From contig CAMDCN010000006.1 in the NCBI GenBank assembly GCA_945890485.1, positions 186,001 to 250,000 on the forward strand: a DNA stretch of 64,000 nt, in the 5' to 3' direction. Below are positions 1 through 64,000 of the stretch, one piece after another. The notes beneath the pieces are model-generated. The model was given only the letters and a program-made list of their open reading frames with translations. It ran no database searches and was not told the DNA's origin. The DNA comes from Candidatus Sulfopaludibacter sp. SbA3. Its GTDB lineage: Bacteria > Acidobacteriota > Terriglobia > Bryobacterales > Bryobacteraceae. The number at the start of each line of letters is the position of its first letter. The stretch's first letter is position 1. The position numbers and the translations under genes were made by a program.

Positions 1-832
1 CGTTGGGGCGGAAGAGTTGGCCGCCGGCCTTCACGTAGCGGTAGTAGATCTCGTATTGCTTGCGGTCGAAGCCTAGCGGTTTTACGAAAGGAACCCGATT
101 GGCTGGGTTCTTCGTCAGGCACATGCGGAAGCAATAGCCCTGTAACCGGTGGTCGCCTTCGCCGGGTTCGCCAATGGGTTCGTTTCGTATTGTTGGGATG
201 ACGCCGGAGGAGGGTACGCCAGGGCGCCAGTAGGGGTCGACGCGGACCTCAAAGTTACGATAGGTGTTTTCGGTGCGGATACCGTTTTTCGTTTCGCCGT
301 ATTGGGAGTTGGCCTCGCGGCCGATGACGGTGCGGCAGCCGGTGGCGTGGAGCAGGTCGCCTTCGATGGAAGCGTCGATGAACTGGGAGGCGCCGATGCG
401 TTGGCCGTTTTCGAGCGTGATGTGGGTGAGGAGCGGGCCGGTCTTGGTGGCCGAGCGAAGCTGGGCGTTGAGCAGGTAGGGGACGTCATGCTCCTTGAGC
501 CAGGCGAGAAGCACGCGTTCGGCTACGCTCGACTCGAACTTGTAAATGGGTTCGTTTCGTCCATAGGCGGCGCCGATGCGGCGGTAGAACTCCGCGGCCA
601 GGCCGCCGACGGCGGGCGAGTTGCGGAACCAGTGGTTGTCGAGGTCGGAGCTGCCGAGGCCCTCGACGGTGATGCCGCCGAGATGGCGGCTGGGTTCGAT
701 AAGCAGCACCGAACGGCCCATTCTGCGGGCTTGAATGGCGGCGGTGATGCCGGCGGCGGAAGCGCCGTAGACGCAGATGTCGGGCTGCTGGGTTTGCGCG
801 GCGAAGGCGAGGAGCAACTCGCGGCGGGTCAT
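1..832 (-). CDS. FAD-dependent oxidoreductase, partial
   Basis: The protein begins MTRRELLLAFAAQ, a short Tat-like or signal-like start, followed by a Rossmann dinucleotide-binding motif (ICVYGASAAGITAAIQA) and an acidic end of the second strand (LIEPSRHLGG). This is the N-terminal FAD-binding fold of the FAD-dependent oxidoreductase family (PF12831-like), often secreted in Acidobacteria and Planctomycetes. The C-terminal part runs off the left edge of the window. Its ATG overlaps the stop of the preceding small ORF (ATGA), so it is probably translated as part of the operon from the ABC-like gene upstream. Substrate unknown. Confidence 0.75.
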   Translation of the reverse strand, partial: MTRRELLLAFAAQTQQPDICVYGASAAGITAAIQARRMGRSVLLIEPSRHLGGITVEGLGSSDLDNHWFRNSPAVGGLAAEFYRRIGAAYGRNEPIYKFESSVAERVLLAWLKEHDVPYLLNAQLRSATKTGPLLTHITLENGQRIGASQFIDASIEGDLLHATGCRTVIGREANSQYGETKNGIRTENTYRNFEVRVDPYWRPGVPSSGVIPTIRNEPIGEPGEGDHRLQGYCFRMCLTKNPANRVPFVKPLGFDRKQYEIYYRYVKAGGQLFRPN

Positions 833-1050
833 AGTGTTGTGGCGATTACCCGGGCACTGAGATTCGCGACGCCGGCTGGGCCGCGGGGGGTGGCGGCCGA
901 GAAGCTGAAGTGGGCCGGATTGCCCGCACAGGGGACATAGATCGGTTCGAAGTGCGTCATAGCTTTTCGGCGAACGCCTGTGTGCCGTAGTTGGTGACCC
1001 TGGCTGGGTGGCGTTTTAGGCTTCGGAGAGGGCTGCTCAGAGCGCATCAT
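829..1050 (-). CDS. Small ORF resembling a duplicated Wzt-type C-terminal tail
   Basis: This 73-codon frame starts at an ATG overlapping the stop of the ABC-like gene and ends overlapping the start of the FAD oxidoreductase. Its last 43 residues, from an internal ATG at 960, contain HFSFSAAT and GVANLSARV. These resemble the end of the upstream ABC-like protein (LAFSVADS, GVANLRAQV). The first half looks non-coding in this frame; the neighbouring frame there reads VTNYGTQAFAEKL-stop, again like the ABC tail. I read the interval as degenerate tandem copies of the C-terminal tail rather than a confident gene, but the 43-residue part may be translated. Confidence 0.3.
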   Translation of the reverse strand: MMRSEQPSPKPKTPPSQGHQLRHTGVRRKAMTHFEPIYVPCAGNPAHFSFSAATPRGPAGVANLSARVIATTL

Positions 1051-1098
1051 AACTTCTCGGCGGTCACCTGCGCGCGGAGATTGGCGACGCCGGCGGTG
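832..1098 (-). repeat. Three degenerate copies of a C-terminal coding tail
   Basis: On the minus strand three segments encode similar ends, each followed at once by an ATG: AGVANLRAQVTAEKL-stop (around 1047-1098), ARVTNYGTQAFAEKL-stop (around 957-1003) and AGVANLSARVIATTL-stop (around 829-877). The DNA of the outer two shares a near-identical stretch (gagattNgcgacgccggc on the plus strand). The copies lie in different frames, so they look like remnants of tandem duplication of the 3' end of the ABC-like gene. Confidence 0.45.
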
Positions 1099-1982
1099 TA
1101 GCGGGAGTCGGCCACAGAGAAGGCGAGCGCATCCTCCATCCAGTCGTGCCAGACGCCGTCGGGATCATGAGAGGCGGCGGTGAGCGTGTACTCCTGTGGA
1201 CAGAGCAGGCAGGGGAATTGGAAAGAGACACGGAGCGTTTGGCCCGCGGCGACGGGGCCAAGGGTGAGGCGCTCAAGTTCCGTGTTGGTGCCGTAAACCT
1301 CGAAGCCGATGCGCGTCCGGATCATGATGCCGATGACGGGTTGATCGACAGGTGCGTTGAACTTCACCGTGACGCGGATGGTCGATACCTCGCCGGAATG
1401 CAGGACGATCGTGGGTTGGCCGTTCTGGCCGAAGGTTTCGAGCGCGAGGATTTCGGCGCGTCCGTCGCCTCGGCGAAGGGCAGGGAAGAGGCCCGGTGGG
1501 ATGGATTCGCCCCAGGCGCGCTGGCGGGCGGCGATGTGGTGTTGATACTTCGGCAGAATTTCGCGATGGTCGCCGCGGGCGTGGAGGCGGCCTTCGTGGA
1601 GCCACCACACTTCGTCAGACAGCGCGGCGATGAGCTCCGGTTCGTGAGACGTGAACAGGACGGTGGCGCCGTTGCGGCGGAGACGCTCCAGGCCAATCGC
1701 GGCGCGGGCGCGGACGAGCGCGTCGCAGCCGGCGAGCGTGTGGTCGAGAGCGAGAGCGGAAACCGGCGCCAGATTCAGGGTGTCGGCGGGCCCGAGGTAG
1801 CGCGCGACGGTCGGGGTATGGACCTCGCCGGCATAGGGGCGATCGAGGCCGGCGGCGAGCCGGAGGAGTTCGCGCTGCCCGCTGCCGTCTTCGCCGATTA
1901 CGGCGATCAGCGCGCCGTCGGGGGCGGTGGCGGTAAGCTGGTCGAGAGGCGCGAGGGTGGCTTCGCGGAAATGAATGGCCAT
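1047..1982 (-). CDS. Degenerate ABC ATPase fused to a Wzt-like C-terminal domain
   Basis: The 311-residue protein starts like an ABC ATPase, but the Walker A motif is GEDGSGQR (residues 30-37), with glutamine where the phosphate-binding lysine should be. The Walker B-like segment ALALDH (75-81) has His in place of the catalytic Glu. The whole Q-loop and LSGGQ helical region is missing. The H-loop (FTSHEP, His113) and the following WWLHEGRL segment remain. Residues from about 175 onward form a beta-rich domain like the Wzt C-terminal carbohydrate-binding domain of O-antigen exporters (IGIMIRTRIGFEVYGTNT). It is unlikely to hydrolyse ATP normally; a binding or scaffold role is an inference. Its ATG lies inside the palindrome ATGGCCAT shared with the divergent gene. 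Confidence 0.65.
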   Translation of the reverse strand: MAIHFREATLAPLDQLTATAPDGALIAVIGEDGSGQRELLRLAAGLDRPYAGEVHTPTVARYLGPADTLNLAPVSALALDHTLAGCDALVRARAAIGLERLRRNGATVLFTSHEPELIAALSDEVWWLHEGRLHARGDHREILPKYQHHIAARQRAWGESIPPGLFPALRRGDGRAEILALETFGQNGQPTIVLHSGEVSTIRVTVKFNAPVDQPVIGIMIRTRIGFEVYGTNTELERLTLGPVAAGQTLRVSFQFPCLLCPQEYTLTAASHDPDGVWHDWMEDALAFSVADSRYTAGVANLRAQVTAEKL

Positions 1983-3222
1983 TGGCACTAGGATAGCGTT
2001 GCTGTTGGCGGCGGGTGGGGTGTTGGCTGGTGAGACGGTGTTGCACCGGCCGCTGCGGAACCCGGCGTCGGTGAGCGGAGTGTATGTTTTGGCCGACGAT
2101 TTCGAGGGCGAAGCCGCGATCGTGCTTGATGACGTGGAAGGGGTGACGCTGCGGGATTTCGTGGTGAAGGGCAATCGAAGGAAACTGGCGCAGCGGCAGG
2201 AGTTGCCGCCGTATGACCGGACGTTCGCGAGTTGGTTCGGAGCGGGTGGGGTACTGGTGCGTGGGGGCGCGCGGGTGGTGATTGAGCGGGCCCGATTTGA
2301 ACAGATGGCGGGGTTCGCCGTGCTGGCGTCGCGAGTGCGGGGCGTGACGGTGCGGGAAGTGACGGTGGTGGATAGCGGGTCGGTGAAGGGGAACGGGCGG
2401 AACAACACGACCGGGGGCGTGCTGATTGAGGATGGATCGGTGGACTGGGAGGTGAGCCGGTCCGTGTTTGAGCGGGTGACGGGGAACGCCGTTTGGACGC
2501 ACTCCCGCTACACCGCGCCGCGCAATGAACGGGGGCGGATTGCGGAGAACCGGTTTCGCGAGATCGGCCGTGACGCGGTGCAGGTGGGCCATGCGGTGGC
2601 GGTGACGGTGGAAGCGAATGAGGGCGAGCGGATTGGGTATCCGAAGGAGGTCGTGGACGTGGAGGGAGGCGGGACGCCGGTGGGGGTGGATACGGCGGGG
2701 AACGTGGAAGGGTCGAGTTATGTCAGGAATATGTTTCGGGACGTGAACGGGAAGTGTATCGACCTCGACGGCTTCCATCACGGTGTGATTGAAGCAAACC
2801 GCTGCTATCAGCTGGCCCATTTTGGCATCGTGATGAACAATACAAACCCGGACATGCAGAGCGTGGGGATTCGGATTGTGGGCAATCGGATTGAAAGCGC
2901 GCCGTGGGGAGGGATCTTCGTGCTCGGCAGCGGGCATGTGATTGAACGGAATGTATTGCGGGGGATGCAGCGGGCGCACTGCAGTGATCCGGCAACGGCG
3001 GGGTGTGTGTTCCTGGCCGCGGAGCCGGATATGCTGCGGGCCGGGATCTATCTGGGGGAGCGCGCGGAGCGGCCGGCGAAGACGCGGGGGAACCGGATCG
3101 TCGACAATGAGATTTCCGGTTGGCGGATGGACCGAGCCTGTGTCGGATACGGCCCGAACGTGAAGCGGACGGAAAATACAGTGCGCGGGAACCGTTGCCG
3201 GCACGAACCTGGAACCCTATGA
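1975..3222 (+). CDS. Secreted right-handed parallel beta-helix protein
   Basis: The 415-residue protein has an N-terminal hydrophobic signal-like segment (IALLLAAGGVLAG). It then carries repeated short units of the PbH1/NosD type, such as GVTLRDFVVKGN, GVTVREVTVVDSG, GIRIVGNRIESA, GHVIERNVLRG and NRIVDNEISGW, which build a right-handed beta-helix. Such proteins bind or cleave polysaccharides; no lyase active site was identified. The start ATG at 1975 lies in an octamer that also contains the start of the divergent ABC-like gene. The stop overlaps the methyltransferase start (ATGA), indicating coupling. Confidence 0.75.
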   Translation: MAIGTRIALLLAAGGVLAGETVLHRPLRNPASVSGVYVLADDFEGEAAIVLDDVEGVTLRDFVVKGNRRKLAQRQELPPYDRTFASWFGAGGVLVRGGARVVIERARFEQMAGFAVLASRVRGVTVREVTVVDSGSVKGNGRNNTTGGVLIEDGSVDWEVSRSVFERVTGNAVWTHSRYTAPRNERGRIAENRFREIGRDAVQVGHAVAVTVEANEGERIGYPKEVVDVEGGGTPVGVDTAGNVEGSSYVRNMFRDVNGKCIDLDGFHHGVIEANRCYQLAHFGIVMNNTNPDMQSVGIRIVGNRIESAPWGGIFVLGSGHVIERNVLRGMQRAHCSDPATAGCVFLAAEPDMLRAGIYLGERAERPAKTRGNRIVDNEISGWRMDRACVGYGPNVKRTENTVRGNRCRHEPGTL

Positions 3223-4517
3223 GCGAAAACGTCGTTGAACAGATGCGTGCGGACTGGAATGCGCGGGCGGCCGAAGATGCGAACTACTATGTCGCCTTCG
3301 GACGGCGCGACCAGGACGAAGAGGGGTTCGATGCGACGGGCGACGAGATTGTCCACGGGCTGAAGTGGGAGATGCGGCGGTTGCCGGAGGGGAACGCGAG
3401 GGCGCGGCGGGCGCTGGAGATTGGTTGTGGCCCGGGGCGGTTGTTGAAGCCGATGAGCCAACTGTTTGGCGAGATTCATGGGGTGGATATCTCGGACCAG
3501 ATGGTGGACCGGGCGCGCGGGCGACTGCGGGGGATTCCCCATGCGCATGCGCATGTCGCGCTGCGATCGAATCTGGAAATGTTTGCTGACGAGTCGTTCG
3601 ATTTTGTCTACTCCTACGCCGTGTTCCAACATATTCCGAGCCGGGATGTCGTTTTGGGTTACCTGAAAGAGGCACGCCGGGTGCTGAAAACGGGCGGTTT
3701 GCTACGTTGCCAGATTAATGGCCTGCCGGAGACCGCGGTACGGTACGACACCTGGAGCGGGGTCCGGATCAGCGCCGGGGAACTGGAACAGTTTTGCCGC
3801 GAGAACGATTTTCAGATGCTGGCGCTGGAAGGTGTTTCGACCCAGTACATGTGGACGACTCTGCGCAAGCAGGAGGCCGGTTGGTACGAAAATGTGCGGA
3901 AGCCGGAGGAGTTCGTGAACATCCGCCGGATCACGAATGCCGAGACGTCGGAGCCGCTGGCGCCCGCCCGGGGACGCTACGCTGCGCTGGCGCTATGGGT
4001 GGACAACCTGCCAGCCGACTGTGACCTCTTGAATTTTGAGGTGGCGGTGGGTGGGGCGCGTGGAAAATTGACCTACATCGGACCGCGCGAGCGCGATGGA
4101 TTGACACAGGTGAATCTGCGGCTGCCTTGGGACGTGGGGACTGGACTTCAACTGGTGCAGTTGGGATGGAAGGGAGAACCTCTCGGGGTGCCGAAGAAGG
4201 TGCGGATCATCCCGCCGCCGGCGATGGTGCCGCGCTTGATTGCGTTGAGCGACGGGGTGAATTTGGTGAGCGGCCACCGCGTGGAGACGCGGAGCGTAAA
4301 GCTGACGCTCGAAGAGATTACGAAGCCGGAGGAGTTTGCCGCCACGATTGACGGCATTCCGGTCGAAGATCTTGAGTTTTTCTGCACCGATCCGCTACCG
4401 CCGCGGTTCGAAGTGAATTTCCGGTTGCCGGCCGCGATCGGGATGGGCAGCCACGTGCTCGACCTGAAGCTCGGCCGCCGGCCTATGGGCGCGGTGAACT
4501 TAGATGTGGTGGCCTAG
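3219..4517 (+). CDS. SAM-dependent methyltransferase with C-terminal beta domain
   Basis: The start MSENVVEQMRADWN overlaps the previous stop. Residues around 50-160 form a class I methyltransferase fold: motif I ALEIGCGPGRLL, an acidic residue at the end of strand 2 (HGVDISDQMV), and the post-motif segment FDFVYSYAVFQHI followed by LKEARRVLKTGGLL, as in Methyltransf_11/25 proteins. The last 180 residues are beta-rich, with two Ig-like or carbohydrate-binding-like halves, and were not recognised. With the beta-helix protein and the Wzt-like protein nearby, a role in cell-surface glycan modification is plausible but inferred. Confidence 0.75.
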   Translation: MSENVVEQMRADWNARAAEDANYYVAFGRRDQDEEGFDATGDEIVHGLKWEMRRLPEGNARARRALEIGCGPGRLLKPMSQLFGEIHGVDISDQMVDRARGRLRGIPHAHAHVALRSNLEMFADESFDFVYSYAVFQHIPSRDVVLGYLKEARRVLKTGGLLRCQINGLPETAVRYDTWSGVRISAGELEQFCRENDFQMLALEGVSTQYMWTTLRKQEAGWYENVRKPEEFVNIRRITNAETSEPLAPARGRYAALALWVDNLPADCDLLNFEVAVGGARGKLTYIGPRERDGLTQVNLRLPWDVGTGLQLVQLGWKGEPLGVPKKVRIIPPPAMVPRLIALSDGVNLVSGHRVETRSVKLTLEEITKPEEFAATIDGIPVEDLEFFCTDPLPPRFEVNFRLPAAIGMGSHVLDLKLGRRPMGAVNLDVVA

Positions 4518-4536
4518 GGGCTACTCGAAGTAGCCC
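4518..4536. terminator. Hairpin between convergent genes
   Basis: GGGCTACT and AGTAGCCC form an 8-bp perfect stem around a 3-nt loop, spanning the stop of the TPR gene and starting one base after the methyltransferase stop. It lies between convergent genes and can fold in both transcripts. Neither side has a strong T-run, so termination is plausible rather than certain. Confidence 0.45.
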
Positions 4537-6140
4537 TTAGCCAATTCCGGTTTCGCGTCGATCGCTTGCCGCCAGTAGCCTTTGGCTTCTTCGGTGCGCC
4601 CCTGTGCCTTCAGCGCATGGCCCAGGTTGAGAAGTGCTTCGGCAAACTCTGGCTTTTCGGCCAGAGCTTCGTTGTAGAGGCGAATCGCATCATCCAACTG
4701 GCCGGATTTCTGCAGCAGCAGTCCAGTGTTGTAGAACAGTTCGGGGGAGCGCTCGCCGAGGTCGATCAGCCGGGCCTGATAGTCCAGCGCTTGGCCGAAG
4801 TCCTGTTGCTCGACAGCGATGGCCGCCAACCCACGCAGTGCGTCCACGGAGTCCGTCTGGAGAGTGAGAAGCCGCTGGAAGGTCTGGGTGGCCGATTCCA
4901 GGCTGCCGACCTTCCACTGCGCCAATCCAAGGTTTACCAAGGCCTCGGACCAGTCGCCCTTCTTTCGCAGGGCCGACTCGAACGCCTCAATACTGCCCTT
5001 ATAGTCGGTGCGTTCCAAGCGCAGGTAGCCGAGCCGGAACCACGCTTCGTCCCAATCCGGGTTCTTGGCCAGCAGCTTCTGGTACATCTTCTCGGCGTCC
5101 TCTTTCTGCCCGTTCAATTCCTGAACTGTGGCGAGATTAAAGAGAACCTCCGGGATATCGGGAGTGATGCGGAGCGCTTTGTCATAGGCTTCCCGGGCGC
5201 CAGAGAGGTCGTTCAACTCCTGCTTGACGATGCCCAGATTGACGAACGCCTGCTTGGCGTCCGGCCGGATGCGGACCGCTTCGGCATAGCCGCGCAACGC
5301 CTGCTCGTACTTCTTCAGCTTCTGGCAGGCAACGCCGAAGTTGAACCAGCGTTCAAAGTGATCGGGGGTCAATTCAACGAGTTTCTGGCAGAGCTTGGCT
5401 GCGGCCTCAAAGTCGCCGCGATTGAAGGCGACCGTCGCCAGCCCTTCCATGGCGGCCTGCGAGTAGGGCCGGAACGACAGCAACTGCTCGGCGAAGCGAT
5501 GGACCGCTTCGTCATCCTTCCGGGTCAGCGCAATGGCGAGAAGGTTTGTCAAGGCCTCCTCCGACTTCGGGTTCCGGGTGAGGGCGTCCTGGTAGAGTGC
5601 CGCCGCCTCATCGAATCGCCACAGAAGTTGCAGCGCGACCGCCTTGCCAAACAGCGCGGTCTCGTCGGTGGGTTTCAGCTTTAAGTACTCATCGAAAGCG
5701 GCCAAGGCAGGTTCCGGCTTTTCCAAATGCAACTGACAAATGCCCAAGCCAAGTTTGGCCTCTACCCGTTCCGGGTCCAGCGATTGGGCTTCGGTGAAGC
5801 GATCCGCAGCTTGTTCCCAACGGCCGAGCTTTTCGAGGCAAACGGCAAGGTTGTACACAGAAGCCGTATGGCCGGAAGCGACTTCGAGAAGACGGCTGTA
5901 GGTCTTCACCGCTTCTTCGTATTGCTCAAGCTCGCATAACAGGTGTCCGCGAGCGGCGAGAAGTTCCGGGTGGTCGGGCGTCAGTCCCAGGGCGACTTCG
6001 AGTTCGCCGAGGGCTTCCCGCGTTCGGCTCTCCATGTGAAGGGCGACCGCGCGAGCGAGCGACGCTCCGGGGCCGGAACTCGGTAAGGTATCCGGTCCTG
6101 CGGGCTTTGAACTGGGCGGCTGAGGTCGGTTGGTGCTCAT
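4521..6140 (-). CDS. Tetratricopeptide repeat protein
   Basis: The 539-residue protein is almost entirely TPR helices: some 14 consecutive 34-residue units with the usual W/L-G/A-Y-A-P spacing (for example AVCLEKLGRWEQAADRFTEA, NLGHALKAQGRTEEAKGYW). The first 35 residues are Pro/Ser-rich and disordered. There is no signal peptide. The ATG overlaps the stop of the zinc-ribbon membrane protein upstream (ATGA), so the two are probably made together, and a scaffold role with that protein is likely. No enzymatic domain is visible. Confidence 0.85.
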   Translation of the reverse strand: MSTNRPQPPSSKPAGPDTLPSSGPGASLARAVALHMESRTREALGELEVALGLTPDHPELLAARGHLLCELEQYEEAVKTYSRLLEVASGHTASVYNLAVCLEKLGRWEQAADRFTEAQSLDPERVEAKLGLGICQLHLEKPEPALAAFDEYLKLKPTDETALFGKAVALQLLWRFDEAAALYQDALTRNPKSEEALTNLLAIALTRKDDEAVHRFAEQLLSFRPYSQAAMEGLATVAFNRGDFEAAAKLCQKLVELTPDHFERWFNFGVACQKLKKYEQALRGYAEAVRIRPDAKQAFVNLGIVKQELNDLSGAREAYDKALRITPDIPEVLFNLATVQELNGQKEDAEKMYQKLLAKNPDWDEAWFRLGYLRLERTDYKGSIEAFESALRKKGDWSEALVNLGLAQWKVGSLESATQTFQRLLTLQTDSVDALRGLAAIAVEQQDFGQALDYQARLIDLGERSPELFYNTGLLLQKSGQLDDAIRLYNEALAEKPEFAEALLNLGHALKAQGRTEEAKGYWRQAIDAKPELAKGYFE

Positions 6141-8806
6141 GGACGAATGGTTCCTGCTTTAGTGATCGGATGCGGAGCGAGAAAAGAACATAGCTTTCCG
6201 AAAAAATCATGCTGATGGGTCAGCTCCAGGCGATAAATTCGGGGCTGATCGCCATCGGAACTGAAAAGCCCGACGCCCCCGGTGGCGTGGCTCGAGTCGG
6301 TGAAAACATCAATGACCTGGTCCTGGAGCGATGTAGTGAAGGTGTTTCCCACGACGTCCATTCGGATCCGCGCGGTGGTTGCCGTGCCAAGCGTCGTGCC
6401 CAAAGGCAGGACCTGGCGACGCGTGACGCGTCCCTCTTTCACGGTCCAACGTTCAAAACTCAATCGCTGGTCCGAGCCGCTTCCCGCGATGTTCAGCCGA
6501 GCGGCAACATAGTTCCGGAGATTGGTAGCCCGGACCATCCAAGAGATCGAACGGCGCTCTACCGCTGCGGTCAGGACAAACTGATAGTCTTCCATTGGAA
6601 TTGACGGCTGGTAGATCGCCATACGGCCTGGCCTGACCACGCCGCTCTTGTCGTAGTACCACGACCGGGCCCAGTTGCCGTCACCCTCCCACATGCTCAA
6701 CCCCGCGCTGAAATCCTCTTCGAGGTGAATACTGGACCGGCGCGCGATTCGCTCCTCGAATCCCCCAAGGTTTAGGTTGGATTGGAAGACTTTTTCGAGA
6801 TAGCTGTTTCCCGCGGCGGCCTTCGCCGTCGTCTTGACGAAGCCAACCGGTGACGGTACCGAGACGCTGACGGCCTTTCTCGGCCATAGCCAAACGCCTA
6901 AGATCAAGGGCAGCGCTAGCGCCAGCCACTTCAAATCGGCAGGCGCTAGCTTCCAAAACCGGCGTGCCCGGTCGATTGTTTGCTGCTGCAGAACCTGTCG
7001 CACCTCTTGGAGGGCGCTGGCGCGGGTCGCATTTCGTTCCTGCAATGAAATCCGAGGAAGTCGGGTCGGCGGCAGAACCGGTTTCCCCCGCCATGGGCAC
7101 GAGGCTATCGACGAATTCCGGGAGATCTGATCGCGTCGCGTCGGGAACAGGTGCGTCAGAGGGAAAAGTGTCTGCTGGCGAGTGGACGATCGCGTTTGCA
7201 CGGTGCCGGCCGAAGCGGGAACGATTACGCTTGGCCGACCGGGATGGGGCGTCAGCTCCGCACCCGCATGCCCGACGGGTGGCTGAGGCGCCGGCAGACT
7301 TAACGGAACGAGCACCGAGAGTTCCGGAGTGGTCCTATTGAAGTGCACCTCCGGAAATAGAAGCGCGATGCTCGGCGCGGCCATCGTCGCATTCGGTTGG
7401 TTTGTACCGGCCAGGGCCGGAAGTGCGACTGGTTCCGGAGGTTTCGCAAGGCGCTCGGAATGGGGCAACGCTCGTGAGGCAAGGTGCGAGGTGGGCCAGC
7501 AGCGGGTAGCGATGTGATTCGGTTCCGCCTCGAGTGGCGCCAGCCGGATTGCGGCAATTGCTGGCGGAACGGCAACCCAGGTAACCCCTTCGGAAAGAGG
7601 CAAACCACTGACTGCCTGACTCGGTTGCTTGGGCCATTGGAGAGCCAGCACGCCAGTAAGCGGTAGCGGATCGTCCGTTCTGGGTGGGCTCCCGATCGAT
7701 TGCCCAATCGGTTGATTGACCGGACCTGGCACAGGCAAGGCCCCGCCCCAACGGATGGCAGGCAAAGCGAAGTGCCCGGACGGACGTGGGACCGACCGGC
7801 AGACCTCGAAGGGAATATGCCCGGTAGTGTCTCGCATCTCAGGCAGCGCCAGGCGGGCTGCGGGCAACGAATTGGCGATTCGCGCACAGAGCCCGGCTTG
7901 CTCAGCCACCTGAATCAGTTGCCGTTCCATTCGGCTGACATAGCCCTGCCACTCCTGCCGCAGAGTGCCGTCCCCAAATGGAATCGTGCCGCCCGGCATC
8001 CACGGGCTGGTACCTACTATGGAAACCGGTTCATCCTGCGTGGCGGCGAAGAGAAGTGGCGGCTTCACACTACGCAACGGCCCACCGGCCACCGCGAGCG
8101 CGGCTACCAACGTGGGGCAGGCCGAAAAGGACACCGTAGGAAGCAGCGGGGTAACGCCGAACGCATCAGCTGTCGAATCCTCCTGCCCGCGTTGCGGCAA
8201 GCTCCACGCCGGCAAGATACTGAGGGGGATCAGCGACTCGAACGCGTCGGGAATCGATTGCGTCCCGCTATCGATCCAGCGCAAAGGAAGCAGCGGGGAG
8301 GCGGGCATGGCGAAGGCGACACTCGCCGGAGCCACGGGTTTTCCGGTCTCCGTGGGGCAGCGACGGTCCACCGGCCACATCGCCACGACGGAGGTGGCCC
8401 AGGCGGGTTCGAGAATCGGCCACCGCGAGGACGTTTCGCGCAGCATCACTCCCACTGGCGGGGAGATCGGTTCGGCCGGCAAGGCAAAGCACCAGTACTG
8501 CCGCGTCTGCTGCGGCGGGCAGGGCAAGACTCCGGCAAGTGTGGCTGACTTCGGAGGCTCCACCGGTTCCAGGACAGCTACCGCCGTTGGCGGTTCCTTG
8601 GCGGCCCGCGCGCGGCTACCCGCTTGCCGCACAACGGGTTGCAGCCGGGCAATGGCTAACGCAGCCTGCTGCTGCTCGTACTGCTCCCGGTGCTTGGCCG
8701 AGCAGAACGTGGGGTCGCTCAGGCGGCGGAGCAGCGAAATCGGTTGTTGGCAGAACTGACAGCGCATACCGGCAAGGGGAGCAAGAGACATCCCCATGGT
8801 AGGCAA
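6137..8806 (-). CDS. Zinc-ribbon, membrane-anchored protein with C-terminal beta-sandwich domain
   Basis: This 889-residue protein has an unusual layout. An N-terminal putative zinc-binding motif (CQFCQQ, then FCSAKH about 16 residues on) is followed by about 600 residues rich in Pro, Ala and Ser with no recognisable fold. A single membrane span (LALALPLILGVWLW, near residue 650) leads to a C-terminal domain of about 200 residues resembling a LamG/concanavalin-like sandwich (EEDFSAGLSMWEG, WMVRATNLRNYVAARL, GGVGLFSSDGD). The start is uncertain: TTG at 8806 or ATG at 8797, both behind GGGGGAG. The stop overlaps the TPR gene. Function unknown. Confidence 0.6.
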   Translation of the reverse strand: MPTMGMSLAPLAGMRCQFCQQPISLLRRLSDPTFCSAKHREQYEQQQAALAIARLQPVVRQAGSRARAAKEPPTAVAVLEPVEPPKSATLAGVLPCPPQQTRQYWCFALPAEPISPPVGVMLRETSSRWPILEPAWATSVVAMWPVDRRCPTETGKPVAPASVAFAMPASPLLPLRWIDSGTQSIPDAFESLIPLSILPAWSLPQRGQEDSTADAFGVTPLLPTVSFSACPTLVAALAVAGGPLRSVKPPLLFAATQDEPVSIVGTSPWMPGGTIPFGDGTLRQEWQGYVSRMERQLIQVAEQAGLCARIANSLPAARLALPEMRDTTGHIPFEVCRSVPRPSGHFALPAIRWGGALPVPGPVNQPIGQSIGSPPRTDDPLPLTGVLALQWPKQPSQAVSGLPLSEGVTWVAVPPAIAAIRLAPLEAEPNHIATRCWPTSHLASRALPHSERLAKPPEPVALPALAGTNQPNATMAAPSIALLFPEVHFNRTTPELSVLVPLSLPAPQPPVGHAGAELTPHPGRPSVIVPASAGTVQTRSSTRQQTLFPLTHLFPTRRDQISRNSSIASCPWRGKPVLPPTRLPRISLQERNATRASALQEVRQVLQQQTIDRARRFWKLAPADLKWLALALPLILGVWLWPRKAVSVSVPSPVGFVKTTAKAAAGNSYLEKVFQSNLNLGGFEERIARRSSIHLEEDFSAGLSMWEGDGNWARSWYYDKSGVVRPGRMAIYQPSIPMEDYQFVLTAAVERRSISWMVRATNLRNYVAARLNIAGSGSDQRLSFERWTVKEGRVTRRQVLPLGTTLGTATTARIRMDVVGNTFTTSLQDQVIDVFTDSSHATGGVGLFSSDGDQPRIYRLELTHQHDFFGKLCSFLAPHPITKAGTIRP

Positions 8807-8890
8807 ATCGCTCCCCCAATACTACGCAGCAAATCCCTCAATTTACTCAGCAATCGGTGCTTTTCCCTCTAGTCCTCTAGGGGATTTCGC

Positions 8891-10033
8891 CTATGCGATG
8901 GTCTCTCGGCGTATGGCGTCAGGTCGTTCAAACAGTAGTGGGTCGAGGCTGATTCCCAGTCCAGGTCCGGCCGGCAGATCGAAATAGCCATTCCGGGGGC
9001 TGGGCAGCTCGCCGACATACTCCCGATACTCATCGGCATAATGGCGTCGCACCGATTCGACAATCTGCAAGTTGGTCAAGTTGGCCGCCAAGTGTAACGA
9101 AGCAGCATGGAGCACGGGCCCGCCGCAGTTATGCGGTGCGGCCGGCAAATACCAGGTCTCGGCCATATTGGCGATCTTCCGCGCCTCGGAGATACCGCCG
9201 ACCCACGAGATGTCCGGCATTACGGTTCGCGCGGCGCGGTTCTCGAGCAACTCGCGATACTGCCACCGGGTCATCAGCCGCTCCGAGATCGTCAGAGGAA
9301 GGCGAGTGGCTGACGCCAGCTCCCGGTAGGCCGCCAGATTGTCCTGGGGAAGCATCTCTTCGAGCCACATAGGCTCGTACTCTTCGCACGCGCGAGCGAT
9401 CCGAATGGCGCAGGGGAGGTTCCAATAGCCGTGAAACTCCATTGCCACATCCATGCGGTCGCCGAACTCCTTTTTTATAAGGTGCAATGGCTGGAGCCCG
9501 CGGCGCAGTTGCTCGGCCGAGATCGAATGCCCACCAGTCTCCTTCGCAATCGGGTCCATTGGCCATATCTTCATGGCGGATATGCCGGATTCGAGCAGAC
9601 TCGCGGCCAGTTCGACCGGCTCGTTGAGAAAACTTAGATGGTCGTAGCAGGTGTTATACGTGCGGATGCGATCGCGGGAGGCCCCGCCAAGAAGCTGATA
9701 CACCGGCTGATTCGCCAGCTTGCCGGCCAGGTCCCACAACGCCATATCGACGGCGGAGATAGCCCGCATCTCTGCTCCGGCCCAACCGGAGTAGGAAATC
9801 GCGTCGAACATGGAGGCCCAGAGACGGTCGATCCGCGAAGGATCCTGGCCGAGCAACCGCGGCGCCAGACTGGAATGTAAAACGGCCTCTTCGGCGGCCG
9901 GGTGAGGGTAGGTTTCCCCGAGGCCGAAGAGGCCGTTGTCAGTATGTATGCGTACCCAAAGCCACTGAATCGGACCAGCGTGGACGGTTATGCCACGGGT
10001 GAGGCGAAGGGTTTCGATTTTCGTGATCTGCAC
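8891..10033 (-). CDS. Enolase-superfamily sugar-acid dehydratase-like protein
   Basis: The 380-residue protein has the two-domain architecture of the mandelate racemase/galactonate dehydratase group. It shows the N-terminal capping domain (GETYPHPAAEEAV, SAVDMALWDLAGK), the barrel residues AMKIWP, the metal-ligand glutamates in AMEFHGYW, WLEEMLP and SERLMTRW, and the catalytic His in APHNCGGP. Such enzymes dehydrate aldonic acids; the exact substrate cannot be told from sequence. It starts at GTG 10033, only 9 bases after the CarD gene, and is probably co-transcribed with it. Confidence 0.85.
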   Translation of the reverse strand: MQITKIETLRLTRGITVHAGPIQWLWVRIHTDNGLFGLGETYPHPAAEEAVLHSSLAPRLLGQDPSRIDRLWASMFDAISYSGWAGAEMRAISAVDMALWDLAGKLANQPVYQLLGGASRDRIRTYNTCYDHLSFLNEPVELAASLLESGISAMKIWPMDPIAKETGGHSISAEQLRRGLQPLHLIKKEFGDRMDVAMEFHGYWNLPCAIRIARACEEYEPMWLEEMLPQDNLAAYRELASATRLPLTISERLMTRWQYRELLENRAARTVMPDISWVGGISEARKIANMAETWYLPAAPHNCGGPVLHAASLHLAANLTNLQIVESVRRHYADEYREYVGELPSPRNGYFDLPAGPGLGISLDPLLFERPDAIRRETIA

Positions 10034-10042
10034 GAAAACAGG

Positions 10043-10564
10043 TTACATTGCTTCAGGCATCGGCAGGTTGGCCTTAGCTAACGTCTTAGAAAGCAGTTCG
10101 ATGGCGCATTTCTCAGACATATTGCGGGCGATGGAAATCTCGGTGATGAGCATTCGCCGGGCGCAATCGAGCATCTTCTTCTCGCGGAAGGAGAGGGGTT
10201 TGCCGGTTTGCAGTAGAACGAGTTCCTTGAAGACTTCAGAGACGCCAGAAAGCCCGCCTACGCGCATCTTCTCGGAGTTTTCTTTAAAACGATCCTTCCA
10301 GTCCTGCGTACGTTTGCGGTCGACTGTCGAAAGGAAGGCCAGGACACGGTTGGCCTCAGTCGTTTTCGTCACTTTCCGAAGACCCACATCAGAGACGTGG
10401 CTGAAAGGGACCATGACGGTGAGGCTGTTGTAGGTCAGCCGCAGCAGATAAAAACGTTCTGACTGCGAACCGAACGAGCGGGTGCTGATATTTTCGATTG
10501 TTCCAACACCGTGGTTCGGGTAAACCACTTTATCGCCGATGTGAAAGGTCGTGCAGGGACCCAT
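10043..10564 (-). CDS. carD: CarD/CdnL-family transcription regulator
   Basis: The 173-residue protein has the CarD RNA-polymerase-interacting domain at its N terminus (FHIGDKVVYPNHGVGTIENI, then LLRLTYNSLTVMVPF) and a helical C-terminal DNA-binding half (RVLAFLSTVD, DWKDRFKENSEK, LSFREKKMLDCARRML). CarD proteins bind the RNA polymerase beta subunit and stabilise open complexes at rRNA and other promoters. A GGAAGG Shine-Dalgarno precedes ATG 10564. A sigma70-type promoter lies about 50 bases upstream. Confidence 0.9.
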   Translation of the reverse strand: MGPCTTFHIGDKVVYPNHGVGTIENISTRSFGSQSERFYLLRLTYNSLTVMVPFSHVSDVGLRKVTKTTEANRVLAFLSTVDRKRTQDWKDRFKENSEKMRVGGLSGVSEVFKELVLLQTGKPLSFREKKMLDCARRMLITEISIARNMSEKCAIELLSKTLAKANLPMPEAM

Positions 10565-10613
10565 ATTACACCTTCCGTGAGTTGTTAAGGCCGCTCAACC
10601 AGAGCGTATTCCA

Positions 10614-10642
10614 ATGGTAAGCCCGGGAGGGGATACCGTCAA
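10614..10642 (-). promoter_or_regulatory. Sigma70-type promoter of carD
   Basis: On the minus strand, TTGACG (10637-10642) is separated by exactly 17 bases from TACCAT (10614-10619). This gives a transcript start near 10606 and a leader of about 40 bases to the carD ATG. Confidence 0.7.
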
Positions 10643-10780
10643 GCTAAAAAACCATAAAGTGAAGAAAAGAGAGCTACATCGAAAAAAGTTTCAAAAAAGT
10701 TCGATAAATTTTCGCCGCTCAATCGTGTGACGTTGCCGTGAATGACACTGCGAACGCGTGTTCGGTTTGGTCTGACGCCG

Positions 10781-10805
10781 GATAACACCTTGAGCAGGTG
10801 TTGTC
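10781..10805. repeat. Inverted repeat upstream of the kinase gene
   Basis: GATAACACCT-TGAGC-AGGTGTTGTC: 7 perfect pairs, extended to 10 with one G-T pair, around a 5-base loop. It lies about 77 bases before the kinase start. It could be an operator or a leader hairpin; there is no T-run. Confidence 0.5.
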
Positions 10806-10881
10806 CGTGTACGAACAGCCTACGGGAAATTCCCGACATTGGCACGGATTCGGCCAATCTCGGATATCCTAGTACTTTCCG

Positions 10882-12384
10882 ATGGAGCAAATAGGCCGGT
10901 ATAGTATTTTGAGCGAACTCGGCCGGGGCGGGTTTGGTGTCGTCTACAAGGCGAAGGATCCGAAGATCAACCGTGTCGTAGCGATCAAGACGATTCCTAC
11001 CCAGGAGCTTCGCAGTTTCGCCGGTGGGCAACAGCTCTATGAGCGGCTGTCGCGAGAAGCCCAGTCGGCCGGAGCGCTCAACCACCCAGGGATCGTCACC
11101 GTCTACGAATTGGCGGAGGAAGAGGCTGTCACGTATATCGTGATGGAGTTCGTTCCTGGTCGATCGCTCCGTGATGTGATGGGAGCAGTCGAGGCGCTCG
11201 ACGCTTCAAAGAAGCTGGCGTTGGTGCGCCAGATCGCCGAGGCTCTGGATTTCGCCCATCAGAATGGCATCATCCATCGCGACATCAAACCCGCCAATAT
11301 TTTGGTAACCGACGCCGGGATAGCCAAAATCGCGGACTTTGGGGTGGCGAAAATCGTCAGTCAGAACACGATGTCGGCGACCGGGGCAGCAGTCGGCACC
11401 CCTAGTTACATGTCGCCCGAGCAGATTCTGGCCAAAAACGTCGACGGCCGAAGCGACCAGTTTTCACTCGCTGTGATCGCTTACGAATTGCTGACCGGTA
11501 AGCAGCCGTTTTCGAGCGACTCGCTGCCGGGGCTGATTCACCAGATTCTCAGTGTGGAGCCTCCCAACCCCGAAACGGTCTCGGCCGAGGTGCCAAGGCC
11601 GGGATCCGATGTTCTCCTGCGTGGATTGGCCAAGCAGCCGGATCACCGGTTTTCGTCGTGCACTGAATTCGCTGACGCACTCATTGCAGCGGTGATTCGC
11701 AAGGAGGCGCCAGCGCCACTGGCACTGCCGGCGGCGCAGCCGGTCACTCAGCAGCAACAGCCGCCGTCACCGCGGACCCACTCTAACTCCGCGGTTGTTA
11801 AAGGCGGAATGGCGATCGGGCTGGGCATTGCTCTAGCGGGGTTCGTCTTCTTGCGTGGAACCGGGGGCCCTCCTCCGGTGAGCCCCCAGCCAGTTGCCGT
11901 TCCGGCCGCCGCCGCCCCGGCCGCCGCCGCCCCGGTGGTCCCGGCTCCGGTGGTCGAAGCCCCCAAGGCTGAGCCGAAACCGGTCGATCCGCCTCCCGTC
12001 GCGAAGAAGCAGGTCGTGGTCGCCGCCCCTGCGGTGCCAGCCGCTCCTCCTCAGGCCGCTGAAACCAGGCCCGCCGAGCCACCCGACCCTGGGCCGGACT
12101 CCCCGGCGGCGAGCTATCACGGTCCCCCGGAGGGACGGTTCTCCTGGTCGGGGTCGTTCGGCCCTGGCGAGCGATTGGTGTTGGTTCGAAACCGTGTACG
12201 GAAAGGAAGTATTGGAGGCAGTGGCTTACCGCCTGGAATCCCTCTACAGATTGATGTGTCTCCTGCCGATGTAAAAGTGTTGCAGCAGCCGCGGGCCGAG
12301 AACGGCTTTAGGTTGGTGGTGACGAACGCCGCCGCAACCGCATTGACGGGCTTCTCGATCGTTTGGAGGGAGTTGCAGAATTGA
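10882..12384 (+). CDS. Hanks-type serine/threonine protein kinase
   Basis: Residues 1-270 form a complete PknB-like kinase: glycine loop GRGGFGVVYKA, the VAIK lysine, the αC region, catalytic loop IIHRDIKPANIL, DFG, activation segment GTPSYMSPEQ and helix F (GRSDQFSLAVIAYELLTG). All catalytic residues are present. A Pro/Gln linker leads to one membrane span (GGMAIGLGIALAGFVFL, near residue 315), a Pro/Ala/Lys-rich periplasmic stretch and a small beta-rich C-terminal domain of about 75 residues that I do not recognise. It is co-translated with the caspase-fold gene that follows. Confidence 0.92.
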   Translation: MEQIGRYSILSELGRGGFGVVYKAKDPKINRVVAIKTIPTQELRSFAGGQQLYERLSREAQSAGALNHPGIVTVYELAEEEAVTYIVMEFVPGRSLRDVMGAVEALDASKKLALVRQIAEALDFAHQNGIIHRDIKPANILVTDAGIAKIADFGVAKIVSQNTMSATGAAVGTPSYMSPEQILAKNVDGRSDQFSLAVIAYELLTGKQPFSSDSLPGLIHQILSVEPPNPETVSAEVPRPGSDVLLRGLAKQPDHRFSSCTEFADALIAAVIRKEAPAPLALPAAQPVTQQQQPPSPRTHSNSAVVKGGMAIGLGIALAGFVFLRGTGGPPPVSPQPVAVPAAAAPAAAAPVVPAPVVEAPKAEPKPVDPPPVAKKQVVVAAPAVPAAPPQAAETRPAEPPDPGPDSPAASYHGPPEGRFSWSGSFGPGERLVLVRNRVRKGSIGGSGLPPGIPLQIDVSPADVKVLQQPRAENGFRLVVTNAAATALTGFSIVWRELQN

Positions 12385-13697
12385 TCGGTCTCCGACTGTT
12401 TACCACGCTGTTTGCTCTGACGCTGTTCGGGCAGGCCCCGCCTCCGGCCAAAGGCAAGGCGCTGGTGATCGGCAACGCTGCCTATCGAAAATTGCCTCCC
12501 GTCCCAGTCGCCGGTGGCGATGCACGCGCGATGGCCCAGAAGTTGACCGGGTTGGGCATGTCAGTCACGCTGGTCCAGGACGCTGAGATTGATACCCTCG
12601 CGCAGGCAGTGGACGCCTACCTGAAGACGCTGGCATCGGCCGAGCCGGCTGTGATTTATTTTTCCGGCTACGCGGTTCAGGACAAGGGCGAAAACTATCT
12701 GTTGCCCTTGAGCTATGAGGCCGGCGGCGCGGATCCGGTGGAGTTCTCGGCTTATTCTTTGAAACGCCTCGAACGGTTCGTTGAAGGGAAGAAGCCCGGG
12801 CCCGGAGTGATCTTGATTGAGGCGGCGCCGCTGCCGCCACTGCTGACCCGCCATTTCGGCGAGCCGGGACTGGCGCTGTTGGACTTGCGGACGCCGGAGA
12901 TGTTGCTCGTGTTTTCCAGTCTGCCGGGGCAGAACGCGAAGGAACCAGGGGGCCGGGCGGTCAGCTACTTCACCCAGGCTTGGCTGGATGAGTTGGACAA
13001 GCCCTGGAACAGCCTCGACGGTATGAGCAGGAGCGTAAAGCAGCGCGTATCGATGATGACAGCTGGAGCCCAGTCGCCGGCCGAGATGTCGACGCTTGTG
13101 AAAACGTTTGCGTTCCGGCCGCGACCGCCGCAGGAGCTCGCATGGGAACAGTTGGCCAGTAGCCGGGATGCCGACGCGCTGCGTGCTTTCGTGCAGCGGT
13201 ATCCCGGTGATCCGCTGGCGAAGCTTGCGGCGGCAAGACTGGAAGAGGTGGAGTGGGCGCAAATGGGACCCCAGCCGACGGCGCCCAGCCTGCGGCAGTT
13301 CCTCGCCCGCTACCCCGGCCACACGCTGGCGGCCCAGGCTCTCCGTTCATTGGAATCGTCCGAACAGGCTTCGCGGAAGGACGGCATTTTTGAAGTTTTG
13401 AGTCGCTACAGCAAGGCCTATAGCGAGAAGAACCTGGAAGGAGTCAAGGCGGCTCGCCCGTCATTGACTGCACAGGAGTTGCGGACCATTGACCAGAGCT
13501 TTCGGATGGCGAAAGGCGTGGAAATGGCCCTGGTCCCTCGTCAGGATCCGGCAATATCCGGGGCTACCGCGACGGTGCCCTGTGAAATGCGGGTCGAGAT
13601 GCGGATGGACCGGAACCCGCCCCCGCCAGTGAAGCAACAAGTCGTCGTTACTTTGAGCCGCGGGAACAACGGATGGGTGATTGACACGATCCGCTAA
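12381..13697 (+). CDS. Secreted caspase-fold (C14-like) protein lacking the catalytic dyad
   Basis: I place the start at TTG 12381, which overlaps the kinase stop (TTGA) and sits 8 bases after GGAGGGAG; this gives a signal peptide (LFTTLFALTLFGQA). The next 200 residues follow the metacaspase/C14 fold: KALVIGNAAYRKLPPVP, DARAMAQKLTGLGM, YFSGYAVQ, ENYLLPL. The usual catalytic His of the FSGHG motif is Tyr97, and the Cys of the DACR motif is Ala149 (ILIEAAP). A helical repeat region (residues 250-320) and a SnoaL/NTF2-like C-terminal domain follow. It is probably a non-proteolytic partner of the adjacent kinase. Confidence 0.7.
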   Translation: MIGLRLFTTLFALTLFGQAPPPAKGKALVIGNAAYRKLPPVPVAGGDARAMAQKLTGLGMSVTLVQDAEIDTLAQAVDAYLKTLASAEPAVIYFSGYAVQDKGENYLLPLSYEAGGADPVEFSAYSLKRLERFVEGKKPGPGVILIEAAPLPPLLTRHFGEPGLALLDLRTPEMLLVFSSLPGQNAKEPGGRAVSYFTQAWLDELDKPWNSLDGMSRSVKQRVSMMTAGAQSPAEMSTLVKTFAFRPRPPQELAWEQLASSRDADALRAFVQRYPGDPLAKLAAARLEEVEWAQMGPQPTAPSLRQFLARYPGHTLAAQALRSLESSEQASRKDGIFEVLSRYSKAYSEKNLEGVKAARPSLTAQELRTIDQSFRMAKGVEMALVPRQDPAISGATATVPCEMRVEMRMDRNPPPPVKQQVVVTLSRGNNGWVIDTIR

Positions 13698-13730
13698 CGT
13701 TTCCCCGCGCGTCCGCCGATGGAGAATTCA

Positions 13731-15023
13731 GTGAAAAGAGTTTGCATATTGATGCTCGTGCTGTGTCCGCTCGCGGCACACGATGGCGAGTTGACTGGGA
13801 ATGCCGTCGGTTCCGGCAAGTTGGCCTATCTAATTCCCAACCTGTTTGGCAATAGCGGGATCGTGCTCCCGAATGCCGACCATGCGGCGCATTTCACGAG
13901 CGCCCTGCAATCAAACTTTGGGCCGTTCAGTACTTCGCTGGTCAGCCAATTGAGTTCGCTGCCGATCCCTTCGCCCGCCTCCGGCTTCATTTTCAGTTTC
14001 GACAAGAGCTTGGGCGTCTACTCGCAGAGTACGCAGAGTTTCGGGCCCATTTACGCTGAGAGAGCAGAGACGCTGGGCAAGAACAAGTTCTTTGTTGGCT
14101 TCAGCTACCAGAACTTCAGCTTCGACAAGTTGGATGGGATCGATTTGAAACGTGTCCCGTCGGTGTTTCAGCATCAACCCGCTGGTGCGCCGAACTACGT
14201 ACAGGACGTGATTACGACCACCAATTCGTTTGATGTGAAGTTCGGCCAGCAAGCGGCCTTTTTCACGTATGGCCTGACCGACCGGTTCGACATCTCCGTG
14301 GCGCTGCCGTTTAACTCTGCCCGGCTGGAGGCGGTGAGCGACGCTAAGATTCAACGGATCGGAACCGCGGCCGAACCGAATGTGCACTACTTCGATACGC
14401 CTTTGGGCGACCGCACCGAGAAGACCTTTGCGCGCTCCGGCAGCGCGAGCGGCTTGGGCGACGTGGTGGTCCGGGCGAAGGCTACGGCGCTGCAGTTCAA
14501 GAATGGGGGCTTGGCCGTCGGACTTGACGCCCGGATGCCCACCGGCGATGTCTACGACTTTCTTGGTTCGGGTGCGTACGGGTTCCGGCCGTTTACGGCG
14601 ATTTCGTTCCGGCGGGGTAATTTTTCGCCGCACGTGAATGCTGCCTATCAGTGGAACGGCAAGAGCATTTTGGCGGGGAACATTCAAACCGGCACGACGG
14701 GCGAGTTGCCGGACCAAGTCCAGTACGTTTTGGGCTTCGACTACGGCGTGACGAAGAAGTTCACGCTGGCCATCGACTACATGGGTCAGCGCCAATTGAA
14801 CGCCAAGAGGGTGTCTTTAACGTCCTACCGCGCCACCAATGGCTCTGTGTTTCCCCAGATTGCGATCACGGATACCTCGTTTCAGCAAAACAGCCTCGCG
14901 ACTGGATTCAAGGTGAACCCCATTGGCTCCTTGCTGGTGTCGTTCAACTTGCTCTTCGCTTTGGACAACAACGGTCTTCGGGACCAGATCACCCCTCTGA
15001 TCGGCCTATCCTACACGTTCTAA
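13731..15023 (+). CDS. Outer-membrane beta-barrel protein, MetA-pathway/transporter-like
   Basis: GTG 13731 follows GGAG by 6 bases and yields a clean signal peptide (KRVCILMLVLCPLAAH). The mature protein of about 410 residues has repeated amphipathic beta strands and ends in phenylalanine (GLSYTF), typical of outer-membrane barrels. Segments such as FFTYGLTDRFDISVALPF and GLAVGLDARMPTGD resemble the PF13557 family of putative outer-membrane channels. It follows the kinase/pseudocaspase pair after a 33-base gap and may belong to the same transcript. Its stop overlaps that of the convergent peptidase gene. Confidence 0.65.
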   Translation: MKRVCILMLVLCPLAAHDGELTGNAVGSGKLAYLIPNLFGNSGIVLPNADHAAHFTSALQSNFGPFSTSLVSQLSSLPIPSPASGFIFSFDKSLGVYSQSTQSFGPIYAERAETLGKNKFFVGFSYQNFSFDKLDGIDLKRVPSVFQHQPAGAPNYVQDVITTTNSFDVKFGQQAAFFTYGLTDRFDISVALPFNSARLEAVSDAKIQRIGTAAEPNVHYFDTPLGDRTEKTFARSGSASGLGDVVVRAKATALQFKNGGLAVGLDARMPTGDVYDFLGSGAYGFRPFTAISFRRGNFSPHVNAAYQWNGKSILAGNIQTGTTGELPDQVQYVLGFDYGVTKKFTLAIDYMGQRQLNAKRVSLTSYRATNGSVFPQIAITDTSFQQNSLATGFKVNPIGSLLVSFNLLFALDNNGLRDQITPLIGLSYTF

Positions 15024-17017
15024 TCGCTGCTTTTCGTTTGCGGGCCGATGTATTTGGCGTACCAATCGAGGTACCGCTGCATCCGGTCCCGCTGAAAGCT
15101 GGGCCGGGCGAGGCCGTGGGTCTCGCCGGGGTAGATGATGAGCTGCGAAGGGGTGCCGACGTTGCGCAGGGCTTGATACATCTGTTCGCTGCCGAGTAGA
15201 GGAACGTTGAAGTCTTTGTCTCCGCAAAGGAAAAGGGTCGGGGTCTTGATCCGGTCCGCGTGCAGAAACGGATAGGAGATTTTGATCCAGGGCTCGAGGC
15301 CTTTCTTCCAAGGCGGTCCGATCTCGTTGTCGTACTGATGAATGTACTGGTCGTGACCATAGAAGGCGAGCGGAAAGGCAACGCCAGCGCCGCTGGTGGC
15401 GGCTTTGAAACGGTTGTCGCTGGCGATCAGGTAGTTCGTAAGAATGCCACCGTAGCTCCAACCGCCCACGCCCAGCTTGTCCGGGTCGGCGATGCCCATC
15501 TTGATGACGTGGTCGACGCCCGCGTGGAGGTCGAGCACCTCTTTGTGTCCCCATTCGCCGGCGATCGAGACGGTGTATTGTTGGCCGCGGCCGTTGCTTC
15601 CGCGGTAGTTGACGTTCAGGACGGCATAGCCGGCCGCCGCGAACATCTGGCGCTCGATGCTCCAGGAGTGTTGGTCCTGCGCGTTGGGACCACCGTGAAT
15701 GCGGAGGAGAAGCGGCACTTTCGTGCCAGCCACATAGTTCACCGGCTTGAGTAGCAGGCCATGCGCCTCATTGCCATCTTTGGCTTTGAACGAAACCTCT
15801 TCCGCTGGGGCGAGCTTGAGCTGGGCTACCAAGTCGTCATTGTGCTTGGTCAGCTTGCGGAGGGCGCCGCCTTCGAGCACGTGGACCTCAGCGGGGGCCA
15901 CGTTGGTGGAGACCACGGCCGCCACGCAGTTGCCAGCCCGGTCGAGGTTTGAAACGGCCAGTTTGCCACCCACCATTCGTTCGATGGCGCCACCGCTGAC
16001 CGGAATTCGGGCGGGATAAACGCTCATGTCATCGATGGCCAGGAACTCAAGCTGCTTGCCGTCCGGTGTGAACTGGTGGCCGGTGACGCCCCGGTCGAAG
16101 GTCGCGGTCACAATCTTCGTTTCGCCGCCCGCTACGGGCACTACTGCCAGCCGATTCATCGTGTATTCGCCCATCCCGTGGTCACTGCCCTGGAGGTAGG
16201 CTATGCGTTGACTGTCGGGGGACCAGACGGGCTGGGAGTCCGATCCGGTGAAGGTGGTCAGCCGCCGGGGCGCAGTGTTTGCTTTGGCCTCGACCACCCA
16301 GATGTCGGTGTTGCGGTTGCGGTCCGGGTCCGGGGTGCGATTGCTCACGAAGGCGATCCATTTGCCGTCGGGCGACCAGATTGGGTTCGTTTCGTCGAAA
16401 TTTTCTGTGGTTACGGTCTCGGATTTTCGGGTGACGAGGTCGTAGATCACGACGCGGGACTTTTTGGCACCGGAGAGGTAGCCGGCGCCGTCGCGTTTAT
16501 AGGCGTAGCGATCGATGACGATGGGCTTCGGCTTCTCGTCCTTCTTCTCGCCTTCCTTGGGCGCGGGTTCGTCTTCTTCTTTCACGATCAGGGCGAGACG
16601 TTTGCCGTCGGGCGACCATTCATAGGCTGAGAGCTTGCCCTTTACGTCGGTTAATTGCTGGGCTTCGCCGCCTCGTCGGTCGATGCCCCAGACCTGCGCT
16701 CCTTTGGCATTACCGGGGCGGCTCGAAAGGAACGAAAGATACTTGCCGTCCGGGCTCCATTGGGGCGCCGATTCGGATTCAGCGGAGGAGGTCGCGCGGA
16801 TGTTGTCTTTGCCGTCGACGCTCACCATCCACACGTCGGTGTCGCGTTTGTCGGCGGCGGAGTCGGTGGTCGTCAGCGTGTAGGCGATCCACTTGCCGTC
16901 GGGGGCGCAGCGGGGGGCGCCAACGTCTTGGAACTTGGCGAGATCGTCGAGAGTCAACGGGCGGGGTTGCGCGACGAGTGTATAAGCACAGACAAGAAAC
17001 GCGAACCAACTTCTCAT
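15020..17017 (-). CDS. S9 family prolyl oligopeptidase / dipeptidyl aminopeptidase
   Basis: The 665-residue protein begins with a signal peptide (SWFAFLVCAYTLVAQ). An N-terminal beta-propeller follows, built from WSPDGK-type repeats (WSPDGKYLSFLSSRP, WSPDGKWIAFVSNR, WSPDSQRIAYL). The C-terminal 270 residues form the alpha/beta-hydrolase domain, with the oxyanion segment RIHGGP, nucleophile motif GGWSYGG, acid in LCGDKDFNVP and the His in GETHGLARP. This matches secreted S9 peptidases that cleave peptides after proline or release dipeptides. Confidence 0.9.
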   Translation of the reverse strand: MRSWFAFLVCAYTLVAQPRPLTLDDLAKFQDVGAPRCAPDGKWIAYTLTTTDSAADKRDTDVWMVSVDGKDNIRATSSAESESAPQWSPDGKYLSFLSSRPGNAKGAQVWGIDRRGGEAQQLTDVKGKLSAYEWSPDGKRLALIVKEEDEPAPKEGEKKDEKPKPIVIDRYAYKRDGAGYLSGAKKSRVVIYDLVTRKSETVTTENFDETNPIWSPDGKWIAFVSNRTPDPDRNRNTDIWVVEAKANTAPRRLTTFTGSDSQPVWSPDSQRIAYLQGSDHGMGEYTMNRLAVVPVAGGETKIVTATFDRGVTGHQFTPDGKQLEFLAIDDMSVYPARIPVSGGAIERMVGGKLAVSNLDRAGNCVAAVVSTNVAPAEVHVLEGGALRKLTKHNDDLVAQLKLAPAEEVSFKAKDGNEAHGLLLKPVNYVAGTKVPLLLRIHGGPNAQDQHSWSIERQMFAAAGYAVLNVNYRGSNGRGQQYTVSIAGEWGHKEVLDLHAGVDHVIKMGIADPDKLGVGGWSYGGILTNYLIASDNRFKAATSGAGVAFPLAFYGHDQYIHQYDNEIGPPWKKGLEPWIKISYPFLHADRIKTPTLFLCGDKDFNVPLLGSEQMYQALRNVGTPSQLIIYPGETHGLARPSFQRDRMQRYLDWYAKYIGPQTKSSD

Positions 17018-17049
17018 TTTCGGAGTGTAACAGCTACAATGGGCACCGT

Positions 17050-17811
17050 ATGCGCAACTGCTGCTGGTTCGGATTGGCCGCGATCGTGTTGCTGACCGGA
17101 TGCGGCAGCGCCCCTCCGCCGGAGCCTCAAAAGCCCTCCCCGGCCCCGGTTGCCGCGCCAGTGGCGATCCCCGCGGGAACCATTTCGGGTCAAGTGACCT
17201 TCGAGGGGGAGAAGCCTGTACTGAAGCCGATCTCGATGGATGCTGTCCCCGCCTGCGCCAAGCAGCACCCGATGCTGGTTGAGTCCGACGAGGTGATCAT
17301 CAACGGCAATGGCACCCTGCGGAACGTGTTTGTCCATCTGAAAACCGGGGTGCCGGTGAAAGACTGGCCGATGCCCGCGGCACCTGCGGTGCTGGATCAG
17401 AAGGGTTGTCTGTTCTCCCCCCGGGTCCTTGCTCTGCGTGTGGGGCAAACGCTCGAGATTGGAAATGCCGATCCGATGATGCACAACGTGCATCCGCTGG
17501 CTCGCCGCAATGAAGAGTGGAACGTCGCGCAGCCGCCGCAGGGTGACCGGATGAAGAAACAGTTCGCGAACCCCGAGGTAATGATTCCGTTCGTCTGTAA
17601 CATGCATCCATGGATGAAGGCGTTCGTCAGTGTGGTGGAGCATCCTTTCTACGCCGTCACCGGTGCTGACGGAAGCTTTACCTTCGCGGGCGTTCCGCCG
17701 GGCGAATATGAGATCGAGGCGGTCCATGAGCGTTTCGGGACCAAGACGCTGACGGTGAGCGTGGGCGCGAGGGAACAGCGTTCGGTTCAGCTCTCCTTTC
17801 GGCCCAACTGA
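17050..17811 (+). CDS. Cupredoxin-like lipoprotein, cytochrome oxidase operon
   Basis: ATG 17050 gives a lipoprotein signal (AAIVLLTGC, lipobox cysteine near residue 18). After a proline-rich linker come about 230 residues with a plastocyanin-like copper pattern: His in DPMMHNVHPLA and Cys-x-x-His-x-x-Met in CNMHPWM. A small C-terminal carboxypeptidase-regulatory-like beta domain follows (AVTGADGSFTFAGVPPGEYEIE). It heads the oxidase-assembly genes, so copper or electron handling at the periplasmic face is likely. No SD is visible, and a TACAAT box lies 9 bases before the ATG. Confidence 0.7.
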   Translation: MRNCCWFGLAAIVLLTGCGSAPPPEPQKPSPAPVAAPVAIPAGTISGQVTFEGEKPVLKPISMDAVPACAKQHPMLVESDEVIINGNGTLRNVFVHLKTGVPVKDWPMPAAPAVLDQKGCLFSPRVLALRVGQTLEIGNADPMMHNVHPLARRNEEWNVAQPPQGDRMKKQFANPEVMIPFVCNMHPWMKAFVSVVEHPFYAVTGADGSFTFAGVPPGEYEIEAVHERFGTKTLTVSVGAREQRSVQLSFRPN

Positions 17812-17866
17812 ATTCTCGTAATACTGGAAAGATTCCGGTTTCGCGATAACATGGGAGTAGGAGTCT

Positions 17867-18613
17867 ATGGCGAACCAAACCGCATTCCGCCTGTGTGTCT
17901 TGGCCGTTGCCGCGTCGGTGGCCGTGATCGCGACCGGTCCATTTGGTGGGAAGCCGCACTTGGTCTCGAGTGGATTGCTCGCGGTGCTCCTGCTGGCGGT
18001 AGCGGTGATGATGCGGCACCGGGTCGCATATTTCAGTGTTTTATTGTTCCTGGCGAGCGGCGGGACGGGTCGCCTGGTCAAAACGAACCCTGCCGTAGCG
18101 GCGATGCATGAAGTGATCGGGCCGGTGCTGCTCTCACTGCTCTGCTTCCTGGCTGTGATGGCGTGGTCGGGGACGGACGCGGAGGTGGAAGACTCCGGCC
18201 GGCCGCCGTTGCGCAGCCTCGCGCGTTGGGCGCCGCCGGTGATTCTGGTGCAAGTGTTCCTCGGCGCGCTCTATCGCCATGCGTTTATGGGGATTTCGCT
18301 TCACGTGTTCGGCGCAATGGTGGCCGGAGCGCTGATCATGTTCGCAGGCATCTCCGTGATGATCCTGCCCGGTGTTGGCAAAGTGCTGCAGAGGGTCTCT
18401 TGGGCGCTGCTTGGCGTTACGTTTCTGCAGTTTTTCTTTGGCATCTACGCGTACCTGAACCGAATCGCGGCGGAAGAGGCCGGCACGGTGGCGGGGGTAT
18501 CTCACATCGCGGTGTCGCACATTGTAACGGGTGGGCTTACAATGGGATTGAGCGTGGTGCTAGCCCTTTTGGTGAATCGATACGTCCGGCCTGCTGAGGC
18601 GGTAGCGGCTTGA
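17867..18613 (+). CDS. CtaA/COX15-like membrane protein, heme A synthase family
   Basis: The 248-residue protein consists of hydrophobic helices. Conserved histidines appear in positions expected for heme ligation (AAMHEVIGPVLL, ALYRHAFMGISLHVFGA, IAVSHIVTGGL). Together with its overlap with the heme O synthase gene downstream (TTGA junction), this suggests a heme A synthase-like role, converting heme O to heme A in the membrane. It is shorter and more divergent than classical CtaA. GTAGGAG precedes the ATG. Confidence 0.65.
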   Translation: MANQTAFRLCVLAVAASVAVIATGPFGGKPHLVSSGLLAVLLLAVAVMMRHRVAYFSVLLFLASGGTGRLVKTNPAVAAMHEVIGPVLLSLLCFLAVMAWSGTDAEVEDSGRPPLRSLARWAPPVILVQVFLGALYRHAFMGISLHVFGAMVAGALIMFAGISVMILPGVGKVLQRVSWALLGVTFLQFFFGIYAYLNRIAAEEAGTVAGVSHIAVSHIVTGGLTMGLSVVLALLVNRYVRPAEAVAA

Positions 18614-19458
18614 GAAGTTATTACGAGCTGACAAAGCCACGGATCACGTGGTTGATCCTGGTGACGACCGGCGTCGGTTACTACTTCGGCCACAAGGGCA
18701 TCCTGGACTGGCTGACGCTGTTCCATTGCATGGTCGGCACCGCGTTGATCGCGTCGGGAACCTCGGCCCTGAACCAGTGGTATGAGCACCAGAGCGACGG
18801 CCTGATGCGGCGGACCGAGAAGCGGCCGATTCCGGCTGGCGTAATCACTCCTCGCAATGCGCTGATTTTTGGGTTTGTTTTGTCGTGCGCCGGCTATCTG
18901 CAGCTTTCGCTGGGCTGCAACTGGTTGACGGCGGCTCTGGGGCTGATCACCGAGTGCATCTACCTGTTTGTGTATACGCCGCTGAAGCAGCGGACGCCGA
19001 TTTCGACTACGATCGGCGCGGTGCCGGGCGCGATGCCGCCGCTAATCGGGTTCGCCGCGGCGAGCGGCCACCTGATGCTTGAAGCGTGGGCGTTGTTCGC
19101 CATCATGTTCCTCTGGCAGTTCCCGCATTTCTACGCGATCGCGTGGATGTATCGCGAAGATTACAAGCGCGGCGGTATCCGGATGCTTCCCGTTGTCGAG
19201 CCGGATGGAGAATCCACCGTGCGGCAGATGATGCTGTTTTCGCTGGCGCTGATCCCGGTGACTTTGCTTCCCCGCTTCCTGGCGATGACCGGCAACTGGT
19301 ATGTCGTCGGCGCGGTGGTCGGCGGGTTCGTTTTCTTCTGGTACTGCACCCGGATGGTGAAGGACCGGAGCCTGCCGCGGGCGCGGAACGTGTTGTTGGC
19401 GTCGGTGATTTACTTGCCGGTGCTGTTTGGCCTGCTGATTCTTGACCGGCCGCACTAA
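18610..19458 (+). CDS. ctaB: Protoheme IX farnesyltransferase (heme O synthase)
   Basis: TTG 18610 overlaps the previous stop. The 282-residue protein is a UbiA-type prenyltransferase with the CtaB/CyoE motifs: YYELTKPRITWL at the N terminus, the first Asp-rich-like motif NQWYEHQSDGLMRRTEKRP, YTPLKQRT, and the second motif region FAIMFLWQFPHFYAIAW followed by YREDYKRGGIRMLP. Seven or more membrane helices. It attaches farnesyl to heme B to make heme O for terminal oxidases. Confidence 0.93.
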   Translation: MRSYYELTKPRITWLILVTTGVGYYFGHKGILDWLTLFHCMVGTALIASGTSALNQWYEHQSDGLMRRTEKRPIPAGVITPRNALIFGFVLSCAGYLQLSLGCNWLTAALGLITECIYLFVYTPLKQRTPISTTIGAVPGAMPPLIGFAAASGHLMLEAWALFAIMFLWQFPHFYAIAWMYREDYKRGGIRMLPVVEPDGESTVRQMMLFSLALIPVTLLPRFLAMTGNWYVVGAVVGGFVFFWYCTRMVKDRSLPRARNVLLASVIYLPVLFGLLILDRPH

Positions 19459-20345
19459 TGGTTTCTGTCGAGGCGATTACAGTCAATTATGGGGAGCGAC
19501 GGGCGCTCGATGCGGTTTCGCTCGTAGCCGGGGCCGGGGAGTGGCACGGAATCCTGGGGCCCAATGGGGGCGGCAAGTCGACGCTATTCCGGGTGTTGGC
19601 GACCTTGCTACGACCGGACTCAGGCAAGTTCACGATTGCCGGGGAGACGGAACCGGCGAGGATCCGGCAGAAGCTCGGCGTCGTCTTCCAGAGTCAGAGT
19701 CTGGACCGGAAATTGACCATTGCGCAGAACATCGAGGCGCAAGGGAATCTTTATGGGCTGTCGGGGTCCTTGCTCGCGGATCGCACGAAGAAACTGCTCT
19801 GGCAGTTTCATCTGAACGATCGGGAGCATGAGCCAGTGCATCAGCTTTCGGGCGGGTTGGCGCGGCGCGTCGAAATTGCGAAGGCGCTGCTGCATGAACC
19901 CGCGGTACTGCTTCTCGACGAACCTACGACCGGCCTGGACCCGACCGCGCGGCGCGAGTGGCTGGACCTGCTGACGGACCTGCGGCGGGAGCGGGAAGTG
20001 ACCGTGCTGATGACGACTCATCTGCTGGATGAAGCCGAGCGGTGCGAGCGGTTGACGCTGCTTCATGAAGGCCGCGTCGTAACGGGCGGTTCGCCCGCGG
20101 AATTGAAGGCGCAAGTGGGCGGCGATGTGGTGGAGTTCGGTACGAACGATCCGGAGCGGGTGGCGGCGCAGTATCCGCAACTGAATCCGCGCATGGGTTC
20201 GAGCTGGGTCCGTTTCGAGACCCCATCGGGCGCCCGGTTCGCGGCGCAGGCGGCCGATGCGCTGCCGGGGGCTATTGAAACGATCACGATTCAGAAGCCG
20301 ACGCTTGAGGACGTTTTCTTCCGGAACACAGGAGCCCGGCTATGA
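19458..20345 (+). CDS. ABC transporter ATP-binding protein
   Basis: The 295-residue ATPase is complete: Walker A GPNGGGKST, Q-loop VVFQSQSLD, signature LSGGLARRVEIAKAL, Walker B LLLDEPTTGLDP and H-loop MTTHLLDEAERC, followed by a DUF4162-like C-terminal segment. It belongs to the NatA/CcmA-like export class. It starts at TAATG on the ctaB stop and overlaps the permease gene (ATGA). Lying between ctaB and sco, it probably serves oxidase or copper-site assembly; the substrate is not known. Confidence 0.9.
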   Translation: MVSVEAITVNYGERRALDAVSLVAGAGEWHGILGPNGGGKSTLFRVLATLLRPDSGKFTIAGETEPARIRQKLGVVFQSQSLDRKLTIAQNIEAQGNLYGLSGSLLADRTKKLLWQFHLNDREHEPVHQLSGGLARRVEIAKALLHEPAVLLLDEPTTGLDPTARREWLDLLTDLRREREVTVLMTTHLLDEAERCERLTLLHEGRVVTGGSPAELKAQVGGDVVEFGTNDPERVAAQYPQLNPRMGSSWVRFETPSGARFAAQAADALPGAIETITIQKPTLEDVFFRNTGARL

Positions 20346-21049
20346 ACTTTGGCCTGGCGGTGTGGGCGCTGACGCGGCGGGAATTCCAGCGTTTTTGGGG
20401 TGAACGGGCGCGCGTGGCCGGCTTCGTGGCGTCGCCGCTGCTGTTCTGGGTTGTTGTTGGCTCGGGGTTTGGCGATCTGGAGTTTTTCTTTCCGGGCGCG
20501 CTGACGATGACGGTGATGTTCTCGGCGATGTTCTCGATGATGTCGCTGATCGAAGACCGGCGCGAGGGGTTTCTGCTGTCGGTGCTGGTGTCGCCGGCGC
20601 CGCGGTCGGCGATTGTGCTGGGCAAGGTGTGCGGAGCGGCGGCGTTGGCTTGGCTGCAGGGGCTGATCGTGCTGGCGGGGGTGTTTTTCACGTCACTGCG
20701 GCATGATCCTGTGGCGCTGGCGGGAACGGCGGGGGCGCTGCTCTTGACGGCGCTGTTGCTGACGGTGGTGAGCTATGTGGTGGCTTGGCGGTTGAGTTCG
20801 ACGCAAGCGTTTCATGCTGTGATTAATCTACTGCTGGTGCCGGCGTGGATGCTGTCAGGAGCGATTTTTAGCCCCGTGCTTTCGTTCGCCTGGGTGCGGT
20901 GGTTGATGCAGGCGAATCCGCTCTACTACGCGCAGAGCTTAGTGCGGTCGTTCCTGGTGGCGGACGCACCGGATGGCGGCTTGGCCGCGGGTGTTTTGGT
21001 TGGGTGTACGGCGTTGGCGGCGGTGGTGGCGATCCGAGGTACGAAGTGA
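20342..21049 (+). CDS. ABC-2 type transporter permease
   Basis: The 235-residue protein has about six membrane helices and the ABC-2 membrane domain layout, including the conserved segment AWMLSGAIFSPVLSFAWVRWLMQANPL split over the last helices. It pairs with the ATPase just upstream and overlaps the Sco gene (GTGA). Confidence 0.87.
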   Translation: MNFGLAVWALTRREFQRFWGERARVAGFVASPLLFWVVVGSGFGDLEFFFPGALTMTVMFSAMFSMMSLIEDRREGFLLSVLVSPAPRSAIVLGKVCGAAALAWLQGLIVLAGVFFTSLRHDPVALAGTAGALLLTALLLTVVSYVVAWRLSSTQAFHAVINLLLVPAWMLSGAIFSPVLSFAWVRWLMQANPLYYAQSLVRSFLVADAPDGGLAAGVLVGCTALAAVVAIRGTK

Positions 21050-21582
21050 CACGGCGGGGGTGGTTGGCGACGGTTGGCCTCGCTGGATGCGCCAAGAAGT
21101 CGTCGCTTCCGGTGATGGCGACGGTGCCTGAGTTTTCGCTGACGGATCAAAGTGGCCAGCCGTTCGCGGGCGGAAGCCTAACGGGAAAGATTTGGGTGGC
21201 GAATTTCATGTTTACCTCCTGTTCGGCCACCTGTCCGCGCCAGAGTATCCTGCTGCAGCGGTTACAGCGGGAGACGGCGGTGGATCTGGTTTCGTTCACC
21301 GTGGACGTGAAGCGGGATACGCCGGAAGTGCTGGCGGCATACGCCAAGCGTTTTGGCGCCGACCCGGCGCGCTGGCATTTTTTGACGGGCCCCGAGGAGA
21401 CCTTGCATCAACTGGCCTACACCGTATTTCAAGTAGGCATGGTGGACGGCAAGTTGGAACATAGTTCGCGCCTATTGCTTGTGGACGCCAAGCGCGGCTA
21501 CCGCGGCAGCTATCCGAGCGTGGGCGAGGAAAGCATCAACCGGCTATTGGCTGACATCGAACAGATATCCAAGGAAAACTAG
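21046..21582 (+). CDS. SCO1/SenC-family copper chaperone lipoprotein
   Basis: GTG 21046 overlaps the permease stop and gives a lipoprotein signal (WLATVGLAGC). The 178-residue protein has the thioredoxin-like Sco fold with copper-binding TSCSATCPRQ (CxxxC) and the distal His in LEHSSRLLLVD. Sco proteins deliver copper to or reduce the CuA site of cytochrome c oxidase. A longer version starting within the permease gene is possible but unnecessary. Confidence 0.9.
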   Translation: MTRRGWLATVGLAGCAKKSSLPVMATVPEFSLTDQSGQPFAGGSLTGKIWVANFMFTSCSATCPRQSILLQRLQRETAVDLVSFTVDVKRDTPEVLAAYAKRFGADPARWHFLTGPEETLHQLAYTVFQVGMVDGKLEHSSRLLLVDAKRGYRGSYPSVGEESINRLLADIEQISKEN

Positions 21583-21586
21583 GCAT

Positions 21587-22000
21587 ATGGACGTACGGGA
21601 CCTTCCAGCATTGAATGCGACATTAAACGGGACAGCCGCTGTCCTGTTAGCCACCGGATGGTGGCTGATCGTCAACGGTAAGCGGGAGGCGCACAAGAAG
21701 GTGATGCTAACGGCCTTCACGATTTCGGCCATCTTTCTCGTGTCCTATCTGATCTACCACTACAACGTTGGTTCGGTGAAGTTCCAGAAGGAAGGGCCGA
21801 TCCGGACTGTCTATTTCACGATCCTGTTGACCCACACCATACTGGCTGTCTTTGTTGCGATTGCGGCTCCGCTGACCCTCTTCCGGGGCTTGCAGAACCG
21901 CATTCCGCAACATAAGAAGCTGGCGCGGTGGACGATGCCGATCTGGCTGTACGTTTCGGTGACGGGCGTGGTTGTCTATTACATGCTGTATCAGATGTGA
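21587..22000 (+). CDS. DUF420 family membrane protein
   Basis: ATG 21587 follows AAGGA. The 137-residue protein has four membrane helices. Its histidine-containing segments (KREAHKKVMLTAF, YLIYHYNVGS, TILLTHTILAV, QHKKLARWTMPIWLYVSVTGVVVYYMLY) are typical of DUF420, a family usually encoded beside sco and cytochrome oxidase genes. Precise role unknown. Confidence 0.88.
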   Translation: MDVRDLPALNATLNGTAAVLLATGWWLIVNGKREAHKKVMLTAFTISAIFLVSYLIYHYNVGSVKFQKEGPIRTVYFTILLTHTILAVFVAIAAPLTLFRGLQNRIPQHKKLARWTMPIWLYVSVTGVVVYYMLYQM

Positions 22001-22001
22001 G

Positions 22002-23012
22002 TTAGTCGACCGTCACCAGGATCTTACTCGTGGCGGCTGGATTGGCGGCCCAGTCGGCGAAGGCTTGGGGCGCTTCGGATAGACTCACGACCCGCGAAAT
22101 AAGCGCGCTGAGAGGAAATGTCCGCTTGGCGAGCATGGCGATGACGGCGGCGAAGTCTTCGACGAGCGCGTTGCGGGAGCCGAGAATGTCGAGTTCCTTC
22201 TGCACGAACAGGCGGGTCTCGTAGGCGACAGGCTCCTTGGCATAGCCAATGTAGACGACCCGGCCGGTGAAGGCGACCTCTTCGACTGCGGCGCGGAAGG
22301 TCTGCGGCAGGCCGATGGCTTCGATGATGACATCGGGCCCGAGGCCGTTGGTTAGTTCTTTGAGGTGTGCGGAGTCGAGGCCTTTGAGCGTGTGCGTTGC
22401 GCCGGCTTGGCGGGCCAAGGCGAGCTTGGCGTCGTCGAGGTCGATGGCGATGACACGGGCGCCGCGTTCGGCGGCTCCGGCCACGGCGCCGAGGCCGACC
22501 GCGCCGCAGCCGAGGACGGCGACGGTATCGGTGGAAGTGACGCGGCCGCGGGCGGCGGCGTGGAAGCCGACGGTGAGCGGCTCAACGAGGCAGAGCTCCT
22601 GTGGAGACAGACCCGGGGCGAGGAGCAGTTTTTGCCAGGGCACGGCGATGTATTCGGTAAGCGCACCGTCGCGCTGGACGCCGAGGGTCTCATTGAACTG
22701 GCAGGCGTTGGGCCTGTTGCGGAGGCAGGAGGCACAGCGGCCGCAAGCAGTATAGGGCGAGAGCGTAACCGGTAGGCCGGGGGTGAACTGGGGCGGGACG
22801 CCGGCGCCGGGGTCGACGATTTCGGCGGAGATTTCGTGGCCGGGGATGCGGGGGTAGGAGACCAGCGGATTCTTGCCGCGATAGCTATTCAGGTCGGTGC
22901 CGCAGAGGCCGACCATCTTGACGCGGAGCAGAACGTCGCCGGCCGCTGGCGTGGGGGAGGTGGTTTCGCCGAGGCTGATCTGGCCCGGCTCTTCGAGAAT
23001 GAGCGCTTTCAT
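22002..23012 (-). CDS. Zinc-dependent alcohol/polyol dehydrogenase
   Basis: Medium-chain dehydrogenase. Catalytic zinc ligands appear in GLCGTDLNSY and PGHEISAE, the structural zinc cysteines in CGRCASCLRNRPNAC, and the NAD-binding motif in VLGCGAVGLGAV, followed by an acidic residue (VIAIDLDD) that favours NAD. Resembles threonine/sorbitol/galactitol dehydrogenases; the substrate is not clear. I chose ATG 23012 (MKALILEE) over the ATG five codons earlier. Confidence 0.85.
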   Translation of the reverse strand: MKALILEEPGQISLGETTSPTPAAGDVLLRVKMVGLCGTDLNSYRGKNPLVSYPRIPGHEISAEIVDPGAGVPPQFTPGLPVTLSPYTACGRCASCLRNRPNACQFNETLGVQRDGALTEYIAVPWQKLLLAPGLSPQELCLVEPLTVGFHAAARGRVTSTDTVAVLGCGAVGLGAVAGAAERGARVIAIDLDDAKLALARQAGATHTLKGLDSAHLKELTNGLGPDVIIEAIGLPQTFRAAVEEVAFTGRVVYIGYAKEPVAYETRLFVQKELDILGSRNALVEDFAAVIAMLAKRTFPLSALISRVVSLSEAPQAFADWAANPAATSKILVTVD

Positions 23013-23101
23013 AAGAAGTTGCCCCATTATTTCATTTCGCGGTATTTCAATTCCTGGCTATGCGCTTCCGCCCGTCGCCTGCCGATACAATAGAGGGACC
23101 T

Positions 23102-23347
23102 ATGAAGGCTTTTGTTTACGTCACCTTAAAGAAGACAGTCCTGGATGCGCAAGGGAAGACCGTGACCCAGGCGCTGCGCGGCATGGGCCACGCGGCAATC
23201 GCCGATGTGCGGCAGGGCAAATACTTTGAGCTGACGCTGGCGGAAGGAACCGACGCCGAGGCGGCGCGGAAAGAAGTAGATCAGATTGCGGCGGAGGTCC
23301 TGTCGAACCCCGTGATCGAAGACTATCGCATCGAATTTGGAGAATAA
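23102..23347 (+). CDS. purS: Phosphoribosylformylglycinamidine synthase subunit PurS
   Basis: The 81-residue protein matches the small PurS subunit: FVYVTLKKTVLDAQGKTV, the ALRGMGH segment, ADVRQGKYFEL and the C-terminal NPVIEDYRIEF. PurS bridges PurL and PurQ in the FGAM synthase complex of purine synthesis. No purQ or purL lies nearby. A GAGGG sequence precedes the ATG and TACAAT lies 10 bases upstream of it. Confidence 0.9.
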   Translation: MKAFVYVTLKKTVLDAQGKTVTQALRGMGHAAIADVRQGKYFELTLAEGTDAEAARKEVDQIAAEVLSNPVIEDYRIEFGE

Positions 23348-23353
23348 TCGCCC

Positions 23354-25207
23354 ATGTGCGGAATCGTCGGGTATATCGGCAGTAAGAAGACCGTGCCAGT
23401 GCTGCTGGACGGATTGAGACGACTCGAATACCGCGGCTATGATTCCGCCGGGATTGCGGTGGTGGACGGCAGCGGCAAGCTGCTGATCCGCCGCGCGTCC
23501 GGGAAGCTGCACAACCTCGAAGAGGCCGTGCGCATGGCACCCGTCGACGGCGAGTATGGCATTGGCCATACGCGCTGGGCGACGCACGGCCGGCCGACGG
23601 AGGAAAACGCGCACCCGCATACGGGCCCGAAGCGGGACGTCGTGCTGGTGCACAATGGCATCGTCGAAAACTATCTCGACCTGCGGCGGGAGTTGGAAGC
23701 CGAAGGGCACGTCTTTGTCACCGAGACCGATACCGAGATCGTCGCCCATCTGGTGGAGAAGTATCTCGCCGGCAATCTGGAACTGGCGGTGCGCCAGGCC
23801 GTGAAGCGGCTGAATGGCGTGTTTGCGCTAGCCGTGATGGCGGTGAGTGAACCGGGGAAGATTGTGGCGGCGAGGTGTGGTCCGCCGGTGGTGATCGGCC
23901 TCGGCGAGGGCGAGTATTTTGTGGCCTCCGACGTGCCTGCAATCCTGGGACATACGCGGGATATGTTTTTCCTTGATGATGGCGACGTCGCCGTGGTGAC
24001 GCCCAACGGGGTGATGCTGACCGACTTCGACGGCGCGCCAGTGAAGCGGCAGGTAACCCATATTCTATGGGACCCCATCATGGCGGAGAAGGGCGGCTAC
24101 AAGCACTTCATGCTCAAGGAGATTTATGAGCAGCCGCGGGCGGTGCGGGATACGCTGCTGGGTCGAATCAGCCAAGAGTCGGGCAAGGTGTTCCTCGACG
24201 AGATCGCGATATCTCCGGACGAGTTCCGGCGGTTCAAGCAGATCCGGATCGTGGCGTGCGGGACGAGTTGGCACGCCGGGCTGGCGGGTAAGTTCATGAT
24301 CGAGAAGCTGGCGCGCGTGCCGGTGGAGGTCGACTACGGGAGCGAGTTCCGGTACCGCGATCCAATCGTGGATAGCGACACGCTGACGATCGTGATTTCG
24401 CAGTCCGGGGAGACGGCCGATACGATTGCGGCGCAGCGGGAGGCCAAGCAGAAGGGTTCAAAGACGCTGGCGATCTGCAACGTGATCGGCTCGATGATTA
24501 CGCGCGAGGCCGACGGCACTCTGCTGACCCACGCGGGGCCGGAGATTGGGGTCGCTTCGACGAAGGCGTTTACGTCGCAAGTGACGGCGCTGTTCGTTCT
24601 GGCGATGTATCTGGGCCAATTGCGGGGTACTTTGAGCGATGCGCAGTCGCAGGCGCTGGTAACGGAGTTGGTTCGGATTCCGGGCAAACTGGAGCAGATT
24701 CTGTCGCATGCGGCGCCGTATGAGGAGATGACGAAGACGCTTTCTCGCGCGACGGACTTCCTTTATCTGGGCCGGGGTATTCATTTCCCCATTGCGCTGG
24801 AAGGCGCGTTGAAGTTGAAAGAGATTAGCTACATCCACGCCGAGGGCTATCCGGCCGGCGAGATGAAGCACGGGCCGAACGCGCTGATTGACGAAAAGCT
24901 GCCGGTGGTGGTGCTGGCGGCGTATGACCCGCACGACGAGGCTTCGCGGCTGCGCTACGAGAAGACGCTTTCGAATATTCAGGAAGTGAAGGCGCGGGAA
25001 GGGATCGTGATCGCCATCCGGAATGAGGGCGATGAGGATGTTGAGCGGCTGGCGACCTACTCAATTGCCGTGCCGTGGTCGTACGATATCCTGCTGCCGA
25101 TTCTGGAGATGGTGCCGCTGCAGTTGCTGGCTTATCACATCGCGGTGAGGCGGGGCTGCGACGTGGATCAGCCGAGGAATCTGGCTAAATCGGTGACCGT
25201 CGAATAA
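23354..25207 (+). CDS. glmS: Glucosamine-fructose-6-phosphate aminotransferase (isomerizing)
   Basis: The 617-residue enzyme is full length. It begins MCGIVGYIG with the catalytic N-terminal Cys of the class II glutaminase domain ([19 protein letters not shown]), followed by two SIS domains ([39 protein letters not shown]) and the C-terminal [13 protein letters not shown]. It makes glucosamine-6-phosphate for peptidoglycan and lipid A. GGAG precedes the start; purS ends 6 bases upstream. Confidence 0.97.
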
Positions 25208-25626
25208 TGCAGCAGGCGGTAACCTCCCTGCGGGTGACGACTCGGGGGAAGGGGCTTTTCGAGATCACCGGCGAGGTGGAGAGTTGGCTGGAGAAGCAGG
25301 GAATCCGGACGGGATTGCTGACGCTCTTCATCCGGCATACCTCGGCTTCGCTCACCGTGCAGGAGAATGCGGATTCGGATGTAATCGCGGACTTGAACGA
25401 CTGGTTTGGCCGGCTGGTGAAAGAGGGTGATCCGCATTTCCGGCACACGCTGGAGGGGCCGGACGATATGCCGGCGCATATCCGGAGTGCGTTGACGGCG
25501 GTGCAGTTGGCGGTGCCGGTAGTGAACGGGCGGATGGTGTTGGGGACGTGGCAGGGGATCTACGTTTTTGAGCATCGGCGGGCGCCGCACCGGAGGGAAG
25601 TCGTGCTGCATTTGCTCGGCGAATAG
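25207..25626 (+). CDS. YjbQ/UPF0047 family protein
   Basis: The 139-residue protein has the UPF0047 signature: TLFIRHTSASLTVQENADSDV, the His in DPHFRHTLEGPDDMPAHI, and GTWQGIYVFEHR near the end. Family members bind metal through the conserved histidines and have been linked to thiamine-phosphate synthase activity. The ATG overlaps the glmS stop (TAATG). Confidence 0.88.
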   Translation: MQQAVTSLRVTTRGKGLFEITGEVESWLEKQGIRTGLLTLFIRHTSASLTVQENADSDVIADLNDWFGRLVKEGDPHFRHTLEGPDDMPAHIRSALTAVQLAVPVVNGRMVLGTWQGIYVFEHRRAPHRREVVLHLLGE

Positions 25627-25649
25627 GGGCCGTGCGATAGGCTGTGGGG

Positions 25650-26801
25650 GTGCGGTACGCCTGGATGTTGCTCTACGTGGCCGGCGTGGTGGGTGCGCCT
25701 GTCTATCTGCGTTGGCAGGTGGATTCGATGCCGCGGCTGTGGCTGACGCCACCGGGCCCCGAGATGGGTCCGAACGGCCGCGTTGCGATCCGGATTCCGG
25801 GGCACGTGTTCGTCACGCGGGTGGCTTCGTTTCGCGATGAGCTGTTTGCCTATTTGATGTTCCAGCACTATCGGCTGACGCTGCCGCGGGCGGAGGAGGA
25901 GGTGCTGCTGCATGTGGGGGAACGGTATGCGGTGACGCTGGCGATGTCGAACGATTGGGTGGGGGCGATGGACCGGGCAGCGGAGTTATCGGCGAAGCAG
26001 AGCATCCCGGAGTTCGCTTGGCAGGAATGGACGGAGCAACGGTACGTAGCGGCGCGCGGGCAGACGAAGGTGTTTGTGGCGGCGTACAACCAGCCCGTGC
26101 AACGAAAGATGGAGGATTTGCCGAAGGGCGAGCTGCAGGCGTTGCTGCGGCGCTTTCTGCGGTTCAAATCGAATACGGATCCGCGGATTCGCCGGCGGAT
26201 CGAGCCGGTTCCGGAGCCCTTGGACGGCGGGGAGGCGCATGAGTTGGCGGGGGACATTATCCGCGTGGCCGAGTTCTACGAACTGCCGCTCGAGATGATG
26301 CTGGGCATTGGGGCCATGGAGAACAACTACATGGACGTGCGGGGCGACCTGCAGCATTCGATCTGGAAGCGGCGGCCGGCGAAAGACGATATTGTGCTCG
26401 AACGCCGGAAGGGGCGGGTGCGGGTGTTGAACTACGCGACGGGGGTGTGGCAGATCACGCGGGAGACGATGCGCGAGGTGCACCGGCTATTTCTCCGGGA
26501 CAAGCGGGACTATTCAAAACTGCCGGAGCGCCTCCGGCCGCCGCAGGAGTTGAAGGTGGACGAGGTGAGTCCGGACGTATTGACGACGTACGCGGGGCTG
26601 CTGCTGCGGAGCCTGCTTGACCGTTTCAACGGCGATGTGGCGCTGGCGGTGGGCGCGTACAATGGCGGACCGGGCAAGCCGAACCTGCGCTATCACGAGG
26701 GCGTGCGGGCGGTGGCGGAGCAGGCGCGGCAGATACTGGAGCAGGCGGCGGTGCTGAACGGCGAGGCGGTGAAGGACATGCGCTGGAAGAATACGCCGTA
26801 A
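25650..26801 (+). CDS. Lytic transglycosylase (SLT-like)
   Basis: GTG 25650 gives a short N-terminal hydrophobic segment (YAWMLLYVAGVVGAPVYL). The C-terminal half is a goose-lysozyme-type SLT domain: catalytic Glu in LGIGAMENNYMD, then GVWQITRETM and the hallmark VALAVGAYNGGPGK. It would cleave peptidoglycan glycan strands with 1,6-anhydro product formation in the periplasm. The N-terminal 200 residues are not recognised. A TAGGCT box lies 6 bases before the start. Confidence 0.78.
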   Translation: MRYAWMLLYVAGVVGAPVYLRWQVDSMPRLWLTPPGPEMGPNGRVAIRIPGHVFVTRVASFRDELFAYLMFQHYRLTLPRAEEEVLLHVGERYAVTLAMSNDWVGAMDRAAELSAKQSIPEFAWQEWTEQRYVAARGQTKVFVAAYNQPVQRKMEDLPKGELQALLRRFLRFKSNTDPRIRRRIEPVPEPLDGGEAHELAGDIIRVAEFYELPLEMMLGIGAMENNYMDVRGDLQHSIWKRRPAKDDIVLERRKGRVRVLNYATGVWQITRETMREVHRLFLRDKRDYSKLPERLRPPQELKVDEVSPDVLTTYAGLLLRSLLDRFNGDVALAVGAYNGGPGKPNLRYHEGVRAVAEQARQILEQAAVLNGEAVKDMRWKNTP

Positions 26802-26810
26802 ACTGTGGGA

Positions 26811-27848
26811 ATGCGTTTGACGGTTGGCCTTCTTCTGGTGGTGACGATGGCGGTGGGGCAGGAGCGGCCGCGGGCGCGGGAGGTGGGGCTGGTGGTGGGC
26901 ATGCTTCCGACGGGGCCGTTGAACGCCATCACGGATGTGCCGGGCGTGCGGGTAGGCCACACCACGGTAATTCGCGGCGAGACGGTGCGGACGGGCGTGA
27001 CGGCGATTCTGCCGCATGGGGGGAACCTGTTTCAGGAGAAGGTGCCGGGCGCGGTGTATGTGGGGAATGGGTTCGGTAAGTTGATGGGGTCGACGCAGGT
27101 GAACGAGTTGGGCGAGATCGAGTCGCCAATTCTGTTGACTTCCACGCTGAACGTTCCCCGGGTGGCGGACGCGGCGCTTGACTACCTGCTGGGATTGCCG
27201 GGCAATGAGCGGGTGCGGAGCGTGAATGTCTTAGTCGGTGAGACGAACGATGGTGGCTTGAACGATATCCGCGGGCGGCATGTGGGCAAGGCCGAGGTGC
27301 TGGCGGCGATCAACGGGGCGAAGGGCGGGGCGGTGGAAGAAGGCGCGGTGGGGGCAGGGACCGGAACGGTGGCATTCGGCTGGAAGGGCGGAATCGGGAC
27401 GGCGTCAAGGTTGGCAGGAGGATATACCGTGGGCGTGTTAGTGCAGAGTAACTTCGGCGGGGAGTTGCGGCTGGGCGGGCGCGTGGTGCGCCGGAGCGAA
27501 GGCAGCGCCGACGGATCCTGCATGTTAGTGGTGGCGACCAATGCGCCGGTGGATGCCCGGAATCTACGCCGCATGGCGGAGCGGGCGATTTGGGGAATGG
27601 CGCGGACGGGCAGCGCCGGCAGCAACGGCAGCGGCGACTATGCGATCGCGTTTTCTACCGTCCGATCCGCGGCCGCGCTGGTGGGGAATGATGCCATGTC
27701 GCCGTTATTTCTGGCGACGATCGAAGCGGCGGAAGAGGCGATCTATAACTCACTATTGCGGGCGGTGACGGTCACCGGAAATGGGCGTACGGTAGAGGCA
27801 ATTCCCCTGGAATTAGTCCGCAAGTCCCTGCCGGGAAATGTTCAATAA
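26811..27848 (+). CDS. P1 family peptidase (DmpA-type)
   Basis: The protein begins with a signal peptide (RLTVGLLLVVTMAVGQ) and has the DmpA/P1 aminopeptidase-esterase features: NAITDVPGVRVGHTT, GAVYVGNGFGKLMG, LLTSTLNVPRVADA, NVLVGETNDGGLND and the putative autocleavage/nucleophile region GSADGSCMLVVATNAP. These enzymes self-process into two chains and release N-terminal residues. ATG 26811 is preferred to GTG 26805 because it starts the signal peptide cleanly. Confidence 0.85.
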   Translation: MRLTVGLLLVVTMAVGQERPRAREVGLVVGMLPTGPLNAITDVPGVRVGHTTVIRGETVRTGVTAILPHGGNLFQEKVPGAVYVGNGFGKLMGSTQVNELGEIESPILLTSTLNVPRVADAALDYLLGLPGNERVRSVNVLVGETNDGGLNDIRGRHVGKAEVLAAINGAKGGAVEEGAVGAGTGTVAFGWKGGIGTASRLAGGYTVGVLVQSNFGGELRLGGRVVRRSEGSADGSCMLVVATNAPVDARNLRRMAERAIWGMARTGSAGSNGSGDYAIAFSTVRSAAALVGNDAMSPLFLATIEAAEEAIYNSLLRAVTVTGNGRTVEAIPLELVRKSLPGNVQ

Positions 27849-27853
27849 ACAGT

Positions 27854-27882
27854 TTGACCGTTCTGTGTTTTCCCCGTATACT
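27854..27882 (+). promoter_or_regulatory. Sigma70-type promoter of the qhp operon
   Basis: TTGACC (27854-27859), 17-base spacer, TATACT (27877-27882). Predicted transcript start is near 27889, about 90 bases before the qhpA ATG. It is the best promoter match noticed in the window. Confidence 0.8.
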
Positions 27883-27977
27883 CGACTTCAATCGGCCACG
27901 GCGCCCTCCTCCCTGTACCCGCATCATTCCTTGTCTGATCTTCCGATACTCTAGTTGAATTGCTACAGAGAGGATTC

Positions 27978-29705
27978 ATGCGTTTATTGGTGTTTGTTCT
28001 CCTCGCCGTAATGGGGAGCGCACAGCCGCCGGCCGGTGGAGCGCGGCAGGCTGAACCGAAGGAACCTTCCGAACCGGGCATTCCGGTGCAGAGCCAGCTT
28101 GTGAAAGACAAGTGCTCGGGTTGCCATCGGGCCGATGCAAAAGGAAACCTGACGCGCATCTCCTGGGAGAGAACAACGCCGGAGGGCTGGCAACAGATCA
28201 TTAAACGGATGGTCCGGCTGAATGGTCTGGTGCTAAAGCCGGAAGAAGCGCGAGATATTGTCAAGACTTTAAGCGAGACCCATGGCCTGGCGCCGGAAGA
28301 AGCAAAGCCGGTGGCTTGGTATTGGGAGAAACGGTATATCGACGGCGAGACGCACCCGACGGTGGGGATTGGCGATGCCTGTGCATCGTGCCATCCGATG
28401 GCGCAGGCTCTTTCGTGGCGGCGTTCGCGAGAGGAGTGGGACTTGCTGGTCGATATGCATCGCGGATACTTCCCTGTGGTGGAAAACACCTCGTTCCGGC
28501 GGCCTTCCTACCCGGCACAGGGGGGCGGCAGCGGCGGGGCTGCAGCCGGGCCAACCCCAGGCCAATCGGCCAACCCCGCCGCCACCGGTACTCGAGCTGG
28601 ACTGGGACAGATGTTAGGGGCCGTGGATTTCCTGGCCAAGGGAAATCCGCTGCATACCCCTGCCTGGGCGGCCTGGCAAGGATCGCGCAGGGAGCCGAGG
28701 CTGGCGGGTAAGTGGTTAGTTGCCGCTGATCTTGCCGGGAAGGGGCGGTTCGTGGGCGAGATGGTGATTGCGGGCGGCGCCGGCGGCGAGTTCACGACGA
28801 AGACGACGCTAACCTCCCTGAAAACCGGGGAGAAGGTTTCGCGGGAAGGGAAGTCGGTTGTTTATACCGGCTATGCCTGGCGCGGTCGATCGACCGCGGC
28901 TGGCAGGGAAGAGCGTGAGGTGATGTCGTTCTCCGCCGATCAGTTGTCGGCAGAGGGCCGCTGGTTTTGGGGCGGATACAGTGAGTTCGGATACGACGTG
29001 AAGCTAGTGCGCGCGGGCGATGGACCGGTGTTGCTGACGGCCGGGCAGGGCGGACTGAAGATCGGCATGAAGGGTACGGAACTGAAGATTTACGGGGATA
29101 GTCTTCCGGCGGGATTGCAGCCGGCGGATATCAACTTAGGGCGCGGTGTAACGGTATCGCAGATTGTGGCGCAGACGCCGTCGATGCTGACGGTGAAAGT
29201 GGACGTGGCGGCCGATGCGCTGCCGGGGAAGCGGCCGATTGCGATTCGTCGGGCGACGCTGCCGGCAGCGGTCGCGGTGTATGGGTCGGTGGATTTCATT
29301 AAGATTCCGCGGACGTCTCATGCCCGGCTGGGCGGCACGACGCATCCGAAAGGATTCTTCCAATATGAAGCCGTGGCCTGCTCGAATGGCATTGATAGGA
29401 AGCCGAATACGGCGGACGATATCGAGATTGGACCGGTGGCGGCCAATTGGTCGATGGAAGAGTTCGCGGCCAGGATGGGGGATGACGACAAGGAGTTTGT
29501 CGGCTCGCTGTCTGCTGACGGGCTATTTACCCCGAATGCAGAGGGGCCGAACGAGAACCGAAAGTTTGGTTCCAACAACTTTGGCGACGTTTGGGTGGTG
29601 GCGACTTACGACGGTGGTCCGAAGCCGTTGGTGGCCAAGAGCTATCTGGTGGTTTCTATACCGCTGTATGTACGATGGGATCAGCAGCCGGAGGCAGGCC
29701 GATGA
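27978..29705 (+). CDS. qhpA: Quinohemoprotein amine dehydrogenase alpha subunit (di-heme)
   Basis: ATG 27978 follows AGAGAGGA. The 575-residue protein has a signal peptide (LLVFVLLAVMGSAQ) and two c-type heme motifs in its N-terminal domain: CSGCH (Cys46, Cys49, His50) and CASCH (Cys135, Cys138, His139). The remainder is beta-rich, with Ig-like domains typical of the QHNDH alpha subunit. A Gly/Ala/Pro-rich insert near residues 165-195 looks unstructured. The alpha subunit carries electrons from the CTQ cofactor of the gamma subunit to an external c-type carrier. First gene of the operon; overlaps qhpD (ATGA). Confidence 0.92.
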   Translation: MRLLVFVLLAVMGSAQPPAGGARQAEPKEPSEPGIPVQSQLVKDKCSGCHRADAKGNLTRISWERTTPEGWQQIIKRMVRLNGLVLKPEEARDIVKTLSETHGLAPEEAKPVAWYWEKRYIDGETHPTVGIGDACASCHPMAQALSWRRSREEWDLLVDMHRGYFPVVENTSFRRPSYPAQGGGSGGAAAGPTPGQSANPAATGTRAGLGQMLGAVDFLAKGNPLHTPAWAAWQGSRREPRLAGKWLVAADLAGKGRFVGEMVIAGGAGGEFTTKTTLTSLKTGEKVSREGKSVVYTGYAWRGRSTAAGREEREVMSFSADQLSAEGRWFWGGYSEFGYDVKLVRAGDGPVLLTAGQGGLKIGMKGTELKIYGDSLPAGLQPADINLGRGVTVSQIVAQTPSMLTVKVDVAADALPGKRPIAIRRATLPAAVAVYGSVDFIKIPRTSHARLGGTTHPKGFFQYEAVACSNGIDRKPNTADDIEIGPVAANWSMEEFAARMGDDDKEFVGSLSADGLFTPNAEGPNENRKFGSNNFGDVWVVATYDGGPKPLVAKSYLVVSIPLYVRWDQQPEAGR

Positions 29706-31153
29706 GTCCAGTAACCGACGTTTTGTATTCCCAGGCCGAGTTCCGCCGGTTTGCGGCTTCGGGCGAGGAGTTCCTCTACCTGGTTCCGAGTGGCGGCATT
29801 TTCGGGGTGAGTGAGCCGGTGCGTGACGCGCTGGATCTGCTGGCCGCCGGACCGATGGCTGTCGAAGCGTTGTTGGCGGGATTGGTGGCAAAGGGTTATT
29901 CGATGGCCGACGCCGATGGAGTTGTGACCGAACTGCACCATGCGCGGGTGATTCGGGATCAGACAGGCTATGCGGACCCTCCGCAGGAGGCGGTGGAGGA
30001 CTTTCCGCTGCAGTCGCTCGTCTTGAACCTGACCAATCAATGTAACTTGTCGTGCCAGTACTGTTATGAGTACGGGGAAGACAAGGTGGCGACGCCGGAC
30101 GGCAAACCGAAGTTTATGGACGAAGAGGTGGCGCGGGCGTCGGTGGATCATCTGTTCGCTTCCGCGCAGGGGCGGCGGGCCGTGCATATTACATTCTTCG
30201 GCGGCGAGACGCTGATGAATTTTCCGCTGCTGCGGTGGGTGGTGGAGTACGGTAAATCAAAGGCGCGAGAAACAGGACAGTATCTGGATTTCTCGCTGAC
30301 GACGAATGGGACGCTGCTCTCGGAGCAGGTGATTGAGTTCCTGGCCGATAACGACATTGGCGTGACGGTGTCGATGGATGGGGCCAAGGAGTCACACGAC
30401 GCGTTGCGCGTATTCGCGAACGGAAAGGGCAGCTACGACATTGTGGCGCCGAAGGTGAAGGCGCTGATTGCGCGGCACAAGAGCAGGCCGATTGCGGCGC
30501 GGGTGACCATGACGCAGCAGGTGACCGACGTCAAAGCGATCTTCCATCATTTGCGGCACGAGTTGGGCTTTGCCGAAGTGGGATTTGCGCCGGTGACGGC
30601 GGCGCCGGACCGGCTCTACACGATTCAGACCAAGAAGATGGATTCCGTGCTCGATCAGTTCCGAGAGTTGGCCTATGAGTATCGGGACTATGCCGTGCAG
30701 GGCAAGGCGCACGGATTCTCAAATGTCTCTGACACGTTGGCTGAGTTACACGCGGGGATCAATAAGTCGCATCCGTGCGGAGCCGGCTTAGGGTTAGTGG
30801 GCGTGGGGCCGAGCGGCGACATCGCGCCGTGCCACCGCTTCGTGGACTCCGATGAACATGCGCTGGGCAATGTGCTCGATGGCGGCATGGACAAAGGGAA
30901 ACAGAAGGAATTCTTGGCTAAGGGGCATATCGGCGCGAAATACGATTGCCACTCGTGTTGGGCGCGTCCGCTGTGCGCGGGCGGATGCCATCACGAAGCG
31001 TTCGTGCGCTACGGCGACACCGGCCACCCGAATTTGCATTTTTGCGATTGGATCCGCGACTGGACCGGCATCTGTCTAGAGATCTATGGAGACATCGCCG
31101 TGCAGAATCCGGCGTTTCTCGACGCGTTTGAAAAACGGAAGGCACTCCAATGA
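29702..31153 (+). CDS. qhpD: Radical SAM/SPASM thioether-forming maturase QhpD
   Basis: The 483-residue protein has the radical SAM cluster motif CNLSCQYC (Cys114, Cys118, Cys121), the glycine-rich SAM segment TFFGGETLMN, and a C-terminal SPASM region rich in cysteines (HPCGAG, APCHRF, YDCHSCWARPLCAGGCHHEA). The N-terminal 95 residues may hold a peptide-recognition element. In QHNDH systems this enzyme forms the three Cys-to-Asp/Glu thioether cross-links of the gamma subunit. It sits directly before its substrate gene and overlaps it (ATGA). Confidence 0.93.
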   Translation: MSPVTDVLYSQAEFRRFAASGEEFLYLVPSGGIFGVSEPVRDALDLLAAGPMAVEALLAGLVAKGYSMADADGVVTELHHARVIRDQTGYADPPQEAVEDFPLQSLVLNLTNQCNLSCQYCYEYGEDKVATPDGKPKFMDEEVARASVDHLFASAQGRRAVHITFFGGETLMNFPLLRWVVEYGKSKARETGQYLDFSLTTNGTLLSEQVIEFLADNDIGVTVSMDGAKESHDALRVFANGKGSYDIVAPKVKALIARHKSRPIAARVTMTQQVTDVKAIFHHLRHELGFAEVGFAPVTAAPDRLYTIQTKKMDSVLDQFRELAYEYRDYAVQGKAHGFSNVSDTLAELHAGINKSHPCGAGLGLVGVGPSGDIAPCHRFVDSDEHALGNVLDGGMDKGKQKEFLAKGHIGAKYDCHSCWARPLCAGGCHHEAFVRYGDTGHPNLHFCDWIRDWTGICLEIYGDIAVQNPAFLDAFEKRKALQ

Positions 31154-31497
31154 AACACCTGAAAGCGGTGAATAAGAAGGCGCGGCGCATTGAAGAGTAT
31201 GTCGCTTCTGCCTATGGGGATATCTATGGGCAGCAGGAGCGGGGCGGATCACGTCCGGCCCCGCGGCCGCACTACCCGATTGGCTGCTCGGTAGTATTTT
31301 CACCGGGGTGGGAGGTGGACTCCGCCGGCGGGACGGCGGGGCTGTGCCAACCGGCGGAGCGCGATCTTTACGATTGCTACATCACCTGCTACTGGCCAGC
31401 CCAGGTACCGGACCACTACAACAATTATCCGGACTGGACTTCGAAATGCGCGAGCGCAACGAAGGATTGGCGGGATATTGATCTGGTTTTTCCATAG
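31150..31497 (+). CDS. qhpC: Quinohemoprotein amine dehydrogenase gamma subunit precursor
   Basis: The 115-residue precursor has a basic leader of about 39 residues and a mature part closely matching the Paracoccus gamma subunit. With a constant offset of 39, every key residue is kept: Cys46-Glu55, Cys66-Asp72 and Cys80-Asp88 for the three thioether cross-links, and Cys76 with Trp82 for the cysteine tryptophylquinone (CTQ). The motifs SPGWEVD, LCQPAERDLY and WPAQV are clear. Cys100 is extra. The leader is expected to be removed by the subtilisin-like protease QhpE. Confidence 0.95.
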   Translation: MKHLKAVNKKARRIEEYVASAYGDIYGQQERGGSRPAPRPHYPIGCSVVFSPGWEVDSAGGTAGLCQPAERDLYDCYITCYWPAQVPDHYNNYPDWTSKCASATKDWRDIDLVFP

Positions 31498-31512
31498 CGC
31501 GGAGCGGAGACA

Positions 31513-32610
31513 ATGAGAGCACTCTACTGGGCTTTTCTCATGGCCGCGGCCACGTGGGCGGCTGATCCGACGTTGGTATACGTGGGGACTTGGCCGAAGA
31601 CGCTCGCCGTGATGGACGAAGCTTCCGGCAAAGTGATCGACCGGATCCCGTTGCAGACCGATGTGGCGCGGACTCTGCTGCCGACGGCGGACAAGAAGAA
31701 GTTGATCGTAATCACGGTGAAAGACGCTGGGATTGAGACGATCGACCTGGCGACGCGGAAAGTGGTGGACTCGTTCCGGCTTGGATCGGCGAGTAAACGC
31801 GTCCGCATCCAGGGCGCCGTGATGGACCCGGCGGGGAAGTTGCTGTATCTGACGACGAGCACGGCGAACCGGCTGGTGGATCGGTTTGAGATTGAGATGC
31901 CGAAGTTCGCTGTTGTGGACTTGGTGGAAAAGAAGATCGTGAAGACGGTGGAGTTGCCCAAGCAGGTGGCGCCGAACGCGGAAGGTGGCGGGCGCCGCGG
32001 GGGCGGCTTGCGGATTTCGCCCGACGGCAAGTTCCTTTGGTTCTTCCGCGAGAACATCTACATTGTCGATACGACGGACTTCAAAGTGGTGGAGACGATT
32101 CCGCTGGAGAAGCCGGATTCGTTCGATATGACGGGTATTTCGCTGAACGGGCAGGACGATCCGAACGAGGCGCCGGGGAAGATGACGGCCCTGTTCTCTT
32201 CGGAGGATCCGGTGGTGCATCGGCGGATCTTCGGCGTGGCGGAGATTGACCTGACGACGCGGAAGATCCAGTTCAGCCCGATTGGTCCCGGCGTGCCGGG
32301 GGGCGACGGGAGCCTGCGGCTTTCGCCGGACCGGAAGTTTGCCTATGGTTTCACGATTGAGGGCGCGCAGGGCGACCGGCACTGCGAGTTCTTCGTGATC
32401 GACATGGTGTCAAAGAAAGTGGTGAACCGGGGACCATTCCCGGGGCGGACGCGGTTCAGCACCGGGCTGACCAGCGACGGGAAGTACATCATCGTCTATG
32501 GGGCGGGCCACACGATGGAACTCTACGACGTGAAGACGCTGCAGTTGGCGAAGGACATCGACATGGATGCCGACATGACGACGCCGTTGCTGGCGATTGT
32601 GCCGCGCTAG
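31513..32610 (+). CDS. qhpB: Quinohemoprotein amine dehydrogenase beta subunit (beta-propeller)
   Basis: The 365-residue protein has a signal peptide (LYWAFLMAAATWAAD) and repeated YVTN-like blades (LVYVGTWPKTLAVMDEASG, GKLLYLTTSTANRLV, SPDGKFLWFFRENIYIVD, SPDRKFAYGFTI). This fits the seven-bladed propeller beta subunit that holds the gamma subunit near the active site. GGAG precedes the ATG. A short glycine/arginine-rich loop (EGGGRRGGGL) is unusual. Confidence 0.9.
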   Translation: MRALYWAFLMAAATWAADPTLVYVGTWPKTLAVMDEASGKVIDRIPLQTDVARTLLPTADKKKLIVITVKDAGIETIDLATRKVVDSFRLGSASKRVRIQGAVMDPAGKLLYLTTSTANRLVDRFEIEMPKFAVVDLVEKKIVKTVELPKQVAPNAEGGGRRGGGLRISPDGKFLWFFRENIYIVDTTDFKVVETIPLEKPDSFDMTGISLNGQDDPNEAPGKMTALFSSEDPVVHRRIFGVAEIDLTTRKIQFSPIGPGVPGGDGSLRLSPDRKFAYGFTIEGAQGDRHCEFFVIDMVSKKVVNRGPFPGRTRFSTGLTSDGKYIIVYGAGHTMELYDVKTLQLAKDIDMDADMTTPLLAIVPR

Positions 32611-32613
32611 GCC

Positions 32614-33516
32614 ATGGAAGTGACGTTGCAGGTTGGGTGCGCGGGGGAGGCGAACGCTTCGTTGGCCGAAGCCCTGGATTGGGAAACGAGTGGCAAGTTG
32701 CGGCCTTTGCTGGATGCCTTGGCGCCGCTGCTTCAGGACTTGGAGCCGTCGCGGACCAGCTACGGGGCTGAGTTCTGCGAGCACCTGTTGCCGTCGCCGG
32801 AGGCGTTGCGTGCGGTGCGGGAGGCTTGCGCGCGGCCATTTACGCTTCTGACGCCGTATGTGGGGGATAGCGGTTTGGCGATGTTGCGGGCTCTGTTTCC
32901 CGTGCTGCGGGCGGGCGATGAGGTGATCTTCAGCGACTGGGGCGTTCTGAATGTATTGCACCGGGAGTTCCCGGAATTGGTGCCGGTGCAAGGGCGGCTG
33001 CTGAATAAGAGCCTGCGGGATCCGCGCGTGATGGGGCTGTATGCGGAGGCCGGTCCGGGGCCGACGTTGACGGTGTTGCAGGGATCGAATCTGGACAACC
33101 GGGCTTACACGGCGATGCTGCGGCGGTTTGGCGTGAAGCGGGCGGAGATTGACGGGCTGCCGCAGGGGAACGACTTGGCGACGGCGTCGATGGAACTGAC
33201 GGCGTGTTTGCCTTATGGGTTCATCAGTACGGCGCGGGTGTGTCAGGCGGCGGGGTTGGGCTACCGCAAAGGAGAGAAGTTCCAACCGGCAGCGCCGTGC
33301 AAGCAGGAGTGCCAGACCTTCCTGTTGGAGCATGCCTACACGAATTCTCCATTTGAAAACCGGGATCAGAAGTTCTGGTTGAAAGGGAATTCGTATTTCT
33401 ACTTCCACACGCCGGAGATTGTGAAGGCGCTGTTGCGGGCGGCTCGCGAAGGGGCCTTGGCGCGGCTGCATTTGCAGACGCGGCTGCCGATGTTGGCGAA
33501 CGGGTTGGCCGCATGA
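32614..33516 (+). CDS. U32 family protein, UbiV-like iron-sulfur partner, in the qhp operon
   Basis: The 300-residue protein resembles the shorter member of the U32 family pairs. Its cysteines fit the UbiV [4Fe-4S] pattern: Cys55 in SYGAEFCEHLL (UbiV has Cys39 in a GExVC-type motif), then Cys210 (ISTARVC), Cys229 and Cys233 (APCKQEC), compared with UbiV Cys180, Cys193 and Cys197. No signal peptide, so cytoplasmic. It starts 3 bases after the qhpB stop and overlaps the larger U32 gene (ATGA). No protease residues are seen. It probably forms a heterodimer that hydroxylates an aromatic ring without O2; the link to CTQ formation is inferred from position. Confidence 0.75.
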   Translation: MEVTLQVGCAGEANASLAEALDWETSGKLRPLLDALAPLLQDLEPSRTSYGAEFCEHLLPSPEALRAVREACARPFTLLTPYVGDSGLAMLRALFPVLRAGDEVIFSDWGVLNVLHREFPELVPVQGRLLNKSLRDPRVMGLYAEAGPGPTLTVLQGSNLDNRAYTAMLRRFGVKRAEIDGLPQGNDLATASMELTACLPYGFISTARVCQAAGLGYRKGEKFQPAAPCKQECQTFLLEHAYTNSPFENRDQKFWLKGNSYFYFHTPEIVKALLRAAREGALARLHLQTRLPMLANGLAA

Positions 33517-34523
33517 AGATTCTGGCGCCCATCCGCGAGATCGACGAGCTGGAGATGCTGCATGCGGCGGGGGCCGAGGAGCTGTTCTGTGGCTTCGTGC
33601 CGAAGGATTGGATGGATCGATATCAGGGCGCGGTCTGGCTGAACCGGCGCTCGACCAAGGGATCGTCGCTCGAAACGCTGGGCGATATGCGCGCCTTGGC
33701 CGATGCGGCGCACGCGAAAGGGTTGCCGATTTTCGTTACGTTCAACGCTCCCTACTACACGGCGGAACAGACCGACCTCGTGATGGAGCTGGCGCAGCGG
33801 TTGAGTGAAGAGTGCGGCGTGGACGCGTTCATCGTGAGCGATGTGAACCTGATGCTGCGGCTGAGCGAGGCGCGGCTCCATGCGGGCACGCACGTGAGCT
33901 CCGTGGCCGCCACGCTGAATCTGGAGGCGATTCGGTTCCTCTTGAACTTCGGCCCCAGCCGGGTGATCTTGCCGCGGTCGGTGACGTTGGCGGAGATCGC
34001 GAGCATCAAGAAAGGCGTCGGGAATTCGTGCGAGATTGAAGTGTTTATGTTGAACGACGGGTGCGCGTTTGAAGAAGGGTTTTGCGCGACGACGCATCAC
34101 CATTCCGTGGGCGCGTTCTGCACGAGCCTTTCGGGGATGCAGACGGACTTCGAGTGGCACGGACGATACTTTTCCGTGCGACGTCATGCCTGGTTGCGGA
34201 GGAATCTCGAGGACTACCGGGAGTGGGTTTGGTATCTGAACGGCAACGGCTGCGGGGCGACGGCAAAGGGCTTGCCGTACGGGCCTTGCGGACTTTGTGC
34301 AGTGCCGGATCTGCTCAAGAGCGGCGTCGATTCGTTGAAGATTGTGGGCCGGGAGGCGTCGCCGCTGAAGAAGCTGGCGAGTGTGAAGATGGTGGCGGAT
34401 ATCGTGCATCGAGCGCGGCACGGCGTGCCGAAACCCGTGGTGATTGAACGGGCGATCAGCTTGCGGAAAGCGCCGGAGCACTGCCATTCCGGCTACATGT
34501 GCTATTACAAGGTCGATGCCTGA
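33513..34523 (+). CDS. U32 family protein, UbiU-like iron-sulfur hydroxylase subunit, in the qhp operon
   Basis: The 336-residue protein has clear U32 features: N-terminal strand and GAEELFCGF (UbiU-like GADEVYxG), the His motif LHAGTHVSS, the segment IEVFMLNDGCAFEEGFC with Cys184 and Cys191 (the same spacing as UbiU Cys169 and Cys176), Cys203, YGPCGLC (Cys259, Cys262), and the family signature SLKIVGRE. This supports a [4Fe-4S] cluster. UbiU-UbiV insert hydroxyl groups into ubiquinone precursors with prephenate as oxygen donor. Here the natural target would be the gamma-subunit tryptophan; that is an inference. Overlaps qhpF by 8 bases. Confidence 0.8.
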   Translation: MKILAPIREIDELEMLHAAGAEELFCGFVPKDWMDRYQGAVWLNRRSTKGSSLETLGDMRALADAAHAKGLPIFVTFNAPYYTAEQTDLVMELAQRLSEECGVDAFIVSDVNLMLRLSEARLHAGTHVSSVAATLNLEAIRFLLNFGPSRVILPRSVTLAEIASIKKGVGNSCEIEVFMLNDGCAFEEGFCATTHHHSVGAFCTSLSGMQTDFEWHGRYFSVRRHAWLRRNLEDYREWVWYLNGNGCGATAKGLPYGPCGLCAVPDLLKSGVDSLKIVGREASPLKKLASVKMVADIVHRARHGVPKPVVIERAISLRKAPEHCHSGYMCYYKVDA

Positions 34524-36174
34524 ACAAGCTCCGGTGAGGCTGCGGGAGTACCGGCGGACGCTGCCCTTTCTGCGGCCGTATGCGCTACAGCTGGCGGGCA
34601 TTATCGGCCTGAGTGTGGTGTCCACCGGGGCGGGTTTGCTGGGGCCGCTCGTGAACCAGCAACTCATCGATAAGGGGCTGATTGGCCGCGACCCGAGCGC
34701 GCTGCTGTGGACGGCAGGGGCGATGGCGGGGTTGGCGGTGTTTGGCTTCCTGACCAATGCCTGGTCGAGCTACACGTACGCGAAGATTTCGGCGCGGGTG
34801 CTGTTCTCGATGCGGCTCGAACTCTACCAGCATTTGCAGCAGATTTCTCCGCGGCACCATGCGCGGGCACGGATGGGCGATTTCATCTCACGCCTGAACA
34901 ACGACGTGGCCGAGGTGCAGCGCGTGAGCGCCGATACGATTCTGGCGCTGATGGCGAACGTAGTGTTTCTGGTGGGCGCAGTGGTGCTGATGGTGGGTAT
35001 CAGCCCGCGGCTGTTTCTGCTGAGTATTGTGCTGATGCCAGTGGCGCTGTGGGCATCGCGACGGGCGCAACATAAGCTCGCGGCCCACGTGAAGCGGATG
35101 CGGGAGCGGAGTTCGGCGATCGGCAGCTTTCTGATCGAGTCGCTAACCTGCTTGAGGCTAACAGTGTTAGCCAACGCGCAGCAGCGGGAAGTGGAACGGT
35201 TTGGCAAGCACAACCAGAGCTTCGTCGACGCGATGCTGGCGATGCAGATGACGAGCCTGTGGGCCGGGGCCATCCCGACGACAGCCGTCACGGTCTCGAC
35301 GGCAGCCGTATTTCTAGCCGGCGGGTGGGAGGTGCTTGCCGAGACGATGACGTTGGGAACGCTGGTGGCCTTTCTTGCCTATCATGGGCGGCTGCTTTCG
35401 CCGGTGCAGAATCTGATGTCGCTGTATGGGTCGCTCGTCACCGGAGCGGTCTCGCTTCGCCGAATGTTTGAACTGCTCGAGATTCCGGTTGAAGTGAGGG
35501 ATCCGGTGGATCCCGTGGCGGTGAACGAGTGGCGGGGCGAGCTGACCGTGGATGCCGTCACCTTCGGCTACAACGCGCCTGTGCTGCGAGGTGCTTCGAT
35601 GCAACTTGAAGCGGGCAAGACCTACGTGCTGACGGGGGCGAGCGGGGCGGGGAAGTCGACGCTGGTGGACCTGCTCGTCCGGTTGTACGACCCGGCCGAG
35701 GGGACGGTGAGCCTGGATGGCCATGATGTGCGGCGGATTCCGCTGCAGGTATTGCGTCAGCAGATCGCCGTGATTGAGCAGTCGCCGATCCTGTTCCATG
35801 GCACCGTAGGCGAGAACATCGCGTATTCTCGGCCGGATGCTTCGCGGACGGAACTGGAAGATGCTGCCCGGGCGGCGGCATTGGGACTGACGTTGGATAC
35901 TGAGGTGGGCGAGCGGGGCTCAGCGCTGTCGGCGGGGGAGCGGCAACGGGTGGCGATCGCACGGGCCTTGCTGCGGGATCCGCGGGTTCTGATCCTGGAT
36001 GAACCCGTGGCGGCTCTTGATGGCGTGGCTCGCTTGGCGATTCGGCAGACGCTCGAACGGGTGTTGGCCGGGCGGACCGCGTTGATCATCTCGCATGAGC
36101 AGTTCTGGGAGGGCGGCGAGGCGCTGGAGTTGGTGGACGGACAGGTTCGGAAGGTGGCATGTCCGTCGGTGTAG
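34516..36174 (+). CDS. qhpF: ABC exporter for the gamma subunit, QhpF-like
   Basis: This 552-residue half-transporter fuses a six-helix exporter membrane domain (residues 20-300) to an ATPase with Walker A GASGAGKST, signature LSAGERQRVAIARAL, Walker B VLILDEPVAALD and H-loop IISHEQ. In the known system QhpF is needed for gamma-subunit maturation, probably exporting the cross-linked polypeptide to the periplasm. ATG 34516 overlaps the U32 gene; a start further upstream inside that gene is possible but lacks support. Confidence 0.88.
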   Translation: MPEQAPVRLREYRRTLPFLRPYALQLAGIIGLSVVSTGAGLLGPLVNQQLIDKGLIGRDPSALLWTAGAMAGLAVFGFLTNAWSSYTYAKISARVLFSMRLELYQHLQQISPRHHARARMGDFISRLNNDVAEVQRVSADTILALMANVVFLVGAVVLMVGISPRLFLLSIVLMPVALWASRRAQHKLAAHVKRMRERSSAIGSFLIESLTCLRLTVLANAQQREVERFGKHNQSFVDAMLAMQMTSLWAGAIPTTAVTVSTAAVFLAGGWEVLAETMTLGTLVAFLAYHGRLLSPVQNLMSLYGSLVTGAVSLRRMFELLEIPVEVRDPVDPVAVNEWRGELTVDAVTFGYNAPVLRGASMQLEAGKTYVLTGASGAGKSTLVDLLVRLYDPAEGTVSLDGHDVRRIPLQVLRQQIAVIEQSPILFHGTVGENIAYSRPDASRTELEDAARAAALGLTLDTEVGERGSALSAGERQRVAIARALLRDPRVLILDEPVAALDGVARLAIRQTLERVLAGRTALIISHEQFWEGGEALELVDGQVRKVACPSV

Positions 36175-36752
36175 CCATTATCGATAGCGGGGTGCACCCG
36201 GCTCATCCGCATGTCAGGGATATTGCCGCGGGACGGAGCTTTGTGCCCGGCGAGGAACCGGAGGAGTACCTCGACTACCTGGGCCATGGGACGGCCGTGG
36301 CGGGGGCCGTCTGTGAGAAGGGCGCGCCGCTGCGGCTCTATATCGCCAAGGTGTTTCAGCGGCGGTTGGTGACGTCGATCGAGGTACTCCTCGCGGCGCT
36401 CGACTGGAGCCTGGAGCAGCCTGTGCAGATCGTCAATCTGAGCCTCGCGACTACGAACGAAGCGCATCGCGCAGCGTTTGCGACGCGGGTGGCGACGGCG
36501 GCTGAGCGGGGGATTCAGATCGTGTCCCCGAAGCTGGGACTGCCGGGGAGTTTGCCGGGAGTAGTGGGCGTAACGATTGACGATACGCTGCCACGGGACC
36601 GCTGCAGCGCTGAGTTCGCAGCTTGCGGTTGGCCCCGGCCAATACCGGGGCAACCGCAGGAGCGAAATCTATACGGGATCAGCTTCGCCGTTGCCAACGT
36701 GACGGGGTGCCTGGCCCGCGATCTGGCGCAAAAGCATGAAACGGCCAGTTAG
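36159..36752 (+). CDS. qhpE: Subtilisin-like protease QhpE (gamma-subunit leader cleavage)
   Basis: The compact 197-residue subtilase has all three catalytic residues: Asp9 (VAIIDSGVHP), His43 (LGHGTAVAG) and Ser175 (LYGISFAVAN). The usual oxyanion Asn segment is replaced by IVSPKLG. No signal or propeptide, so it acts in the cytoplasm, as does Paracoccus QhpE, which removes the leader of the cross-linked gamma subunit. It overlaps qhpF by 16 bases and ends the operon. Confidence 0.88.
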   Translation: MSVGVAIIDSGVHPAHPHVRDIAAGRSFVPGEEPEEYLDYLGHGTAVAGAVCEKGAPLRLYIAKVFQRRLVTSIEVLLAALDWSLEQPVQIVNLSLATTNEAHRAAFATRVATAAERGIQIVSPKLGLPGSLPGVVGVTIDDTLPRDRCSAEFAACGWPRPIPGQPQERNLYGISFAVANVTGCLARDLAQKHETAS

Positions 36753-36756
36753 CTGC

Positions 36757-37130
36757 CGAACGGCAGGCCCCTCCAAGGGCAACAGGGACAGCGCCTGCAT
36801 GTCCGGCCCCGGCATTGAGCCGATGGGCGAATTGCCGGTCCAAGAATCAGTAAATTGTCGCCCACTGGATAGGCGCCGGGAGCGACGAACGGCACGAACG
36901 TCGGCTTGCGAGGATGACGACGCCGGCAAGTTGGCAACCGCCGCCGATGTTGTGGGCGTTGGGCTGCTCGTACTGAAACCGAGGTCCCGCGGCCTGGTTG
37001 CCGTGACCGATGCGGATGATCGCTTTGCCGTCGGAGAACTGACACGACGCAATGCCAACGTGCGGCCCGAAGCGGTCGTGGACTGCCTTCATGGCGGCCA
37101 GAGCGCTTGCTGGCGTGTCTACCGCATGCC
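36757..37130 (-). pseudogene. Frameshifted coding remnant
   Basis: The 400 bases between qhpE and the formimidoyltransferase gene hold no intact gene. On the minus strand, codon-like sequence with strongly C/G third positions reads AAMKAVHDRFGPHVGIASC and GPRFQYEQPNAHNIGGGC. It then continues after a shift as KPTFVPFVAPGAYPVGDNLLIL and after another as GSMPGPDMQALSLLPLEGPAV. Two frameshifts and no start make this a likely decayed gene of unknown family. A short hairpin, CTGCCG-AA-CGGCAG, lies just after the qhpE stop. Confidence 0.35.
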
Positions 37131-37152
37131 GAACACTCTATTCCTGAATTCG

Positions 37153-38058
37153 CTACACCGCCATCCCGCGAAGTCGGGATTCCAGAACACGGTCCGGCGT
37201 GAAGTGCTCGATTCTTAGGTCGACTCCGCTTTCTGCCGCAGCGATCAGCGCTGATTCGGGTATTAAACCGATTAGTTCACTCGTCGCGACACTTACTCCC
37301 AGTTCCGCGGCGATTCTCTCAATGGCCTCTAACACCACATGCGGCGGAGTCACCTCAAAGTCGGTCAGATTCATCGATACCTGAGCCTGCCCCCTTTCCG
37401 GCAGGTATAGCCCCAAGGCTTTGACACACGCCAGGCCTCCGTTGGCGTGCCGAATTCGCCGGGCGATCTCCTTGGCCGCATCGACGTTTCCATCGGCCAG
37501 GAAGACATTCCAGGCGATTAAAATCTTGCGAGCGCCGACGGCGACCGCGCCGGCGGTCGGGTGGGGAGCGGCATTTCCGAAGTCGGGCACCGGGAAGGGC
37601 GGGCGCGTCGCGGACCTGCGGACATCGGCGAGGTTGCGACGGCTTTCCACCTGCGCGGCCGCGTCATAGAAAAAGACCGGAACGGCGTATCGGTTCCATA
37701 TCTCGGCCCCCACCGCGTGCGCCAGCCACGCGCACTCCACCAGCGTTATGTCCCGAAGCGGCACGAACGGGACAACGTCGGCGGCGCCAATGCGCGGATG
37801 GACGCCGGAGTGTTTGGTCAGGTCAATCCGCGCCACCGCTTCACCTACTGCTACGACGGCCGCCTCGCCAAGGGCCTCCGGCCGCCCGGCAAATGTGATC
37901 ACACTGCGATGATGGTCCGGGTCCGCGTTCTGGTCGAGGACGCTCACGCCGGGCACTGCGGCGATGGCCGAGGAGATCGCGTCGATGATGCTTAGGTCGC
38001 GGCCTTCGGAAAAGTTGGCGACGCACTCGACCAACGGGGCTAGCCCGCGCTCAGGCAA
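37153..38058 (-). CDS. ftcD: Glutamate formimidoyltransferase
   Basis: The 301-residue protein is the formiminotransferase domain alone: VECVANFSEGRD, DPDHHRSVITFAG, the catalytic His in KHSGVHPRIGAADVVPFVP, and DFEVTPPHVVLEAI. It transfers the formimino group of N-formiminoglutamate to tetrahydrofolate in histidine breakdown. The start is TTG 38058, 8 bases into the upstream HutI-like gene and preceded by GGAG. The cyclodeaminase part of animal FTCD is absent. Confidence 0.9.
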   Translation of the reverse strand: MPERGLAPLVECVANFSEGRDLSIIDAISSAIAAVPGVSVLDQNADPDHHRSVITFAGRPEALGEAAVVAVGEAVARIDLTKHSGVHPRIGAADVVPFVPLRDITLVECAWLAHAVGAEIWNRYAVPVFFYDAAAQVESRRNLADVRRSATRPPFPVPDFGNAAPHPTAGAVAVGARKILIAWNVFLADGNVDAAKEIARRIRHANGGLACVKALGLYLPERGQAQVSMNLTDFEVTPPHVVLEAIERIAAELGVSVATSELIGLIPESALIAAAESGVDLRIEHFTPDRVLESRLRGMAV

Positions 38059-39331
38059 CGCGCCACTCCGGCGCGGTTTCCCGATGGACGACTTCTCCCC
38101 GGCGGATGACCGTTGAAACGAGATTCATTCCAAAATGATAGGGGATTTCGCGGTAGTCGGGTACGGACAGGATCAGCAGATCCGCGTACTTGCCGGCTTC
38201 GAGTGAGCCGGTCTCGCGCGAAACGCCCGCAGCGCACGCCGCATTGTAGGTCGCCGCCTGGATGGCTTCCGCCGGGGACATGTTGAGCAGATTGCAGGCT
38301 AGCGAAATCACCATCTGCATGTTGCAGGTGGGACTGAAGAGCGGGTCGTAGCCGGATGCCAAGGCGGTTGCGGCTCCGCCCTCAATCAGCCGCCGTGCCG
38401 GCGGAAGACGGTTCAACCGGAGATGATAGGCCAGCCCCGGAAGAAGAACCGCGACGGTCGAAGAGTCATACAGATGACCGATTTGATCGTCCGTTACATA
38501 GTTGCAGTGCGAAACGCTCTCCGCTCGCATCGCCACTGCCAGTTCGACGTTAGAATCGGCTTGATGCAGCGCGGCGTGAAGTCGCGGCGTGAAGCCGGCC
38601 AGCCGCGCCGTCCGCAGGAACTGAATCGTTTGGCTCGTCGAGAATCCGCAAGCCGCGGGGTCGGCGTCGATGTAGGGAATCGTTTTGCGGCGCGCCACGC
38701 GCGGCAGCATCTCCTCCGTCAGGAAGTTCAGGTAGCCGGCGGCGTTTCCTTCAAACTCTTCCGGTAGAGCCCGGGCGCCGAACCACGTTGGAATCACTGA
38801 AATCGGGCAGTGCTGTAAGTCTTCCAAAACCCGGACACACTTCATTTCCCCTGTGTCGTCCAGACCGTATCCTGTCTTCGCTTCGATCGTCGTTGTACCG
38901 TGGCGAAGGCAGCGCAGCAGGGTGTTCCTCGCCTGCAACTCCAGCCGGCGCGCGGGCAAATTTCGAACGTTGCGCACTTGAGCCTGCAAGCCTTCCCGCA
39001 GCACGCCGCTTTCTTCCAGCGAGGCGCCCAATGTCCGCATCTCAAACTCGTTTACACGGGAAGGCCCGCTCACGAGCATCGTGTGTGGGTCGATGAACCC
39101 CGGCATAACTACACAGCCATCGGCGTCAATCACTTCGGCATTACGGGCCTCGGCGAGGTTTTCGATGCGTCGGCCGGGGCCCACCGTGACGATGCGCCCA
39201 TCTTGAATCAGGAGAGCTCCGTCAGAGACTACCGCCAAGTCGCTCATCGCGTTGGCACGGCGTGGCGCTGGGATTCCCCGGAGGGTCAGCAGTTGCCTGG
39301 CTCCGCGGATCAGTATCTTCTTAGAGGACAT
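38051..39331 (-). CDS. HutI-like amidohydrolase with altered metal site
   Basis: The overall sequence follows imidazolonepropionase (GRIVTVGPGR, VVMPGFIDPHT, SGPSRVNEFEMR, TTTIEAKTGYGLD), and the neighbouring formimidoyltransferase supports histidine degradation. Key HutI residues are changed: HTH is HTM (His83, Met85), GAH is GAR (WFGARALPEEF), and the metal Asp of TDFNPG is lost (ASGYDPLFSPT). It is either a divergent enzyme or no longer a metal-dependent imidazolonepropionase. ATG 39331 lies 6 bases after GGAG; a frame extending further upstream has no RBS. Confidence 0.7.
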   Translation of the reverse strand: MSSKKILIRGARQLLTLRGIPAPRRANAMSDLAVVSDGALLIQDGRIVTVGPGRRIENLAEARNAEVIDADGCVVMPGFIDPHTMLVSGPSRVNEFEMRTLGASLEESGVLREGLQAQVRNVRNLPARRLELQARNTLLRCLRHGTTTIEAKTGYGLDDTGEMKCVRVLEDLQHCPISVIPTWFGARALPEEFEGNAAGYLNFLTEEMLPRVARRKTIPYIDADPAACGFSTSQTIQFLRTARLAGFTPRLHAALHQADSNVELAVAMRAESVSHCNYVTDDQIGHLYDSSTVAVLLPGLAYHLRLNRLPPARRLIEGGAATALASGYDPLFSPTCNMQMVISLACNLLNMSPAEAIQAATYNAACAAGVSRETGSLEAGKYADLLILSVPDYREIPYHFGMNLVSTVIRRGEVVHRETAPEWRVA

Positions 39332-39521
39332 GACGGGCTCCGGAGAAGCGCCGCAAAAAGGATTCCGAACAAGGATATCCACGTCCTGGCAAACTAAACA
39401 GCTGGCGGGACGCACCGGGGGAAAGTGCCGGACCCATAAAAATATATTGAAAGGCTAAACGATGAGCGTACCACAATCGTTTGTTTTCTAATAGTTAATA
39501 TCGATTAATGGTGCCGGGAGT

Positions 39522-40796
39522 TTATTTGAATTCTCCGCCGATCTGGAACGCCAACGCTGCCCGTTGCGAAGCGTAGTCGTATCTCGCGGCTGTCTGTTGC
39601 AGCTCCGCTCCAGTCTTGGCCAACTGGGCTTGGCTGAGTTCGACGATCGAACTTAACCCCAGGTCATATCTTGCTTGCGCCAACTCCAGCGCCTGCGAAC
39701 TTCTGCGCAACAGTTGCTCCGTCAGCCCGAGGCGTTCTTCGGCCGTCCGCACATTCAACCATGCGACGGCGACGTCACGCGCTACGCGGTTCTCCAGCTC
39801 TTTCAGGCGCTGCTCGGCGGCGCGGGCCCGCAGAGCGGCTTCACTGCGCCGGGCTGCGAACAGGCCTCCATTCAGGAAATTCAAATTCACAACCAAGCCG
39901 GCTGCCGCGTAGTAGCTCTTTTCAATTCCGGCCACGTGGACGGGGGATACGCCCGCGGCGCCGACGCCGGAGACTGTCGGTTGGGTTAGTTTTCCTTCGG
40001 CGGAGACGAGGCGTTGCGCGGCTTCAACCTCCAACCGGCGGGAGGCCAACTCGGGCCGATTGCGCATGGCCGAAGGCAGCAACTCTTTTGAGTCCGGCGG
40101 GAGCGGCGAGAGCGGCGCCGGTTCGGAGAGCAAGTACTGCGCCGGTTCGCCCAACCCCATGGCGACCGCGAGGTCGGCCATGGACGCCTGAGATTCATTC
40201 AACGCCTGCGCGGCCATCAGTCTCGCCTCGGACACCGCCACTTGAGCAAAACTTACGTCCAGTCCAGACTTGAGCTTGGCCTCACTGAGTGCCGTCACCT
40301 GATCCAGGACCAACTGCCGCGCGTCCACGGTCTGCTGGGCGACCTTCAATACCGCTTGGGTGCGCAGCGCGGCCAGGTACGCTTGGCGAACCTGCAACAG
40401 GACCTGCGATCGCGCTGTGTTGGCGTTTTCCTTTTCACTTCTCGCTCTGGCGTCGGCCCCCTGCACGAGCAATTTGGTCCGCCCGCCGTCGTAGAGCAAC
40501 TGACTGAAATTGCCGCCGATGCCTAGCCGGCTGAAGATGATCGGGTTTTGGAACTGACCAGCCGCGATCCGAGCCCGCTCGGTCGATCCAACTCCGCTGG
40601 CCGCCGCGCCAACCTGGGGCGCCAAGGTACTGCGCACCTGCTGCGGAACCTGCGCCTGCGCTTCGGCGCTTAGCTCAGCGGCTGAAATCCCCGGATGGTT
40701 CCGAAGTGCCATCGCTTCAGCCTCCTCCAACGTCAAAGTCTTTTGCTGCGCCAGACCTGCGGTCGACAACACGAAAAGCCAAATCAGCTTACTCAC
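39522..40796 (-). CDS. TolC-family outer membrane efflux protein
   Basis: The 424-residue protein has a signal peptide (WLFVLSTAGLAQQ) and two homologous coiled-coil halves of the OEP family (LTLEEAEAMALRNHPGI; RYDLGLSSIVELSQAQLAKTGAELQ). It forms the outer-membrane channel of the RND pump encoded just upstream, with which it overlaps by 4 bases. Confidence 0.9.
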   Translation of the reverse strand: MSKLIWLFVLSTAGLAQQKTLTLEEAEAMALRNHPGISAAELSAEAQAQVPQQVRSTLAPQVGAAASGVGSTERARIAAGQFQNPIIFSRLGIGGNFSQLLYDGGRTKLLVQGADARARSEKENANTARSQVLLQVRQAYLAALRTQAVLKVAQQTVDARQLVLDQVTALSEAKLKSGLDVSFAQVAVSEARLMAAQALNESQASMADLAVAMGLGEPAQYLLSEPAPLSPLPPDSKELLPSAMRNRPELASRRLEVEAAQRLVSAEGKLTQPTVSGVGAAGVSPVHVAGIEKSYYAAAGLVVNLNFLNGGLFAARRSEAALRARAAEQRLKELENRVARDVAVAWLNVRTAEERLGLTEQLLRRSSQALELAQARYDLGLSSIVELSQAQLAKTGAELQQTAARYDYASQRAALAFQIGGEFK

Positions 40797-43700
40797 GCTT
40801 TCACCTCCGGCTTCTCCCGGTAGGCCAGCAAATAGGCCGCTGGAACAATGAACATCGTCACAACAAGAGAGACCGACAGACCCCCGATGATGGCCTGGGC
40901 CAGCGGTGCGTAGCTTTCACCGCCCGCGCCCAATTTGGCGGCCATCGGCATCAAGCCGATAATCGTCGCCAGCGAAGTCATAAGAATTGGCCGAAGGCGG
41001 GTACGCGCCGCCGACGAGATTGCTTCCCGGGCATCTAACCCTTCACTGCGTAACTTGTGGGCGAAATCGACCAGAAGGATAGAGTTTGAAACAACGATAC
41101 CCACCATCATCACCACCCCCATCAGCGACATGACATTCAACGTCGTGTTTGCCGAGTAGAGCAAGAAAAGCACTCCGCTTAGGCCAGGGGGCACCGCGAG
41201 CAGAATGATCACCGGGTCAAGGAACGATCGAAACTGCGCGACCAGAATTAAAAAGAGGAGGGCAACGGCCAGAACCAAGCCGCCGCCAAAGCTGATGAAG
41301 CTTTGCCGCATGCCCTCCACAACGCCGCGCAGATCCACCCGGACATTCCCGGGAAGCTTCTCCTTGGCAATAATCGCTTCGATCGCGGCGGCTACGCGCC
41401 CCAGATCTTCGTTTTCCAAATTGACGTAGATGTCCACCACCCGCCGCAGTTGGTATCGGGCCACTTCCGCTGGCCTTTCCACTTTCGTCATTGTTGTGAT
41501 CGCGTCCAGCCGGGCTGCGTCGGTGTACTTGTTGCCATGCAAAGGGATGGAACGCAAATCGTACAAGGACTTGATTCGGCCTTCGGCGTATTGAACGGTC
41601 AATAGATAATCCAGGCCAGACCGCAAATCGGTCCAGTAGCTCGGGGCAATCATTTGTGATGAGGACAACGCCGTGATCACATTTTGCAGGACCTCGCGTT
41701 GCGTAAGGCCCAACTGCGACATCTTCTGCCGGTCAAAATCCAGCCGGAGCCCAGGCGCTTCAATGTCCTGAGGGATGAAGGCCCCGCTGACTCCCGGAAT
41801 CTCGCGAATCTGCGCGGCCAGGCGAGACGCGATTTCGTAGTCCAGCCGCAAATTAGAGCCGGATACTTGGACATCGATCGGAGCAGGAAGGCCCATATTG
41901 ATGATCGAGTCCACAAGCCCACCTGTCTGGAAGTAAGTCGCCACGTGGGGCAACTCTTGGGTCACTCGCGCACGGACTCGCTTCATGTATTCAAAACTGC
42001 TCGTCTTATGGCCCTCCTTCAAACTTACCTGCAGGAATCCAGTATTCTGGCCCGCGTTGGGAGAGAAGATTGAAGAGAACCCTGGTACGTTCCCCAGATT
42101 GGCGACGAGAAGTTCCAGTTCGTCCGGGGGAACCTCGGTACGGATGATGCTTTCAATTCGCTCCGTCTCTCGTTCGGTCACCTCCAGATTCGTACCAGCC
42201 GGAGCCTTGATCGAAATGACAAACTGACTCGGGTCGGTTCGCGGGAAGAAGCTCACCCCGAGGAGGGGGAAGATGCTGTAACTGAGAAGGCAGAGAATCA
42301 GCAGGACAGCCAAGGCCGTTGCTGGGCGCTCCAGGGCCGTCTTCGTCACCGCCACGGTGTAGCCGCGCAAAAGGGCTTCAAACCGGCCATCGAACCACCG
42401 GAGGAAGCGCCGGAATAGATTCGGCCGAGTCGCGTGGCCTTCCTCGTGCGAATGCGCCTTGAGGAGCCGCGAACAGAACAACGGCACCACTGTTAGTGCC
42501 ACTATGTACGAAGCAAACAGCGAAATCACTACCGCCAAAGCAAGGGCGGTAAACAAGTACTGGCTCACCCCGTACAAGAACACGACCGGGAAGAAAACGA
42601 TCGCTGTGGTCAAGGTCGATGCCAGTACCGGCAGGGCTACTTCATTTCCTCCGATTTCGGCGGCTTCCCGGGGACTTCGTCCCATCTCGAGATACCGGAA
42701 GATGTTTTCGAGCACGACTACGGAGTTGTCGATCAATCGGGAGAAGGCCAGCGCGAGCCCCCCGAGGATCATCGTATTCACTGTGTTTCCGGTCAAACCG
42801 AGCACCAGAAATGTCGCCAGCGCGGACAATGGAATCGAGAGCATCACGGCCACCGTCGCCCGGAAGTTGCCGAGAAACACAAGAATCATCATCGAAGTCA
42901 GGAACAGGCCGATTCCGCCTTCGTGGATCAGATTTTCAATCGCCTTTCGCACAAACACGGACTGATCAAACACGACAGTGGAAGTGATCCCGTCCGGGAC
43001 GTCGGTCAGCTTCGGGAGGGCGGCCCGGGTATTGTCGACGACGGAGATGGTGTTCGAGTCCCCGCCCTGCTTCATTACGGGCAGGTAGACGCTGCGTTGC
43101 CCATCCACCCGGACCACGTTCACCTGAATCTGTTGCGCATCTTTTGCCTTGCCCACGTCGCCTACGGTGAGTGTCGCCTGATCCCGGCCGGAACGTAGAG
43201 GGATCGCGTCGATCTCGCTCATATCCGCCACTTGGGCATTGGTGTAGATGGGATAGTTCAACGGTCCGACCTGCACCTCGCCTGCGGGCAAAATCAGGTT
43301 GGCCTCGTTCACCGACCGCACCACATCCATGGGACTCAACTGGTGAGCTTCCAGTTTGAGCGGATCGACATAGATCATGATCTGCCGGTACTTCCCGCCG
43401 AATGGTGTCGGCAAGGAGGCGCCGGGGATGTTGGCTAGCTGATTCCGGATATTGAATTGGCCGATGTCCCGCAACTGAGTTTCGGTAACGTCGCCGGCGC
43501 TGCGTAGCGCAATCAGGCACACTGGCAGTGAGGACGAGTCGAACTTCAAGACAATCGGGGGTAGCGTACCGGGCGGCAGTCGCCGCAGATTGGCCATCGC
43601 CAGGTTGGAGATGTTCGACGTTGCAGCGTCGGCGCTGGTGCCCGGCTGGAAGTAGATCTTGATCAGAGAAACGCCGGCTAACGAGCGGGACTCCACGTGC

Positions 43701-43927
43701 TCCACACTGGATGCCAAGGTGAAGAATCGCTCGAAGCGGCTGGTAATGTTTGTTTCGATTTGCTCGGGAGGCATGCCCGTGTAGAACGTTGCCACGACGA
43801 CCACCGGTATTTTGATGGGAGGGAAAAGGTCGACCGGCATGCGGACGACACTGACCGTGCCGACAAGGGCACAGATCAGGCAAAGCACAATAATGAAATA
43901 GGGGTTACGGATCGCGAAGCTCGCCAT
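40793..43927 (-). CDS. RND efflux transporter, AcrB/HAE-like
   Basis: At 1044 residues, the full length of an RND pump: first helix after FAIRNPYFIIV, two large periplasmic loops, twelve membrane helices. The proton-relay pair of TM4, usually Asp-Asp, is Asp400-Asn401 (RLIDNSVVVLEN), and the TM10 Lys is Ser (GIVVSNSILLVD). Both are deviations from AcrB, shared with some uncharacterised RND groups. It works with the adaptor and TolC genes on either side; drug, metal or lipid substrate unknown. Confidence 0.92.
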   Translation of the reverse strand: MASFAIRNPYFIIVLCLICALVGTVSVVRMPVDLFPPIKIPVVVVATFYTGMPPEQIETNITSRFERFFTLASSVEHVESRSLAGVSLIKIYFQPGTSADAATSNISNLAMANLRRLPPGTLPPIVLKFDSSSLPVCLIALRSAGDVTETQLRDIGQFNIRNQLANIPGASLPTPFGGKYRQIMIYVDPLKLEAHQLSPMDVVRSVNEANLILPAGEVQVGPLNYPIYTNAQVADMSEIDAIPLRSGRDQATLTVGDVGKAKDAQQIQVNVVRVDGQRSVYLPVMKQGGDSNTISVVDNTRAALPKLTDVPDGITSTVVFDQSVFVRKAIENLIHEGGIGLFLTSMMILVFLGNFRATVAVMLSIPLSALATFLVLGLTGNTVNTMILGGLALAFSRLIDNSVVVLENIFRYLEMGRSPREAAEIGGNEVALPVLASTLTTAIVFFPVVFLYGVSQYLFTALALAVVISLFASYIVALTVVPLFCSRLLKAHSHEEGHATRPNLFRRFLRWFDGRFEALLRGYTVAVTKTALERPATALAVLLILCLLSYSIFPLLGVSFFPRTDPSQFVISIKAPAGTNLEVTERETERIESIIRTEVPPDELELLVANLGNVPGFSSIFSPNAGQNTGFLQVSLKEGHKTSSFEYMKRVRARVTQELPHVATYFQTGGLVDSIINMGLPAPIDVQVSGSNLRLDYEIASRLAAQIREIPGVSGAFIPQDIEAPGLRLDFDRQKMSQLGLTQREVLQNVITALSSSQMIAPSYWTDLRSGLDYLLTVQYAEGRIKSLYDLRSIPLHGNKYTDAARLDAITTMTKVERPAEVARYQLRRVVDIYVNLENEDLGRVAAAIEAIIAKEKLPGNVRVDLRGVVEGMRQSFISFGGGLVLAVALLFLILVAQFRSFLDPVIILLAVPPGLSGVLFLLYSANTTLNVMSLMGVVMMVGIVVSNSILLVDFAHKLRSEGLDAREAISSAARTRLRPILMTSLATIIGLMPMAAKLGAGGESYAPLAQAIIGGLSVSLVVTMFIVPAAYLLAYREKPEVKA

Positions 43928-43939
43928 GAGTGGTGGTTC

Positions 43940-45121
43940 CTATTGGCCCATCGGGCGGGGGTCGACGGTCTGGCCGGGTTTTAAGTCGCCGCGGTTTCCA
44001 ATGACTACTCGGTCGCCTTCGTTCAAGCCGGAGAGTACTTCGATCCGCTCCGGCGTCTCCAAGCCCAGGCGTACTTCTCGAATCTCGATCTGATTTTTCT
44101 GGTTGACGATCGCCAACTGCTGCCGAGGGTCGTTCGCGCTGGTGCTAGCCGCGCGGACCGCCTGGATGGGAATCGCCAGCACGTCACCCTTAGCGTCCAG
44201 AGTGATGGTCGCATAAGCGTACATTCCGGGTTTCAAACTGAATGTGGGGTTCGGTACGTCAACCTCTGTCTGCATGGTGCGTGTGCTGGTGTTCAAGACG
44301 CCCGCGAAGCGCATTACTTTTCCTTGCACCACACTGGAAACCGCATCCACCCGAACTTCCACAGGGGCGCCGAGCTTGATGCGCGGCACAATCGACTCCG
44401 GTACCGGCAACACCAAGCGCAGCCGATCCACTTGCGACAATCGGACGAGCGGCCTGTCTGCTCCCTGCACCATCGCGCCCGGCGCTTGGTATCGCTGGGT
44501 CACCACGCCCGGAAAAGGCGCCGTCACCTTCGTGTACTGAATCATCGCCAGGACCCGGGAACTCGCGGCCTGGGTCACTTTCACTTGCTCCTGAACCGAC
44601 GCCAGCGTAGCGTTTGCCGTCGCCAGTTGCGCGGTGGCCTCCTGCAGCCGGGCGCCGATATCATCCAGTTCCTGCTGCGCAATCAGGTTAGGCCGCTGTT
44701 TGGCGACCGACGACAGCCGGTCATACGACAACTGCCGGATCCGCAACGCCGATTCCGCCCGCGTCACCTCGCTCCGCGCGCGGATGACCTCCAACTCACT
44801 CCGCTTCTCCATCGCTTGAGCCTGCGCCAGTTCCTGCTGCAGTTCCGGCACTTCGAGCGTGCCGATCATCTGTCCTTCTCGAAGCAGGTCGCCCACGTCC
44901 ACCGGCATGGTCTTGATGTAGCCAGGGATCTTGGCGTTGACGTCGATCTCCTGCCACGGCCGGAACTCGGCCGCCATCTCCAACTCGCGGGCCAGGTCCT
45001 CTCGAATCACCGGCGCAACGCTGACCGCCTGCAGCTTGGTTTCGCTGGCTTTCGGCGGGCCGCTTTCGGGCGGAGTACATCCGACACCGATCAAGAGGAG
45101 CATGGGGAGAAGGCATCGCAT
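43940..45121 (-). CDS. RND membrane-fusion (adaptor) lipoprotein
   Basis: The 393-residue protein starts with a lipoprotein signal (LLPMLLLIGVGC). It has the lipoyl/barrel-sandwich and coiled-coil structure of HlyD/AcrA adaptors (IPGYIKTMPVDVGDLLREGQ, ELEVIRARSEVTRAESALR, AGVLNTSTRTMQTEVDVPN). First gene of the pump operon, transcribed away from the two-component system. Confidence 0.9.
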   Translation of the reverse strand: MRCLLPMLLLIGVGCTPPESGPPKASETKLQAVSVAPVIREDLARELEMAAEFRPWQEIDVNAKIPGYIKTMPVDVGDLLREGQMIGTLEVPELQQELAQAQAMEKRSELEVIRARSEVTRAESALRIRQLSYDRLSSVAKQRPNLIAQQELDDIGARLQEATAQLATANATLASVQEQVKVTQAASSRVLAMIQYTKVTAPFPGVVTQRYQAPGAMVQGADRPLVRLSQVDRLRLVLPVPESIVPRIKLGAPVEVRVDAVSSVVQGKVMRFAGVLNTSTRTMQTEVDVPNPTFSLKPGMYAYATITLDAKGDVLAIPIQAVRAASTSANDPRQQLAIVNQKNQIEIREVRLGLETPERIEVLSGLNEGDRVVIGNRGDLKPGQTVDPRPMGQ

Positions 45122-45203
45122 GAACCCACTATTGTTTCGCGCGGCCCCCGGTTAGCGGAATCCCCTTGATCCGGTATCTTTTCCGGGGTCTAGACTGTAG
45201 GGT

Positions 45204-46520
45204 ATGAGAAACCGCACCTGGCCCGTCGTGCTGCTCGGGCTGAGTTGTCTGCTGGTGCTGATCGCCTGGCCTGGTTGGGTCATGCTGCAGCGCATGCAGC
45301 GCCTGTTCGTCGAGACTGCCCGCATCCAGGAGCGCCTGGCTGTCCGTCAACAAGCCATTCAGGCGGTAAACGAGCGGATTCACTACTCCTCCATCATCCT
45401 TCGCGACTACCTTCTCGACTCTGCCCCAACAGCCGGTTCGCGCTATGGACGCGAATTCGTCGCCAATCACCGCGAGGTAAGCCGCTTTCTGATCGATCTT
45501 CGCGAATCTCTCCCCACCTCCGGCGCGGGACCACTGCAGCGCCTTGAAGAGCGTCTGCGTCTCAACTACGCCACCGCCATCCCGGTGTTCTCCTGGAGCC
45601 AGACGGAAAAGGCCCTCCAGGCAACCTACTTCCTCCGCACGCAGCAGCGCCCGCGCCGTGACGACCTCCTCGCCATCTCCCGCGAAGTCGCGGGCCTCAG
45701 TGCCGCCGCCTATGCGCGCCAAGCCCAGGCGCTCCGCGAGGAGCAGCAGTCGTTCCGCGCCGAAATGCGGACGCTCATCGGCTTGGCCCTCGCCATCGGC
45801 GCAGTCATCAGCATCGGGGCGGTCTGGCGCATCCGGCACCTTGAAGCCGCCCGCATCGACTACGAGCAGCAGCTCCGCGAGCTGTCCGCCCGTGTCATGC
45901 GCGCGCAGGAAGACGAGCGCCGCAACCTCTCTCGCGAACTTCACGACGAGGTCGGCCAGATGCTCACCGGCCTTCGCATGGAACTCGGCGCGCTCGACCG
46001 TTTTCGCGCCGATCCCCAGCAATTTCGCACCCACCACCACGAAGCCAAAGAGCTCACCGAGCAGACCATGCGGATGGTGCGCGATCTCGCTGTCGGCCTC
46101 CGCCCCTCTCTACTCGATGACCTCGGGCTTGCCCCGGCCCTCCATGCCCAGGTCCGCGACTTCAACCGCCGGTGGAGCGGCCAGGTCCAACTCGAAATCG
46201 CCGGCGTCACCGCCGACCTCGACGAAGCGCGACGCACCTGCCTCTATCGCCTTGTCCAGGAGGCGCTCACCAATTGCGCCCGCCACGCTCAAGCCCGCCA
46301 CGTCCGCGTCCATCTCGCTGCCGAGGAGTCCCGGCTTGCTCTCACCGTCGAAGACGATGGCGTCGGTTTCGACGTCGCCCGCCGCCGAGGCTTCGGGCTC
46401 ATCGGTATGGAAGAGCGCGTACGCGAGCTCGGTGGTCGTCTCACGGTGGACTCCTCTCCCGGCGCGGGCACCCGGCTGCGCGCCGAAATTCCCCAATCTC
46501 GCGAGGTGGCAGTCGTATGA
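45204..46520 (+). CDS. Sensor histidine kinase, NarX/HisKA_3 type
   Basis: The 438-residue membrane kinase has a first helix (VVLLGLSCLLVLIAW), a periplasmic helical sensor of about 170 residues, a second helix (TLIGLALAIGAVISIGAV), then HisKA_3 with the phospho-acceptor His in SRELHDEVGQ and an HATPase domain (LVQEALTNCARHAQA, VEDDGVGFD, GFGLIGMEERV). It overlaps the response-regulator gene (ATGA). It probably controls the divergent pump operon, 82 bases away. TAGACT lies 7 bases before the ATG. Confidence 0.92.
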   Translation: MRNRTWPVVLLGLSCLLVLIAWPGWVMLQRMQRLFVETARIQERLAVRQQAIQAVNERIHYSSIILRDYLLDSAPTAGSRYGREFVANHREVSRFLIDLRESLPTSGAGPLQRLEERLRLNYATAIPVFSWSQTEKALQATYFLRTQQRPRRDDLLAISREVAGLSAAAYARQAQALREEQQSFRAEMRTLIGLALAIGAVISIGAVWRIRHLEAARIDYEQQLRELSARVMRAQEDERRNLSRELHDEVGQMLTGLRMELGALDRFRADPQQFRTHHHEAKELTEQTMRMVRDLAVGLRPSLLDDLGLAPALHAQVRDFNRRWSGQVQLEIAGVTADLDEARRTCLYRLVQEALTNCARHAQARHVRVHLAAEESRLALTVEDDGVGFDVARRRGFGLIGMEERVRELGGRLTVDSSPGAGTRLRAEIPQSREVAVV

Positions 46521-47161
46521 TACGCGTCGTTGTTGCTGACGATCATGGCGTCGTTCGCAAGGGCCTCCGCCTTGTTTTGAGTGAAGATTCCGAGATCGAA
46601 ATCGTTGGCGAAGCCTGCGACGGAGACCAGGCGGTCGCCATGGCCGAATCGCTTGCGCCAGACGTCATGATCCTTGACGTTGCCATGCCCAAGCGGAATG
46701 GCATCCAGGCCGCCACGCAGATCGCCCGCTCCTCGCCGAAGGTCGGCATCATCATGCTGAGCATGTACTCCGACGAAGAGTACCTGATGCGCGCCATCTC
46801 GGCCGGCGCCAAGGGCTATCTGCTCAAGGACTCCGCCGAGCCGGACCTGATCTCCGCCATCCGCACCGTCGCCGCCGGCAAGCCATTTTTCAGCGCCATC
46901 CTCAGCGAAGCCCTCGTCGCCGACTACGTCCGCAAGATTCAATCGGACGGACTGCAGGATCCCTACGACTCGCTCACCGAACGGGAAAAGGAGGTCCTCC
47001 AACTCCTCGCCTACGCCAAAACCAGCAAGGAGATCGCCGCTCAGCTTACCCTCAGTCTCCACACCGTCGAAACCCATCGCACCAACCTCATGCAGAAGTT
47101 GGACCTCCACTCGGCCGCCGAAGTCGTCCTGTATGCTGCCCGGAAGAAGCTGCTTGTCTAG
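46517..47161 (+). CDS. NarL/LuxR-family response regulator
   Basis: The 214-residue protein has a receiver domain (VVVADDHGVV, phospho-acceptor Asp in VMILDVAMPKRNG, conserved Lys in GYLLKDS) and a C-terminal LuxR helix-turn-helix (LTEREKEVLQLLAYAKTSKEI, LTLSLHTVETHRTNLMQKL). Partner of the kinase just upstream. Confidence 0.95.
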   Translation: MIRVVVADDHGVVRKGLRLVLSEDSEIEIVGEACDGDQAVAMAESLAPDVMILDVAMPKRNGIQAATQIARSSPKVGIIMLSMYSDEEYLMRAISAGAKGYLLKDSAEPDLISAIRTVAAGKPFFSAILSEALVADYVRKIQSDGLQDPYDSLTEREKEVLQLLAYAKTSKEIAAQLTLSLHTVETHRTNLMQKLDLHSAAEVVLYAARKKLLV

Positions 47162-47182
47162 GCATGGGGATATAATTCCCGC

Positions 47183-48448
47183 ATGCTCCGATCCCTTGGC
47201 CTCTGCCTCCTTCTGGCTTCCGCTGCCTTTTCGCAAGACTTTGATCTTCTCCTCCAGGGTGGCCGGGTAATCGATCCCAAGAGCCGGCTCGACGCTCCCC
47301 GGGATGTCGCCATCAAGGCCGGCAAGATTGCCGCCATCGAACCCTCCATCGCGGCCAACCGCGCCCGCCGGGTCCTTGATGTCCGCGGCCTGCTCATCAC
47401 CCCCGGCCTGATCGACCTTCACGTTCACGTCTACTACGCCGCCAGCAACCCCGGTTCCTGGGCCGGCGACAACAGCATTCCACCCGACGTCCTCAGCTTC
47501 CGGACTGGCGTCACCACCATGGTCGACGCGGGCTCCGCCGGATGGCGCAACTTCGAACACTTCAAGGTCACCGTCATCGACCGTGCCCGCACTCGCGTCC
47601 TTGCGTTCATCAACATCGCCGGCCACGGGATGATCAGCGACTTGACCGAACAGGACGACTTCAATCCTGAAGCCATCGTCAAGCTCAAAACCAAATATCC
47701 GGAGACCGTCGTGGGCGTCAAGTCGGCGCATTACCAGCGGCCCGATTGGGAGTCGGTCGATTCCGCCGTTGAGGCCGGCAAGAAGGGCAACATGCCGGTC
47801 ATCGTCGACTTCGGCTACTTCCTGCCGCAGCGCCCTTACTATCAACTCGTCGGCGAACACCTTCGCCCTGGCGACATCTCGACCCATGCCTATCGCGGTC
47901 CGGTGCCCTGGACCGACGAGCAGGGCAAGGTGTTCCCGTATCTGAAGGCCGCCCGCACCCGCGGCGTCCGCTTTGACGTCGGCCACGGTGGCGGCAGTTT
48001 CGTCCTCCGCAGCGCCGCGGCAGCCATCAAGGACGGCTTCTATCCCGACACCATCTCCTCCGATCTCCACACCGGTAGCATGAACGGCGCCTTCATGGAT
48101 ATGCCCTCGCTGATGTCCAAGCTCATGGCCCTCGGCATGCCGCTGCATGAGGTGATCCGTGCTTCCACGTGGACCCCCGCCGAAGTCATCAAACGTCCCG
48201 AACTCGGCCATCTAACCGTCGGCGCCGAAGCCGACATCGCCGGTCTCCGGCTCATGGACGGCGACTTCGGCTACTACGACAACAACGGCGGCCGCGTCAC
48301 GTCGAAGCAACGCCTCTTCTGCGAAGTCACCATTAAGGGTGGCGCCATCGCCTGGGACTACAATGGCCGCCAGGGCCGCGACTTCAAACTGCTCGGACCG
48401 CACTACGGCATCCGGGAAGGCATCGACCACATCGTTCTCCCCAAGTAG
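47183..48448 (+). CDS. Secreted amidohydrolase/deacetylase-family metallohydrolase
   Basis: The 421-residue protein has a signal peptide (GLCLLLASAAFSQ) and an amidohydrolase barrel: GGRVIDPKSRLD, metal His pair in GLIDLHVHVY, a likely carbamylated Lys in VGVKSAHYQRP, ISTHAYRG, FDVGHGGGSF and the metal Asp in SSDLHTGS. It is similar to the EF_0837/AHA_3915 group. Substrate unknown. TATAAT ends 6 bases before the ATG with no SD, so the transcript may be leaderless. Confidence 0.82.
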   Translation: MLRSLGLCLLLASAAFSQDFDLLLQGGRVIDPKSRLDAPRDVAIKAGKIAAIEPSIAANRARRVLDVRGLLITPGLIDLHVHVYYAASNPGSWAGDNSIPPDVLSFRTGVTTMVDAGSAGWRNFEHFKVTVIDRARTRVLAFINIAGHGMISDLTEQDDFNPEAIVKLKTKYPETVVGVKSAHYQRPDWESVDSAVEAGKKGNMPVIVDFGYFLPQRPYYQLVGEHLRPGDISTHAYRGPVPWTDEQGKVFPYLKAARTRGVRFDVGHGGGSFVLRSAAAAIKDGFYPDTISSDLHTGSMNGAFMDMPSLMSKLMALGMPLHEVIRASTWTPAEVIKRPELGHLTVGAEADIAGLRLMDGDFGYYDNNGGRVTSKQRLFCEVTIKGGAIAWDYNGRQGRDFKLLGPHYGIREGIDHIVLPK

Positions 48449-48452
48449 CTCT

Positions 48453-49115
48453 ATGCGCCTGCTCTGCCTCTTCCTGCTCTCTTGCGCCCTTTGGGCGCAG
48501 GACCCCCTGCGGGTCCGCGTCGTTACCGGAGGCCACGATCACGCCCCGTCGTTCTACACGATGTTTGAAAGCATGCCGGGGCTGAGCGTCGCTGTCGAAC
48601 CGCATCCGCGCGCCTTCGAAGGCAACCTGCTGAAGCGCGTGGATGTGCTCGTGCTCTACGACATGATCACGACCTCCACGCCCGAGCAGCGCGATCGCCT
48701 CCGCACCTTCGCCGAATCCGGCAGAGGCATCGTGATTCTTCATCACGCCATCTGCGGTTACGTCGATTGGCCCTGGTGGTACGAAAACGTCGCCGGCGGC
48801 CGCTATCTGCCCACCTCAACCTACAAGCACGACGTCACCATCCCGGTGAAAATCGCGCAGGACCATCCGGTCACTGCCGGCGTCAAGGACTTCTCGATTT
48901 TTGATGAGACCTACAAAGGCATGTGGATCTCCGACAAGGTGAAGGTGCTCGCCACCACCACGGAGAAGACGTCCGACGGCCCCCTCGTCTGGGTTAGCCC
49001 GTTTGAAAAGAGCCGCGTCGTCTTCATCCAGCTGGGTCACGGCCCGGAAGCCCACCGCGACCCCAACTATCGCCAGCTTGTCCGCCAGGCTATCGCCTGG
49101 GCCGGTGGTCGTTAA
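48453..49115 (+). CDS. Secreted ThuA-like protein
   Basis: The 220-residue protein starts with a signal peptide (LLCLFLLSCALWAQ) and has the ThuA/glutamine-amidotransferase-like fold: RVVTGGHDHAPSFY, DVLVLYDMIT, GIVILHHAICGYVDWPWW, VFIQLGHGPEAHRDPNYRQLV. ThuA proteins are linked to sugar utilisation and are abundant in Acidobacteria and Planctomycetes. Four bases after the amidohydrolase gene; likely co-transcribed. Confidence 0.85.
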   Translation: MRLLCLFLLSCALWAQDPLRVRVVTGGHDHAPSFYTMFESMPGLSVAVEPHPRAFEGNLLKRVDVLVLYDMITTSTPEQRDRLRTFAESGRGIVILHHAICGYVDWPWWYENVAGGRYLPTSTYKHDVTIPVKIAQDHPVTAGVKDFSIFDETYKGMWISDKVKVLATTTEKTSDGPLVWVSPFEKSRVVFIQLGHGPEAHRDPNYRQLVRQAIAWAGGR

Positions 49116-49528
49116 AGACGGGTCGCTTGCCGGCCGGCCAGTTGCCAGCCGCCTTTCCCTTTCACCCACACGTAGAGGATGCTCAGTTTCAACGTCCGCG
49201 GATCCGCCCCGAGCAGCTTCACGGTCGTGTCCTGCCGGATTACGGCGGTGTTGCCGTAGAACGCCAGCTGCTTCTCGGCGCCGTAGTCCACGGCCGCGTA
49301 AACGGTCGACTTCTTCACGGCTAGCGCGTCGATCACCTCTTTCTTGGTTTCGATCCGTCCGTTCGAGTGCGTGTAGACCAACTGGTCGCCCAGCACTTTT
49401 TCGAGCGAAGCTACTTCTGGCTTTTTCAGCGCATCGGCCAACTGCGCCATCGCGGCATTAATTTCGGCCTCGCGTTTATCGGCGGCCACCAGCGGCACCG
49501 CCATCAATAACAGGAACAGGAGCTTCAT
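49112..49528 (-). CDS. Secreted SnoaL/DUF4440-like (NTF2-fold) protein
   Basis: The 138-residue protein has a signal peptide (LLFLLLMAVPLVAAD) and an NTF2-like domain (AQLADALKKPEVASLEKVLGDQLVYTHSNGR, then a beta sheet ending WVKGKGGWQLAGRQ). Such proteins bind small ligands or assist assembly. Its stop overlaps that of the convergent ThuA gene. Confidence 0.75.
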   Translation of the reverse strand: MKLLFLLLMAVPLVAADKREAEINAAMAQLADALKKPEVASLEKVLGDQLVYTHSNGRIETKKEVIDALAVKKSTVYAAVDYGAEKQLAFYGNTAVIRQDTTVKLLGADPRTLKLSILYVWVKGKGGWQLAGRQATRL

Positions 49529-49533
49529 AATCG

Positions 49534-50289
49534 TTACAGTCTATACGAAGGGTCCTTCCTGTCCATCAGCCGCATCATTGCCGCAAACTCCGGATTCGGA
49601 TTCTTGCTGTATCCTTTGTCTCCTTCGGCCATCAGGAAGTCGTCGCTCAGCTTGGCGCTCAGTTCGCAAACGGACCGCGGGGGAATGGCCAACTTCGCGC
49701 CCGTCGCCTGCGCGGCCAGTTGCACTTGGCACGCCCGTTCCAACCGGTACAGCCGCACAAACGCCTGCGCCACGGTTTCGCCGCACGCCAGCAGCCCGTG
49801 CGTCTTCAGCACCAGCAGATTCTTCTCGCCCAGGTTTGCCGCCAGCCTTGCGCGCTCGTCCAGCTCCAGGCTTGGCCCTTCAAAGTCGTGATACGCCACC
49901 CGCTCAAAATATCCCAGCGCGTACATGCTGATCGGTAGCAGGCCTTCTTCTAAAGCCGCCACGGCCATGCCTGCTGTCGTGTGAGTATGCATCACGCAAC
50001 GCACGTCTGGCCGAGCCATATGGATCGCGCTGTGGATCACGAAGCCCGCCGGGTTAATCTCCTGCTCCAGGTCCCCGATGATGTTCCCGTCATGGTCCAC
50101 CTTCACCAAATTTGAGGCGGTCACTTCATCAAACCGGAGACCATACGGGTTGATCAGGAAGTGATGATCCGCGCCCGGCACCCGGACCGTATTGTGCGTC
50201 CAGATCAACTCGCTCCACCCGAAGTGGTCCACCATGCGATAGGCCGCCGCCAACTGCACTCGCAGTTCCCATTCTTCACTTGTCATCAT
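49534..50289 (-). CDS. Class II aldolase/adducin family protein
   Basis: The 251-residue protein has the metal-binding class II aldolase pattern: SELIWTHNTVRVPG, the HxH motif CVMHTHTTAGMAV, the Glu-containing central region and LLVLKTHGLLACG with the third His. It is closer to the adducin-like group than to L-fuculose-phosphate aldolase. It overlaps the sigma-factor gene by 14 bases, so it is likely part of that operon. Confidence 0.85.
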   Translation of the reverse strand: MMTSEEWELRVQLAAAYRMVDHFGWSELIWTHNTVRVPGADHHFLINPYGLRFDEVTASNLVKVDHDGNIIGDLEQEINPAGFVIHSAIHMARPDVRCVMHTHTTAGMAVAALEEGLLPISMYALGYFERVAYHDFEGPSLELDERARLAANLGEKNLLVLKTHGLLACGETVAQAFVRLYRLERACQVQLAAQATGAKLAIPPRSVCELSAKLSDDFLMAEGDKGYSKNPNPEFAAMMRLMDRKDPSYRL

Positions 50290-51484
50290 TCAGTTTCATC
50301 ATCTCCCGAAGCAGGTACGCACGCACGGCCGGGTCCTCCGTCAAGCCCGCGGCTCGCTCATAGGCCTCTCTCGCCTCGCCGCTGCCGCAGCACCGCAGCA
50401 GGTGAGCGCGCACCGCCCAATACGGTTGATATCCGGCCACCCGTTCGGCCGGTAACGTCGCGAGAATCGCCAACCCCGCCGTGGGACCTTCGGATTCGCC
50501 GGCTGCCGCGGCCCATCCTACCTGGGCCCCCACGGTTGACGTGCTACCTGCGAGCGCCTCGTAAAGCATCGTGACCGCTGCCCAGTCTACTTTCCCGGTC
50601 ACGGCCCGCATGGAGTGAGCCGATTGGATGGCGGCCTCCAGTTGAAATCGACCCGGCCGCATGCGCCGCGCGGCCCTGCCAAGATGGCGCTCCGCCTCGA
50701 TAATCCAGTCCCTCCGCCAGAGCGCCGGATCCTGCTCCGACAAGGGAACATATCGACCGTCGGGACTCCGCCGCGCTGGCCGCCGCGCCTCGCAGTAGAG
50801 CAGCAAGGCCAGAAGTCCAAGAGCCTCTTCCTCGTCCGGCAATAGCTCCACCAGGACGTGAGCCAGCCACAGTGCCTCTGTGGCTAATCCCTGCCGCCCG
50901 CCGGCCGCTTCCCAACCCGCGCCGTACGCGGCATAGATCGCCTCCAGTAGGGCGCGCAAGCGCTCTGGCCATTCCGCTCGCTCCGGCACGACGAACGGAA
51001 TACCCGCCTCGCGAATCTTGCGCTTCGCCCGCACCAGACGCTGCCCCATCGAAGCCGGAGCCACCAGGAACGCGGACGCGATCGTGGCGGCGTCCAAGCC
51101 CAACACCGTCTGCAAGATCAGCGGCGTCCGCACTGCCACGTCAATCGCCGGATAGGCGCAGAGCAGCATCAGACCCAGCCGCTCGTCTGGCAACTCCTGC
51201 CCCGACTCTGCCTGCGCCGCTGCCCGCTGCAGTTCTGCGGAGGCGGCCTGCTGTACCGCCGAATGCCGCCCGGCGTCGATCTGCCGTCGCCGCGCCACCG
51301 AGAGCAACCAAGCTTCTGGGCGTTCCGGCACGCCGCTCTCCGGCCACGTCGTCAGCGCCGCTTGGAACGCTTCGCTTAGCGCGTCTTCGGCGGCCGCCAC
51401 ATCCCTGGTGCGTGCGCTCAGCAAGGCGACCAGGCGCCCATAGGACGTCCTGGCCACCCGGTCCACTACATGGGCCGCCTCCAT
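50276..51484 (-). CDS. ECF sigma factor, ECF42 group
   Basis: The 402-residue protein has an N-terminal ECF sigma core (region 2: VALLSARTRDVAAAEDALSEAF; region 4: LGLDAATIASAFLVAPASMGQRLVRAKRKI). A long C-terminal DUF6596/TPR-like extension follows (FVVPERAEWPERLRALLEAIY, LLLYCEARRPARR). This length and extension are typical of the ECF42 group, which has no anti-sigma factor and is paired with a YCII-domain protein. The gene starts directly at the stop of that partner. Confidence 0.88.
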   Translation of the reverse strand: MEAAHVVDRVARTSYGRLVALLSARTRDVAAAEDALSEAFQAALTTWPESGVPERPEAWLLSVARRRQIDAGRHSAVQQAASAELQRAAAQAESGQELPDERLGLMLLCAYPAIDVAVRTPLILQTVLGLDAATIASAFLVAPASMGQRLVRAKRKIREAGIPFVVPERAEWPERLRALLEAIYAAYGAGWEAAGGRQGLATEALWLAHVLVELLPDEEEALGLLALLLYCEARRPARRSPDGRYVPLSEQDPALWRRDWIIEAERHLGRAARRMRPGRFQLEAAIQSAHSMRAVTGKVDWAAVTMLYEALAGSTSTVGAQVGWAAAAGESEGPTAGLAILATLPAERVAGYQPYWAVRAHLLRCCGSGEAREAYERAAGLTEDPAVRAYLLREMMKLNDDK

Positions 51485-51832
51485 CTACATCACAAGCACG
51501 GGCCGCACTTCCACGCCGCCCTCGGTCATGGAGGGGCTCCGCGCCGCCCATTCGAGCGCCGCATCCAGGTTGTCCACTTCAATCACGAAGTAGCCTCCCA
51601 ATTGCTCCTTGGCATCGGCGAACGGCCCGTCCTGCACCAACCGTTCCTCGTCTTTCAGGCGAATGCTGGTTGCCGCAGGCGGTCCTTGCAGGCCATTGCC
51701 GCCGCGCAGAATCCCGGCCTCGCGCATCGCGGTGCTGTAGGCCTGGTAGGCCCCCCAATAGGCGCCTGCCCGTTCGTTGCTCCGGGCGGCGAAGGCCTCT
51801 TCGTTCTCATAAACCAAAATCACGTATTGCAT
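51485..51832 (-). CDS. YCII-related (DGPF) protein
   Basis: The 115-residue ferredoxin-like protein begins MQYVILVYENEEAF and carries the family hallmark DGPFADAKEQLGGYFVIEV. DGPF proteins accompany ECF42 sigma factors and are their usual main target. GGAGG precedes ATG 51832. The promoter at 51853-51879 matches the ECF42 motif, suggesting control by the sigma factor encoded next. Confidence 0.9.
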   Translation of the reverse strand: MQYVILVYENEEAFAARSNERAGAYWGAYQAYSTAMREAGILRGGNGLQGPPAATSIRLKDEERLVQDGPFADAKEQLGGYFVIEVDNLDAALEWAARSPSMTEGGVEVRPVLVM

Positions 51833-51852
51833 TCTCGAACCTCCACCTCGAT

Positions 51853-51879
51853 GTCGTTTCAGAGATTCGCATTTCGACA
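51853..51879 (-). promoter_or_regulatory. Putative ECF42-type promoter
   Basis: On the minus strand, TGTCGA (51874-51879), a 17-base spacer, then CGAC (51853-51856). This fits the published ECF42 consensus as I recall it (TGTCGA at -35, CGA-type -10) and lies just before the YCII gene, implying autoregulation. Confidence 0.6.
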
Positions 51880-51914
51880 ATCGCGCTATTTTTCTTTCAC
51901 GGTATGCTACCCCC

Positions 51915-53108
51915 ATGCCGCTCTCGCGCCGCCATCTTCTCGCCCTTCCCGGACTCTCCGCGTTCGCCGCCCCGCCTCCCTGCAAGATCACCCGCTTCGT
52001 CATCCACAAGTCCACCCTCCGCTGGCGCGATCTCGTTTTTCTCGAAATCCATACCGACACCGGCCTCGTCGGCCTCGGCGAAGCGACGCTCGAAACTCGC
52101 GCCGATCTTGCTGAAGCCGCTCTGCGCTGGCTGGAGCCCACCATGGTCGGCCAGGACCCGCAAGGCCCGGAGCAGCACTGGAACCGCAACTACTACGGCC
52201 TCTCCCGCTGGCGCCACGGCGCCGCCGAACTCACGGCCCTTTCGGCCGTTGACATCGCCCTCTGGGACCTCGAGGGCAAGCGCCTTGGCGTCCCCGTCTC
52301 TCGCCTCCTCGGCGGCGCTATTCACAATCCGCTGCCGCTTTACTTCACACATTGGTCGTCCACGCTCAAGGAACGCACCCCAGCCGCCTTCAGCGAATGG
52401 GCCACGGAAACGCGCCGCCGCGGCTGGCGCGCCGTCAAGTGGACCGTGCCGCTTGCCGGCGACGACAAGTCCCGCATCGCTCAAATCGTCAACGAGGTCC
52501 AAGCCGTCCGGGTTGCGGTCGGCAGCCAACTGGAAATCGGGCTTGAACTCGCCGAGACGTTCAACTGCCGCACCACCCTCGAACTCGCTCGCGCCCTCGC
52601 GCCACTGAAGCCCATGTTCCTCGAAGAGCCCACACTCCGTGAGAACCCCGCCCTCCTCGGCCAACTCGCCGCCCAATCGCCCGTCCCTATCGCCACCGGC
52701 GAAGGCCTCCTGCTCCGCTCGGAGATCCGCCAATTGCTTGAACACAAGGGCGCCGCCATCGTCCAGCCCGATGTCCTGCACGCCGGCGGTATCACGGAAC
52801 TTCGCAAGATTGCCCAGCTCGCGGAAACCTTCGGCGTCGAGATCGCTCCCCACCAGTGCAGCGGTCCTGTCGGCCACGTCGCCTCGCTGCATGCCATGGC
52901 CGGGTGCCGCAACTTCTTCCTCCAGGAATGGGAGGGCGACGACGATGCTGTCTATCAGGAGCTTTGCCAGGGCACCTACCCGGTGCAGAAGGATGGCGCG
53001 GTGAGCCTGCCCACCGGACCCGGCCTCGGCCTAACCCTCAAGCTCGCGGAGCTTACGCGCCGGTTCCCCTACAAAGGAATCAATCGCCGGGCCACGCTCA
53101 CGAAATAG
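51915..53108 (+). CDS. Exported enolase-superfamily enzyme (MR/MLE type)
   Basis: The 397-residue protein begins with a short Tat-like signal (SRRHLLALPGLSAFAA). It has the enolase-superfamily layout: GLGEATLETRADLAE, SAVDIALWDLEGKRLG, the barrel Lys in AVKWTVP, metal ligands in EIGLELAETF, FLEEPTLREN and ATGEGLLLRSE, and the catalytic His in IAPHQCSGP. Probable acid-sugar dehydratase. Export to the periplasm would be unusual for this family. TATGCT lies 6 bases before the ATG. Confidence 0.82.
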   Translation: MPLSRRHLLALPGLSAFAAPPPCKITRFVIHKSTLRWRDLVFLEIHTDTGLVGLGEATLETRADLAEAALRWLEPTMVGQDPQGPEQHWNRNYYGLSRWRHGAAELTALSAVDIALWDLEGKRLGVPVSRLLGGAIHNPLPLYFTHWSSTLKERTPAAFSEWATETRRRGWRAVKWTVPLAGDDKSRIAQIVNEVQAVRVAVGSQLEIGLELAETFNCRTTLELARALAPLKPMFLEEPTLRENPALLGQLAAQSPVPIATGEGLLLRSEIRQLLEHKGAAIVQPDVLHAGGITELRKIAQLAETFGVEIAPHQCSGPVGHVASLHAMAGCRNFFLQEWEGDDDAVYQELCQGTYPVQKDGAVSLPTGPGLGLTLKLAELTRRFPYKGINRRATLTK

Positions 53109-53111
53109 AGC

Positions 53112-53375
53112 TCATTTCGCCTTGCGCAGACGAGACCAATACCACCAGTTCCGCTGCTCCACGGGCAGATCCGGGTTCCGCGCCTGAGCCACGGCGCAGC
53201 GGAAGGTATCGAGTACGCATGGGTCCTGGCGCGCCTTCGTCAGCCGCTCCAACTCCCTGTACAAGTCTTCTCCTTCGCGCGTGGCCAAGTCGTCCACGGA
53301 AATGACTTGCAGCAATTCGAAGTCGCGGAGCATAGCCGGCCCGATGCCGACGAGGTCTTTCAGTTGCCGGCTCAA
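53112..53375 (-). CDS. Cdd1-like helix-hairpin-helix protein
   Basis: The 87-residue protein matches the small pathogenicity-locus (Cdd1) family: LKDLVGIGPAMLRDFELLQV forms a helix-hairpin-helix, followed by DPCVLDTFRCAVAQARNP and WWYWSRLRK. It starts at a TTG overlapping the stop of the gene before it (TTGA). Function unknown; nucleic-acid binding is possible. Confidence 0.78.
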   Translation of the reverse strand: MSRQLKDLVGIGPAMLRDFELLQVISVDDLATREGEDLYRELERLTKARQDPCVLDTFRCAVAQARNPDLPVEQRNWWYWSRLRKAK

Positions 53376-53830
53376 AACAGGTCCTCCTGCAGATCGATAG
53401 TCTTCAGTTTCGACCAGTCGATTGGCGCGGTGCGAAGAAAAAAGTAGTAGTCCGCAACGCCATATAATTGGTCGTTATTGCCATTGAACCGGCCATTGAG
53501 AATCACTCGGATGGGTACACCAGGGCGGAGAATCCCCAGCCTCCGTAGCGCCCGTTTCGGCTCCCTGAACACCATCCGGCAAGCTTCGCTAATAAGATGA
53601 ACGGCGTAGCCTTCCTCGCCGGGGGTCAAATGAAAAACCTTCGTGAAGGATTCGGCGCCGCTCCAACCAGCCGGTAGCTTCTCCAGTTCGGTTGGATCGG
53701 CCAAGCTGATAGCGCGAGCTTCCGGATGCGTACGCCAGTGCTGCTTCCTATGCCAATGATGGCGGAAGCGGGCTGTAAACAGCTCCGCATGCGGTTGACG
53801 TTCCAACGCTTCACGAAGGAATTCGGCCAT
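53372..53830 (-). CDS. Protein of unknown function, partner of the Cdd1-like gene
   Basis: The 152-residue soluble protein, rich in His, Arg and Trp near its start (FRHHWHRKQHWRTH), is not recognised. It has no signal or membrane segment, and its predicted folded core runs from about residue 55 to the end (VRVILNGRFNG-like strand VPIRVILNGRF, YGVADYYFFLRT). The coupling with the Cdd1-like gene downstream suggests a joint function. Confidence 0.6.
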   Translation of the reverse strand: MAEFLREALERQPHAELFTARFRHHWHRKQHWRTHPEARAISLADPTELEKLPAGWSGAESFTKVFHLTPGEEGYAVHLISEACRMVFREPKRALRRLGILRPGVPIRVILNGRFNGNNDQLYGVADYYFFLRTAPIDWSKLKTIDLQEDLF

Positions 53831-53836
53831 CAGAAG

Positions 53837-54307
53837 CTACTTCATGCCTTCGAGCGACTTCACCCCGGCCGCGGCAATCTGTCCGTCCTGTACCGACGTC
53901 ACGCCGCTTACGCCAATCGCCCCGATCATCTGCCCGTCGAAGGTCAATGGCAGTCCGCCTTCCACCGGCAATACGTCCGGCAGCTTCAGCACCGTATTCC
54001 GGCCGCCGACCACTACATCTTCGAGCGCCTTTGACGGACGCTTCATCCGGATCGCCGTCCGCGCCTTCATCTGGGCGATGTCCACGCTGCCAATTTGCGT
54101 GCCGTCCATACGCTGCAGGTAGATCAGGTTCGCCCCGTCATCCACCACTGCGATCACTACGTTCCAATTGTTCTTCTTGGCTTCCACCTCGGCTGCCGCC
54201 GCGATCGTCTTCGCCGCCGCCAACGTCAGAGCCTTCTTGTTAGCGAGTTGTGCGCCCGCGGGAATCGTCATTGCCAGCACCGCCAGTGTGATTACGAAAT
54301 TTCGCAT
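53837..54307 (-). CDS. Secreted GlcG/HbpS-like (DUF336) protein
   Basis: ATG 54307 gives a signal peptide (MRNFVITLAVLAMTIPAGAQ). The mature protein has the HbpS/GlcG pattern: LTLAAAKTIAAAAEVEAKKN, VVIAVVDDGANLIYLQRMDG, ARTAIRMKRPSKAL, DGQMIGAIGVSG and DGQIAAAGVKSL. Family members bind heme, cobalamin or small acids. It is divergent from the Rrf2 gene; a TACCGT box lies 7 bases before the ATG. Confidence 0.85.
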   Translation of the reverse strand: MRNFVITLAVLAMTIPAGAQLANKKALTLAAAKTIAAAAEVEAKKNNWNVVIAVVDDGANLIYLQRMDGTQIGSVDIAQMKARTAIRMKRPSKALEDVVVGGRNTVLKLPDVLPVEGGLPLTFDGQMIGAIGVSGVTSVQDGQIAAAGVKSLEGMK

Positions 54308-54346
54308 GGTCAATACGGTATCAGGATTCCCCGCTTGAAATTAAGG

Positions 54347-54375
54347 TGGACAAAGATGTCCGATTGAAATATCAT
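54347..54375 (+). promoter_or_regulatory. Sigma70-type promoter with operator-like repeat for the Rrf2 gene
   Basis: TGGACA (54347-54352), 17-base spacer, TATCAT (54370-54375), ending 8 bases before the Rrf2 ATG. The inverted repeat GGACA-aaga-TGTCC (54348-54361) covers the -35 and part of the spacer, a likely site for autorepression by Rrf2. Confidence 0.65.
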
Positions 54376-54383
54376 TGAGACGG

Positions 54384-54839
54384 ATGTTCTCGCACACCGT
54401 CGAATACGCACTCCGCGCTGTCGCCGCTCTCGCCGAAGATTGGGAACGCCCCCATGCCGTGCAGAAGATCGCCGAACGCACCAAGATGCCGAACGATTAT
54501 CTCGCCAAGGTGATGCAGTCGCTCTGCCGTGCGGGTGTGGTCAACGCGATTCGAGGCCGCCATGGCGGCTATCAGTTGGCGCAGGCGCCCGATCAGCTTA
54601 CGCTGCTGATGGTCATTAATGCCGTGGACCCCATCAAGCGCATCGATCGCTGTCCACTCGGCCTGCCCGGCCATGGTCCCAATCTCTGTCCGTTGCACCG
54701 CCGCCTCGACGACGCTATTCGCGAAACCGAGAACGCTTTCCGGTACACCACGCTTGCCGAACTGCTCGATAGTACGGGCCCTGTACGCCCGCTTTGCCCT
54801 GTAGATCAACCCCCGGCTTTCATCAATGTGGCTCTCTAA
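54384..54839 (+). CDS. Rrf2-family transcription regulator
   Basis: The 151-residue protein has the winged-helix Rrf2 start (MFSHTVEYALRAVAALAE), the recognition helix and wing (VNAIRGRHGGYQLAQAP), and cysteines in the cofactor loop (RCPLGLPGHGPNLCPLH), so it may bind an iron-sulfur cluster and sense redox or NO as NsrR/IscR do. I chose ATG 54384 over TTG 54375, which lies inside the -10. It overlaps the heme-protein gene by 14 bases. Confidence 0.87.
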   Translation: MFSHTVEYALRAVAALAEDWERPHAVQKIAERTKMPNDYLAKVMQSLCRAGVVNAIRGRHGGYQLAQAPDQLTLLMVINAVDPIKRIDRCPLGLPGHGPNLCPLHRRLDDAIRETENAFRYTTLAELLDSTGPVRPLCPVDQPPAFINVAL

Positions 54840-56079
54840 ACTGGCTGGCATCACGCTGCTGGGTCTCGGCGGTTCCTTCGTCGCACCGCTCGACCATCCC
54901 GCGATCAACTATCACAAAGGCCCCGAAGGTAACGCGATCACGAAGTTGAACAAACGGCTCGCCACGGGAACGGCGAAGCTCAAGTTCGATCCGCAGTTCG
55001 GCTACCTTCCGGCCGTCCTGGAGGAGCTGCGCGTCGCCCGCGAATCGCAGGTGCTGGTCTTCTCGAAAACCAGTTTTCAGGCGCCGCGGATCGCCCCGCG
55101 CACGCCGCGCGCGCTCTACTACAACGATGAAGTCTCCGTTGGCTATGTGCAGGGCGGTGATGTCGTCGAACTCGCCGTGCATGATCCCAAGCAGGGTGTG
55201 ATTTTCTATTCGCTCGATCAGGACGAAATCGGCCGTCCGCGGTTTGAACGACGCGATGCGTGTTTGCAGTGCCACGAATCGTCCGCTACTCTCGGCATTC
55301 CGGGCATCGTCGTCCGCAGCGTCTCTTCAGAACGCAGCGGCATGCCGGCCTTTCAGCACGGCACCTACGTGAGCGACCACCGCAGCAAATTTGAAGAGCG
55401 CTGGGGCGGGTGGTACGTCACTGGGGACACCGGCAAGATGAAGCATATGGGCAACTCCATCACGCGCGATCGTGATAGCGCCGAGCTGGTGCCGATCCCG
55501 AACCGCTTTGACCCCGCGCAGTACCTGACGCCCCATAGCGACGTCGTCGCGCTGCTGGTGCTCGAGCATCAGACTCACATGACGAATCTGCTGACCCGCG
55601 CGGGGTTTGAAATCCGTCATGCGATCCACCATCAAAGCGCAATGAACGAAATCTTCAATGATCCGGCTGGCTATCGCAGCGAGTCGACGCTGCGCCGCAT
55701 CCGGCAGGCGGCTGAGGAACTGGTTGACTACATGTTCTTCGTTGAAGAGACCCCGCTGCCCAATGCCGTCTCCGGCTCCTCCGGCTTTGCCGAGTCGTTC
55801 GCCAAGCAAGGCCCGCGCGACTCTCGTGGCCGTTCGCTCCGCCAGTTCGATCTCAAGACGCGGATCTTCCGTTACCCGCTCAGCTACATGGTTTATAGCG
55901 AAGCGTTCGACCAGTTGCCAGCCCCGCTTCACGCCGCCGTCGTTGAGCGGCTCCAGGCCGTTCTCAGCGGCGAGGTCACAGGGAAGCCCTATGAGCACCT
56001 GACGCCTGCGGTTCGCGCCGACATCCGCGGCATCCTCTCGGCGACCAAGCCGCAACTGTTTTCTGCCGCCGGGCGGTGA
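54826..56079 (+). CDS. Exported mono-heme cytochrome-like protein
   Basis: The 417-residue protein has a signal-like start (LAGITLLGLGGSFV) and one c-type heme motif, CLQCH, near residue 149, in an otherwise unrecognised sequence that includes many conserved-looking His/Met positions (KMKHMGNSITRDRD, LEHQTHMTNLLTR, IRHAIHHQSAMNEI). It is co-transcribed with the Rrf2 gene, so probably under redox control. Homologues seem common beside DUF1549-type cytochromes; role unknown. Confidence 0.6.
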   Translation: MWLSKLAGITLLGLGGSFVAPLDHPAINYHKGPEGNAITKLNKRLATGTAKLKFDPQFGYLPAVLEELRVARESQVLVFSKTSFQAPRIAPRTPRALYYNDEVSVGYVQGGDVVELAVHDPKQGVIFYSLDQDEIGRPRFERRDACLQCHESSATLGIPGIVVRSVSSERSGMPAFQHGTYVSDHRSKFEERWGGWYVTGDTGKMKHMGNSITRDRDSAELVPIPNRFDPAQYLTPHSDVVALLVLEHQTHMTNLLTRAGFEIRHAIHHQSAMNEIFNDPAGYRSESTLRRIRQAAEELVDYMFFVEETPLPNAVSGSSGFAESFAKQGPRDSRGRSLRQFDLKTRIFRYPLSYMVYSEAFDQLPAPLHAAVVERLQAVLSGEVTGKPYEHLTPAVRADIRGILSATKPQLFSAAGR

Positions 56080-56093
56080 TACAACAGAGGTGT

Positions 56094-59057
56094 ATGCAGC
56101 GCCTCTTGCTCGTGTCCCTGCTGGCCTTTCCGCTGGCCGGCCAGGAGCAGCTTCCCCTCGAATTTAACCGCGATATTCGTCCCATTCTTTCGGATCGCTG
56201 TTTTGCCTGCCACGGCCCGGATGCCGGGAATCGCAAAAGCTCCCTTCGGCTCGATAGCGAGGCCGAAGCCAAGCGGGCTATTGTGCCCGGCCAGCCGGAC
56301 AAGTCGCCAATCATCCAGCGGATCACTTCGACCAACAAAGTACTGCGGATGCCGCCTCAATACGCCGGGCACGACCGCCTGCCAGACCGCGACATCGCCA
56401 TTCTTCGCCAGTGGGTCGCCGCCGGAGCCCCCTGGCAGAACCATTGGGCGTTCGTGCCGCCGAAGCGCTCCGCTGTTGCCGCGAACATCGATACGTTTAT
56501 CGACGCCAAGCTCGCGAAAGAGGGTCTGAAACCGAATATCCCCGCGAGCAAGCACACCCTGTTGCGCCGGGTCACGCTCGACCTGACCGGACTGCCGCCC
56601 ACCCCAGACGAAGTGAAAGCGTTTCTGGCCGACTCTTCCCCGGATGCCTACGCAAAAGTCGTCGACCGGCTCCTGGCCAGCCCTGCGCATGCCGAGCGGC
56701 AGGCCGTCCGCTGGCTCGACTACGCCCGTTACTCCGACACGAACGGCTACCAGTCCGACGGCGTCCGCGATATGTCGCGCTGGCGCGACTGGGTGATCGA
56801 CGCTTTCGCCCGGAACCAGCCTTTTGACCAGTTCACGATCGAGCAACTCGCTGGTGACATGCTGCCGAAAGCGACTCTGGCGCAGCGCATCGCCACCGGC
56901 TTCCATCGCAACCATCGCACTTCGGCCGAAGGCGGCATCGTCGACGAAGAGTTCCGCGTGGAGTATGTCGCCGACCGGGTCGAAACGACGAGCAATGTCT
57001 GGCTCGGCCTCACGGTCGGCTGCACTCGCTGCCACGATCACAAGTACGATCCGATCAAACAGCGCGAGTTCTATCAGCTCTTCGCCTTCTTCAATAACAT
57101 TCCGGACGAGCGCGGCTTCGTCTATAACTTCGGCAACGAGAAGCCGTTCATCAAGGCCCCAACGCCGCCGCAGGAAGCTGAGATCGCCCGGCTGGCCGCA
57201 CTCCGCGATGCCGCGGCCGCCCGGTGGCAAGCCGAGGCCAAGGCATTCGACAAGGCACTCCGCAAATGGAAGGCTCCGGCTGTGGACTGGATTCCGCAGG
57301 ATGGCCTCGTCGTGAACCAATCGCTGGCCAAGTTCACGGAACCGGTGGACCTCGGTAAAGACGTTGCCAGGTTCAACCACCGCGACCCCTTCACGCTCTC
57401 GGCCTGGATCAATCCGGATCAACCGAAAGGCGCAATTGTCACTCGCGTGGACAACCATTGGGAGGGCACCGGCTACGGGCTCTATCTTGTCGATCAGAAA
57501 CTGCGGTTCCATTACACCTTTCGCTGGTCGGATTTAGGCGTCCGGGTGGAGACGAAGTCGCCGCTTAAGTTGAAGGAGTGGCAGCACGTCGCGGTGACCT
57601 ACGATGGCGGCATGTACGCCAAAGGCATCCACCTCTATGTCGATGGTGTCGAACAGCCGATGAACGTGATCTTCGACCAGAACCTTTGGCCCGTCGAGAA
57701 CAAGGTCCCCTTCCGCATCGGCGCCGGCGCCGGGCTCGGTTATCAGGGAGGCATCGATCAGGTGCGGGTTTGGAGCCGGGCGCTTACCCCGGATGAAGTC
57801 TCGACGCTGCCCTTGCGCGAGAATCTTGCTACGCTCGCTAAGCGCAAGCAGCGGTCTCCGGCGGAGCAGGCCAAGCTGAACCTGGCATTCAAGGAACAAT
57901 ACCTTCCCCCGGCGCTGGCAGCTCTTCGGGATGCGCGGCGCGAGGCGGAAGAGGTCTATGACAAGTACCTCGCGACAGTCCCCACGGTGATGGTGATGGA
58001 GGAAGGTCCGCAGAAGGACGCCTTTATCCTGAACCGGGGCGCCTATGACCAGCGCGGCGCCAAAGTGGAGCCGGCCGTGCCGTCGTTCCTGCCTGCTCTG
58101 CCCACTGGCGTGCCGGCCAATCGCCTTAGCTTGGCGCGATGGATCGTCAGCCGCGACAATCCGCTCACCGCCCGCGTCCAAGTGAATCGCCTCTGGCAGT
58201 CGTTCTTCGGTACCGGCATCGTTAAGACCGTCGACGATTTTGGCTCGCAGGGTGAATGGCCGTCGCATATGGAGCTGCTCGATTGGCTCGCCGTCGAGTT
58301 CATGGATTCCGGCTGGGATCTGCGTCACATGGAGAAGCTGATCGTGACCAGCCGGGCCTATCAGCGCGCCTCGACCATCTCCCCGGACCTGCTCAGCAAG
58401 GACCCCGACAATCGACTGCTCGCCCGCGGCCCGCGCCTCCGCCTCGCCGCGCCCTTCATTCGGGATCAAGCCTTGGCAGTCTCTGGACTGCTTGTCCCAA
58501 AGGTCGGCGGCCCCAGCGTAAAGCCTTATCAGCCCGAAGGTTTGTGGCAGGAGTTGGCCGGTGGTGCCGGCTACAAGCCGGACAAGGGGGAAGGCCTCTA
58601 TCGCCGCAGTCTATATACCTACTGGAGGCGAACAATCGCCCCGCCGAGCATGATCAACTTCGACGCGGCAACGCGTGAGGTGTGCTCGGTCCGAGAAAGC
58701 CGCACGAACACGCCGCTGCAGGCCCTGAACCTGATGAACGATGTCGCTTATCTCGAAGCGTCCCGGAAGCTGGCCGAACGGGTGCTCCGCGAGGGCGGCG
58801 CGACGGACGCTGAGCGGATGAACCATGCGGTCCTCGTGGTTCTGGGGCGGAACGCAAAGCCGGGCGAAGTGGAGACGCTCGGCAAGGCCCTGCGGCAGTT
58901 TCGAGCCCGTTACGAAACGAACCCATTGAGCGCTAAGGCGTATTTGAGTCAAGGCGATAGCGCCGTAGATCCCGCGTTTCCCACTCCGGAACTGGCCGCC
59001 TGGAGCACGATCGGAAGCCTGCTTCTCAATCTCGACGAGACCATTACGAAGGACTGA
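56094..59057 (+). CDS. PSCyt1-DUF1549-LamG-DUF1553 protein (planctomycete-type cytochrome)
   Basis: ATG 56094 after AGAGGTG gives a signal peptide (LLLVSLLAFPLAGQ). The 987 residues hold the PSCyt1 heme motif CFACH, DUF1549 (VDRLLASPAHAERQAVRWLDYARYS spread over residues 190-215, RNHRTSAEGGIVDEEFR, a second heme-like motif CTRCHDHKYDP), a LamG-type sandwich inserted around residues 430-560, and DUF1553 (ARWIVSRDNPLTARVQVNRLWQ split, RRSLYTYWRRTIAPPSM). Such proteins pair with the DUF1501 gene that follows, and may oxidise or bind polysaccharides. Confidence 0.9.
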   Translation: MQRLLLVSLLAFPLAGQEQLPLEFNRDIRPILSDRCFACHGPDAGNRKSSLRLDSEAEAKRAIVPGQPDKSPIIQRITSTNKVLRMPPQYAGHDRLPDRDIAILRQWVAAGAPWQNHWAFVPPKRSAVAANIDTFIDAKLAKEGLKPNIPASKHTLLRRVTLDLTGLPPTPDEVKAFLADSSPDAYAKVVDRLLASPAHAERQAVRWLDYARYSDTNGYQSDGVRDMSRWRDWVIDAFARNQPFDQFTIEQLAGDMLPKATLAQRIATGFHRNHRTSAEGGIVDEEFRVEYVADRVETTSNVWLGLTVGCTRCHDHKYDPIKQREFYQLFAFFNNIPDERGFVYNFGNEKPFIKAPTPPQEAEIARLAALRDAAAARWQAEAKAFDKALRKWKAPAVDWIPQDGLVVNQSLAKFTEPVDLGKDVARFNHRDPFTLSAWINPDQPKGAIVTRVDNHWEGTGYGLYLVDQKLRFHYTFRWSDLGVRVETKSPLKLKEWQHVAVTYDGGMYAKGIHLYVDGVEQPMNVIFDQNLWPVENKVPFRIGAGAGLGYQGGIDQVRVWSRALTPDEVSTLPLRENLATLAKRKQRSPAEQAKLNLAFKEQYLPPALAALRDARREAEEVYDKYLATVPTVMVMEEGPQKDAFILNRGAYDQRGAKVEPAVPSFLPALPTGVPANRLSLARWIVSRDNPLTARVQVNRLWQSFFGTGIVKTVDDFGSQGEWPSHMELLDWLAVEFMDSGWDLRHMEKLIVTSRAYQRASTISPDLLSKDPDNRLLARGPRLRLAAPFIRDQALAVSGLLVPKVGGPSVKPYQPEGLWQELAGGAGYKPDKGEGLYRRSLYTYWRRTIAPPSMINFDAATREVCSVRESRTNTPLQALNLMNDVAYLEASRKLAERVLREGGATDAERMNHAVLVVLGRNAKPGEVETLGKALRQFRARYETNPLSAKAYLSQGDSAVDPAFPTPELAAWSTIGSLLLNLDETITKD

Positions 59058-59061
59058 CCCA

Positions 59062-60435
59062 ATGACCCGCCGCCAATTTCTTGCCTCCTCCACTGCCGGT
59101 CTCGCCGCCTTCCACCATCTCGAAGGGAAGGAGGCGTATCACCACACGCCGAAGGCGAAGCGCGTCATCTACCTGTTTCAGTCCGGCGGGCCGTCCCAAC
59201 TGGAGACCTTCGACTATAAGCCGAAGCTGAAGGATATCTACAAGTCCGAGTTGCCGGATTCGATCCGCCGCGGTCAGCGATTGACAGGGATGTCTGGACA
59301 GCAGGCGAGTTTCCCGGTGGTGCCGTCGAAGTTTGGGTTCTCTCAACACGGCAAGAACGGGACCTGGGTCAGTGATCTGTTGCCGCATACGGCCAAGATC
59401 ATTGACGACCTGACAGTGGTCCGCAGCCTGCATACGGAGGCGATCAATCACGATCCAGCCGTTACGTTTTTACAGACCGGTTCGCAGATTGCGGGGCGCC
59501 CGAGCATCGGCAGTTGGGTGAGCTACGGTCTGGGTAGCGAGTCGAAGGACCTGCCTGGGTTCATTGTGCTGATTTCGCCCGGTGCGGGTGGCGGCGGTCA
59601 ACCGTTGTACGACCGGCTGTGGGGTGCCGGGTTCCTTCCGTCGCGGTATCAGGGGGTGAAGTTCCGCAGCGTGGGTTCGCCGGTGCTCTATCTGCAGGAC
59701 CCGGAAGGGTTTAGCCGGGAGGATCGCCGGGCGTATCTCGACACGCTGGCGGCGTTGAATCAGAAAAACCTCGAAGACTCGGGCGACCCGGAGATCTCGA
59801 CGCGGATCGCCCAGTACGAAATGGCGTTCGCGATGCAGGCTTCCGTGCCGGAGCTGACGGATTTGAGTAAGGAGCCGCAGAGCACGTTCGATCTCTACGG
59901 CCCCGATGCCCGGAAGCCGGGGACGTTCGGGTACAACTGCCTGATGGCCCGGCGGCTGGCCGAGCGCGGGGTCCGGTTCATCCAGCTGTATCACCGGGAT
60001 TGGGATCATCACGGGGGGCTACCCAAGGGGATGCCGACGCGTTGCCGGGAGACCGACCAGCCGGCGGCGGCCCTGGTGCAGGACCTGAAGCAGCGGGGTA
60101 TGTTGGACGATACGCTGGTTGTTTGGGGCGGGGAGTTCGGCCGGACCGTATATTGTCAGGGGCAATTGACCGATGGCGACTACGGCCGAGACCATCATCC
60201 GCGCTGTTTTTCGATGTGGATGGCGGGCGGCGGCGCCAAGCCGGGTATAGTATACGGAGAAACGGACGAGTACAGTTACAACGTCGTCAAGGATCCTGTC
60301 CATGTCCACGATTTCCAGGCCACCCTGCTGCACTTGCTGGGCCTGGATCACACCAAACTGACTTACCGCTTCCAGGGTCGTTACTTCCGGTTGACGGATG
60401 TTCATGGGAATGTTGTAAAGCCTTTGCTCGCGTAG
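59062..60435 (+). CDS. DUF1501 family Tat-exported protein
   Basis: The 457-residue protein starts with a Tat signal (TRRQFLASSTAGLAAF). It has the DUF1501/sulfatase-like core: IYLFQSGGPSQLETFDYKP, DDLTVVRSLHTEAINHDPA, FIQLYHRDWDHHGG, LVVWGGEFGRT and GRDHHPRCFSMWMAGGG. The His/Asp/Glu residues fit an alkaline-phosphatase-fold metal site. It sits 4 bases after its usual partner, the DUF1549/DUF1553 protein. Confidence 0.92.
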   Translation: MTRRQFLASSTAGLAAFHHLEGKEAYHHTPKAKRVIYLFQSGGPSQLETFDYKPKLKDIYKSELPDSIRRGQRLTGMSGQQASFPVVPSKFGFSQHGKNGTWVSDLLPHTAKIIDDLTVVRSLHTEAINHDPAVTFLQTGSQIAGRPSIGSWVSYGLGSESKDLPGFIVLISPGAGGGGQPLYDRLWGAGFLPSRYQGVKFRSVGSPVLYLQDPEGFSREDRRAYLDTLAALNQKNLEDSGDPEISTRIAQYEMAFAMQASVPELTDLSKEPQSTFDLYGPDARKPGTFGYNCLMARRLAERGVRFIQLYHRDWDHHGGLPKGMPTRCRETDQPAAALVQDLKQRGMLDDTLVVWGGEFGRTVYCQGQLTDGDYGRDHHPRCFSMWMAGGGAKPGIVYGETDEYSYNVVKDPVHVHDFQATLLHLLGLDHTKLTYRFQGRYFRLTDVHGNVVKPLLA

Positions 60436-60475
60436 TACTTTACCCTTACGTAGTACTCCCATTCGGGGTATTTTT
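60431..60475 (+). terminator. Terminator-like hairpin with overlapping direct repeat
   Basis: TACTCC-cattc-GGGGTA (60454-60470, one G-T pair) is followed by TTTTT, as in a weak intrinsic terminator after the DUF1501 gene. A 9-base direct repeat CGTAGTACT occurs at 60431-60439 and 60449-60457. The two palindromic AGTACT units can pair with each other and would break the terminator stem. Confidence 0.5.
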
Positions 60476-60483
60476 CATGGATA

Positions 60484-60501
60484 CTAGGAGGTTCATCCTA
60501 G
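60484..60501 (+). promoter_or_regulatory. Hairpin covering the ribosome binding site of the PEP-CTERM gene
   Basis: CTAGGA-ggttca-TCCTAG forms a 6-bp perfect stem. The strong SD AGGAGG (60486-60491) lies partly in its 5' arm, and the ATG is at 60506. Folding would limit translation initiation. Confidence 0.5.
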
Positions 60502-60505
60502 AACC

Positions 60506-61165
60506 ATGCGAATCCTAGTCCTATCCATTTTTGCCATCTTTGCGAGCTTCGGCTCCCTTTCCGCCGCCACACTGACCGGAGCCACGCTCTTTACGGCCGG
60601 GCCCCAAGGCAACTCGACCCTCGAAGTCTGGAATACCGTCGGTTCCGACATCCCTTTCAACCTGTACCTGCTGGATGGGGTCACTCCGCTGAATACGGGA
60701 AACGGAGCGAACGCCAGCATCAACATTCCCCTCTCTATTCCTGGGAGCTTCACTTTCATTTACCGGGCCCAGCCGGCTCTCCAGTCTCCTGGTCAGTTCG
60801 GCCTGAACCTGTTCTTCGGGGGAGAAACGAATACACCCGGGATCTCGGCGCTGGTTGGTGCGGGCAGCTCGACCTTCGCGGCGAACGGTGCTCCCCTGAC
60901 GAACCGGCTGAATGGGTTGCCAATTGCGCCGGGCGCCGGAACGCTGCTCTATACGGAAGGCGACTTCCGGATCACGTTGACGGCACTTTCGCAGGAGCGG
61001 GCCGGCGGCAACACCGTGGGTGGCTACACGAGTACGCCGGGCATCTTCGGAGGCAACGATTTCCGCGGCAATTTCACTTTGCAGGTCGAAACACCGGAGC
61101 CCGCGACGTACCTCATGTTGGGTATGGGCCTCGCCGGTTTGGCCGTTTTGCGGCGCCGGTTCTAG
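60506..61165 (+). CDS. PEP-CTERM sorted surface protein
   Basis: The 219-residue protein has a signal peptide (ILVLSIFAIFASFGSLSAA), a beta-rich body rich in Gly, Asn and Thr, and a typical PEP-CTERM tail: PEPATYLMLGMGLAGLAVL followed by RRRF. Such proteins are cut and sorted by exosortase and linked to exopolysaccharide. No exosortase gene lies in the window. Its leader holds a terminator-like element and an RBS hairpin. Confidence 0.92.
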   Translation: MRILVLSIFAIFASFGSLSAATLTGATLFTAGPQGNSTLEVWNTVGSDIPFNLYLLDGVTPLNTGNGANASINIPLSIPGSFTFIYRAQPALQSPGQFGLNLFFGGETNTPGISALVGAGSSTFAANGAPLTNRLNGLPIAPGAGTLLYTEGDFRITLTALSQERAGGNTVGGYTSTPGIFGGNDFRGNFTLQVETPEPATYLMLGMGLAGLAVLRRRF

Positions 61166-61212
61166 CCGCTGGTTTTTGGCGTGGAAGTGCGACATAATAC
61201 TAACGTCCACGC

Positions 61213-63006
61213 ATGTTAAAGTTTCTTCTTCTCCTGGCTCCCGCGGCGTTCGCGGCCGATCCCTTCACCTTCGCTGAAGCGCAGGGACTGCTGCGAACGC
61301 ATTGCCAGAAGTGTCACTCTGGAAAGGTGTCCTTGGGGGGATTTAACTTCTCCCAGTTCCCGGACGAGGCTTCGATCATTACCCGCTCGAAGATTTGGGC
61401 GAGGGCAGCAAACCTGATTCGGGAAGGCGAGATGCCGCCGCCTGGTAATCCCGCTTTGGCGCTGACGGACCGGGATCGATTCTCGACGTGGATCACCACG
61501 ACGCTTCACAAGGCCGCTTGCGCGGATGGCATTACGCCGCCGCCGTTTCCTTTGCGGCGGCTGAATCGCAATGAATATACGGCGACCGTTCGCGACCTTC
61601 TCAACATTCCGGTGAACGCTGGACGGAACCTCCCCATTGATGGCGCAGGCGGCGAGGGCTTCGATAACGCGGCAGAGACACTCTTCCTGTCGCCCATTCA
61701 CGCGGAAAAGTACTTAGAGGCGGCCAAGATCGCGCTCGACTACGCGATGAAGGATCCGAAGTCGCGCGCCGGATTCTTAACGCCGAAGCCGGACGCCCGC
61801 GCAACGCTGACGGCGTTTCTGCCGCGTGCGTTCCGTCGGCCCGTCGAACCGGCGGAGCTTGAGCGCTATATGGGATTGTTCCAGGCCGCCGAAAAACGCG
61901 GCGACAGCTACGATGACGCCATCAGCTACGCCCTGCAGGGTGCCATGCTCTCGCCTCACTTCCTGTTTCGCCTGGAAAATTCGACGCATGATTACGCGCT
62001 GGCCAGCCGGATGAGTTACTTCCTTTGGGGCGGCATGCCGGACGCGGAGCTCTTTAAGCTCGCCTCGGAAGGTAAGCTCTCCGATCCCGCCGTGCTGAGC
62101 GCGCAGGCCATCCGGATGCTCAAGGACCAGAAGTCTCGTGAGTTCGCTGAGAACTTTGTGGGGCAATGGCTCTCGATCCGCGAGTTAGGCCGCGACATCA
62201 AACCCGATCCGAAGATTGCGGGAGACTACTACGAAACCGAAGTGGAATCGGGTATCCAGTACGAGCCGGCGCTTTTCTTCCACGAAATTTTGATGCAGAA
62301 CGAGCCGCTGACATATCTGCTCGACGCACCGTACTCAGTAGTCAGCAGCAAACTGGCGCGCTATTACGGGATGGTTCCGACCGGGATCCGGCAACAGCCG
62401 GTTCGGTTCAAGCTGCCGCCGGGGTCCCATCGGGGTGGCTTGCTGGGGATGGCCGCTGTTCTGGCGGTGAGCTCCTATCCCACGCGGACCAGTCCGGTGC
62501 TACGCGGCAAATGGATTCTCGAATCGCTCCTTGGCACGCCGCCGCCTCCTCCTCCTCCGAACGTACCGGAATTGAAGGAACACGAAGGGGCTACTCCGCA
62601 GACGCTGCGCGCCCGCTTGGAACAGCACCGGGCGAATCCGGTGTGCGCCTCTTGCCATAGCCGCATTGATCCAATGGGCTTTGGCCTCGAAAACTACGAT
62701 TCGGTGGGCCGTTGGCGTGATACGGATGCCGGTCAACCGATTGATGCCTCCGGCGTTCTACCCGACGGCACGAAGTACAACGGGCCGGACGAGCTGAAGA
62801 AGGTTCTTCTCTCGAAGAAGAACCAGATTGTCCGGAATCTGACGGGAAAGATGCTCGGCTACGCCTTGGGCCGAGGTTTGACCACGGAAGACGAGTGCGC
62901 GGTCGATCAGATTGTGTCCGCCGTTGAGCGGGACGAATATAAGGCGCATACTTTAATTACGGAGATTGTCCGGAGCGTACCGTTCCGGCTGGAGACCAAA
63001 CGATGA
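61213..63006 (+). CDS. PSCyt1/DUF1587-DUF1592-DUF1588-DUF1585 protein
   Basis: The 597-residue protein has a signal peptide ([15 protein letters not shown]), an N-terminal heme motif CQKCH, the DUF1587 region ([18 protein letters not shown]), DUF1592/DUF1595 ([30 protein letters not shown]), DUF1588 ([21 protein letters not shown], split) with a second CASCH motif and [15 protein letters not shown], and DUF1585 at the end ([11 protein letters not shown]). It pairs with the DUF1552 gene, which it overlaps (ATGA). Confidence 0.92.
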
Positions 63007-64000
63007 AACCTCTTTCCCGGCGTACCCTTCTGCGCGGCACCGGCGCCGCACTAGCCTTACCTTGGCTTGAGGCCATGGCGGCGAAAGGCCCGGCAACAAA
63101 GGCTCCGGTCCGAATGGCGGTGCTGTACATGCCGAACGGCGTGCATCCCGACATGTGGACCCCAGCCGGGGTAGGCCGGGATTTCAACCTTTCCCCCACG
63201 CTGGCTCCTTTGGAGTCGCTGAAGAAAGAGCTGATCGTCGCAACCAATCTCTGGAACCAAGGCGCTAAGGGTGGTGACGGCCACTACGTCAAGACCTCCG
63301 GCTTCCTGACCTGTACGACGGTGACGAAAACGCTGGGCGTTGACATCAACTGCAACGGCATTTCGATGGACCAGGTGGCGGCGCAGCGTTCGGGCCAGCA
63401 GACGCCGTTTGCCTCCTTCGAGTTAGGCGTGAATCCGGTGACGACGGGTGTTGACCGGAACGTTGGCTACACGCGGGTTTACGGTTCCCATATCGCCTGG
63501 AGCGGCCATACCAACCCGCTGGCGCGCGAAATCAATCCGCAGTCCGTGTTCGAGCGCTTGTTGCGCGCGACGCGCCCCGCGGGTAGTTCCACCAAAGGCG
63601 ACGTTCAGTTGCTGGACCTGGTGCTTGATGACGCCAAGCAACTGCGGACGCAACTGGGCCGGGCCGACCAGGTTCGCATGGACGAGTATCTGAGTGTGGT
63701 GCGTTCCCTCGAGGATCGCTTGCAGCGGTCGACGAGCCCCGCGCAGCGCACGTGGAAACCGCGCGTTGCACTCGACCCGGCGCTGAAGCCCGAGGCCCAG
63801 CCGAAGGACTACGCCGACCATGTCCGGCTGATGTTGGACATGATGGCTCTCGCGTTTCAGACCGACTCGACGCGCATTGCCACATTCATGTTCAGCAACG
63901 CGGTCAGCAACCAGAACTTCTCGTTTGTCGATGGCGTGAAGGGTGGTCACCACTCCATTTCGCATCACATGGACAATCCTGACCAGATGCGCCAGTATCA
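63003..64000 (+). CDS. DUF1552 family Tat-exported protein, partial
   Basis: It starts with a Tat signal (SRRTLLRGTGAALALPWLEAM) and continues in the DUF1552 pattern (MAVLYMPNGVHPDMWTP, LAPLESLKKELIVATNLWN, GGHHSISHHMDNP), the usual partner of DUF1592-type cytochromes. The C-terminal end lies beyond the window. Confidence 0.9.
   Translation, partial: MKPLSRRTLLRGTGAALALPWLEAMAAKGPATKAPVRMAVLYMPNGVHPDMWTPAGVGRDFNLSPTLAPLESLKKELIVATNLWNQGAKGGDGHYVKTSGFLTCTTVTKTLGVDINCNGISMDQVAAQRSGQQTPFASFELGVNPVTTGVDRNVGYTRVYGSHIAWSGHTNPLAREINPQSVFERLLRATRPAGSSTKGDVQLLDLVLDDAKQLRTQLGRADQVRMDEYLSVVRSLEDRLQRSTSPAQRTWKPRVALDPALKPEAQPKDYADHVRLMLDMMALAFQTDSTRIATFMFSNAVSNQNFSFVDGVKGGHHSISHHMDNPDQMRQY

Follow-up and report, generated by a model that had tools for sequence, protein, structure and literature searches.

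A U32-type protein pair in the place of the flavin hydroxylase QhpG in QHNDH operons: a possible oxygen-independent route to CTQ

The window, i.e., the whole stretch of 64,000 nucleotides of Candidatus Sulfopaludibacter sp. SbA3 DNA that was analysed, contains one tightly packed operon for quinohemoprotein amine dehydrogenase (QHNDH; qhp genes) at positions 27978-36752, with the gene order A-D-C-B-[V-U]-F-E. All eight genes lie on the plus strand, and adjacent genes overlap or are 3-15 bases apart, in agreement with an earlier sequence-only reading that had described a single coupled operon with two inserted U32 genes. The operon begins with qhpA (27978..29705; ATG start, with an alternative TTG start at 27960), encoding the alpha subunit, a di-heme cytochrome with a signal peptide, which matches PF09100, PF09098, PF14930 and PF09099 as well as TIGR03908 (501 bits, cut-off 274). 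It is followed by qhpD (29702..31153), encoding the radical SAM enzyme that makes three thioether crosslinks (TIGR03906, 595 bits, cut-off 453), and qhpC (31150..31497), encoding the gamma subunit precursor, for which PF08992 and NF037958 were both above cut-off (133 bits against 50 for NF037958). The alpha and gamma subunits and the maturase reach the equivalog cut-offs of TIGR03908, NF037958 and TIGR03906, respectively. The beta subunit QhpB (31513..32610), a divergent beta-propeller, and the subtilisin-like leader protease QhpE (36159..36752; PF00082) had TIGR03907 (55 bits, cut-off 223) and NF049966 (129 bits, cut-off 165) as best matches, both below cut-off; their position in the operon is conserved in 50 or more operons. 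An ABC transporter, QhpF (34516..36174; PF00664 and PF00005), is taken as the exporter of the modified gamma subunit from its conserved place in qhp operons. Between qhpB and qhpF lie the two U32-type genes, qhpV (32614..33516) and qhpU (33513..34523).

No flavin monooxygenase gene is present within this operon, as had been noted before. The accompanying claim of a single promoter has weak backing: the sole promoter-like site, a weak sigma-70-like match before qhpA on the plus strand (27854..27882, TTGACC-17-TATACT, 10 of 12 bases), is no better than chance (one found, 2.4 expected), and we do not use it as evidence.

CTQ is a cofactor built from a tryptophan of the enzyme itself. In the gamma subunit, position and alignment place its formation at Cys76 and Trp82 within the motif C76-x3-C80-x-W82, and Trp82 is the CTQ tryptophan as earlier proposed. 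Its codon (31393..31395, plus strand), the last of the CxxxCxW motif, marks the presumed hydroxylation target. The thioether pairs are Cys46-Glu55, Cys66-Asp72 and Cys80-Asp88, with the spacing known from the Pseudomonas protein. The QhpC alignment revealed an invariant CTQ Trp in loci carrying the pair (41/41) and in those carrying a flavin hydroxylase (29/29), and the CTQ Cys and all thioether partners are likewise kept in both. A pair beside a QhpC without the CTQ Trp, one of the two refuting cases named in the sequence-only reading, was searched for among these 41 pair loci and never seen.

On sequence and predicted structure alike, QhpU is beyond doubt a U32 protein. It scores 104 bits on PF01136 (Peptidase U32 family, gathering score 22.4), profile comparison with UbiU gave an E-value of 5e-32, and the best structural match of its predicted fold (pLDDT 83) is 5d88, the one solved U32 protein (Z 17.6, 210 residues, 3.1 A). 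Residues Glu176, Cys184, Cys191 and Cys203 align with UbiU, TrhP and RlhA. The cluster ligands of UbiU are C169, C176 and C193 (PMC6747719), and TrhP cannot do without E162, C170 and C177 (PMC6599085); by this alignment, QhpU carries both the Glu and Cys essential in TrhP/RlhA and the Cys ligands of the UbiU cluster (PMC6599085, PMC6747719). The cluster motif E-x7-C-x6-C (E176, C184, C191) is kept in 48-49 of 50 loci, with C184 and C191 conserved in 49/50 and C203 in 47/50. Five additional Cys (26, 259, 262, 324 and 330) are also conserved, a number that, by inference, would be enough for a second iron-sulfur cluster. The protein is an equivalog of neither UbiU (NF047963, 70.6 bits, cut-off 440) nor TrhP (NF011996, 52.6 bits, cut-off 534). 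A tree of 84 U32 proteins shows QhpU as monophyletic (100/100) and as sister to UbiU (97/83).

QhpV is a far more divergent U32-like protein, identified from profile-profile comparison, predicted fold and conserved Cys. The window protein had no Pfam or NCBIfam match, and only one of 25 QhpV members matched PF01136, at an E-value of 0.035. Against a combined U32 profile, with the window protein not on both sides, QhpV reached 95.7% probability; its direct profile match to UbiV is weak (4-7%), and UbiV itself fits the same combined profile well. The top structural match of the predicted fold is again 5d88 (Z 11.9), with the next barrels close (Z 10.8), while Foldseek alone returned generic barrels only; a search for solved structures of UbiU or UbiV to compare with found none. 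Four invariant Cys, the presumed [4Fe-4S] ligands, follow a UbiV-like order (C210, C229 and C233 in 50/50, C55 in 49/50) with C-x18-C-x3-C spacing, the UbiV pattern being C-xn-C-x12-C-x3-C. Cys losses in the QhpV and QhpU sets trace to truncations or to the two pairs without QhpC. In the same tree QhpV is likewise monophyletic (100/99) and falls on the UbiV side; the branches of QhpV and UbiV are both long, and their joining is possibly long-branch attraction. The cysteines listed in the sequence-only reading (UbiV-type 55, 210, 229 and 233; UbiU-type 184-x6-191, 203 and 259/262) are present as written and conserved. Its description of the two proteins as a UbiU/UbiV-like pair stands for QhpU, which lies beside UbiU, and is only partly borne out for QhpV given the weak direct match. 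Based on Cys pattern and gene pairing, "UbiV-like" appears a fair description of QhpV; orthology with UbiV is not shown.

To map the distribution of the pair, about 85,000 species genomes were scanned for QhpU, which yielded 37 loci. QhpC was present in 33 of the 37 genomes concerned. Of the four others, two are MAGs of 2.9 and 3.1 Mb; the remaining two (L103 and L104) hold strongly divergent pairs (28-31% identity), in which Cys203 is missing too. No QhpG was detected within 10 kb of any of the 37 loci. The pair stays with pieces of the qhp locus even where that locus is broken: in Bryobacterales F-183, A-D-C-B-V occurs in one place (L107) and U-F elsewhere (L076), and in Blastocatellia AA13, A-C-B (L108) is separate from D-V-U-F-E (L075). 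Over both surveys, pair and QhpC occur together in 41 genomes, with V and U mostly adjoining inside the qhp locus; the hosts belong to Acidobacteriota, Bacillota, Desulfuromonadales/Geobacter and relatives, and one Rhodocyclaceae. Judged from gene content, qhpG has a widespread alternative in the pair, which occurs in many bacteria of at least four phyla.

All 41 genomes were searched for QhpG, which was absent in 39; in the window's own genome, the best match reached 131 bits on NF049967 (cut-off 240). Candidates in two other genomes were dismissed, namely a LodB/GoxB protein adjoining a LodA gene and lying apart from the qhp operon (G259), and a halogenase-like protein (G401). A qhpG homologue together with the pair, the other refuting case named in the sequence-only reading, was met only in two metagenome-assembled genomes. 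One (G411) carries a flavin operon and an orphan pair on another contig, and the other (G412) a QhpG-type gene about 20 kb from the pair, without a LodA beside it (253 bits, NCBIfam cut-off 240). By analogy, these two genomes resemble organisms that keep UbiUV together with UbiIHF, or TrhP together with TrhO; UbiUV stands in for UbiIHF (PMC6747719, PMC10470549), and TrhP parallels the O2-dependent TrhO (PMC6599085).

A reciprocal survey took QhpC as its seed. In the window's phylum, 29 of 396 genomes were positive: four with the pair only (the window's own genome, G289, G259 and G377), 23 with a flavin hydroxylase only, one with a flavin operon and an orphan pair (G116, the same genome as G411, L085), and one left unresolved because its qhp locus is cut by a contig edge (G188). 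The 23 include G376, which initially seemed to have neither system until its QhpG was located on another contig. In the Aneurinibacillus class, QhpC was found in 6 of 349 genomes, all six with the pair, and in the phylum of a Desulfuromonadales host in 8 of 297, six of which carry the pair while one ends at a contig edge and one has A, C and B only. The pair had already been recorded for four of the six Bacillota genomes and for one genome among the eight from the Desulfuromonadales phylum, leaving an independent count of 7/7. The class of the Rhodocyclaceae host, which is poorly covered, provided no further QhpC among 321 genomes, and five proteobacterial plasmid operons all carry a flavin hydroxylase. 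The QhpC-seeded total of 45 resolvable genomes or operons comprises 16 with the pair only, 28 with a flavin hydroxylase only, one with both and none with neither (Fisher p 2.6e-11, without correction for kinship). The two surveys strongly favour the proposed replacement of QhpG.

The two systems have also been exchanged along the history of the operon. The pair/flavin label changes at least 5-6 times on the QhpD tree, even when only well-supported branches are counted, and at least 3-4 times on the QhpA tree; two members of the same genus differ in system (G187 flavin, G289 pair). In Novosphingobium, with the order A-D-C-B-G-F-E, the flavin gene fills the slot held by V-U in the window. The flavin hydroxylase genes fall into three separate clades; in the part of the tree around the window, the pair has given way to a short version of about 340 residues. 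Since the label switches, the flavin gene takes the same slot and the substrate residues of QhpC remain unchanged, the pattern indicates substitution rather than a mere absence of QhpG, and from this comparative evidence we consider it highly probable that QhpU-QhpV replaces QhpG. The pair may be the older qhp route, with flavin hydroxylases recruited several times in its place.

Most pair hosts, including the window's own genome, encode heme-copper oxidases (COX1); the pair is therefore not confined to anaerobes and was rejected as a marker of them. In one host (G797, a single 4.24-Mb contig with the full pair operon L137), neither COX1 nor cytochrome bd oxidase had a match above cut-off, and Geobacter, Geopsychrobacter and Desulfuromonadales MAGs are among the other hosts. 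It is hard to see how a QhpG that uses O2 could work in the oxidase-free host and the Geobacter-type hosts. UbiUV functions with O2 present, without using it (PMC10470549).

QhpG is an FAD monooxygenase that works in complex with QhpD and places two oxygens, both taken from O2, on the Trp of the crosslinked QhpC (PMC7876137). We consider it likely that QhpU-QhpV acts in its place as an O2-independent, iron-sulfur-dependent hydroxylase of QHNDH maturation, a role for which the chemistry is inferred and no expression or chemical data exist. In the proposed sequence, QhpD would crosslink the QhpC precursor, and after or during crosslinking an inferred QhpU-QhpV heterodimer with presumed [4Fe-4S] clusters would hydroxylate the indole of its putative substrate Trp82, probably at the positions used by QhpG, C6 and C7. 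The likely oxygen donor would be prephenate, by precedent in the U32 family (PMC6599085, PMC11574389), in which a direct catalytic role of the proteins with prephenate is not fully proven (PMC11574389). QhpE would then cleave off the leader, QhpF would export the peptide, and CTQ (Cys76-Trp82) would close in the periplasm or outside the membrane. That the pair carries out the full dihydroxylation of Trp82 without O2, both the two hydroxylations and the O2 independence being inferred, is a proposal we favour with reservations.

The number of oxygens is not fixed by anything in the sequence, and UbiUV and TrhP/RlhA put one hydroxyl per position (PMC6747719, PMC6599085). The pair might thus give Trp82 its first oxygen only, the second coming from water or from autoxidation when the quinone closes, a course known from other protein-derived quinones. 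We regard this as unlikely, though not to be dismissed: QhpG provides both oxygens (PMC7876137), the pair that substitutes for it comes without any further new gene in the operon, and several ring positions are open to UbiUV (PMC6747719). A pair that merely assists QhpD, in cluster repair or substrate handling, while another oxygenase carries out the hydroxylation or it proceeds spontaneously with O2, would suit the observations that QhpG too aids crosslinking by holding QhpC (PMC7876137) and that oxidases, and hence exposure to O2, are the rule among pair hosts. Such a role is improbable in view of the reciprocal swapping with a hydroxylase, the kinship of QhpU with O2-independent hydroxylases, the oxidase-free host and the fact that 39 of 41 genomes hold no other flavin enzyme resembling QhpG.

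We know of no U32 enzyme that acts on a peptide, and all characterised U32 hydroxylases known to us have quinone or RNA targets. Together with the two distant pairs in genomes without QhpC (L103, L104), this leaves room for a different target, a quinone or RNA, with the pair placed in the operon for co-regulation only. The near-constant company of QhpC (33 of 37 QhpU genomes) and the finding that only QhpG replaces the pair make this very unlikely, and the Rhodocyclaceae genome possesses a true UbiU besides its QhpU, in separate clades. It is barely credible that a halogenase-like flavin protein of the window's own genome (G000:C2:40741) performs the hydroxylation with the pair as a backup. 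This protein matches our own QhpG profile at 128 bits, but it was rejected as qhpG, being nearest to CmlS-type halogenases (200 bits) and staying far below the QhpG model's cut-off (131 of 240 bits); no protein of its type was found in most pair hosts.

Without bench data, the genomic evidence suggests that pair-bearing bacteria very probably make CTQ without oxygen. The described CTQ route here needs O2 via QhpG (PMC7876137), and the U32 pair, if the proposal is true, represents a second way to CTQ, which would explain how Geobacter-like and other anaerobes possess QHNDH. U32 hydroxylases, of which little is understood, would gain a soluble, genetically encoded peptide substrate, opening donor and cluster chemistry to mass-spectrometric and isotope tests. 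The range of QHNDH is extended to Bacillota and Desulfuromonadales. QHNDH and U32 hydroxylases are each of known kind, and their combination is new: full-text searches found no literature linking the two, and the pair is not covered by any model in the June 2026 release of NCBIfam. We lean towards viewing this system as the first U32 hydroxylase with a ribosomal peptide as its substrate and as a fully O2-independent tryptophylquinone route, with a pair that is perhaps the older one and a QhpU that perhaps holds a second cluster.

Compared with the canonical qhp operon of Paracoccus denitrificans and Pseudomonas putida (PMC7876137), the window shares A, B, C, QhpD, QhpE and QhpF as well as identical CTQ and thioether residues of QhpC, but has two U32-type proteins in the place of the O2-using QhpG. 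With UbiU-UbiV (PMC6747719, PMC10470549) it has in common the adjacent gene pair, the E-x7-C-x6-C motif in QhpU and the C...C...C-x3-C layout in QhpV. It differs in its presumed peptidyl Trp instead of a lipid quinone substrate, in the lack of UbiT, in the five further conserved Cys of QhpU and the different arrangement of its fourth Cys, and in a QhpV hardly alignable to UbiV. TrhP and RlhA (PMC6599085) belong to the same family of prephenate-dependent U32 hydroxylation, TrhP and TrhO being O2-independent and O2-dependent routes to one product, yet they are single proteins acting on RNA bases. LodB and GoxB, which serve the CTQ of LodA and GoxA, are alike in hydroxylating a CTQ-precursor Trp, which in their case lies in a WWPAQ-like motif, whereas they are flavin enzymes that depend on O2.

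Complete QHNDH operons are also carried by Gram-positive Bacillota (Aneurinibacillus, Brevibacillus and Bacillus; loci L087-L092, L094, L095, L102, L135 and L136), where the gene order is C-A-D-B-V-U-F-E. Two genomes, G377 and G404, each possess two qhp loci (L050 and L055; L110 and L078, respectively), one with A-D-C-B and without any hydroxylase, F or E, and the other with D-C-V-U-F-E and without A or B. In the 8.9-Mb genome G853, two loci (L143 and L144) carry QhpA, QhpC and QhpB, and neither QhpD, the U32 pair nor QhpG was found near them.

QhpG and the U32 pair were detected together in two genomes, G411/G116 (L042, L085) and G412 (L086, L109); the flavin gene of the latter is extended at its C-terminal end, and some 20 kb separate it from the pair. 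In genome G259, a LodA-type CTQ oxidase gene adjoins that of its LodB/GoxB flavoprotein (L115:2753-5759), and the qhp operon uses the U32 pair. This cell combines an O2-dependent route to CTQ with an apparently O2-independent one.

Several qhp operons contain a short flavin monooxygenase of about 340 aa (L035:11970-12938; L051:5060-6076; beside qhpE in L053, L054 and L056). It matched no Pfam family, and the L051 protein scored 68 bits against the QhpG model, for which the cut-off is 240 bits; perhaps it represents a third, separately recruited CTQ hydroxylase. On a Bradyrhizobium plasmid, genes for a ferritin-like protein and a QhpD-like radical SAM protein cluster with a QhpG-like flavin gene (L040:5169-11606). 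No QhpC was seen with them, and they may belong to a modified-peptide system that has not been characterised.

Two MAGs, one Chloroflexota and the other Myxococcota-labelled, encode QhpU/QhpV-like pairs that are divergent, at 28-31% identity (L103:899-2636 and L104:4841-6820). Both pairs lack Cys203, QhpC is absent genome-wide from their hosts, and they may act on a different substrate.

Downstream of the window's qhp operon, formiminotransferase and amidohydrolase genes lie on the opposite (minus) strand (37153-39415). The same gene kinds occur in histidine breakdown, and the amidohydrolase is probably an imidazolonepropionase.

The qhpU gene of genome G952 (L141:6833-7759) is broken between model positions 281 and 283 by a frameshift or stop close to 6986; this may be a sequencing error, or the gene copy may be decaying. 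In addition to the U32 cluster motif, QhpU of the window (33513-34523) has conserved Cys26, 259, 262, 324 and 330. These residues would suffice to bind a possible second iron-sulfur cluster, one that UbiU does not have.
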